A stretch of 35,465 nt of DNA from Polyangiaceae bacterium (GTDB lineage: Bacteria > Myxococcota_A > Polyangia > Polyangiales > Polyangiaceae): positions 1 through 35,465 of the forward strand of contig JAJDAH010000011.1 of NCBI GenBank assembly GCA_029261965.1, written 5' to 3'. Positions 1 through 35,465 of the stretch are shown in pieces. The notes beneath the pieces are model-generated. The model did not search any database. It was not told the DNA's origin and saw only the letters and a program-made list of their open reading frames with translations. The position numbers and the translations under genes were made by a program. Within the stretch, counting starts at the first letter, position 1. The number at the start of each line of letters is the position of its first letter.

Positions 1-809
1 GCATCGCCCATCGGCTCGTTGTGCCGTGCTGGCGCCGCCGAACGGCCGACGACTTCCAGCAAAGTACGCCGCAGGGTGTCCGGTCCCACCGGTTTGGGAA
101 GAACGCGGGCCGCGCCGAGGGCGACGAAGTTGTTCGCCGCCTCGGGTCGATCGAACGATCCGACGGCGATGATCGCCACGGGATCGACCATGGGATCGCT
201 TTGCACGGCTTCGACCAGATCTTGGGCGCCGTCGGTATCGGCGTCGATGATCGCGACGTCCGGGGCCAGCACTCGGAAGAGCTCGCGAGCCGTACCGGAT
301 TCTTCGGTCCGTTCGCACTCGATTTCGCGAGCGTCGCCGATGCCTTCAGAGAGCACCGACTCCGCCAACGCCTCGGAGCCGAACACGACGACACTGATGG
401 GGTGAGCGCTGCGGTCCGGCGCGCGATCGGCTGTGATGACGGGCTCGTCCGACTTGATCGCAAACGGAGAACCCCAGACCCGCGAGGGCAGGGCATCGAG
501 CGCGCGGGAGACCTGAGCGAGGTGCCGCGGCGCGGCTTCTCCCTGGGCGGCGGCGTCGGCCAGCGCCGCCTCGGCTTCGTCGAGCGACTCGGCTACCGCT
601 CCAAAACGAAGGACGCGCGCCGCCGAGCTCAGCGCGTGGATCCGGCGACGAAGATTGTCGCGGCGAGACGTCGAGGTTGGCTCCGCCTCCACGCCGTCGA
701 GCGCGGCCTTCAGAGCGACGAGGCGCCGCGTCAGGCTCGCGACGAACTCGGCGCGCGGGCCCGACAGCTCCGAGCTTTCACTCGGCGGAGCCGCTCCGGC
801 GTCTTCCAT
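1..809 (-). CDS. Hpt-REC hybrid signalling protein (3' end outside window)
   Basis: This reading frame starts at the ATG at 809 and stays open to the window edge, giving 269 codons. Residues about 20-90 look like a histidine-phosphotransfer (Hpt) helical domain: the expected H-x-L-K-G-S-A pattern reads H-A-L-S-S-A-A with His58 as the candidate phospho-acceptor. Residues about 137-255 form a receiver domain, with the acidic cluster and Asp189 or Asp191 at the end of strand 3 and Lys239 in a K-P motif. It would relay phosphate in a two-component system. It lies about 100 bp downstream of two other receiver-type genes on the same strand, so co-transcription is likely. The partner kinase is not in the window. 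The Hpt call is weaker than the receiver call. Confidence 0.75.
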   Translation of the reverse strand, partial: MEDAGAAPPSESSELSGPRAEFVASLTRRLVALKAALDGVEAEPTSTSRRDNLRRRIHALSSAARVLRFGAVAESLDEAEAALADAAAQGEAAPRHLAQVSRALDALPSRVWGSPFAIKSDEPVITADRAPDRSAHPISVVVFGSEALAESVLSEGIGDAREIECERTEESGTARELFRVLAPDVAIIDADTDGAQDLVEAVQSDPMVDPVAIIAVGSFDRPEAANNFVALGAARVLPKPVGPDTLRRTLLEVVGRSAAPARHNEPMGD

Positions 810-910
810 GCCGTTCGCCTACCACACGCCGTTTTTTTGCAGAACTTTTCGGGTTGTGATTGGGGCGCCCAAAAATCCAGCTAATCATTGGATATCATAC
901 GGTTTATTCG

Positions 911-2278
911 TCAGGAGCCGGCAAAAGCGCTGAGCGCGCTGTCGATCAGCTCGGCCATCTGCGACGGATCCGCCTCGTCGAGCTCGCCGTCGCGAAGCGA
1001 CGCCGCGTCGATGATCGGCACCTCGGCGACCGAGCAGGCTTGCTCGAGCACGTCGGTGCTACCGGTATCGAGGCGCAGTGTGGCGATGGCGCCGGACAGA
1101 GCCAGCCCCCAGAGCGGGCTGTACGCGTCGAGCGCGGGCAGCGCGATGATGTCCAGCTTGGCGCCTTCGGCGAGTCGAATCGTCGCCAAGAGGTGCGGCA
1201 CGGGCGCAGCGGGTCCCGTTTCCGGAGGAGGCACGGCCTCGGCGATGCGCCGCACGGCATGACCGACCGTGGCCAGCTGGGATGGTGACGCCGCGATCAG
1301 CAGACGCGGAGGGCCAGAAAAACCCTCGGGCCGAAATCGCCGCACGAGGGCTGACAACACCGTGCGCCGCTCGGCATCTCCGAGCTCGACTCGCTCGCCG
1401 CCCTTGTCGACGCGCCGGATGTTCCCCTGCTTGATCATGCGGCTGACCGCCTCGAGGATCTCGAGGTCGGCCGCCGGCACGTCGTCCAGCAGCTCGTCGA
1501 TGGTGCGAGGAACGACGAGGACTTCGGCCACCCGCTGGTCGATGTCGGCGTCGTCATCCTTCGGCGGCGCGACGACGAGCAGCGCGTCCTGGTCGGCGCC
1601 GATTTGATTGCGCAGCGCCTTGATCTCGTCGACCTGCCGCATGCCCTCCATCAGCAGGTGCTGGGTCGGAGCCTCGAGTCGGCGAAGGGTCGAGACCGCA
1701 CCGCTCGTGAACGCGAACGAGCCCTCGTTCTCGCCGAGCAGTCGAAACATCGCTTTTTCGCCTTCGACTCGGCGATAGACGACGTCGACGATGTCGCCGG
1801 AAATGATTCGCAGCTCGCCGGCACCAGCGGACGTCGTGATGCTGAGTGCCCCCGTCCGTCGGTTCATGCTGAGCAGCTGCAGCAGATCCGGCACGCTGAC
1901 CTGTTTGAGATCTCCTCGAAAATCCCCCTCGGTGGCTTCATCGGCGGGAGCGTCGGCGCGGAGGGTATAAATCCTCGTCGCGATCAGATCGACGTTGTGG
2001 CGCGGCAGCCGATCGGTCGGCAACGCGTCGCCCGCATCCTCCACCAGCACGAAGGTGGGAATGTCGGAAGCTTCAGGAGCCGAGGTCAGCTGGTCCGCCC
2101 CTTGGGCATCGATCGACTCGCTGACGAGGATGGCGTCCGGGCGTTTGTTCCGAATCGCCGTCAGCGCCCCGTCGAGGCTGTCGGCGAGCGATACGTTCAG
2201 ACCCCGGGACCGCAGCCGCGAGGCCAGCGCGCCGAGGGTATCGACGTCCTCTTCGAGAACCAGGACGGATTTGCTCAT
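911..2278 (-). CDS. Receiver-like plus PATAN (DUF4388) domain protein
   Basis: A 455-residue protein. Residues 1-105 have the fold pattern of a receiver domain and keep the early acidic cluster (E9, E10, D11), but the phospho-acceptor Asp position reads Ser53 and the switch Lys is not evident, so phosphorylation is unlikely. Residues about 118-205 match the PATAN/DUF4388 domain common in myxobacterial and cyanobacterial signalling proteins (the pattern G-D-L-x-x-x-x-x-x-D-L-L-Q-L-L). The C-terminal half is unassigned; alternating hydrophobic strands could be a degenerate nucleotide-binding fold, which is speculative. The ATG at 2278 overlaps the upstream gene's TGA by one base, indicating translational coupling. 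Confidence 0.8.
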   Translation of the reverse strand: MSKSVLVLEEDVDTLGALASRLRSRGLNVSLADSLDGALTAIRNKRPDAILVSESIDAQGADQLTSAPEASDIPTFVLVEDAGDALPTDRLPRHNVDLIATRIYTLRADAPADEATEGDFRGDLKQVSVPDLLQLLSMNRRTGALSITTSAGAGELRIISGDIVDVVYRRVEGEKAMFRLLGENEGSFAFTSGAVSTLRRLEAPTQHLLMEGMRQVDEIKALRNQIGADQDALLVVAPPKDDDADIDQRVAEVLVVPRTIDELLDDVPAADLEILEAVSRMIKQGNIRRVDKGGERVELGDAERRTVLSALVRRFRPEGFSGPPRLLIAASPSQLATVGHAVRRIAEAVPPPETGPAAPVPHLLATIRLAEGAKLDIIALPALDAYSPLWGLALSGAIATLRLDTGSTDVLEQACSVAEVPIIDAASLRDGELDEADPSQMAELIDSALSAFAGS

Positions 2279-4020
2279 CAGTCGATCAGCCTCTTGCCCG
2301 CGGCTTCGCCGAGGCGCTGGATCATCAAGTCCGCCAGGAGCGGGTCGCAGGCGTGCACGGCACGAACGACGTCGCGATCGAGGCGGCCGACGATGACGTA
2401 GGCGCCGTGTTCCGCGATCAGGCACAAGGCGTCGATGTCGGCGCAGCCCGGGACCCGGCTCACGTCCACCGCCCGGAATCCTTCCGGCTCGCGCCCGAGC
2501 GACGCCCGGACGGCGGTTCCCACGCTCATGCCGGGCCGTTCGGTCACGATGATGTGCGTTTCGCCGCCCCGAATGGCTTCCCCCACGGCAGCCACGGCGA
2601 CGGTCATGAAGTCCATCACCGGCAGCTCGATCGAACGCGGCGCTTCGAGCAGAGGCTCGTCGCCCCCCGGATCGGCGTCGTGCCAGAGCAACATGTCCAC
2701 GACTTCTTCGAGCGACTGGCGATCGAGCGCGAGACGACGCACCACCGAGGCGCGAGAGGCGTCCGCGCGATGCTTCGCCACCCGAAGCAGTCGCGACAAG
2801 TCGCTCCCGTCATGCGGAAACGTCGCGACGCCCATCGTGAGCTCTGGCCCCGGCGGAGCCGCGCGCCGATCTTCGGCGCTGCCGGTCTGACGGGTGACTC
2901 GACGACGAAGCGCGTGGCCACCGGCGCCGCCGGTCTCGGGCAAGAGCAGGTAGAATTCGCCCTGATCGACCCGCGCCAGCACATCGGTGTCGCGAACGAT
3001 CTTGAGCACTTTGTCGGCGACGTCCGTGGCGGCCTGCTCGATGTCGCTGTCACGTTCTCCCTCGAGCACGAGGGTCGCGAGCGCGAAACGCCGCTTGTGG
3101 CGACGCGACTTGTCGATCTCGCGACCCGCCACGTCGACGAAGTAGGCAAAGGTGTACGCGCTCGACCGCGGATCTTTCATCGCGCCGCTGTCCGAGTGCT
3201 CGCGCTCGTGCACGAGCGAAAGCATCATCGCGGACTGCGCGGCGAGCATGCGGAGCAGCGGGGCGAGTTGCTCGCCCGTGGATTCGGTTCCCTCGAGCAC
3301 CACCAGGCCGCTCATCTTGCTCTTGAGAGCGAGCGGAATGACCTCCAAACCGTTGGCGCGCGCGTGGTTATGAAGCTCCATTTCCGCGCAAAAGCTAGGG
3401 GCCTGGCCCACATCACCGCGCTCGGCCACGCGCATCAGCTGTGTCGAGCCCTCGCCGGCGGGCACGTACACCATGGCGGTCGTCGCGCGCGTGGCCTGAG
3501 TGAAGACGTTCACGACGGCCTGACCGGCAGAGCTTCGATCCTTCGCGTCAGCAGCGTCCGCGATCTGCACGGCGAGCTCCGCCCCTTGTCGAACCTCGGC
3601 TGCCTGCCGTTCGAGTCGAATCAGCTCGCGCTGTTCCGCGCGCCGGCGCCGCACCGCCGAGACGGCCATCAACAGCTCGTCTCCCGTGAGCGGGTGCATC
3701 AGTACGCCCTCGCCACCCAGCGCCGTCACCTGGCTACCGAGCTCGGTCGAGCTCTCGTGAGCCAGGGCAAAAACGCTGACTTCGGGGGAAACTGCTCGCA
3801 AGTGGTGAACCAGCGCGAGACCGGCGCCGTTGCCGAGGGACACGTCGATGAACACGACTTCCGGCACCTCTGCGGCCGCGCGCGCGAGACCCTCGGCGAG
3901 ATCGGTCGCGAGAACCAGGTCGTCGCCCGCGCCGGTGAACACGCTGTTCATCAACTCCATCGTGCTCTGCTCGCCCACGATGGCCATGACGTGAAGCGAC
4001 ACGGCTTCGTTGGAGCTCAC
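2278..4020 (-). CDS. REC-GAF-like-degenerate GGDEF protein
   Basis: A 580-residue protein read from a GTG at 4020 that overlaps the dapF stop (GTGA). Residues 7-120 form a receiver domain with Asp59 as acceptor, but the usual switch Lys is replaced by His109. A helical linker leads into a GAF-like region (about 135-262). Residues 278-415 align with a diguanylate cyclase domain, but the active-site GG[DE]EF loop reads VDQGEF (341-346), so cyclic-di-GMP synthesis is unlikely; GTP or c-di-GMP sensing, or a purely structural role, is possible. The last 160 residues are not recognised. Co-transcription with dapF upstream and the PATAN protein downstream is expected from the overlaps at both ends. 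Confidence 0.8.
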   Translation of the reverse strand: MSSNEAVSLHVMAIVGEQSTMELMNSVFTGAGDDLVLATDLAEGLARAAAEVPEVVFIDVSLGNGAGLALVHHLRAVSPEVSVFALAHESSTELGSQVTALGGEGVLMHPLTGDELLMAVSAVRRRRAEQRELIRLERQAAEVRQGAELAVQIADAADAKDRSSAGQAVVNVFTQATRATTAMVYVPAGEGSTQLMRVAERGDVGQAPSFCAEMELHNHARANGLEVIPLALKSKMSGLVVLEGTESTGEQLAPLLRMLAAQSAMMLSLVHEREHSDSGAMKDPRSSAYTFAYFVDVAGREIDKSRRHKRRFALATLVLEGERDSDIEQAATDVADKVLKIVRDTDVLARVDQGEFYLLLPETGGAGGHALRRRVTRQTGSAEDRRAAPPGPELTMGVATFPHDGSDLSRLLRVAKHRADASRASVVRRLALDRQSLEEVVDMLLWHDADPGGDEPLLEAPRSIELPVMDFMTVAVAAVGEAIRGGETHIIVTERPGMSVGTAVRASLGREPEGFRAVDVSRVPGCADIDALCLIAEHGAYVIVGRLDRDVVRAVHACDPLLADLMIQRLGEAAGKRLID

Positions 4021-4805
4021 GGGATCTCCACTTCGCCACTGAAGACGCGTCGTGCTGGGCCTCGCAGGTGAACCTGGAGGGTCTCCTTCTCGACTTCGAG
4101 GGTCAGCGGACCGCCTGGCAACCTGATGGTCACGGCCTGTCCAAACGGGACCCGTCCAGAGCTCGCTGCAGCCACCGCAACGGCCGCAGCCCCCGTCCCA
4201 CAAGCCAGAGTTCGCCCCACACCACGCTCCCAGACTACCAGCCCGAGCGAGTGATCCCCCCCGGTGACGAATTCCACGTTGGCTCCGCCCTCGATGCTTC
4301 CCGAGACCACCGGTGCGAACCGGTCCACCTCCGCGTCGTCGTAGCCGGCGTCAAAAAGCACGGCGTGCGGATTACCCATCGAAACCCGCTGGAAAACGTG
4401 GCTCCGGCCATCGAATTCAGACACGTGCTCGCCGAGCTCGACACCGCGCCCCATGTCCACGCTCACCAAGGCGCTGTCGCCACCCAAAACGACGTCGCAC
4501 GTCTTCGTTCCAGCGTCGGTGTCGATGTCGATGGGCCCCGATCCCCGAGCCACGTGAAGCGCGATGCACCGCAACCCGTTCCCGCACATTTCGGGTCGAG
4601 AGCCGTCGGCGTTGAGCACGAGCATTCGGGCTTTGGCCCCCGTGGTCGACGGCAGGACGAGGATGACGCCGTCGGCGCCGATTCCGAAATGGCGATCGCA
4701 AAGCGCGCGCGCCTGCTCGGGGCTCACCGCGTGCTCGGCATCGGCATCGATCAGGATGAAGTCGTTGCCGAGCCCTTCGTACTTGCCGAATCTCAGAGTG
4801 CTCAT
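4017..4805 (-). CDS. dapF: Diaminopimelate epimerase
   Basis: A cytoplasmic enzyme that interconverts LL- and meso-diaminopimelate, the last step before DAP decarboxylase in lysine synthesis and the source of meso-DAP for peptidoglycan. At 262 residues it has normal family length. Both catalytic cysteines are in place: Cys74 in the N-A-D-G-S-R-P-E-M-C-G-N-G motif and Cys202 in the A-C-G-T-G motif. The N-terminal K-Y-x-G-L-G-N-D-F pattern is also typical. The ATG at 4805 follows a 220-bp non-coding spacer that should hold the promoter for dapF and the three coupled signalling genes downstream. Its 3' end overlaps the next gene by 4 nt. Confidence 0.95.
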   Translation of the reverse strand: MSTLRFGKYEGLGNDFILIDADAEHAVSPEQARALCDRHFGIGADGVILVLPSTTGAKARMLVLNADGSRPEMCGNGLRCIALHVARGSGPIDIDTDAGTKTCDVVLGGDSALVSVDMGRGVELGEHVSEFDGRSHVFQRVSMGNPHAVLFDAGYDDAEVDRFAPVVSGSIEGGANVEFVTGGDHSLGLVVWERGVGRTLACGTGAAAVAVAAASSGRVPFGQAVTIRLPGGPLTLEVEKETLQVHLRGPARRVFSGEVEIP

Positions 4806-5025
4806 CGGAACGTGCCGTCGGGTGAAATGCCGGTCGCGCCGCCTTCAGTTCCTGAGGGGCGAGGCAACCGCCGAGGTAACCTAGAATGGACCACGCCCGC
4901 GCCAAAGGGGCGAGCGGGGAAGGCGCGGCGAGGCGCGGCGGTCGGGGGCAGGGTCCCCCGAGGACCGAGAATTGCGCCAAGGGGGGTGGCGGGGCTGCGA
5001 CGTCGGCTGGCGAGCGCCCGACGGA

Positions 5026-5322
5026 CTAGCCCTCGGCGACGCTCAGCACTCGCTCCACCCCGACTCCACGAACCTCCACCACCTTGCGCCGTGAGCTCGA
5101 CCCGCTCGAAATGCAAACGTCGGCCCGCCGGACGCCGAATGACTTCGCCACGGTTCGCACCAGCTCTTCGTTCGCGGCGCCATCGACCGGTGGGGCTCGC
5201 ACACGAACCACCAGCGCACCGTCGTGCACGCCGCCAAGTGCGCTCTTGCTGGACCGAGGCTTGACGAGCACGGCGATACGGACGCCGTCGGAGAACGCAG
5301 TAACGTCGAGAGCCCGAGCCAA
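5026..5322 (-). CDS. DUF167 (YggU-like) family protein
   Basis: A small cytoplasmic protein of about 98 residues, the usual size for the DUF167/UPF0235 family, whose biochemical role is not established. Visible family features are the V-K-P-R-(S)-x-(K) strand near the start, the V-x-A-P-P-V-D-G-A-A-N motif in the middle and a G-x-x-S-R-x-K segment near the end. The start is uncertain: no ATG or GTG lies in a suitable place, and TTG at 5322 is chosen because it gives family length. An upstream TTG would extend it slightly. It is divergent from the aroKB fusion, with about 70 bp between the chosen starts. Confidence 0.8.
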   Translation of the reverse strand: MARALDVTAFSDGVRIAVLVKPRSSKSALGGVHDGALVVRVRAPPVDGAANEELVRTVAKSFGVRRADVCISSGSSSRRKVVEVRGVGVERVLSVAEG

Positions 5323-5395
5323 CCTTGCAGCATGGTCGCGGGCTGCCCCCGGACAGCGCAAGGGCGATCCCAACGCCGGTGTTAAGCTCCGCGCC

Positions 5396-6976
5396 GTGCT
5401 GCGACCGCTGCTCATCAACGGGTTCATGGCGACTGGAAAGTCGACCGTCGGCCGACTCGTCGCCGAGCGGACCGGCTCGCCGTTCACCGATCTGGACGAG
5501 AGGATCGAAAACCGCGCTGGCCGAAAGATTCGAGACATCTTCCAGAACGACGGAGAATCGGCGTTTCGCCGACTCGAAGCGGAGGAGCTCGAAAGGATTT
5601 TCGGCGAACCGCCGGCGGTGGTCGCCCTCGGTGGAGGCGCCCTGCTCGGCCGAGAGCGGCGCCTACGCGCCCTCGACCAGGCGGTGGTGGTCACCCTAGG
5701 GGCAACGCCCCGAGCGATTCTGTCCAGAACCTCGGGCAAGGGGGACCGTCCACTGCTCGCGGCCTCGGACGACGCGTCCCGCCTCGAGCGGATCGAGACG
5801 CTGCTGGAAGCTCGCCGGGCCGCCTACGTGGAGGCTCACGCCGTCCTCGACACCACCTCCGCCAGGCCTACCGAGGTGCGAGACCGGGTGGTGGACGTCT
5901 GGAAACGGGACCCCATCGCCGTCGCCGCGGGCGAGCGCTCCTACGCCGTAGACGTCGGCGCTGGCATCGCCATCGAGCGCCTACCCGGTCTCGCCAGCGC
6001 CGCTTCGAGACGATTGCTGGTCACCGACGACGTCGTCGAGCCACTTCACGCGGGGCCCGTGCTCGCTCGCCTGCAGAGCTTGGGCTCCACCAACTCCGTC
6101 GTGCTTCCCGCCGGCGAGCAGCACAAGGCCGTGCCGTCTCTCGAACGGATCTGGCACGCGGCCACGGCTCACGGCATCGACCGGCGAAGCATCGTGGTCG
6201 CGCTCGGCGGCGGTGTCGTGACGGACGTCGCGGGTTTCGCGGCAGCCACCTGGATGCGCGGGATCTCTTGGGTGGCCATCCCCACCACCTTGCTCGCCAT
6301 GGTCGACGCGTCCACCGGAGGCAAAACCGCCATCGACTTCGGCGAAGCGAAAAACGCCGTCGGCGCGTTCTGGCAGCCGAGCGGCGTGATCTGCGACGTC
6401 GATTGGCTTCGAACCGAGGGACAGCGCAACTACGCGAGCGCGCTGGCCGAGGTCGTCAAGACAGCCATCATCGGCGACGAAACCCTGCTCGACCGGCTCG
6501 AAGCCGAGACGACAAAAGTCTTGGCCCGAGATCCGCTCATCGTCACCGAGCTCGTTCGACGGAGCGTCAGGGTCAAAGCGCGCATCGTCAGTCGCGATGA
6601 GCGCGAAGGTGGCCTCAGAGCCACGCTCAATCTCGGGCACACCATCGGCCATGCGCTCGAAGCCGAAGGGGGCTACGGGCGGCTGACCCACGGCGAGGCC
6701 ATCAGCCTCGGGCTCGTCGCCGCCGGTCGGATCGGGGTGCGCCTCGGCACGACACCAAAGGATCTCGCGGACCGAACAGAACGACTGCTGGGGGCGCTGG
6801 GGCTGCCCACCGATCTCAGCGAGCAGCCGCTCGAAAGCGCCATCCGATTGATCGCTCACGACAAGAAGCGCGACGGAGGAAACCTCGGCTTCGTGCTGGC
6901 GCGGGCACCAGGCCGAGTCGAGGTCCAAAAGATCGCCCTACGGGACCTCGAAGAGCACGCCGCAGCATTGCTTTGA
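5396..6976 (+). CDS. aroKB: Bifunctional shikimate kinase / 3-dehydroquinate synthase
   Basis: A 526-residue fusion of two shikimate-pathway enzymes. Residues 1 to about 170 are shikimate kinase, with the P-loop G-F-M-A-T-G-K-S-T at 9-17, the substrate-binding D-L-D segment and a G-G-G-A motif. Residues about 180-526 are 3-dehydroquinate synthase (AroB), with the NAD-binding G-G-G-V-V-T-D motif, the P-T-T-L-L-A-M-V-D-A-S segment, a K-N-x-V-G-x-F motif and the zinc ligands (Glu in A-E-V-V-K, His in N-L-G-H-T-x-G-H-A and His in T-H-G-E-A). Both halves keep their catalytic residues. GTG at 5396 is the only suitable start upstream of the P-loop; an internal ATG would cut the P-loop. No frameshift or stop separates the halves, so this is a true fusion. 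Confidence 0.93.
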   Translation: MLRPLLINGFMATGKSTVGRLVAERTGSPFTDLDERIENRAGRKIRDIFQNDGESAFRRLEAEELERIFGEPPAVVALGGGALLGRERRLRALDQAVVVTLGATPRAILSRTSGKGDRPLLAASDDASRLERIETLLEARRAAYVEAHAVLDTTSARPTEVRDRVVDVWKRDPIAVAAGERSYAVDVGAGIAIERLPGLASAASRRLLVTDDVVEPLHAGPVLARLQSLGSTNSVVLPAGEQHKAVPSLERIWHAATAHGIDRRSIVVALGGGVVTDVAGFAAATWMRGISWVAIPTTLLAMVDASTGGKTAIDFGEAKNAVGAFWQPSGVICDVDWLRTEGQRNYASALAEVVKTAIIGDETLLDRLEAETTKVLARDPLIVTELVRRSVRVKARIVSRDEREGGLRATLNLGHTIGHALEAEGGYGRLTHGEAISLGLVAAGRIGVRLGTTPKDLADRTERLLGALGLPTDLSEQPLESAIRLIAHDKKRDGGNLGFVLARAPGRVEVQKIALRDLEEHAAALL

Positions 6977-6982
6977 TGAGGC

Positions 6983-7033
6983 GTTCAGTAAGACGAGCGT
7001 CGACGACGCGAAGTAGCGGAGATGTTCAGTAAG
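6983..7033 (+). repeat. Short direct repeat after aroKB
   Basis: The 10-mer GTTCAGTAAG occurs at 6983-6992 and again at 7024-7033 in the 174-bp spacer between aroKB and the next gene. The rest of this spacer shows no gene. Function unknown; chance or a pair of regulator sites are both possible. Confidence 0.3.
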
Positions 7034-7150
7034 CCCGGGCGCCGTAATGTTGGCGCACATCGAGCGGGGCCCTTAGACTTTTCATTGAGCCGAACGGTTC
7101 AACCCCGCCGCGCCTGAACAAGGTCGCGGAAACCCCTTTCGAGGTCATCC

Positions 7151-7930
7151 ATGCGCCGCATCTTGCCCAAAGCCCTCGCCGTCTGCGCCCTGGTCGGCGC
7201 GACTCTCCCCGCCACCTCCGGCTGCGCCGACAACGAGACCATGTTGTTCGTCCGCCAGGTCATGGCGGTGCAGTCGCCGGAGTGCTTCGTTCGCGCGGAC
7301 GCGAGCGGTGACTTCCGCACCGCCGGCGCGCTCGACGTGCTCTTTGCGGACAGCTACTCCGCCGTGCTTCTGGTCGGCAACCAACTCGTCCAGCGCAGCT
7401 CTCGCGACCAGCTGCGCACCGAGGCCAACCGAATCGTGCTCAAGGGCGCGGAGGTCCGGGTGTTCGACTCGCAGGAGGCGCAGCTCATCGCCTTCACCGT
7501 CCCGGCGTCGGGCTTCGTCGACCCCGCCTCGGGCGCCACGCCCGGCTTCGGTCTCACGGCAGCCACGCTCATTCCATCGAGCCTCGGCGCCACTCTCTTC
7601 GACCAGCTAGCGCTGTTCGAATCGACCACCGTCGTCGCCAACATCAAGGTCTTCGGCGATACCCTCGGCGGTGAGGAAATCGACTCCGCCGAGCTCGTCT
7701 ACCCGATCGTCGTTTGCAAGGGCTGCCTCGTGTTCAAGCCCGCCGACCTGGACGATCCGGTCACTCCCATCTACGAGTGCAACGTCACGGGTGCGACGGG
7801 CATGAGCGACACCATCGAAATCGACGAGGTTCCCTGCTCCTTCGGCCAGGACGACCTGGTGGACTGCCGGCTGTGCTGCGCGAACTTCGCGGGCAACCCC
7901 GAGTACGACGCGGCCTGCTCCTGTCCGTAG
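7151..7930 (+). CDS. Predicted exported lipoprotein, function unknown
   Basis: A 259-residue protein with an export signal: basic M-R-R start, a hydrophobic stretch to about residue 20 and a lipobox-like T-S-G-C around residue 25. The mature part has no recognised domain. It contains a cysteine-rich tail (pairs such as C-K-G-C, C-R-L-C-C and a terminal C-S-C-P), suggesting disulfides in the periplasm or at the cell surface. The ATG at 7151 is preceded by a GAGG at about 7140. The gene next to it downstream is also exported, separated by 31 bp, so the two may be co-transcribed. This looks like a lineage-specific myxobacterial lipoprotein. Confidence 0.75.
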   Translation: MRRILPKALAVCALVGATLPATSGCADNETMLFVRQVMAVQSPECFVRADASGDFRTAGALDVLFADSYSAVLLVGNQLVQRSSRDQLRTEANRIVLKGAEVRVFDSQEAQLIAFTVPASGFVDPASGATPGFGLTAATLIPSSLGATLFDQLALFESTTVVANIKVFGDTLGGEEIDSAELVYPIVVCKGCLVFKPADLDDPVTPIYECNVTGATGMSDTIEIDEVPCSFGQDDLVDCRLCCANFAGNPEYDAACSCP

Positions 7931-7961
7931 GACCCGGGCCGAATGTAGTACCGTCGAGGCC

Positions 7962-8540
7962 ATGCCTCGCTGTCTCCGCTCCGCGGCTGGAGCCGGCATT
8001 GCTGCGGCGATTCTCGGCCTCGCCGGCGCGGCGCGTGCCGACCCGCAGTGGAACGTGTCGTTGACGACCGGCGTCTGCGGCGTCGGAGAAGGGGGCAGCT
8101 ACTGGGACGACACGTGCTGGCACAACGGCCTCCGCGGGGACGTCATGTTTCTGCGCGAACGAAACTCCGACTTCGGTCTCGGCCCCTATCTCGATTTCAC
8201 GACAGCGGGATTCGACGACGTCAAGCTCGGCGGCGGCGGGAGCTTGCACATTCCGGTGCATCCCTTCGTCCCGATAGTTCTGTCCGGCGGAGGCTACGCA
8301 CGGCACTCGAAACCGTTCGGATGGGAGCCCGGCATCGCTGGATGGCTGTTCATCGGTAGCCGCAGCTACAATTTTCATTCGAGCTACATCATCGCGAGCG
8401 GACTTCTGGTCGGACTGCAGCGGGGCTTCGGAGACTCGGACGAAACCGCCGTCATCATTGCGATTCAGCTCGACGCGGTATTGGCGTCGCTCCCCTTCGT
8501 CATCGGGTACGAAGCGATAAAGGGGCCCCCCGAACACTGA
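7962..8540 (+). CDS. Predicted exported, barrel-like membrane protein
   Basis: A 192-residue protein with a typical Sec signal peptide (basic N-terminus, alanine/leucine core, A-R-A-D cleavage region near residue 26). The mature part alternates short amphipathic strands rich in aromatic residues and glycine, with small turns (for example the G-L-G-P-Y-L-D-F and G-G-G-Y-A segments), as seen in small outer-membrane beta-barrels. No specific family is recognised. It follows the lipoprotein gene at 7151 by 31 bp and is followed by a terminator-like hairpin. Confidence 0.7.
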   Translation: MPRCLRSAAGAGIAAAILGLAGAARADPQWNVSLTTGVCGVGEGGSYWDDTCWHNGLRGDVMFLRERNSDFGLGPYLDFTTAGFDDVKLGGGGSLHIPVHPFVPIVLSGGGYARHSKPFGWEPGIAGWLFIGSRSYNFHSSYIIASGLLVGLQRGFGDSDETAVIIAIQLDAVLASLPFVIGYEAIKGPPEH

Positions 8541-8564
8541 TCCTTTGAAGATGATTTTGCACGG

Positions 8565-8586
8565 GCTTGCGCCAAGCGAATTTTTT
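8565..8586 (+). terminator. Probable rho-independent terminator
   Basis: A short stem GCTTG/CAAGC with a three-base loop (8565-8577) is followed by GAA and six T residues (8581-8586). It sits 25 bp after the stop of the barrel-like gene and before zapA, so it probably ends the 7151-8540 transcript. The stem is short, so termination may be partial. Confidence 0.55.
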
Positions 8587-8703
8587 CATGCGGCGACAAA
8601 CGCGCAGAACGACGACACGTTATCCCCAATGCCACCACATGATGGCCAGTGGGTAAAGCAAGCCCCATTTCCATCATGGGCGCGCGGTGGTACCGTCGCT
8701 CTG

Positions 8704-9066
8704 ATGGATCGACAGTCAGTCGAGCTGCGCGTCGGTGGACAGACCTATCGTGTGGTCGCGTCCGCGGACGAAGAGGAGCTGCAGCGACTCGCCGACGTCG
8801 TCGACCACAAGCTTCACGAGCTCACCGGACCGGGTCGTGCCATCGCTCCGCAGGCGCTCTTGCTCGCGGCCATTTCCCTCGCCCACGAACTCGAGGAAGA
8901 GCAGAAGAAGCGCGCGGCCACCGAAGCCAACTGGAAGCAGAAACTTCAGTCGGTGCTCGCGCGGATCGACGCGGCGCTCGAGCCCGAGGAGGGTGAGACG
9001 CCGACCCCGCCGAGCGAGGGGCCGTCAACGACGGACGAGCGCCCCCAAGACCTGCACCGTACCTGA
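8704..9066 (+). CDS. zapA: Cell division protein ZapA
   Basis: A 120-residue cytoplasmic protein that binds FtsZ and promotes bundling of the division ring. The N-terminal 40 residues carry the family pattern: a short strand with the I/V-x-G-x-x-Y-x-V motif, then E-E-E-L-x-x-L-A-x-x-V-D-x-K-L. The middle is a long helix (L-L-A-A-I-S-L-A-H-E-L-E-E-E-Q) that would form the dimer coiled coil. The last 25 residues are an acidic, proline-rich tail not seen in short ZapA proteins. The frame is open further upstream, but the ATG at 8704 gives the conserved N-terminus directly. Confidence 0.9.
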   Translation: MDRQSVELRVGGQTYRVVASADEEELQRLADVVDHKLHELTGPGRAIAPQALLLAAISLAHELEEEQKKRAATEANWKQKLQSVLARIDAALEPEEGETPTPPSEGPSTTDERPQDLHRT

Positions 9067-9107
9067 ATACTCCCCGGCGTGGAGTATAGCGAGGGCTCGG
9101 CGAGCCC
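9067..9107 (+). terminator. Two tandem hairpins directly after zapA
   Basis: ATACTCC (9067-9073) pairs with GGAGTAT (9081-9087), and GGGCTC (9093-9098) pairs with GAGCCC (9102-9107). Both stems are perfect and start at the base after the zapA stop codon. There is no T-tract, so this may be a 3' stabilising structure or a weak terminator. Confidence 0.45.
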
Positions 9108-9142
9108 CGAATGGGTCGAGCGGGCACCAAGACTTACCGACG

Positions 9143-9262
<120 letters not shown>

Positions 9263-9315
9263 GAGCACACGCGGCCAAAATCAGCAATTTTCTAGCTGCT
9301 TTCCGCGCTGACCGT

Positions 9316-9945
9316 CTACCGAAACGTCCTCAGCAACAAGTCCACGACGACCTTTGGGGCCTCGGCCCGGGCGCTCGGGTTCTCGAGACAGAACAGACCG
9401 ATTGCCTCGGTAGCCGCAGTGACCGCGGCGATCCGTAGCTCGTCGGGCGGACAGGTCACCACGTAGTCGCGGCGAGCCTGACTGAGCGCGCTCGACAGCA
9501 CCGCGCGAAGTCGTTGGGTCACCAAGTCGCGAGTCGTATCTCCACGCGCTGCGGAGCGCCCTACCAGCGCTCGAGCCAACTCTCGGTGCTCGACCACCGA
9601 ATCGACCCACGCCCGAGCTATCGCCCGCAGGCGTTCGGTCGGCGTCGCCGTTTCTGCCGACGCGCGTTCGACGGCGCCGACGATTCGTTCCACCGCCAGC
9701 GCCTCGAGTTGCTTCAATGCCTCGTCGATGCCGCCGAAGTGCTCGTAGAATGTATTCCTGCCCGAACGCGACTCGCTCACGATGTTGCTGACCGTCAACG
9801 CGCGGCGCCCTTGACGGGCAATGAGCCGCGCGGTCCCGCGAAGGAGTCGCTCACGCTGCTTCGCTGAGCGCTCCTCCGCGGTGAGTCGCCGATCGTAACG
9901 ACCTCGTCCGAGCGCTGGAGCAACGTCGAGAGTGTCCACTGCCAT
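9316..9945 (-). CDS. TetR/AcrR-family transcriptional regulator
   Basis: A 209-residue one-component regulator. Residues about 30-75 form the TetR helix-turn-helix DNA-binding domain (the pattern A-R-L-I-A-x-x-G-x-x-A-L-T-V-x-x-I-V-x-x-S-x-x-x-x-x-T-F-Y-E-H-F). The rest is a helical ligand-binding and dimerisation domain without a recognisable ligand signature. An unusually long basic leader (about 25 residues) precedes the domain. The upstream 630 bp are non-coding and include an AT-rich block that is a good place for its promoter and its own operator. The divergent bioFD genes are more than 600 bp away, so a regulatory link to them is not evident. Confidence 0.9.
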   Translation of the reverse strand: MAVDTLDVAPALGRGRYDRRLTAEERSAKQRERLLRGTARLIARQGRRALTVSNIVSESRSGRNTFYEHFGGIDEALKQLEALAVERIVGAVERASAETATPTERLRAIARAWVDSVVEHRELARALVGRSAARGDTTRDLVTQRLRAVLSSALSQARRDYVVTCPPDELRIAAVTAATEAIGLFCLENPSARAEAPKVVVDLLLRTFR

Positions 9946-10211
9946 AAAGACGAACTCATTTTTATCCTAGTTCCACACGGGAAGCGAGAAATGAGCAAAG
10001 TTGACCTTTGGCAACCCAAAAGGACTAATTATTTCTTTTATCGAGTTAACTATTCAATTTTATTGTGATTTATGATCGCGCGAATGGCCACTCGGGGCGA
10101 GGACCTCTCGTTCGAACCGGTGGGGGACCATCCGAGGCCAGTGCGTCCATCGCTCGATTCGGCCAAAAGGCAACCCACTCATAAGAACCCAATCGTCTCT
10201 TTGAACACCCA

Positions 10212-10303
10212 GGAAATTCACCTCGAACAGCGAGTGTCACTGCGGCGCGGAACGGGGCATGAATTTCCGCCCCCCGGCAGATCGCCCATCGGGCATGAAT
10301 TTC
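10212..10303. promoter_or_regulatory. Cluster of TGAATTTC-type repeats
   Basis: GGGCATGAATTTC occurs at 10255-10267 and 10291-10303, 36 bp apart. GGAAATTCA at 10212-10220 is the exact reverse complement of TGAATTTCC at 10260-10268. Three copies of a nine-base core in under 100 bp, one inverted, suggest a regulator-binding cluster, possibly for the TetR protein encoded nearby. Confidence 0.35.
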
Positions 10304-10450
10304 GAGCAATCATCGCCGTACTGGCGCGGAATCCGACGGCCGAACTAAAAAGACGATCGGGTCTTCATGCTCAGGGCGAACCCCTTGCCCCGGGCTAGGC
10401 ACGCCCACCTGCCGGGTTCGGTCCCGGTCGGGAAACCGCGTGCTCCGAAA

Positions 10451-10462
10451 TGCACCGGTGCA
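10451..10462. promoter_or_regulatory. Perfect 12-bp palindrome upstream of bioF
   Basis: TGCACCGGTGCA is fully self-complementary and lies about 115 bp before the chosen bioF start. It does not match the BirA or BioR operators known from other bacteria. It may be an operator for an unidentified regulator. Confidence 0.3.
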
Positions 10463-10577
10463 AAACCGTCGACGGGGCAAAAACCCACGTTTCACGGGCT
10501 TCGTTGAGAACCGCCTCGCCATCGCTTCCCGCGCCCTAAGTGCCGCTGGGTTTCCCGGGCGAAGCGGCTGGTTTCCC

Positions 10578-11753
10578 GTGATAGAACCCGCCGACGTGTC
10601 GCTCGACGCCCATTTCGAGACCGAGCTCGCTCGACTCGCTGAGCAGGGCCTTCTGCGGGAGGCTCCAACGCGCACAGCGGTGGCGGCCACCTCCGACCTG
10701 TTGGACGCCAGCTCCAACGACTACCTGGGCTACGCGGCGGAGGGCGTTTCACGTGAAACACTGCTTGCTCTGGCAGGGGAAAAATCGGGCTCCGGGGCTT
10801 CCCGGCTAATTCACGGGAGCTCGGCAGCTCACCTCGACCTCGAGCAGGACATCGCGGAATGGTTGGGCCTGGAGGCCGCAATGCTGTTTTCGTCGGGCTA
10901 CGCCGCCAACGTGGGCCTGCTGCCCGCGCTCGCCGGGTCGGGCGATCGCATCGTGTCAGACGCGCTCAATCACGCCTCGATCATCGATGGGTGCCGTTTG
11001 AGCCGTGCGAAAACCGTGGTCGTCCCACACCTCGATCTCGACGCCGTGCGATCCGCCCTGGAAGCCCCCGGCGCCCACCGAAAGTGGGTCGTGACCGAGA
11101 CCTATTTCAGCATGGACGGCGACTCGCCAGATCTCGTTCGGCTGCGAGGGATCTGCGATGAGCAGGGTGCGGGGCTGCTCGTGGACGAAGCGCACGCGCT
11201 TGGGGTTTTTGGGCCCGAGGGTGCGGGGCAGTGCGCCGCCGCTGGAGTCCAGCCTGACGCGCTCGTCGGGACGCTCGGAAAGTCCGTCGGAGTCCAGGGG
11301 GCGTTCGTCGCAGGTTCGACGGCCCTCCGGCGGTGGCTTTGGGGAACAGCTCGAAGTCTCGTGTTCTCGACGGGAACGAGCCCGCTGCTCTCCGCGCTCA
11401 CCCGACATCAGATCCGGCGACTGCGCGCCGACGAGGCGGCTCGCAGACGGCTCCAGACGCTCTCTGAGACGGTTTTGCGACGCCTGAGGTCAGTGGACGT
11501 CCAAGTGCCGAAAGCCGCTCACGGACCGATTGTGCCCGTCCTGGTGGGCTCTGACGGCCCCATCGACCAAAACACCCGCGCGCTTCAACTCGCCGAGCGT
11601 CTTCGGGCTGACGGCATTCGCGCTCAGGCCATACGCTCACCCACCGTGCCGCCCGGAACCGCCAGACTAAGGATCACCTTGCACGCCCAGTTCACCGAAG
11701 CAGACGTCGCCCGACTGTGCGACGCCATCATCGACGCATGCCGCGCGCAATAG
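10578..11753 (+). CDS. bioF: 8-amino-7-oxononanoate synthase
   Basis: A PLP-dependent cytoplasmic enzyme that condenses pimeloyl-thioester with alanine in the first ring-building step of biotin synthesis. The product is 391 residues from GTG 10578, close to family length; GTG 10596 is an alternative six codons later. The alpha-oxoamine synthase features are present: S-S-N-D-Y-L-G near residue 45, G-S-G-A-S-R at 71-76, the PLP-ring Asp203 in V-D-E-A-H-A, and the Schiff-base Lys235 in G-T-L-G-K. Residues 56-61 are encoded by a parS palindrome. The gene overlaps bioD by 16 nt. No other biotin genes are in the window. Confidence 0.92.
   Translation: MIEPADVSLDAHFETELARLAEQGLLREAPTRTAVAATSDLLDASSNDYLGYAAEGVSRETLLALAGEKSGSGASRLIHGSSAAHLDLEQDIAEWLGLEAAMLFSSGYAANVGLLPALAGSGDRIVSDALNHASIIDGCRLSRAKTVVVPHLDLDAVRSALEAPGAHRKWVVTETYFSMDGDSPDLVRLRGICDEQGAGLLVDEAHALGVFGPEGAGQCAAAGVQPDALVGTLGKSVGVQGAFVAGSTALRRWLWGTARSLVFSTGTSPLLSALTRHQIRRLRADEAARRRLQTLSETVLRRLRSVDVQVPKAAHGPIVPVLVGSDGPIDQNTRALQLAERLRADGIRAQAIRSPTVPPGTARLRITLHAQFTEADVARLCDAIIDACRAQ
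10745..10760. other. parS: parS-like ParB-binding site inside bioF
   Basis: GTTTCACGTGAAAC (10746-10759) is a perfect palindrome, and the 16-base context CGTTTCACGTGAAACA differs from the classical parS consensus TGTTTCACGTGAAACA by one base. ParB-family proteins load on such sites to organise the origin region for segregation. Sites embedded in coding sequence are normal for parS. No parA or parB gene is in this window. Confidence 0.82.
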
Positions 11754-12508
11754 TTCTCGGCACGGGAACCGGCGTCGGAAAGACCTTCGTCGCCGGACGA
11801 CTAGCCCGAGCCTTGGGCCCGGCCTCGCTCACGCTCAAACCGGTGGAAACCGGATGCCCGACGAGCATCGTCGCAGCCGCCGGCAGAGACCCCACACCTT
11901 TGCCGAAAGCCGCCACACCAAGCGACGCGGCGACGCTCGCCGAGTTTCACGTGAAACGACCCGGCTTCGTGCCGCGGTACGCGTTCGCAGACGGGGTGTC
12001 GCCGCACCTGGCGGCTCGACGGGCCGGCATTCGCATCGATGTCGAGCAAGTCGTCGAGTGGACGGCCAGGTGCGAGCAGGGGCCGCGTGGCGTCAACGGG
12101 CCCCGGAGCGCGAACGGGCGCCGGAGCGCGGGCGAGCGGGCGGGCCCCGGGGACGCCTGCTGGACGGTCATCGAGACCGCCGGGGGTGTTTTTTCGCCGC
12201 TTGGTCCGGGGGTGAGCAATCTGGACATGGCCCATGCCCTCGGCCCGGCGGTGTGGATTCTCGTCGCCCGCGACGCTTTGGGCGTGCTGCACGACGTGAG
12301 CGCGGTGCTTGCCGCCATGTCGGCGGATCGCCCCATCGACTTCGTGGTCGTCAACGCCCCTGGATTCGTCGACGACTCGACGGGAACCAACGCCACGGAG
12401 CTCGAGACCCTCGGAATTCATGAGCGTGTGTGGTCGGTCCGGCGCGACGACTCGGACGACGTTTCTGCGCTGGCGAACGAGATTTCGCGCGGGTTTTCCG
12501 TCGAATAG
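11738..12508 (+). CDS. bioD: Dethiobiotin synthetase
   Basis: An ATP-dependent carboxylase that closes the ureido ring of dethiobiotin, two steps after BioF. It is 256 residues, slightly longer than usual. Visible motifs are the P-loop G-T-G-T-G-V-G-K-T at 8-16, the K-P-V-E-T-G substrate segment and E-T-A-G-G-V (usual E-G-A-G-G). The ATG at 11738 lies within the last codons of bioF, so translation is coupled. An arginine-, glycine- and asparagine-rich insert from GC-rich repeats at about 12080-12150 accounts for the additional length. A second parS palindrome encodes residues 69-73. Confidence 0.9.
   Translation: MPRAIVLGTGTGVGKTFVAGRLARALGPASLTLKPVETGCPTSIVAAAGRDPTPLPKAATPSDAATLAEFHVKRPGFVPRYAFADGVSPHLAARRAGIRIDVEQVVEWTARCEQGPRGVNGPRSANGRRSAGERAGPGDACWTVIETAGGVFSPLGPGVSNLDMAHALGPAVWILVARDALGVLHDVSAVLAAMSADRPIDFVVVNAPGFVDDSTGTNATELETLGIHERVWSVRRDDSDDVSALANEISRGFSVE
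11944..11957. other. parS: parS-like ParB-binding site inside bioD
   Basis: GTTTCACGTGAAAC is identical over 14 bases to the core of the site in bioF, 1.2 kb away. The outer bases (A and G) differ from the 16-base consensus. Two identical 14-base palindromes of this specific sequence so close together are very unlikely by chance and support a parS cluster. Confidence 0.8.
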
Positions 12509-12653
12509 CATACTGGTGGCAGGGGAGTATGGCGGCGCGCGACGCGGCCACCCGGGCCGCGCGACGCGGCCACCCGGGCCGCGCGGCGCGCCGTTCGCTC
12601 GCCACCCGCGCGGGCGCGGGGCGCCGCCATTTTACTCCCCCCTACCCAGTATG
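12509..12653. repeat. 145-bp imperfect palindromic (MITE/REP-like) element
   Basis: The left arm at 12509-12539 and the right arm at 12621-12653 are near-perfect inverted copies. Both start with CATACTGG at their outer ends and end with TGGCGGCGC at their inner ends, with a GGGGAGTA block in between; they differ by a few substitutions and a two-base insertion. The centre holds two tandem copies of a unit of about 21 bp containing GCGACGCGGCCACCCGGGCC, itself partly palindromic. The element begins at the base after the bioD stop and ends 43 bp before the end of the convergent ABC gene. It could be a non-autonomous mobile element, a REP-type repeat or a bidirectional terminator. No target-site duplication or transposase is evident. 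Confidence 0.75.
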
Positions 12654-12696
12654 TTCATGGCCCCCCGGCCGCGCGGCACTTCTGCGCTGTTCGGTC

Positions 12697-13338
12697 TCAA
12701 CTCGACACGACACGTCCGCGCTCGATGCGAATCCGTTCGCCGCCGAGGCGCTCGGCCATCGCGTCCGAGTGGCTGACTACGATTACGACGGCGCCGCGGT
12801 CTCGTTCTTCAGTCAGCACGGCTTCGAGGCGTTCGGCGCTCGCCGAATCCAGGCCGGACGAAGGCTCGTCCAACAGTAGTACGCTCGGACCGTGCACCAG
12901 CGCTCGCGCGAGCGCGACCCGCTGCTTCTGCCCGCGGGAGAGCGTACCCACGCTTCGGTGCGCGAAGGCCGCGGCGCCGACACGTTCGCTCACGCGCTTC
13001 CACGCGCTCGTGGGCTCGACGCCGTAGAGCTTGGCGGCGAGCTCTACGTTCTGTTGCGCGCTCAGGTCCGGGTAGCACTGCGACTCGTGAGCGAGCCATC
13101 CGATGTGGGCACGCGCGCGTTGTCGGTCTTGGCCGAGCGGCTCGTAGGTGACGGTGCCAGCGCTTGGTCGGAGAGCGGTGCCGATGATCGAAAGCAGTGT
13201 CGTCTTGCCAGCGCCATTAGGACCCTGAAGAAACGAGATGGTGCCGCTCGCGAAGCGGGCGTCGACACCTCGGAGGGCGGCGGTGGCACCGAACAAGCGA
13301 GTGACGCCTTTGACCTCGATTGCGTCAATCCGTGCCAC
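12697..13338 (-). CDS. ABC transporter ATP-binding protein
   Basis: A 213-residue single ATPase domain read from a GTG at 13338. All nucleotide-binding motifs are intact: Walker A G-P-N-G-A-G-K-T-T, a Q-loop region, signature L-S-R-G-Q-K-Q-R, Walker B V-L-L-L-D-E-P, D-loop S-G-L-D and switch His in V-V-S-H-S. Its short length and the A-R-A-L-V-H-G-P-S segment resemble CcmA-type haem exporter ATPases or ABC-2 exporters. No permease lies next to it in the window, so substrate and partner are unknown. It is divergent from the MoxR operon and convergent with bioD. Confidence 0.9.
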   Translation of the reverse strand: MARIDAIEVKGVTRLFGATAALRGVDARFASGTISFLQGPNGAGKTTLLSIIGTALRPSAGTVTYEPLGQDRQRARAHIGWLAHESQCYPDLSAQQNVELAAKLYGVEPTSAWKRVSERVGAAAFAHRSVGTLSRGQKQRVALARALVHGPSVLLLDEPSSGLDSASAERLEAVLTEERDRGAVVIVVSHSDAMAERLGGERIRIERGRVVSS

Positions 13339-13657
13339 GGATTTCGGGATACCACCGACCGCGTCACACGTTCAGTTCCGTGTGCATTTCGGTAAGCGCG
13401 CCGGTTCGGCACGCGGCTCGCGTATTGGCACTCGGGGCCCAAGCTGGCGACGGTCCGTGGGTCGGACGAGGGTGCAGACTCCACCGAAGAGCATCGCGGA
13501 GGCCACGACCACCCGCCCCGAGCCCCCGCCGCCACCGAGCGCGGTCGAAGGGCGGCCGCCCCCGCCATCCCGGCGTCCCGGCTTCAAACTGATGCCGCTC
13601 ACAGGACCCACGAGCAGATTGCCAGCAGCTCGGAATCTGCGTGCTAACATCGCTAGG
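13339..13657. other. Non-coding divergent promoter region
   Basis: These 319 bp lie between the starts of the ABC ATPase gene (-) and moxR (+). Frames on both strands are open but give only proline- or arginine-rich peptides without family resemblance, as expected for high-GC DNA. No clear operator or hairpin was found. Promoters for both transcripts are expected here. Confidence 0.6.
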
Positions 13658-14623
13658 ATGACGTCGCCAGCTGCGGAAGCCGACGGCGAGCGCGGAGAAC
13701 GCCTCGCTGAGCTTCGGCAGGCCGTGGAGGGCGCGCTCGAGGGCAAACCCGAGGCGGTCGAGCTCGCGCTCATTGCTCTTCTCGGCCGTGGCCACGCGCT
13801 CATCGAGGACGTGCCCGGGGTCGGCAAGACGACGTTGGCCCGCGCCCTCGCCAAGGCGGTCGGTGGGGAGATGCACCGCGTTCAGTTCACGAGCGATCTC
13901 TTGCCGAGCGACGTCTTGGGTGTCTCGGTCTTCGATCAGCGTCGGGGCGACTTCGTTCTTCGACAGGGGCCCGTGTTCGCGAATGTGCTCTTGGCCGACG
14001 AGATCAATCGAGCGAGCCCGCGTACGCAGTCGGCGCTGCTCGAGGCGATGAACGATCGACAGGTGTCCCTCGACGGCGAAACGCTTCCGCTGCCGGAGCC
14101 GTTCATCGTGCTCGCGACGCAGAACCCGCAGGACTTCACCGGCACGTTCCCGCTTCCCGAGTCACAGCTCGATCGCTTCATGGTGCGGATCCGCATCGGC
14201 TATCCGCCGCCGCAGGTAGAGCAACGGCTGATGCTCGAGCCGGAAACCGATCGGGTGGAAAACGTCCGGGCGGTGCTCGATCCGAAATCTCTCGTGGAGC
14301 TTCAGCGGGACGTCGACAGGGTGACGGTCGACAACGCGCTCGGGGCGTATCTTCAGGCGCTGATCACCGCGACGCGGTCCACGCCGGCGCTGGCGCTCGG
14401 CGCTTCGACGCGCGCGGGCATGAACCTGTCACGGGCGGCGCGGGCGCGGGCCCTTCTGCACGGCCGGAACTACTGCATCGCCGACGACATTCACGACTTG
14501 GCCGTGCCCCTCTTGGCGCACCGCGTGCGGCTTGCGGCCCATGCCGAAGGCTACGTGCCGAGTCGCGAGGAGGCCGAGAGCGCCGTTCGCGACGTCGTAG
14601 CGCGCGTTCCCGTCCCGCTCTAA
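13658..14623 (+). CDS. MoxR-family AAA+ ATPase
   Basis: A 321-residue cytoplasmic AAA+ chaperone-type ATPase of the MoxR family, which typically helps assemble or activate partner proteins encoded beside it. Walker A is G-V-G-K-T-T in the segment beginning D-V-P-G, and Walker B is L-L-A-D-E-I-N-R-A. The P-R-T-Q-S-A-L-L-E-A-M segment and the sensor motif A-T-Q-N-P are also characteristic. The ATG at 13658 is preceded by CTAGG. Its stop codon overlaps the start of the DUF58 gene (TAATG), and the DUF58 gene overlaps the transglutaminase gene, giving the conserved MoxR-DUF58-TgpA arrangement. Confidence 0.93.
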   Translation: MTSPAAEADGERGERLAELRQAVEGALEGKPEAVELALIALLGRGHALIEDVPGVGKTTLARALAKAVGGEMHRVQFTSDLLPSDVLGVSVFDQRRGDFVLRQGPVFANVLLADEINRASPRTQSALLEAMNDRQVSLDGETLPLPEPFIVLATQNPQDFTGTFPLPESQLDRFMVRIRIGYPPPQVEQRLMLEPETDRVENVRAVLDPKSLVELQRDVDRVTVDNALGAYLQALITATRSTPALALGASTRAGMNLSRAARARALLHGRNYCIADDIHDLAVPLLAHRVRLAAHAEGYVPSREEAESAVRDVVARVPVPL

Positions 14624-15762
14624 TGCCGAGCGTTCAGGGACGACCTCACGGTCATCCGGCCCAGCAGGCCGCACTGCTCGACGAGGCGCTCAAGGGAAGT
14701 GGTTGGCGCCGACGGCTCAAGCGCCTCCTCCGCCTGCCGCGCAAGCTCAAGGTCACCCGCGAAGGCAAGTACTTCATCGGCATCACCTTCGGTGTCGGCT
14801 TCGCGGCCATCAACACCGGCAACAACCTCCTGTACCTGCTGCTCGGCATGCTGCTGTCGCTCATCGTGGTGTCGAGCGTGATGAGTGAGCTCAGCCTTCG
14901 GAGTCTGACCGTGGTGCGCCGGCTGCCGCCGCGCGCTCAAGTGAGTCGCCCGCACCTCGTCGAAATCGAGGTGTTCAACCACAAGCGGCGCGTGCCCTCC
15001 TACGCGATCGAAATCGAAGATCTTCGCGCGGGGCAGCCGGCGGACAAGCGCTGCTTCTTTCTGAAAATCAGTCCGCGCTCGGCGCAGGTGGCCGCGTACC
15101 GGCGCACGCCGGCGCGGCGGGGTCGCGACCGGCACATCGGCTTTCGCGTAGCGACTCGGTTTCCCTTCGGGCTGTTCGAGAAGTCGCGCGAGTTGGCCGC
15201 GGACGGCGACTTGATCATCTACCCGGCGGTCGACCCCGTCCGACTACCGCCGGAACAAGCAGGACGCCGCCTCGGCGAAGGCGGCGCCCTCGGCCGTGGC
15301 GCCGGCGACGAAATCGTGACCGTGCGCCCGATGCGCGACGGCGACGATCCCCGCGACATCTACTGGCGAAAGAGCACCGTGGCCGACCAAATGGTCCTAC
15401 GCGAGCGCGCTCGGGAGACCCGCGCCGACGTGGATCTCGCCGTGGACAACGTGCATTCGGGCAACGAGCCCACAGACCAGTGGAGTGCGAAGTTCGAGCA
15501 ACGGATCCGCGACATAGCCTCGCGTTCGGTGGCGCACATCAAGCGCGGCGACGGCGTGACCGTGAAGACCGCTAGCGGCGAAAGGGTCCGAGCGGACCGC
15601 ACCGTGGGCGCCGACCCGCTCTTGCGATTCCTGGCCTTGCTCGACGCCGTTCCGGTGCGGACCGAGACGAAGACCGCCGACGAGGATGCCGAGGCGCGCC
15701 CATCCGGTGGCAACCCATCCGGTGGCAGCCCAGCCGACAGAAAGGAGCGCTCCGCGGCATGA
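14623..15762 (+). CDS. DUF58-domain membrane protein
   Basis: A 379-residue protein with two closely spaced membrane segments at about 50-88, after a basic cytoplasmic leader. The soluble part carries the DUF58 signature with the pattern R-P-M-R-D-G-D-D-P-R-D-I-Y-W-R-K-S-T at about 230-247, followed by a von Willebrand A-like region. DUF58 proteins are the usual partners of MoxR ATPases; their exact activity is unknown, and roles in envelope stress or exopolysaccharide/protein assembly have been proposed. The C-terminus has a short repeated P-S-G-G-N/S segment, from a 15-base direct repeat. It overlaps both neighbours by 1-4 nt. Confidence 0.9.
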   Translation: MPSVQGRPHGHPAQQAALLDEALKGSGWRRRLKRLLRLPRKLKVTREGKYFIGITFGVGFAAINTGNNLLYLLLGMLLSLIVVSSVMSELSLRSLTVVRRLPPRAQVSRPHLVEIEVFNHKRRVPSYAIEIEDLRAGQPADKRCFFLKISPRSAQVAAYRRTPARRGRDRHIGFRVATRFPFGLFEKSRELAADGDLIIYPAVDPVRLPPEQAGRRLGEGGALGRGAGDEIVTVRPMRDGDDPRDIYWRKSTVADQMVLRERARETRADVDLAVDNVHSGNEPTDQWSAKFEQRIRDIASRSVAHIKRGDGVTVKTASGERVRADRTVGADPLLRFLALLDAVPVRTETKTADEDAEARPSGGNPSGGSPADRKERSAA

Positions 15763-17918
15763 GGTTCGGGCTGATTCATCGAATCATGACCGATGCCCTG
15801 GCCGTGCTCGGTCTGCTCGCGCTGGTGACGAGTGGCGAGCTCGAGCAGTGGATGACGATCCTCATCGTCGTCGGCGCCGCCGCGGCCCTGACGATTCCCG
15901 AGCGGTGGCAGGACAAGGCGTGGCTCCGTCAAGCCGGCAACTACGCCCCGGTCGTGCTCCTGGTCGCGCAACTCGCGCGACTCGCGATGGGTGGCGAGGT
16001 CCTACAGCTGGCGGTGGAGTTCGCCTCGGCGCTCCAGGTCGTCCGGTTGGCCACCAGGCGTGGGGCCGCCCACGACCAGCAGGTCATCGTGCTGGCGCTC
16101 CTGCATCTGATCGCGGGCACGGTGCTCGGCGGTGGGCTCGCCTACGGCCTGTGTTTCCTCGGGTTCTTGGTGGTGGCTCCTGGCGCGCTCGTGCTCAGCC
16201 ATCTCCGCAGGGAGGTGGAGGGTAACTACCGACAGGGCGCGCGCGATCGCACCGGACTACCCGTCGACGTGCCTCGCATCCTCCGGAGCCGCCGCGTCAT
16301 CGGCAAGCAGTTCTTGGTGTTCACGTGCATGCTCTCGGTGCCGATCTTCCTGTTCACGGCGGTACTGTTCGTGCTGTTTCCGCGGGTCGGCCTCTCGCTC
16401 TTGCTCCTGAATCATTCGCGTCCCGAGCGCATGATTGGCTTCTCGGATCGGGTGGATCTCGGCGGCGTCGGAAAGCTCCGGAGCGACCCCACCATCGCGA
16501 TGCGGGTCGAGTACGGCGACATGCCCGCGGGCGATCCGCCAGCGCGGCTGGCGATGTACCTGCGCGGCACCGCGTTCGACCGCTACGACGGCGGCAGCTG
16601 GGCGAGGACGGACGTGAACCGCCGCCCCGCATCGAGGCGAGGGCGCGACGTGGAAATCCGGCGGTTTCCGGACCCCGCGCGCGACCGCACCATGACGATC
16701 GACCTCGAGCCGATCGACCCACCGGTATTGTTCCTTCCGCCGCGAGCGGCGGCGATCACGTTGCTCAACCGCGGCGAGCCGCTTCTCGGGATCCCGCCCA
16801 CGGTCTTCGTGGGTCCTGAAGGCGAGCTCAAATACGCGACGAGCGACGACCGCGGCATTCGCTACGAGGTGTATCTAGCGAGGCCGGACGAGCCCCCCCC
16901 GCGCGCGCTCACGAGCGACGAGCGCATCCGTTATCTCGCCATGCCAGTCGACATGCCGACGCGCATCGGCGGGTTGGCGCGAACCTGGGCGGGCAGCCTC
17001 GAGGACCCCGTGGCCCAGGCGAAAGTGGTCGAGCTGCGGCTTCGCACCGACTACTCCTACGATCTCGAATCACCGTCGGGGGCGGCCCCCAATCCGCTCG
17101 ACCACTTTCTGTTCGAATCGAAACGGGGCCACTGCGAGTTCTATTCGACGGCGATGGCGATGATGCTGCGCTCACTGGGGATTCCGTCGCGCAACGTGAC
17201 GGGCTTCATCGGCGGTACCTACAACCGCTTCGGCAAGTTCTACGCGGTCCGGCAAGGTGATGCGCACTCGTGGGTCGAGGCATACCTGCCGGACCGAGGT
17301 TGGACGCGGTTCGATCCCACGCCACCGGGTGACGCCGCACCGCGGAGCGAAATCTCGGGCGTCCTAGCGTTCGTTCGCGACGTGCTCGAGGCGGCCGCGC
17401 AGCGCTGGAATCGGCACATCATCGGCTACGATCTCAAGCAGCAGATCCAGATCTTGCGGAGCTTCAACCGCGACACCGACGTGCCCGGAGCGTCCAAGAT
17501 CTTCAACGCGATCACGAGCTCACCGCGGCGGGCGGCCATGCTGGTGGGCGGCGTGATTTTGATCGTGCTGAGCATCATACTCTGGCGGCGAAGAAAACGC
17601 GGATCAGGCGACCCCACGGACACGAAGACCGCCGAAGAGATCGCCGCGATCCGAGTCGTAGAGCTCTACCGTGCGCTCGAAATCGCCCTGGCCATGGTCG
17701 GAATGCCGCGCCCCGCGAGCACTCCACCTTTGCGCCATGCCCGAGCGGTCGCTGCCATCGGTCACCCGGCGGGCGCCGAAGTGCTCGCCCTCACGGAGAT
17801 CTACATCGAGGTTCGTTTCGGCCAACGCCTCCTCAGCGAGGCCGAGCACGACGACTTCGTTCAGCGAGTCAAAAACATCCGCATGGTGCGGCCTGAGCCG
17901 CAGCGCGAAGCGGCGTGA
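15759..17918 (+). CDS. TgpA-like transmembrane transglutaminase-domain protein
   Basis: A 719-residue inner-membrane protein with about six membrane segments in the first 210 residues (DUF3488 region), a large periplasmic part and a final membrane segment near 585-610. The transglutaminase core carries a complete catalytic triad: Cys459 in G-H-C-E-F-Y, His503 in D-A-H-S-W-V-E and Asp519 in R-F-D-P-T. This matches the TgpA family, which in Pseudomonas is essential for growth. The cytoplasmic tail of about 100 residues resembles the DUF4129-type helical region. It shares an ATGA overlap with the DUF58 gene and completes the MoxR operon. Confidence 0.92.
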   Translation: MRFGLIHRIMTDALAVLGLLALVTSGELEQWMTILIVVGAAAALTIPERWQDKAWLRQAGNYAPVVLLVAQLARLAMGGEVLQLAVEFASALQVVRLATRRGAAHDQQVIVLALLHLIAGTVLGGGLAYGLCFLGFLVVAPGALVLSHLRREVEGNYRQGARDRTGLPVDVPRILRSRRVIGKQFLVFTCMLSVPIFLFTAVLFVLFPRVGLSLLLLNHSRPERMIGFSDRVDLGGVGKLRSDPTIAMRVEYGDMPAGDPPARLAMYLRGTAFDRYDGGSWARTDVNRRPASRRGRDVEIRRFPDPARDRTMTIDLEPIDPPVLFLPPRAAAITLLNRGEPLLGIPPTVFVGPEGELKYATSDDRGIRYEVYLARPDEPPPRALTSDERIRYLAMPVDMPTRIGGLARTWAGSLEDPVAQAKVVELRLRTDYSYDLESPSGAAPNPLDHFLFESKRGHCEFYSTAMAMMLRSLGIPSRNVTGFIGGTYNRFGKFYAVRQGDAHSWVEAYLPDRGWTRFDPTPPGDAAPRSEISGVLAFVRDVLEAAAQRWNRHIIGYDLKQQIQILRSFNRDTDVPGASKIFNAITSSPRRAAMLVGGVILIVLSIILWRRRKRGSGDPTDTKTAEEIAAIRVVELYRALEIALAMVGMPRPASTPPLRHARAVAAIGHPAGAEVLALTEIYIEVRFGQRLLSEAEHDDFVQRVKNIRMVRPEPQREAA

Positions 17919-18013
17919 CGTCTGCCGCTGAGTGACGACACGAGGGGACGGCGTCAGACAACGCGAGTGCCGCAGAGCCGACGGCGCTCGGACGAAACGA
18001 GCGCTCGCCGTCG

Positions 18014-18472
18014 CTAGGTTCGCGCCTTGAGCACGACATGCGAAGCACCCACATGGGCGCGCTCGGCGCTGCCGATCCAGGCGTCCTCCGTGGGACGAGC
18101 CTTGAGGGCGTCGAAGTCGAGATCGGCCGGTCCGCGCTCGAGCCACGCGACGATCACGGGGTTTTCTACCGCCTCACCGACATTGACGAGATCGACGGCC
18201 ACGCCACTGCGCAGCTCCTCCGCGGTGATGGGCCGCTGCACCGAGGCGCTCGGCCTCGCGAACTTTTGGGGGCCGTTCGCATCGACGCTGTCGCTCGCGT
18301 ACGAATGGACGACGAGGCGGTAGCTCTCTTTGTCGTCGGTCTGAACGCCGGGCTCCGCGGAGATCTCGGTGCGAAGAAGATCGAAGTCACCCGATCCGAG
18401 CGTGGTCGCAGCTAGCAGCGCCATCCAGGAGGCGCCGGCCGCGGCTCGATTTTTTTGGGGTGGGGTGGACAT
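18014..18472 (-). CDS. Small hypothetical protein, possibly exported
   Basis: A 152-residue frame from ATG 18472 to TAG 18014. The first 30 residues contain a weak hydrophobic stretch (W-M-A-L-L-A-A-T-T-L-G) that could be an export signal, after a basic leader. The rest is a mixed alpha/beta-looking sequence, not low complexity, with E-N-P-V-I-V-A-W-L-E-R-G near residue 105. No family is recognised. It stands alone on the minus strand between the MoxR operon and the metalloprotease gene. Its balanced composition argues for a real gene, but this rests on composition only. Confidence 0.55.
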   Translation of the reverse strand: MSTPPQKNRAAAGASWMALLAATTLGSGDFDLLRTEISAEPGVQTDDKESYRLVVHSYASDSVDANGPQKFARPSASVQRPITAEELRSGVAVDLVNVGEAVENPVIVAWLERGPADLDFDALKARPTEDAWIGSAERAHVGASHVVLKART

Positions 18473-18678
18473 TCTTCTCGGTCTCGGAGTTCAAACGGTT
18501 GAAGGAGCAATCTCTTCCAGGGGCTCGAGAGTTTTTTTCTCGCGCCGACGCCGCCGACGGATTCAAGCGAACTGACCCAGCCAACCGATTCAACATAAGC
18601 ACTGCTCGTGCCACCGCACGCGGCGGACTGGTGCTTCGCTAGATGCTTTTGATTTCAGTGACTTAGGCGCCGGCCGGG

Positions 18679-18706
18679 GTCACCCGTAACCCGGGTCACG
18701 GGTGAC
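18679..18706 (-). terminator. Hairpin downstream of the metalloprotease gene
   Basis: GTCACCCGT (18679-18687) pairs perfectly with ACGGGTGAC (18698-18706) across a ten-base loop that is itself C/G-rich (CCCGGG). It lies 24 bp after the stop of the minus-strand gene at 18730. No clear U-tract follows, so it may be a factor-independent terminator of weak type or a 3' stabilising structure. The rest of 18473-18729 shows no gene. Confidence 0.45.
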
Positions 18707-18729
18707 GATCGGGTCCGAGACGACCCTGC

Positions 18730-20070
18730 TCAGCCTCGTTTGGCGACGGCCGCCGCCCAGGACTTCGATTGGGCGCAAGTACCCGCAGACGTGGCGCCGC
18801 TCGGCTCGCGCCGTGTGTAGGGGCCGGCGACGAGCACGACTTCTCGTCCTCGCACGGTGACCGCAACGGGCCCGCGGTCTGCGCGTTCGACGCAGACGGT
18901 CGTGGTCGCCGCCCCCGATCCGATCCCTTGGCGGAATGCCGCGTAGCCGCGGTCGGCGGCCGCCTTGTCGTCGTACCTGATGTGCCACGCCATGGCGTAT
19001 TGGTTCTCGGCGCCGAACACCGCAACGTAGTCGCCGGCCCAGTCGCTCGCCGCGGTCTCCGCTTGTTTTCGAGGAAGCCATTCTTCGAGCACCAGGCGTA
19101 CGGATTGCTCGCCCATGACGTCGGCGTACAGGCGTTTTTTCGGCCCCTTTGGCGGACCCTCCGGGATCGGGACGCGCTCGGGTTTCTCTCGCGCGTGCAT
19201 CTTTTCGGGGTGGAGGATCTGCTCGGTGCTGTCGGGCGGATTGCGCCACACGGCGTCGACCGCCGCCCATCCGCCGCGTCGGCGAAGCGAGTGCACGAAG
19301 ACGACCCCGTCGACGTAGGGGGCGACGATGGAGGTGCGCATGATCGACGGCACCTTTTCGAGCGACGGGTCCTGCGCCACGCCCGCGCGGACCTGCGGCC
19401 CGATGAGCTCGTCGGGCAGATCGATGGCCTTTCGGCCGGTGGGTTCGAGCACGTCGTCGAGCATCGCGCTCGTCGCGTCGCCCTCGGCGAGCGCGTGAAT
19501 TGCCGCTTGCTCGTCGCCCTTGCCCTCGGCGAATTTGACCTTGCTATCGAGATCGAAGTGCTGGTCTTGCAGCGCGTGAACCAGCTCGTGGCTGAGCGTC
19601 GCTCGACGCTCGACGCCTTCGAGATCCGCCGCGAGATACATGGTCTTGTTCGTGGTCTCGTAGAAACCGGCGAGCTGCGCTTCGAGCAGCGTGGCGAGAC
19701 TCTCTTCGTATCGAAAGTCCACCGGCACGAGCCCGAGCATCGAGAGAATCTCCCGAGTGCCGACCACGACCTCGGAAGGGACTTCTTCTTTGAGCTTTCG
19801 CCGCACGTGCTCGACCATGTCGCCACGTTCGATGACGCGACCACGCACCGGGCCCTTGGACGGCAGCTCGCGAATGCGTTCGACCTGACGAAGGGCACGC
19901 GCGACGATCTGGTCGCCGAGACGCGGCTCGGCTTCCGGACTTGCGTCGACCTGAACGATCAGCGGCTCGGGCTCCGGCGCTCCGGCGGGGGGGAGCTCGC
20001 CGCCGCAACCAGAGCCGAGGCCAGCGACGAAGCTAGCTAAAACTAGCCCGAATTGCGTCGATCGCTGCAC
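18730..20070 (-). CDS. Lipoprotein with zinc-metalloprotease (HExxH) domain
   Basis: A 446-residue protein read from a GTG at 20070. The first 22 residues are a lipoprotein signal ending in the lipobox G-S-G-C (Cys22), so it should be anchored in a membrane facing the periplasm or cell surface. The sequence [15 protein letters not shown] places an HExxH zinc site at 161-165. Glu196 in A-E-G-D-A is a good third ligand, as in gluzincins. The rest is not assigned to a named family, and substrate is unknown. The gene overlaps the end of rpe by 38 nt, indicating coupled translation and no separate promoter. Confidence 0.82.
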
Positions 20071-20695
20071 GCCGGTCCTCCCGTCCGAAAACGGCCGACC
20101 CCGCGACCAAGACGCGCGCCCCCGCGTCGACGACTGCCTTCGCCGTGTCGGGAGTGACCCCTCCGTCGACTTCGAGATCGACGTTCAAACCGCGGTCGTC
20201 GATCATCTTCCGTAGCGCGCTGAGCTTCGGCAGAACCGACGCGAGAAACTTCTGACCGCCGAAGCCCGGGTTCACGCTCATCACGAGCACCAGATCGACG
20301 TCGTCGAGCACGTAGCGAATCGACTCCTCGGAGGTGTGCGGGTTGAGCACGACACCAGCCCGTTTTCCGAGCCGACGGATCTCCGCGAGTGTCCTTTGCA
20401 AGTGGGTGGATGCCTCGACGTGCACACTGATCACGTCCGCCCCGGCATTCGCAAAATCCGCGATGTAGCGCTCGGGCTCGACGATCATCAGATGAACGTC
20501 GAGCGGCAGCTTCGTTGCGCGGCGAGCCGCCCCGACGACGATCGGCCCGAGAGTGATGTTCGGGACGAATCTTCCGTCCATCACGTCGACGTGGATCCAA
20601 TCCGCGCCGGCCTTTTCCACCTCCTGAATCTCCTCCTCGAGCCGGCCGAGATCCGCGCTCAAAATGGAGGGGGCAACGCGAACGGCCGAAGACAT
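20033..20695 (-). CDS. rpe: Ribulose-phosphate 3-epimerase
   Basis: A 220-residue TIM-barrel enzyme that interconverts ribulose-5-phosphate and xylulose-5-phosphate in the pentose phosphate pathway. Family motifs are the N-terminal A-P-S-I-L-S-A-D, the metal/catalytic segment H-V-D-V-M-D-G-x-F-V-P-N, H-L-M-I-V-E-P, the [13 protein letters not shown] loop, the second catalytic Asp in E-V-D-G-G-V and a phosphate-binding V-A-G-S-A-V-F. The ATG at 20695 gives the canonical N-terminus; the frame is open further upstream but encodes no family sequence there. It is the first gene of a two-gene unit with the metalloprotease lipoprotein and divergent from the GNAT gene (75 bp apart). Confidence 0.95.
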
Positions 20696-20770
20696 GCGGC
20701 CGATGAGATAGCAGAGCCTCGTCCGTGGGGCGAGATGACCTCCCGACGGAGCGTGGTATCGTCGCGGCCG

Positions 20771-21211
20771 ATGATCACTCGGCCCCTCGGCAAGAAGGAT
20801 TACGACCACATCGTTCAGGTGATCGATCGATGGTGGGGTGGCCCGACCAGCGCGCTCGCGCACCCCGTGTTCTTCTATGAACTCGGCTCGCTCGCCCGGG
20901 TCGCCGAGGACGACGGAATCCTGGTGGGATTCCTCTTTGGCTTCATCGTGCCGGGGCCACCGAAAACCGGCTACGTGCACCTCGTGGGCATCCACCCCGA
21001 TCACCGGCGGCGCGGGGTCGGCAAGATCCTCTATCAGACGTTCGAAGAGGACTGCCGCGCCGACCACTGCACGCGGCTCAAGGCGGAGACGACGACGGGC
21101 AACCTCGGATCGATCGAGTTCCACGACGCGGTCGGCTGGACCGCCACAGAAGTCGAGGACTACGCGGGTCCTGCCAGACCCCGAATGGTCTTCAACAAGT
21201 CGTTGGCATGA
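20771..21211 (+). CDS. GNAT-family N-acetyltransferase
   Basis: A 146-residue protein with the GNAT fold: the central acetyl-CoA-binding segment [17 protein letters not shown] is the motif A signature, and the later [13 protein letters not shown] segment is motif B. The acceptor cannot be predicted; the family modifies small molecules or protein N-termini/lysines. The ATG at 20771 starts directly with the usual M-I-T-R-P-L N-terminus. The stop overlaps the start of the PilZ gene (ATGA), so acetyltransferase, PilZ and cyclic-nucleotide-binding genes probably form one operon. Confidence 0.9.
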
Positions 21212-22032
21212 AGAGCGAGGCACCCGGTAGTTTTCCCGCGGCTAAGCCCGCGAAACAGGCGCGTGAGCTCTTGGTGGACGCGCTCGCGCGCCTGCAGGCC
21301 GACGACGTGGCCCCGCCTGTGTCCGAGGCGATCGAAGAGATCGCCGCCGCATCCAGCGCGCTCTACACGGTGGAGAAAGAAGCGGAGACAGCCCAGGCGT
21401 CGGCAGGGGGCGTGAGGATCGCCATCGAGCACCTCGGCAAGGGGCTGGCGAAATTGCAGGCGGCGCCGAAGCCATACGAGGCGCTGATCGTCGCGACTGA
21501 AACCCTCGCCCGAACGCTCGCGCTCTTGTACCCCGTTGGGCGCGCGCAGCAGCGTCGCCGGCGCCAGGCCGTCATGGTCGAGGGCGAGACCGCTCCAGAG
21601 ACCGAGCCTCTCGCGCCGGGTGTGCCTCCGGCGCCGGAGCCGCTTGGGCGGCCGAGGACGAAGACCCCCGTTTTCGAGGGGGACGAACAGCGCATCAGTG
21701 TCGTTCCACGGACGTTCGTCGAAGCCGACATCGGGCTGATGAGCGATTCGCACTTCTACACGGGGCTCAGCCTGGACATTTCGACCGGCGGCCTGTTCGT
21801 AGCGACCTATCAGCCCAAACCGCCGGGCACCGAAGTCTCGCTCTACCTGGTGCTCCCGCTCGACGGGCACGTGGTTCAGGCAACGGGAATCGTTCGCTGG
21901 ACCCGCGACCACGGAACCGATGCACCCCCGGGAATGGGCATCGCGTTCAAGAACCTGAGCGAAGCGGATCTCGCGGCCATCACCGCCTTCTGCGATCACC
22001 GATCGCCGATGTACCACGACTCCGCAGACTGA
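21208..22032 (+). CDS. PilZ-domain protein with helical N-terminus
   Basis: A 274-residue protein. Residues 1-115 are predicted helical and of unknown function, and residues 116-155 are a proline-rich linker. Residues about 160-265 match the PilZ-type domain of the myxobacterial paralogous family: the D-x-S-x-G-G motif is present (D-I-S-T-G-G-L-F), followed by V-R-W and G-M-G-I-A-F segments. The R-x-x-x-R motif that most PilZ domains use to bind c-di-GMP is not seen before it, so ligand binding is doubtful and the domain may be a protein adaptor. It overlaps the GNAT gene by 4 nt and is followed after 18 bp by the cyclic-nucleotide-binding gene. Confidence 0.87.
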
Positions 22033-22034
22033 CG

Positions 22035-22043
22035 GGAAGGAGG
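22035..22043 (+). promoter_or_regulatory. Strong ribosome binding site, fixes GTG start
   Basis: GGAAGGAGG starts 16 nt upstream of the GTG at 22051 and 2 nt after the stop of the PilZ gene. It is the best Shine-Dalgarno match seen in the window and supports the GTG as the true start of the cyclic-nucleotide-binding gene. Confidence 0.65.
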
Positions 22044-22050
22044 TCGAGGC

Positions 22051-22560
22051 GTGACCGACGGACTATCCAAGACAGTCACCGCCGACGAGCTTCGTGACAT
22101 TGGGCTCTTCGGCGCGCTCGGCGACGAGGCATTGCATCGATTCGCCGACTCGCTGGAAATGACCACGCCGTCCGCGGGGGCGTACCTCTTTCGCGAGGGG
22201 GACACCGCGCGGGAATTCTTCGTCGTGCTCGACGGCGAGATGGAAGTGCTCAAAAAGAGCAAGCGGGGACAGGAAGCTCGCGTGGCTCTGCTCGGCGCCG
22301 GCGATTGGTTCGGCGAAATGGCGGTGCTCGACATTCAGCCGCGGTCGGCCGGAGTCAGGGCGATCGCGCCCTCACGACTATTGCGGATCAAGGCCACCGA
22401 TCTCGACGTGCTGTACCGCGAGGATCTCAAGAGCTACACGCTCATCGTGCTGAACATCGCGCGCGAGCTCAGCCGCCGCCTGCGCGTCGCCGACGGAATC
22501 CTCGCGGACTTCGTCGCGAGCGTGGACGACATCGTCGGCCGCCCAATCAGCGAGCGCTGA
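22051..22560 (+). CDS. Cyclic-nucleotide-binding-domain protein
   Basis: A 169-residue protein consisting mainly of a cyclic-nucleotide-binding (CAP effector) domain at residues 12-135: R-E-G-D-T-A-R-E-F-F-V-V-L-D-G-E-M-E-V-L is the beta-roll start, and G-D-W-F-G-E-M-A-V-L-D-x-x-P-R-S-A is the phosphate-binding cassette with its G-E and R-S-A residues. There is no C-terminal helix-turn-helix, only one helix after the domain, so it is not a CRP-type DNA-binding regulator and probably acts by protein contact. The start is GTG at 22051, supported by a strong ribosome-binding site GGAAGGAGG at 22035-22043. Confidence 0.9.
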   Translation: MTDGLSKTVTADELRDIGLFGALGDEALHRFADSLEMTTPSAGAYLFREGDTAREFFVVLDGEMEVLKKSKRGQEARVALLGAGDWFGEMAVLDIQPRSAGVRAIAPSRLLRIKATDLDVLYREDLKSYTLIVLNIARELSRRLRVADGILADFVASVDDIVGRPISER

Positions 22561-22614
22561 TCGCGGCCTCGGCAGGCGACGTTTTCCGCGAGGTTCGATC
22601 CGCGAGACCGACGC

Positions 22615-23184
22615 TCACTTCGGAGCGACGCCTGCAGTGCCTGCCGCACCCGCAGTGCCTGCCGCACCCGCAGTGCCTGCTGTGCCGCTCGCTCCGGCCA
22701 CGCCACCCATGCCTGAGGCTCCGCTCGTGCCCGAAACACCGCCCATGCCGGATACGCCACCCATGCCCGCTGCGCCGGCCGAGCCACCCATGCCGCCACC
22801 GCCGCCGGTCGCGCTACCCGCCGAGCCGCCAGCCCCGCCGGTGCTCGATGTGCCACCGGCGCCAGCGATTCCGATCGACCCCGCCGAGCCGGCAGCACCG
22901 CCCATGGCGCCGCTCATCAACCCGGTACCGCCGGTTCCTGGGGCACCCCCCGTGCTGCCTCCGCCCGAGCCGCCGGTGCCGCCACCAAATCCGCCTGCAC
23001 TGCCCGCGTCGTTGCTGTTGAATCCGCCCGTACCGGGAGTTCCGTCACCGCCGGTGCCGAACGTCGCCCCCGCGGCGCCGGCTTCTCCGCGCGCGCCCGG
23101 AGGCTCGGATTGTGGATTGAGCGCGCACGCCGAAATGACGGCGAGCGTCCCCAGGTGAATCGATATCCAAGACGAAAGGCGCAC
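22615..23184 (-). CDS. Glycine-rich repeat lipoprotein (copy A)
   Basis: A 189-residue predicted lipoprotein read from the GTG at 23184, chosen because it gives a proper signal (V-R-L-S-S-W-I-S, hydrophobic core, then V-I-S-A-C). The mature N-terminus C-A-L-N-P-Q-S-E-P-P-G is shared with the gene 140 bp upstream. Nearly all the remainder is glycine/alanine/serine/threonine repeat, with many G-G-x-G-G and A-G-x-A-G-T units, comparable to collagen-like or silk-like sequences. Repeats make a folded enzyme unlikely; a surface filament, spacer or matrix role is an inference. The antisense strand is open too and would give a proline-rich peptide, an artefact of the repeats. Confidence 0.72.
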   Translation of the reverse strand: MRLSSWISIHLGTLAVISACALNPQSEPPGARGEAGAAGATFGTGGDGTPGTGGFNSNDAGSAGGFGGGTGGSGGGSTGGAPGTGGTGLMSGAMGGAAGSAGSIGIAGAGGTSSTGGAGGSAGSATGGGGGMGGSAGAAGMGGVSGMGGVSGTSGASGMGGVAGASGTAGTAGAAGTAGAAGTAGVAPK

Positions 23185-23324
23185 AGCGAGATGGACGGTA
23201 GCACGAGCCGCGCCAGCGCCCGATCCTGCCGGATCCCGGCTAGAGCGTCGACATCTGGCACACCCTGGCACAGGGCCGCGACGTGGGTGACGCTACGACC
23301 GCGGAGCGCAAGGTCACACGCGGC

Positions 23325-23732
23325 CTACTCGGCAGTTGCGTCGCCGGCTTCGGGCACGTCCGCGTCGGAGGCATCCGGGGCGCCGCCATCTCCGGCGTCG
23401 CCGCCGGGGCCGGCCTCGCTGTCGAACGCGCCGTCAGGCACCTCGCCGCCATCGGAGTTTGGCGGAAGGCCGGAGTCGGGGCCCATGCTCGCGCCGGCCG
23501 AACCCGACGTTCCGCCGCCGCTCGTGGCTCCCGAGCCGCCCGTGGACACCGTGGCACCGCCGGTTCCGTCCAGACCACCGGAGCCCCCGGTTCCCAGTCC
23601 GCCAGCACCCACGGTGCCCCCTCCGTCGGCAGCCGTGTTCTCGAACCCTGGCGGCTCGGACTGTGGATTGAGCGCGCACGCTCCGACCACGAATCCCAAC
23701 AAGACCCATCTCCAGCGCGCCCGACCCAACAT
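23325..23732 (-). CDS. Glycine-rich repeat lipoprotein (copy B)
   Basis: A 135-residue predicted lipoprotein from the ATG at 23732, preceded by a purine-rich GGGGGGTGAGG. The signal (R-W-R-W-V-L-L-G-F-V-V-G-A-C) ends in a lipobox, and the mature chain starts C-A-L-N-P-Q-S-E-P-P-G, exactly as in copy A. The middle is a G-G-S/T-G repeat and the last 50 residues are rich in Asp, Gly and Ala (D-A-G-D-G-G-A-P-D-A-S), different from copy A. The two genes are therefore paralogues with a conserved anchor and diverged repeat tails. Function unknown. Confidence 0.72.
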   Translation of the reverse strand: MLGRARWRWVLLGFVVGACALNPQSEPPGFENTAADGGGTVGAGGLGTGGSGGLDGTGGATVSTGGSGATSGGGTSGSAGASMGPDSGLPPNSDGGEVPDGAFDSEAGPGGDAGDGGAPDASDADVPEAGDATAE

Positions 23733-23776
23733 CCTCACCCCCCTCAAGATAGCAAGGACCCTGCCAGAGCGCAGGT

Positions 23777-24604
23777 CTACCGTTCGCGCAACTTTCGCGC
23801 GGCCGCCAGCACCTCGAGCGACCGATCGAGCGCGGGAGGATCCGCCCCGAGTCCCTCGGCGGCAGGACCCAATACCGCGATCAATTCGCGGAGCACTCGT
23901 GCGATTTCATCCGAATTCGTATCGAGAATGTCGTGCCACATTCTTGCTGCACCGCCCGCGCCCCGAGTCATCCGCTCGAAGGCCGGACCCCCGGCGCCAG
24001 TCGCTCCTCGCTCTTCGCCGAGCACGGCAAGCGCGCTGGCCAGTAGCTGGGGCACGTGACTCGTCACCGCGACCGCGCGATCATGCTCGTCCGGGGTCAT
24101 GCGCCGCGGCTCCGCCCCGAGCGAACGGGCCAGCTCTTCGACCGCCGCCACGTGGCTTGGCTCGCTGCCCTCCGCGCAAACGATCCACGGTCGTTGCTCG
24201 AAGAGGTCGGCGCGCGCACTGTCGAGACCGCCCTCGGGCGTGCCGGCCATCGGATGGCTACCCACGAAGCGACTCGCGTGCGGCGAGCGGCGAGCCGTGC
24301 GAGCAACGGCGCGCTTGGTCGAGCCCGTATCTGTCACGACCCGGGAATGTTCGAGCGCGTGCCCGAGCATCTGTTCGATCGCGCGGACTGGCGCGGCCAG
24401 TATCGTGATGTCGGCGTCACCGAGAGCCGCTTCGAGCGCCACCGTGTCCCCCGCGTCCACGGTCCGCGAGACCACCGATCGCGCGGCATCGCTCGACACG
24501 ACCTCGCGCACGTCCGCACCCACGACGTCGGCGCCAAGACGCTCGCGCGCCGCGAGCGCCACCGAACCGCCGATGAGCCCGAGCCCGACGACCGCAAGCT
24601 TCAT
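23777..24604 (-). CDS. tyrA: Prephenate/arogenate dehydrogenase
   Basis: A 275-residue cytoplasmic NAD(P)-dependent enzyme of tyrosine synthesis that oxidatively decarboxylates prephenate (or arogenate). The Rossmann motif G-L-G-L-I-G-G-S lies at 7-14. The catalytic region G-S-H-P-M-A-G-T-P-E-G-G and the later V-T-S-H-V-P-Q-L motif with its histidine are typical of TyrA. The substrate preference cannot be read from sequence here. The ATG at 24604 overlaps the stop of the upstream DAHP-synthase-like gene (ATGA), so the two are translated from one message. No ACT or chorismate-mutase domain is attached. Confidence 0.92.
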   Translation of the reverse strand: MKLAVVGLGLIGGSVALAARERLGADVVGADVREVVSSDAARSVVSRTVDAGDTVALEAALGDADITILAAPVRAIEQMLGHALEHSRVVTDTGSTKRAVARTARRSPHASRFVGSHPMAGTPEGGLDSARADLFEQRPWIVCAEGSEPSHVAAVEELARSLGAEPRRMTPDEHDRAVAVTSHVPQLLASALAVLGEERGATGAGGPAFERMTRGAGGAARMWHDILDTNSDEIARVLRELIAVLGPAAEGLGADPPALDRSLEVLAAARKLRER

Positions 24605-25473
24605 CCGCGAGCCGCCGAGCTCACGTTCCGGACGACTTCGGCGACGCGCACCGCCTCGTCCCATGGCAAGGTGGCTGGAACGCGCGGGAGCGTTCCCTCT
24701 TTGCCGACCCAAGCGCGCAGGATGATCCCATCGGCGCCCGCAGCGATGGCCGCCATGGCGACCGAGGCGCAGTACCGTGAACGCTGGGCGACCGTGGGAA
24801 CGTCGACGACCACGGGCAGATGAGAACGCTGCTTGGCGCGGGGAATCGTCCCGATCTCGAGGGTGCGGATGCCGCTCGGGTACTCGCCACCCGCTTCGAG
24901 CAAAACGACCGCCGTCTCGCCGCGCGCCAGCTGCTTCTCGGCCGCTCGGAGCCACGGGCTCATGCCCCAGGTCGGCTGTCGGGCGACGAAGATCATGGGC
25001 TGGTCGGGCTGCGGGTGCAGGGTGACGCAAGCGAGAGCGCCCATGCGCTCGTACGGAATGGCGGACCGCGTGACCGCGGCGTCGAACGGACGACCCGCGG
25101 CGACGTCGTAGCGAAGCTGAGCCGACGGTGGCGCGCCGTCAGGATCTTTCGACGGCGGACCGAGCCCCACGGGCTCGATGCCGATCCACGGTCGCTCGCC
25201 ACCTATCGATCCCCAATCACCCTCCACGACGGTGGGCTCGCGCCGAAAGCGACGGGACGCCAGACGGCAGGGCTCACTGACGTTCACCACTTCGGCGACG
25301 CCGGGGAGATCACGGACCACCGCGATGTCTTCGTCGGTCACGTCACCGACGACGCCGAAAATGGAGCGAGTCTGGCCGCTCGAGCGGTGCACATCGAACC
25401 CGGAATCGACCAGGAACGAAATGACCGCTTCCGCCTCCTCCTCCGGCGTCTCCGCCTCCATCACCACGATCAT
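24601..25473 (-). CDS. Degenerate DAHP-synthase-like protein
   Basis: A 290-residue protein related to type I 3-deoxy-7-phosphoheptulonate synthase (AroF/AroG-like), the entry enzyme of the shikimate pathway. Residues 1-70 match the ferredoxin-like N-terminal domain that carries feedback regulation, and 68-100 align with the start of the barrel. However the G-P-C-S-V-E motif is missing, the metal/substrate motif V-D-P-S-H reads V-D-V-P-T (213-217), and the K-P-R-T region is not found. Only G-I-R-T-L-E (201-206) and the final A-A-G-A-D-G-I segment are kept. The barrel is also shortened. It is probably catalytically inactive and may regulate a true DAHP synthase or TyrA. The ATG at 25473 gives the conserved N-terminus. 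Confidence 0.78.
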   Translation of the reverse strand: MIVVMEAETPEEEAEAVISFLVDSGFDVHRSSGQTRSIFGVVGDVTDEDIAVVRDLPGVAEVVNVSEPCRLASRRFRREPTVVEGDWGSIGGERPWIGIEPVGLGPPSKDPDGAPPSAQLRYDVAAGRPFDAAVTRSAIPYERMGALACVTLHPQPDQPMIFVARQPTWGMSPWLRAAEKQLARGETAVVLLEAGGEYPSGIRTLEIGTIPRAKQRSHLPVVVDVPTVAQRSRYCASVAMAAIAAGADGIILRAWVGKEGTLPRVPATLPWDEAVRVAEVVRNVSSAARG

Positions 25474-25618
25474 CGGGACGCCACGAGAGTAGCAAAACGG
25501 CGTCCCGATGCGGGAACGCTCGACGCAAGACCGAGTTGCCGCGGGTCGACGGGCTTGGTGCCCGCCGCCCGTCGCGCTAAGTTCTGGGGCCCGCCGCCCC
25601 GAGCCACGAAATCCGCCG

Positions 25619-27322
25619 ATGGAACAGGAGTCTACAGACCCGCTGATCGGGACCATGGTGTCCGGCCGCTATCGGGTCGTGAAGAAGCTGGGCGAAGGCG
25701 GCATGGGGAGCGTCTACGCCGGCGAGCACGAGGCCATCGAAAAGCAGGTCGCGCTCAAGGTGCTGCACGCGGAGTACTCCGCCAAGGCCGACATCGTCGA
25801 ACGCTTCCAGCAGGAAGCCAAAGCGGCGTCGCGCATCAAGCACCCCAACGTCCTCGACATCTTCGATTTCGGGCAACTCGACAACGGGAGCTTCTTCCTC
25901 GCGATGGAGTTTCTCGAGGGGCACGACCTCGCCGACGACCTGTTGAAGTACAACGTGCTCCCGCCTGCGCGCGGGATCCCGTTCGCGTTGCAGATTTGCC
26001 GAGCGCTCGCCGCAGCGCATTCGCGCGGTGTAGTTCACCGCGACATGAAGCCGGAGAACGTCTTCATTCTGCGCACCACGGACGGTCAGGAAATCGTCAA
26101 GATCGTCGACTTCGGCATCGCTCAGCTGCGCAGCAACGACGCGGCGGCGGCGGCCGCCGAGTCGGCGCCGAAGCGCCGGAAGCTGACGAAAACGGGCATG
26201 ATTTTCGGGACGCCGGAATACATGGCCCCGGAGCAAGCGGCCGGAAAAAAGGCCGACCTCCGCGTCGACATCTACGCCACGGGGATCATTCTGTACGAGA
26301 TGTTCACCGGCCACGTCCCGCACACCGGCGAGACGTTCATGGCGGTGCTCGCAGCGCATTTGAACGACACCCCGCCGCCCATGCCGTCGGTGAACCCGGA
26401 GCTCCCGGTGAGCCCAGCGTTCCAAGCGGTGGTCATGAAGGCGCTCGCGAAGAAACCCGAGGAGCGCTACCAGTCGATGGCCGAGCTGGCCGAGGCGATC
26501 ATGGCCACGCCGGATGCCGAGGCGGTCGGCACCCAGGCGCAGCGCATGGCGTCGATACCCGACACGACCGCCAGCCAGTTCATGGCTCAGTCGTCGAACA
26601 CGGCGGCTCAGTTCGCGCCAGATCCGAACCAGGGCACCCACGCTCAGTTTCCCGGAGGCGGGGCCGGTCCAGCGCCCGCCCCGCTCCCCGCTGCCGGCGC
26701 GCAGATAGGCAATGCGATGACGGTGGGCCTCGACGAGGCCGCCCCGCTGCCCACCCCCGGAGCGCGAGCGCAGACCCAGCTCGAAGCCTCCACGACGTCG
26801 CCGACGCCGCTGCCTAAAAAGTCTTCTTCTGGCGGCCTTTTTGCTGCGATCGCGGGCATCGTGGTGGTTGGCGGGGCCGCCGCGGCGTACGGTTTCATGG
26901 GCGGCCAAACGCCCCCGCCAGAGCCCGAGCCCCCCTCAGACCCCGCAACGGCCGAGCCGGCCGCTCCGTCCGAGCCGAGCCCCGCGGCGACACCGAAACC
27001 GCCCGTGGCAGAGCCCGCGCCGGTGAAGCCAAAGATGATCAAGCTGAAGATCGAGACGACGCCGCCCGGAGCGATCGTCCAGAAGAACGGTTTTCAGATC
27101 TGCGACAGCACGCCGTGTGACATCGAGGCGCACCCCAACGAAGGCATGGAGCTCCTGGCCAAGAAGGGCGCCGCGAAGGGGAAGATCAAGGTGCTGGCGC
27201 AGAAGGATCAAACCGTGAAGATCAAGCTCGCCGCGCCGCGAGCGGCACCTGCCCCGCCGGCGAAACCTCGTTTGTGTGAGGTCGAGGTCGACGGCATCAA
27301 GATCCTCCGGCCCTGTAAATAG
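25619..27322 (+). CDS. Serine/threonine protein kinase with PEGA-like domain
   Basis: A 567-residue membrane kinase. Residues about 18-285 form a Hanks-type kinase domain with all key residues: glycine loop G-E-G-G-M-G-S-V (25-32), Lys47, catalytic H-R-D at 140-142, D-F-G at 164-166 and G-T-P-E-Y-M-A-P-E. A long alanine/proline/glutamine-rich linker follows, then one membrane segment near 405-428, then a proline-rich stretch and a C-terminal PEGA-like domain (I-E-T-T-P-P-G-A-I-V) outside the membrane. Two cysteine pairs in the outer domain could form disulfides. This layout is common in myxobacterial kinases. It is divergent from the tyrA unit, and its phosphorylation targets are unknown. Confidence 0.92.
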   Translation: MEQESTDPLIGTMVSGRYRVVKKLGEGGMGSVYAGEHEAIEKQVALKVLHAEYSAKADIVERFQQEAKAASRIKHPNVLDIFDFGQLDNGSFFLAMEFLEGHDLADDLLKYNVLPPARGIPFALQICRALAAAHSRGVVHRDMKPENVFILRTTDGQEIVKIVDFGIAQLRSNDAAAAAAESAPKRRKLTKTGMIFGTPEYMAPEQAAGKKADLRVDIYATGIILYEMFTGHVPHTGETFMAVLAAHLNDTPPPMPSVNPELPVSPAFQAVVMKALAKKPEERYQSMAELAEAIMATPDAEAVGTQAQRMASIPDTTASQFMAQSSNTAAQFAPDPNQGTHAQFPGGGAGPAPAPLPAAGAQIGNAMTVGLDEAAPLPTPGARAQTQLEASTTSPTPLPKKSSSGGLFAAIAGIVVVGGAAAAYGFMGGQTPPPEPEPPSDPATAEPAAPSEPSPAATPKPPVAEPAPVKPKMIKLKIETTPPGAIVQKNGFQICDSTPCDIEAHPNEGMELLAKKGAAKGKIKVLAQKDQTVKIKLAAPRAAPAPPAKPRLCEVEVDGIKILRPCK

Positions 27323-27361
27323 GCCCAGATCCGGACAATCGCCCCAAAGCGGTAGCTCGGC

Positions 27362-29086
27362 CTACTCTGCGGGGCTCGGCTTGGCGTCCCGCGGGGGCAT
27401 TTTCCCGCTCGTGTAGCGGCCCCAGTAGTCCCGAAACAGGCCGAGCAGCTTGGGCGCCAGAAAGACGCTGCCCACGATGTTCGGGAACGCCATGCACAGA
27501 ATCATGAGGTCCGAAAAGTCGAGTACCTCTTTGAGCTTGATGACCGAGCCGAGCACGACGAACCCAACGAAGGTGATCCGGTAGACGATCAACGTCTTGA
27601 TCCCGAGGCCGTCGCCGAAGTGGTCGAGCAGATAGATCCAGCCGCGTTCGCCGTAGTAGCTCCACGAAATCATCGTCGAGTACGCAAAGAGCAACACGCA
27701 GATCGCCAAGACGTACGGGAACCAGCTGATGACACTTCCGAACGCGGCGGTGGTCAGCGCGACGCCCGCCTCTTTCGGGATGGAAGGATCCGACCAGGCG
27801 CCGGTCACAATCACGACGATCGCCGTCATGAAGCACACGATGATCGTGTCGATGAAAGGCCCCATCATGGCGACCATGCCCTCGCGAACCGGCTCGTCGG
27901 TTTTGGCCGCAGCGTGTGCGATGGCCGCGCTCCCGAGACCTGCTTCGTTGGAGAAACTCGCACGTTTTACGCCCCAAACGAGGACGCCGACGACCCCGCC
28001 GTAGGCCGCGTTGTCGCTGAACGCCATGCTGAAAATCAGGCCCACGGACGCAGGGATCTTGTCGATGTTGGTGACGATGATGAAGAGCGACGCCAAGCAG
28101 TAGATCGCCACCATCGCCGGGACCAGCTTCGAGGTCGCCGCCCCGATGCGCTTGATTCCACCGATGATGACAAGCGCCACCATCGCCCCGAGCGTCAACC
28201 CGAAGACCCAGCCGTAGCTCGGGTCTAGACCGAAGGTACCCCGCAGCGATTCCCACGACTGATTCGACTGGAACATGTTGCCCCCGCCGAACGAGCCCCC
28301 CATGAGCATGAAGGCGTACATGATCGCGAGGACCTTCCCGAGCGGCGCGATCCCCAGCTCCTTCAGCCCGATGTCCAGGTAGTACATCGGGCCGCCGCTG
28401 ATCGTCCCGTCGGCATTCGTCTTTCGATAGACCTGCGCGAGTGTGCACTCGCTGAACTTGGCGGACATGCCGAACACGGCCGCGACGAGCATCCAGAAGA
28501 CGGCACCGGGGCCACCAAGCTGGATAGCTATGGCCACTCCGGCGATGTTGCCGAGCCCGACGGTGGCGCTGAGCGCGCTCGTCAGCGCGCGAAAGTGGCT
28601 GATTTCGCCTTCGTCCTCGGGATTGTCGTACTTGCCGCGCACGATGTCGACGGCGTGTTTGAACCCGCGGATGTTGATCCAGCGGTACCAGAACGTGAAG
28701 AAGATCGCGCCGAGGATCAGCACGACGACGATGAACGGAACGCCAACCGGCACCGTGACGGGTTTGCCGGTCGACGGGTTCATGACGACCTGTCCCTCGG
28801 CGTCGATTTTTTCGACCTGAATCATGTCGCCGGTGACGCTGAAGAACAAAAGGGTGCCGATGACCTTGTTGACCTCGCCGACGGCGCTGCCGAGCGCGCG
28901 CTCGATCGCCGATGACTCGGCCTTCTTTTCGGTTTTTTCGGCGGCCGGCGCCGCAGCAGATGCCGCCGGGTCGGGCGCGTCCTGGGCAAAAGCCGGAGTC
29001 GCTCCGAGCACCCCCACGAGCACGATCAGCCAAATCCATCGAGCCCGCCAACCCGCATGCGATGTGTGCATTTCGAGGTCACCCAT
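27362..29086 (-). CDS. Sodium:alanine symporter (AGCS family) with N-terminal extension
   Basis: A 574-residue inner-membrane amino-acid:Na+ symporter of the alanine/glycine:cation family. The core has the family signature N-E-A-G-L-G-S-A-A-I-A-H-A-A and the G-G-P-M-Y-Y motif, with about ten membrane segments. Unlike most members (about 450-500 residues), it begins with a Sec-type signal (T-P-A-F-A-Q-D), then an acidic/alanine-rich region and a periplasmic segment before the first core helix at about 115. The ATG at 29086 is taken as the start; a second ATG five codons on is also possible. Substrate is presumed alanine or glycine from family only. Confidence 0.9.
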   Translation of the reverse strand: MGDLEMHTSHAGWRARWIWLIVLVGVLGATPAFAQDAPDPAASAAAPAAEKTEKKAESSAIERALGSAVGEVNKVIGTLLFFSVTGDMIQVEKIDAEGQVVMNPSTGKPVTVPVGVPFIVVVLILGAIFFTFWYRWINIRGFKHAVDIVRGKYDNPEDEGEISHFRALTSALSATVGLGNIAGVAIAIQLGGPGAVFWMLVAAVFGMSAKFSECTLAQVYRKTNADGTISGGPMYYLDIGLKELGIAPLGKVLAIMYAFMLMGGSFGGGNMFQSNQSWESLRGTFGLDPSYGWVFGLTLGAMVALVIIGGIKRIGAATSKLVPAMVAIYCLASLFIIVTNIDKIPASVGLIFSMAFSDNAAYGGVVGVLVWGVKRASFSNEAGLGSAAIAHAAAKTDEPVREGMVAMMGPFIDTIIVCFMTAIVVIVTGAWSDPSIPKEAGVALTTAAFGSVISWFPYVLAICVLLFAYSTMISWSYYGERGWIYLLDHFGDGLGIKTLIVYRITFVGFVVLGSVIKLKEVLDFSDLMILCMAFPNIVGSVFLAPKLLGLFRDYWGRYTSGKMPPRDAKPSPAE

Positions 29087-29190
29087 ACTTCAGGCGTGCG
29101 AACGCCTTCAACCCGCCCGAGCGCCGCCCCGCGGCCCCGATGGTATAGACTCACCAGCTGGGCCTCGTTTTCGAGAGGGAGGGACGACAA

Positions 29191-31692
29191 ATGACGGATC
29201 CAGTCCGTTTCCACACACCGGCGCGGGTCGCGCGGCACCTGATTATCAGCGCGCTCGCTTTGCTCGCCGTCTCCGCGGCGTGCAGCGGCAGCACCAACGA
29301 AAAGCTCCTCCAGGCGCAAATCAGCGAGGGCTGCCTCCTCAATACCGACTGCACGTCGCCGCTGGTCTGCGCCTTTCGGCGCTGCCACACCGAGTGTGCG
29401 AGCTCACGCGACTGCCCCGACGACCAGCGGTGCGTGTCGTCGGACCGACCGTTCATGGTGTGCCAGCTCGAGGACGAACGGGACTGCACCCGAAACAGCG
29501 ACTGCCCGGTGCGAATGGTCTGCGGCATCGACGGCGAGTGCCGAGATCAGTGCGCGACGGAGCGAGACTGCATCGAGGGGCAGGTCTGTACGGCCGGCTC
29601 TTGTGCGGATCCGGATGAGCTCGTGGGAGGCATGTTGCCCGCGGTTCCCGGCGCGGACGCCTCCGGGGGACTGCCTTGCTCGTTCAGTGCCGACTGCCCG
29701 AATCCGCTCGTCTGTCGTGCGGGCTTCTGCACCGAGCAGTGCCGCGACGACCGCGACTGCCTCTCCGGCCAAACCTGTGTCTCGTCCCGATGCCAAACGG
29801 GCGCCGGCGGCGAGTGCACGTTCAACTCGGATTGCGCAACGGCCGGCCAGATCTGCGACCGCGGATCCTGCCGTTGCTCATGCCAGGAGAGTCGCGATTG
29901 TGCGCCCGGCCAAACCTGCGATGGCTGCGGCTGCCAGGGGGGTCTCGTCGACGCCGGCACCCCCGAATGCCTGTTCAACTCCGACTGCTCGACGGGGCAA
30001 ATCTGCGCGAGCGGCACCTGTCAGTGCGAATGCCGCGAGGATCGCGACTGCGGAAGCGGTGAGCGCTGCGATGGCTGCGGGTGCGTTCCGATGGGGGCGC
30101 CGGACGGGGCTCCCGACGGCTTCGGCTCACCGTGCAATCTGCCCAGCGACTGCACCCTGCCGCTCAGATGCGTGCTCGGGGCGTGCGTTTTCGAGTGCGC
30201 GACGAACCAGGACTGTCAGTCGGGCACGTGCTGTTTCGGCAACCAGTGCGTCACCGGACCCGTCTGCGCGACGAGCGACGGCGGAAGCGACGCCGGCGGG
30301 CCGGTGGACGGCGGTGCGTGCGTGCCCTGCCTCGACTCGAACGAATGTGACGACGGAGTGTTCTGCAACGGAACCGAGGTGTGCGCGGCCGGGTGCTGCG
30401 CCTCGGCGGCCCTCGGACCCTGCGACAGCCAAACGGCCTGTATCCAGGACATCTGCAACGAGGGCCCGCGCACCTGCGATCACATCACCCAGGCCCCCGT
30501 GGACGGCGACGGCGACGGCCAGCTCGCCATCGCCTGCGGCGGGCTGGACTGCGACGATGGAGAGGCGACGGTGTTCAACGGCGCACCGGAGCTCTGCGAC
30601 GGTCTCGACAACGACTGCAATGGCGCCATCGACGACGCCTCCCGGATCCCTTTGGGTAGCGAGGTCAGCGTCACGATCCCCACGCCGCCCTCGAACACGC
30701 CGGCGAGCCGAGCGGGCCTGGTTCGAAGCGCAGGGCGCTGGATTTCGTTCTCCGAGCACCCGTCGTTCGTCGGCGAAATTTGGGCCAACGAGTTCGACGA
30801 TGCGGGCAACCCCATGGGTACTCCCACCCTGGTGCTGAACGAGACGGACATCGCTTCGACATCGGTGGCCCTCCGAGGCGTCGAGTCTGGGCCGACCCAC
30901 TCCGCCGTGCTCGTGTCCGGGCTCTCCCCGTGGGTGATGATCTTCGATACGAGCTTGACGCGCACCGGGCTGGTCACGCTCGGACCTCAGGGATCGGCAT
31001 CCATTCGCCCCATGGATGCGGTTTGGACCGGCTCCGATTTCTTCGTCGCCACCACACTTCAAGACGGCGTTGGCGTCGCTGGGCGCGTCACGACCGACGG
31101 GTCCTTCCAAGACGTCGTTCCAATCCCATCACTCGCCGCAGGAAATCTCCTCAGCCAGGACCGCATCCGCGTGGCGCGCGGCACGACCACGAGCGCCGTG
31201 GCGTACCGCGACAACACTCAGAACATCCTGGTCACGATCATCGGCGTGGCCACCGTGGTCGCGGGGCCCATTCAGCTCTCGACCGGCGGGTCCACGTCGA
31301 ACACGGTCTTCGCCGTGGCCAGCACTCCCGGCGGATACGTGGTGCTGTGGAACCAGTTCGCGAGTCTCGGCAACGTGGCCACGTTCATCGCCGAGGACGG
31401 CACCGTCGGCGCGACCACCCCCCTGCCGAACCCGGGGGCGTCCGTAGTCGCCGGAGGCATTGGGATGGGCGAGGGCCAGGGAGCGATGTTCAACCTACAG
31501 TACGGCAACACGTTCAGGAGCGGGTACGTGCTCGGGGCCTTCGCCAATCCGATGGAGATCCGCGACGCGCTCATCTCGCCCGGTGGCGGCGCCGTGATGC
31601 CGAGCATCGCGATGGGCGACGGAATGACCGCGATCAGCAGCTATTTCGCGTCGGACAGTACGCTGCGCTGGCGCCTCATCGGCTGCCGGTAG
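29191..31692 (+). CDS. Large cysteine-rich lipoprotein with MopE-type motif
   Basis: An 833-residue predicted lipoprotein with a signal ending in A-V-S-A-A-C (Cys31). Residues 45-430 are tandem cysteine-rich modules of the form C-x(4)-D-C-x(5-6)-C-x(3-6)-C, each starting with an N-S-D-C or R-D-C element, repeated about eight or nine times. Around 450-483 is a MopE-type metal-binding motif (D-C-D-D-x-E-x-x-x-x-x-G-A-P-E-x-C-D-G-x-D-N-D-C). The last 350 residues have beta-rich, cysteine-poor repeats that could form a propeller. Such proteins are frequent in myxobacteria and presumably sit on the cell surface; function unknown. It is divergent from the symporter gene. Confidence 0.85.
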   Translation: MTDPVRFHTPARVARHLIISALALLAVSAACSGSTNEKLLQAQISEGCLLNTDCTSPLVCAFRRCHTECASSRDCPDDQRCVSSDRPFMVCQLEDERDCTRNSDCPVRMVCGIDGECRDQCATERDCIEGQVCTAGSCADPDELVGGMLPAVPGADASGGLPCSFSADCPNPLVCRAGFCTEQCRDDRDCLSGQTCVSSRCQTGAGGECTFNSDCATAGQICDRGSCRCSCQESRDCAPGQTCDGCGCQGGLVDAGTPECLFNSDCSTGQICASGTCQCECREDRDCGSGERCDGCGCVPMGAPDGAPDGFGSPCNLPSDCTLPLRCVLGACVFECATNQDCQSGTCCFGNQCVTGPVCATSDGGSDAGGPVDGGACVPCLDSNECDDGVFCNGTEVCAAGCCASAALGPCDSQTACIQDICNEGPRTCDHITQAPVDGDGDGQLAIACGGLDCDDGEATVFNGAPELCDGLDNDCNGAIDDASRIPLGSEVSVTIPTPPSNTPASRAGLVRSAGRWISFSEHPSFVGEIWANEFDDAGNPMGTPTLVLNETDIASTSVALRGVESGPTHSAVLVSGLSPWVMIFDTSLTRTGLVTLGPQGSASIRPMDAVWTGSDFFVATTLQDGVGVAGRVTTDGSFQDVVPIPSLAAGNLLSQDRIRVARGTTTSAVAYRDNTQNILVTIIGVATVVAGPIQLSTGGSTSNTVFAVASTPGGYVVLWNQFASLGNVATFIAEDGTVGATTPLPNPGASVVAGGIGMGEGQGAMFNLQYGNTFRSGYVLGAFANPMEIRDALISPGGGAVMPSIAMGDGMTAISSYFASDSTLRWRLIGCR

Positions 31693-31733
31693 CCCGGCTG
31701 CAACACCCGTTTACGAGGTAGGCTCGCCCCGCC

Positions 31734-31750
31734 GCGCGCCGGCCGCGCGC
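31734..31750 (+). promoter_or_regulatory. GC-rich palindrome before the antiporter gene
   Basis: GCGCG (31734-31738) pairs with CGCGC (31746-31750) around a CCGGCCG centre, ending 7 bp before the chosen ATG and just before a GGGAA. In RNA it would place a strong stem at the ribosome-binding site and could restrain translation. Such palindromes also arise by chance in GC-rich DNA. Confidence 0.25.
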
Positions 31751-31757
31751 ATGGGAA

Positions 31758-33452
31758 ATGGCTCGCGTGAATCTGGCGCATCTCTGGCGTGAACATTGGG
31801 GACGGATCCTCGCCGTCGCCGTGGGTCTCGCGGTGCTCGGGGCGTTGCCCCTGGTCCCCGACGCCCAGGGCGAAAAGACCGTGCACACCTTCACCGCGCT
31901 CGTCCCACCCGTGGTGGCGATCGTGCTCGCGCTCGCCACGCGCAGGCTCCTCCCGTCGCTCGGCACCGCCGTGGTGGTCGGCGCGTTCTTGCACCACGGC
32001 ATCGCCGACGCGGTGCCGCTCGGACTGCGCGACTACGCCTGGAAAAACGCGACGAGCGCGTGGCACCTCTACATCATCGGGTTCACCGCCGCCCTCTTGG
32101 GAATGGTGCAAGTGATCGCCCGCTCCGGCGGAACGCACGGCATCGTCGACTCGGTCAAAGGCTGGATAAGCTCCGGACGCTCGAGCCGCATCGGGACGGC
32201 TGTCATGGGCTTGTTCGTCTTCTTCGACGACTACGCCAACTGCATGTTGGTCGGCCCGACGATGCGCCCTCTCACCGACAAGTTTCGAGTGTCGAGGGAG
32301 AAGCTCGCCTACCTCGTGGATTCAACGGCAGCGCCGGTCGCGGGCCTCGTGTTGCTCAGCACTTGGGTCGGACACGAGGTCGGCGTGCTCGACGAGCAGG
32401 CGGTCAAGCTCGGCCTCGACGAGCGCGGCTATGCGCTTCTGTTTCAAGCGCTGCCGTTTCGGTTTTACTGCGTTTTTTCCCTCGCCTTCGTGTTTCTGAC
32501 GTCGGCGCTCGGGCGCGACTTCGGTCCCATGTTGCGCGCCGAACGCCGCGCCGCCATCGAAGGCAAGCTCGTCGCCGATGGCGCCAGACCGCTGTCCGGC
32601 GGCGACGACGAGCACGCGGCGCCGCCGGAAGGGGCACCGCGGCGCGCATGGAACGCCGCAGCTCCAATCCTCCTGGTCGTCCTCGTCGCGCTCGGAGGCT
32701 TCGTCTACGACGGCGGGGGGTGGGCCAAGCTCAGCACGAACCCCGCGCTCGTCGCGAGCTTCACGTTCTGGAGAGAGACTCTCGGCGCGAGCGAAAACAA
32801 CGTCTTGGTGCTCTTCGTCGCCGCCGGCGCCGGCGCGGTGCTCGCGCTGACGCTTCCTTTGGTGCAGGGCATTTTGAGCGTGGGGCAGGCGTTCTCGGCG
32901 TTTTTTTCGGGGATCCGGACGAGCGCCTACGCCATCGGAGTGCTGCTTCTGGCCTGGGCTCTGGCCACGGTCTGCACCGATCTGGGGACGGGCCCGGTCG
33001 TCGTCGGGCTGCTCGGCGGGTGGGTGTCGCCGGCGATCATTCCGGTGGCCACGTTCTTGGTGGCCGCCGTCGTCGCGTTCGCGACCGGGACCTCGTGGGG
33101 GACGATGAGCATTCTACTCCCCGCGGCGGTGCCACTAGCCCACGCGACGGGAAGCCCCGAGGTGCTCGTACTCACGATGGCGTCAGTGCTGGACGGCGCG
33201 ATCTTCGGGGACCACTGCTCACCCATCAGCGACACGACGTTGATGTCGAGCATCGCGAGTGGCAGCGATCATCTCGACCACGTACGGACTCAGTTTCCGT
33301 ACGCGCTGACGGCGATGCTCGTGGCCCTCTTCGGCGGCTACTTGCTCGTGGCGCTCGGCGCCCCGCTCGTGGTGTCCTACGTGGGCGGGCTCGGCGCGCT
33401 CGTCGGGGTGCTCTTCCTGATCGGCCGTAAACCAATGGCATTACAAAGTTAA
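31758..33452 (+). CDS. NhaC-family Na+/H+ antiporter
   Basis: A 564-residue inner-membrane protein with about twelve predicted helices and a cytoplasmic loop near 260-300. The family signature near residue 485, F-G-D-H-C-S-P-I-S-D-T-T, is intact, as are the F-D-D-Y-A-N segment and T-S-W-G-T in the core helices. NhaC relatives exchange Na+ for H+, or act as malate/lactate or other exchangers, so substrate is not certain. The ATG at 31758 follows a GGGAA; another ATG lies 7 bp upstream in a different frame. Its stop codon overlaps the end of the convergent vapC gene by 4 nt. Confidence 0.9.
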   Translation: MARVNLAHLWREHWGRILAVAVGLAVLGALPLVPDAQGEKTVHTFTALVPPVVAIVLALATRRLLPSLGTAVVVGAFLHHGIADAVPLGLRDYAWKNATSAWHLYIIGFTAALLGMVQVIARSGGTHGIVDSVKGWISSGRSSRIGTAVMGLFVFFDDYANCMLVGPTMRPLTDKFRVSREKLAYLVDSTAAPVAGLVLLSTWVGHEVGVLDEQAVKLGLDERGYALLFQALPFRFYCVFSLAFVFLTSALGRDFGPMLRAERRAAIEGKLVADGARPLSGGDDEHAAPPEGAPRRAWNAAAPILLVVLVALGGFVYDGGGWAKLSTNPALVASFTFWRETLGASENNVLVLFVAAGAGAVLALTLPLVQGILSVGQAFSAFFSGIRTSAYAIGVLLLAWALATVCTDLGTGPVVVGLLGGWVSPAIIPVATFLVAAVVAFATGTSWGTMSILLPAAVPLAHATGSPEVLVLTMASVLDGAIFGDHCSPISDTTLMSSIASGSDHLDHVRTQFPYALTAMLVALFGGYLLVALGAPLVVSYVGGLGALVGVLFLIGRKPMALQS

Positions 33453-33895
33453 TCGCTCATCGCTCGGGCCACTGGGTTGAGGGTGTGCAGCTCGGGAAAG
33501 CGTCCGAAATCCCGGTCGACGGTCCATAGCTCGCGCACCCCGTGCCCCACGCACAGCGCGGCCACCCGAGCGTCGTGCACCCGAGGTCCCACGACGTGCC
33601 CCGAGCACAGCGCGCGCTTCAATTCGTCCCAGTGGTCCTCGTGCTCGCCGAGCAGGACGAGGCTCGGAGACGCGAGCCAAGCGTCCACCTGCTCGAGCGC
33701 TTGCTCGAGCGTCGAAGGCGGCTCGTAGATCCGCGCGTGGGTGACGATCGCCAAGAACTCGTGCACACAAGGCCACGGGATCGCCCAGGGCGCACGGCCC
33801 GTCGCCAGCTCCGCCACGGCGTCGAACGCCGCGTCGTTGAAGGGGCAGTCGCGGCGGTGAGCATAGACGAGCACGTTCGTGTCGACCGCGATCAC
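33449..33895 (-). CDS. vapC: PIN-domain toxin (VapC-like)
   Basis: A 148-residue predicted ribonuclease toxin. The four acidic PIN residues are all present: Asp5 in V-D-T-N-V-L-V, Glu46 in H-E-F, Asp98 in V-H-D-A-R and Asp117 in T-V-D-R-D-F. VapC toxins cleave tRNA or rRNA when not bound by their antitoxin. The start is GTG at 33895, which overlaps the antitoxin's stop (GTGA) and gives a start immediately before the conserved D-T-N motif. A longer frame upstream exists but would overlap the antitoxin. The 3' end overlaps the convergent antiporter gene by 4 nt. Confidence 0.9.
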   Translation of the reverse strand: MIAVDTNVLVYAHRRDCPFNDAAFDAVAELATGRAPWAIPWPCVHEFLAIVTHARIYEPPSTLEQALEQVDAWLASPSLVLLGEHEDHWDELKRALCSGHVVGPRVHDARVAALCVGHGVRELWTVDRDFGRFPELHTLNPVARAMSD

Positions 33896-34137
33896 GAACC
33901 TCGGCCCTCGTAGGCGGCGTCGCGCATGCGCGACCAATCCGAACCGGCGTATTCACGGCTGAGCCCTCGACCATCCACCCGCGCGTCGAGAAGTTGAAAT
34001 CGTTTTCGGCGACGGCGTTCCTTCACGGCGTATCGCAAGCCAGTCTCGACGAGCTCGCGAAGTGTGATTCCTTCCCGCGTCGCGAGCGCCTTGGCTTCGT
34101 CGAGCAGAGGGTCGGCGATGTCGACGGTCGTCTTCAT
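33892..34137 (-). CDS. vapB: Antitoxin (VapB-like)
   Basis: An 81-residue protein with an N-terminal ribbon-helix-helix-type DNA-binding region (M-K-T-T-V-D-I-A-D-P-L-L-D-E-A-K, then a helix G-I-T-L-R-E-L-V-E-x-G-L), and a basic/acidic C-terminal tail ending near Asp-Trp residues (S-D-W-S-R-M) that should bind and inhibit the PIN toxin. It precedes and overlaps the toxin gene, as usual. A palindromic operator lies immediately upstream of its ATG at 34137, consistent with autorepression by the VapBC complex. Confidence 0.9.
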   Translation of the reverse strand: MKTTVDIADPLLDEAKALATREGITLRELVETGLRYAVKERRRRKRFQLLDARVDGRGLSREYAGSDWSRMRDAAYEGRGS

Positions 34138-34138
34138 G

Positions 34139-34173
34139 TATGGGCACCCATACCATCGAATATGGGCACCCGT
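34139..34173. promoter_or_regulatory. Candidate vapBC operator (two half-palindromic sites)
   Basis: TATGGGCACCCATA (34139-34152) has inverted arms TATGGG/CCCATA around a two-base centre, beginning one base upstream of the vapB start codon. The same block, TATGGGCACCCGT, recurs at 34161-34173, 22 bp away, which is about two helical turns, so two dimers could bind the same face. This is the usual layout for autoregulated toxin-antitoxin operons. Confidence 0.6.
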
Positions 34174-34222
34174 CCCACCGGCGTCAACTGGCTGTTCTTT
34201 CGAGGCGCGGGGGGCGCTCCGG

Positions 34223-34633
34223 TTACCCGAGTCCCTCGTTTTTCAACTCGATCAAGCGCCGCTCGATCTCGTCCCGCACGCGGCGAAACCGCGCGATCTC
34301 TTCTTCTCGCGTACCGCCCTGACCCGCGGGATCGGGCAGCGCCCAGTGCCGGTGCTGCGCCTGCCCGAGGAACGCCGGGCAGACTTCTTCGGCGCAGAGG
34401 GTGATGACCAAATCGACGGACGTCGGGTCGATGGTGTCGACGGACTTCGAGCGGTGCGCGTCGATGTCGATGTTCTTTTCCGCCATCGCTTTTGTGGCCA
34501 GGGGATTGACGTGGCTCGGCGTCGAGCCGGCGCTCTGCACGGTCGCGGCGTTGCCGAAAATGTGGCGCGCCAGGCCCTCGGCCATTTGGCTCCGGGCGGA
34601 GTTCGCGACACACAGAAACAAGAGTCGGATCAC
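34223..34633 (-). CDS. arsC: Arsenate reductase (thioredoxin-linked, LMW-phosphatase fold)
   Basis: A 136-residue cytoplasmic protein from a GTG at 34633. It carries the low-molecular-weight phosphatase P-loop C-x(5)-R (Cys8 to Arg14, C-V-A-N-S-A-R-S-Q) and the later D-P loop (W-A-L-P-D-P at 97-102). Two further cysteines at 80 and 85 (L-C-x(4)-C-P) match the resolving pair of thioredoxin-dependent ArsC enzymes, which reduce arsenate to arsenite; ordinary phosphatases lack them. No efflux pump or ArsR regulator is next to it. It is divergent from the methyltransferase gene with an 83-bp spacer. Confidence 0.87.
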
Positions 34634-34716
34634 GGAAAATCGGCGTCCACGGTCGTGCGGGCACCAGCTGCCGTCAAGCCGGTGGTTGCTCCAATGCAGG
34701 ATGTTATACGGGCGCC

Positions 34717-35465
34717 GTGGCTCCGCCGTCGCTCAGCAAAAGTCAGCGAATGACGTTTCGGGGCAACCTCCGGAACACGCGCCACGGTTGGCTGAGGCTG
34801 ACTCCGGCCTATTCGTTTCACCTCGTCCGCGAGCTTCTCGAAAACCGCTCGCGCCCGGACCTGCCCGTGCTCGAGCCGTTTTGCGGCACCGGCACGACAC
34901 TGCTCGCCTGCGCGGAGCTCGGCATCGATTGCACGGCGGTCGAGCTCAACCCCTTTTTGGTGTGGCTCGCGCGCGCGAAAGCCGCGACGTATTCGAAGTC
35001 GGCCGTCACCGAAGCCCGCGACATCGTCGAGTCGATGAGCGCGGCGACTGGCGGGAGAGGCAGGGCTGCTGGGAGCGGCAAGGCCGCTGGGAGCCGCAAG
35101 GCGTGGGTCCCGGAAATCCACCAGATTGAAAAGTGGTGGGACGCGCCGACGCTCGGGGCGTTGGCGCGAGCGTATGAAGCGCTCCAGGCGTCCACCGCGT
35201 CGTCGCGCGCGCGCGATTTAGCCACGCTGGCGTTCTGCCGAACCTCGATAGACGTGGCCCAAGTGAGCTTCGGGCATCAGTCGATGTCGTTCCGCAAGAA
35301 TGCACAAACACAGGGAAAAACCGCAGTGCGCCGAGGCCTCGGGGCAGCCGTCGAATCGATCACCGCGGCGGCTTCGGCGCTGCCCAAATCGCGTCGCAAG
35401 GTGATTCGTGGCGACGCCCGAGATCTCGGCAAGCTGCCACCGAGAGCCTTCGGCGCGGTCATCAC
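34717..35465 (+). CDS. DNA methyltransferase (3' end outside window)
   Basis: The frame runs from GTG 34717 (or ATG 34750, in frame) to the window edge, 249 codons. Motif I of S-adenosylmethionine-dependent DNA methylases is clear: [14 protein letters not shown] (51-64), followed by motif II A-V-E-L-N-P (74-79). After an insert and helical region the sequence reaches G-D-A-R-D-L and F-G-A-V-I (motif III region), which should be followed outside the window by the catalytic (D/N/S)-P-P-Y. Motif I therefore precedes motif IV, with about 190 residues between them. A low-complexity stretch [12 protein letters not shown] at about 113-128 is encoded by an 18-bp tandem repeat. The target base and any nuclease partner cannot be judged. 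Confidence 0.85.
35050..35103 (+). repeat. 18-bp tandem repeat inside the methyltransferase gene
   Basis: GCTGGGAGCGGCAAGGCC (35068-35085) is followed by GCTGGGAGCCGCAAGGCG (35086-35103), 16 of 18 bases identical. The preceding 18 bases (35050-35067) are a more diverged copy. The unit keeps the reading frame and adds six residues (A-G-S-G/R-K-A) per copy, so copy-number change would be tolerated. Confidence 0.7.

Follow-up and report, generated by a model that had tools for sequence, protein, structure and literature searches.

A DAHP-synthase homologue without catalytic motifs overlaps tyrA in Polyangiaceae and combines a tyrosine-type sensor with a remodelled barrel

Genes and features at the locus

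The window, i.e. the whole stretch of 35,465 nucleotides that was analysed, carries on its minus strand a gene for a protein of 290 residues (24601..25473), whose reading frame is intact from the ATG at 25473 to the TGA at 24603-24601. Pfam, homologue searches and motif counts identified the product as a presumably inactive homologue of DAHP synthase (DAHPS). Its N-terminal part, residues 1-67 (25273..25473, minus strand), is a ferredoxin-like, ACT-type sensor domain, which matched the DAHPS ferredoxin-like family PF18152 with 59.2 bits against a Pfam cut-off of 27 (E 3.6e-16), and residues 1-85 align without gaps with the DAHPS of T. maritima. PF18152 was likewise matched by all 22 members of the family alignment at E ≤ 1. 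Codons 29-31 (His29, Arg30 and Ser31; 25381..25389, minus strand), aligned with His29 and Ser31 of the T. maritima enzyme, constitute a predicted site for the tyrosine hydroxyl. In T. maritima DAHPS, these two residues reportedly contact the hydroxyl group of tyrosine, and their equivalents here are predicted to be such contacts. The tyrosine site of that enzyme is built from two ACT domains (PMC5493349).

Residues 80-290 (24604..25236, minus strand) correspond, according to alignments and predicted fold, to a remodelled (β/α) barrel devoid of DAHPS motifs. The DAHP_synth_1 family scored 20.3 bits on the window protein, under the Pfam cut-off of 25.5, which some orthologues exceed (32.6 bits for L074 and 29.0 for L081). 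In a phmmer comparison with T. maritima DAHPS, residues 1-85 and 173-261 aligned and the middle remained unaligned. These matches bear out the first-pass annotation, made from the letters of the DNA, which held that the regulatory N-terminal domain was kept and the barrel survived in pieces. The barrel further possesses conserved motifs of its own, namely AGRPFDAAV, a PSWG-like stretch, EAGGEYPxGxRTLE and R253-x-W255.

The gene immediately downstream (23777..24604, minus strand) is tyrA, encoding a prephenate dehydrogenase of 275 residues (PDH_N, PF02153, 2.6e-24; PDH_C, PF20463, 7.4e-10), in which Pfam listed no ACT domain up to E 10. Its start codon (ATG at 24604-24602) overlaps the stop codon of the DAHPS homologue within an ATGA tetranucleotide (24601..24604, minus strand). 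On the other side, a Ser/Thr kinase gene (25619..27322, plus strand; PF00069, 1.5e-46) is divergent and syntenic, a kinase match adjoining the orthologue in 13 of 22 named loci. The GC3 of the DAHPS homologue (0.81) is close to those of tyrA (0.77) and the kinase gene (0.84). Two tandem genes for small lipoprotein-like products (22615-23271 and 23325-23747, minus strand) both have CALNPQSEPP behind the signal part and tails rich in Gly and Ala, and CxLNPQPEPP versions of them adjoin the orthologues in L074 and L075. Elsewhere in the window, a single open frame (5084-6976, plus strand) comprises shikimate kinase and DHQ synthase domains as an AroK-AroB fusion.

A promoter-like TGNTANN(C/G)T element is found 21 bases before the ATG (25486..25494, minus strand). 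Of 22 upstream regions, 18 contain the pattern, which was picked after viewing the sequences, at a distance of 18-21 bases from the ATG, whereas mononucleotide shuffles contain it in 0.13 of 22 on average. A sigma-70 consensus scan upstream of the gene returned no site, and an Rfam search of the window no match. A terminator-like hairpin before the start codon (25500-25519, minus strand) was discarded, with one occurrence versus 0.9 in shuffles, and appeared by eye to be unconserved in 21 relatives.

Lost catalytic motifs and predicted fold

The GPCS, KPRT, KRG and DPSH motifs are all missing from the window protein and likewise from every copy inspected, in agreement with the earlier description of a DAHPS homologue without catalytic motifs. 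GPC is absent from all 26 full-length family rows and DPSH from all 27 rows, the region of the latter reading D-V/A-x-T/S in most. In the alignment with DAHPS rows, the stretch with the Asp of S-D-G is missing from the rows shown, as is KRG, and the KPRT stretch is missing or replaced, and the position of the Glu of E-V-H-P is occupied by an invariant arginine, Arg253, in the 22-row alignment. We take the Cys of GPCS, the His of DPSH, the Glu of E-V-H-P and the Asp of S-D-G to be the metal ligands of DAHPS. An active DAHP synthase with unusual motifs was ruled out by the absence of these ligands. Invariant polar residues of the barrel include R128, D131, R136, R165, E193, R203, K214, H218, D224, R253 and W255.

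A fold model of the 290-residue protein was computed with AlphaFold2 from the 22-row alignment (mean pLDDT 85.6, pTM 0.71). The predicted order is a ferredoxin-like domain, a linker and strands at 96-102, 132-135, 147-151, 160-164, 188-193, 221-224 and 249-255, with merely two short helices among the first four barrel strands, and the model predicts a partial loss of structure between barrel strands one and five. The top match in VIA-align was 1vr6, i.e. T. maritima DAHPS (Z 21.9 over 275 residues of both domains, rmsd 6.9), followed by a truncated T. maritima barrel (Z 21.2 over 210 residues, 2.8 Å), and rows within Z 1 of each other are to be read as tied. The nearest solved relatives are thus T. 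maritima DAHPS and its chimera. As expected of a regulatory pseudoenzyme, the predicted enzyme fold is retained, the catalytic motifs are gone and selection is purifying.

Distribution and selection

When 108 genomes of the taxonomic family were searched with a ten-row alignment at 1e-20, 27, among them the genome of the window, proved to hold orthologues, which answers the doubt raised in the first-pass annotation that a conserved orthologue might not exist at all. In the phylum sample, the ten-row alignment matched 10 of 377 genomes, nine of these matches being orthologues. The remaining one, G247 (E 8.9e-21), was ruled out as an orthologue, since its open frame carries GPCSVD and is an ordinary DAHPS. 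When the single protein was used as the query, 29 of 59 genomes matched at E 0.001, its own included, many of the matches being ordinary DAHP synthases, and matches of at least 52% identity were found in 11 genomes, again with its own. The 22 named loci came from GTDB contigs with Polyangiaceae, Polyangia, Myxococcales, Myxococcota, Sorangium or Deltaproteobacteria titles and were retrieved with two peptide patterns, so that copies can be missed. Mean column identity was 70% over 22 rows, namely the window sequence and the named sequences except a partial one (21 of 22). Among the 27 family rows, L059 is partial and was excluded from divergence ratios, dN/dS, barrel tree and invariant counts.

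Values of dN/dS lay between 0 and 0.31 in 21 same-genus pairs without G104 and G070, a range to be read with many dS values near saturation and one sensor value not computable. The G100/G105 pair gave 0.03 for the sensor and 0.04 for the barrel, and the barrel of the G070/G032 pair reached 0.37, above every pair lacking G104. As 27 of 108 genomes hold the gene, DPSH is absent from all 27 and same-genus dN/dS is low, the family is more than a product of chance. A pseudogene was ruled out by the conservation and dN/dS; the intact frame, the GC3 similar to that of the neighbours, the ATGA overlap and the low dN/dS all uphold the earlier view that the gene is not decaying.

Linkage to tyrA

The first-pass annotation had asked whether orthologues in other Myxococcota stand beside tyrA and invariably lack the motifs. 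Indeed, tyrA lies directly downstream in 22 of the 27 genomes, with DPSH in none of the 27. All 22 junctions overlap, through ATGA in 20 and GTGA in two, and TyrA is in frame from this start in 21 of them. In the exception, G032 (L220), the ATGA frame ends after 18 codons and the similarity to TyrA starts later in another frame, for which a frameshift, a changed start or an assembly error are the alternatives. Translational coupling of this kind is no proof of contact.

In five of the 27 genomes (G027, G070, G065, G022 and G015), tyrA is not adjacent. G022 and G015 have a chorismate mutase-TyrA fusion elsewhere in the genome, which in G022 comes after an AroG-like DAHPS gene, and a PDH_N search of G027, G065 and G070 produced no match. 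At the loci of three further relatives (G021, G002 and G098), tyrA lies beside a kinase gene and the DAHPS homologue is absent. As tyrA occurs without the homologue in at least three relatives, any partnership with TyrA would not be obligatory.

Searches of the genome G070, which is 90% complete, came back empty for six aromatic-pathway families (PDH_N, CM_2, DAHP_synth_2, chorismate synthase, DHQ synthase and Chorismate_bind). The single match to DAHP_synth_1 (4.3e-8) agrees with the score of the DAHPS homologue itself (4.9e-8, named copy L074), and no intact DAHP synthase was found in this genome. Its congener G032 holds all the families absent from G070 except type II, distributed across several contigs. 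The G070 locus (L219, contig C126) contains the kinase, DAHPS homologue, CRP-like and PilZ genes in this order and no tyrA match. At 90% completeness, single absences in G070 could be assembly gaps, and single families are missing elsewhere too (Chorismate_bind in G022 and G065; CM_2 in G027), as are chorismate synthase and DHQ synthase matches in G063. G070 is likely an aromatic auxotroph among myxobacteria.

Conservation of sensor and barrel

His29 and Ser31 are retained in all 21 readable tyrA-linked copies, and both are lost in four of the five unlinked ones (G070, G065, G022 and G015), which have Gln29 and Leu, Met or Ile31 instead; G027 retains both. The association between linkage and these residues has a Fisher p of 3e-4, a value that ignores phylogenetic relatedness. 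In the 35 motif-bearing DAHPS rows of relatives, not all of which have the ferredoxin-like domain, the His29/Ser31 pair occurs in none, and His29 alone in four, two of these being one gene.

Invariant positions were defined on 20 linked rows, G104 excluded, and amounted to 16 in the sensor and 56 in the linker plus barrel. Sensor invariants are retained at 12/16 in G070, 11/16 in G022, 10/16 in G065 and 9/16 in G015, and the respective figures for linker plus barrel are 54/56, 54/56, 53/56 and 53/56. Over 210 linked pairs, sensor and barrel diverge at a ratio of 1.01, compared with 1.63-1.71 for these four genomes, so that relaxation in the four unlinked copies is limited to the sensor domain. 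G027, which has no tyrA, retains 16/16 sensor and 55/56 linker plus barrel invariants, with a ratio of 1.06. Since the G070 barrel is kept at 54 of 56 invariants without matches to the aromatic pathway, control of aromatic flux does not explain the barrel.

The reverse case is found in G104, which is tyrA-linked and retains 16/16 sensor but only 43/56 linker plus barrel invariants, its barrel losses including G127, P129, P167, G170, K214, W255 and W271. Against six congeners, its dN/dS is 0.38-0.62 for the barrel and 0.12-0.25 for the sensor. Although this reverse case rests on one genome, the opposite losses in G104 versus G070, G022, G065 and G015 suggest that sensor and barrel are constrained separately, as it would appear from the sequences.

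In the barrel gene tree, G070 joins G022, G065 and G015 (81/81). On account of this grouping, a single event may explain the loss of both tyrA and the sensor site; by genus assignment, G070 shares its genus with the tyrA-linked G032, and the genus labels suggest two losses. The sensor of G027, kept without tyrA, perhaps reflects a recent tyrA loss.

Other DAHP synthases

The genome of the window possesses two intact type I DAHP synthases on other contigs, and a search for type II enzymes gave no match there. The first is encoded in one open frame with a prephenate dehydratase and an ACT-like stretch (L001 1468-3336, minus strand, contig C266), the latter lying upstream of the DAHPS and scoring 23 bits, below the cut-off of 27. 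The second carries its own ferredoxin-like domain.

A second DAHPS homologue, of 276 and 280 residues and 89% identity, is present in G010 and G063 (L149 4077-4904, minus strand, and L150 2781-3620, plus strand, respectively), with DGSL for GPCS and DPSE for DPSH. Its gene ends in an ATGA overlap with a trpE-like gene, which encodes anthranilate synthase domains, and the G063 copy shows PF18152 and a partial DAHP_synth_1 match of 64.1 bits, above the cut-off. G010 and G063 each have a type II DAHPS.

A tree was computed from 12 of the 26 full-length family rows and 35 motif-picked DAHPS rows, of which not all contain the ferredoxin-like domain and two (L083 and L144) are one gene. It placed the trpE-linked pair within a 7-row clade (100/100), beside L161 (88/67); the tyrA-linked family formed a long branch by itself. 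L161 (G128) is a motif-bearing DAHPS whose frame overlaps that of a downstream Chorismate_bind protein. Because the trpE-linked pair groups with L161 and the tyrA-linked family has its own branch, two degenerations of DAHPS, one trpE-linked and one tyrA-linked, would be more likely by sequence. One dead ancestor for both proteins, considered for the resemblance of VGYPPEAAT to AGRPFDAAV, was rejected as the tree places them apart.

In G013, G007 and G003 (L143, L144 and L147, respectively), divergent motif-bearing DAHP synthases occur near or after tyrA, with GLCAVD for GPCSVE; the ferredoxin-like domain of the G007 protein scores under the cut-off. At L143, a prephenate dehydratase-like stretch follows the DAHPS, and the tyrA frame there includes a chorismate mutase domain. 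From the trpE- and tyrA-adjacent cases, DAHPS genes are thus repeatedly found beside branch enzymes in the taxonomic family.

Discussion

Judged from its sequence, the protein is read here as a helper that senses tyrosine for TyrA and is built on a repurposed barrel, a form of regulatory pseudoenzyme. A former type I-β DAHPS would have lost the capacity to make DAHP and would now exert two separable functions, as a TyrA-linked tyrosine sensor and as a repurposed barrel, an account that we rate at slightly better than even. The sensor half seems to act together with TyrA and the barrel elsewhere, as sensor conservation tracks tyrA while the barrel stays without it. The sensor domain with its tyrosine-type site would be produced in step with TyrA from the overlapping genes, would bind tyrosine, probably as a dimer, and would pass the signal in trans to TyrA, itself without an ACT domain. 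The barrel would serve a second ligand or partner, independently of TyrA and the shikimate pathway.

The first-pass annotation had proposed a pseudoenzyme that controls flux into aromatic amino acids through protein contact or tyrosine sensing. Part of this proposal is supported, inasmuch as the conservation of a tyrosine-type sensor tracks tyrA; flux control does not account for the barrel, which is kept in the five of 27 genomes without adjacent tyrA, G070 among them. More generally, dead DAHP synthases may have turned more than once into amino-acid-sensing helpers of branch-point enzymes, namely TyrA and, independently, the TrpE-like protein of G010 and G063, with a TyrA-linked barrel whose new function persists without aromatic biosynthesis. 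This broader proposal is tentative, and on balance we incline to doubt it.

A neofunctionalised enzyme, whose barrel would catalyse a new reaction regulated by tyrosine binding to the sensor and for which tyrA would be merely a co-transcribed neighbour, is rather unlikely, although the many invariant polar residues of the barrel and its retention in G070 and wherever tyrA is absent fit this notion. Taken alone, it does not account for a sensor that relaxes on tyrA loss while the barrel remains intact. Improbable, too, is a purely regulatory pseudoenzyme, in which the whole protein would serve TyrA, or else the active DAHP synthases, as a subunit responding to tyrosine. The ATGA/GTGA coupling, the tracking of tyrA by His29/Ser31 and the two intact DAHP synthases of the same genome argue for it, but the barrel is conserved without adjacent tyrA in five of 27 genomes, including G070, for which the searches detected no TyrA and no intact DAHP synthase. 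Despite the predicted DAHPS/KDO8PS fold, we give hardly any credence to retained DAHP synthase activity, or a similar PEP condensation, carried out by relocated catalytic residues, as the metal ligands and the PEP/E4P motifs are missing, the Glu has become the invariant Arg253, and two intact DAHP synthases exist elsewhere in the genome. Finally, a functionless decaying remnant, to which the vanished catalytic motifs might point, is practically discounted by dN/dS of 0-0.31 in 21 same-genus pairs, including about 0.03 for both domains in G100/G105, by the 70% mean column identity over 22 rows and by the conserved promoter-like element.

With regard to known systems, the tyrosine-sensing helper envisaged here resembles T. 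maritima DAHPS, a tyrosine-inhibited type I-β enzyme with an N-terminal ACT domain: both domains align, His29 and Ser31 are at the same positions, and it is the best fold match. Unlike this enzyme, the window protein lacks the metal and PEP/E4P motifs, is about 48 residues shorter, has motifs of its own and overlaps tyrA. A second parallel is HisZ, which is a paralogue of histidyl-tRNA synthetase. HisZ is a non-catalytic regulatory protein bearing an amino-acid site for its partner HisG, the short-form ATP phosphoribosyltransferase (PMC9734150). By analogy, the window protein would be a non-catalytic protein with an amino-acid site for a partner enzyme; however, contact and function are proven for HisZ-HisG, whereas the window protein is known from sequence and predicted fold. 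Moreover, a HisZ-type subunit would constantly co-occur with its partner, but five of 27 copies lack an adjacent tyrA and the barrel survives there. In M. tuberculosis, chorismate mutase, a branch enzyme further down the pathway, draws on DAHP synthase for its allosteric machinery (PMC7762937, PMC6435475). The DAHP synthase is active and of type II there, in contrast to the window homologue, which is inactive and of type I-β by sequence and whose partner would be TyrA. Lastly, TyrA acquired ACT domains by fusion several times (PMC1173090), and a sensor in trans is therefore a plausible alternative; unlike in such fusions, the sensor here belongs to a protein of its own, which has a DAHPS scaffold. 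Among the papers listed by a literature search of titles and abstracts, in which subscription journals are thinly covered, none dealt with a DAHP synthase homologue that is inactive.

Because genes of this kind score as relatives of DAHP synthase, reconstructions of myxobacterial pathways could include an enzyme that is absent. The family offers a natural experiment in the dismantling of an allosteric enzyme, in which sensor and barrel are kept or lost separately, with different gene losses. In the barrel, an enzyme fold that ranks among the best studied would have found a new use and, if the sensor controls TyrA in trans, the borrowing of allostery within the shikimate pathway would extend to a dead enzyme.
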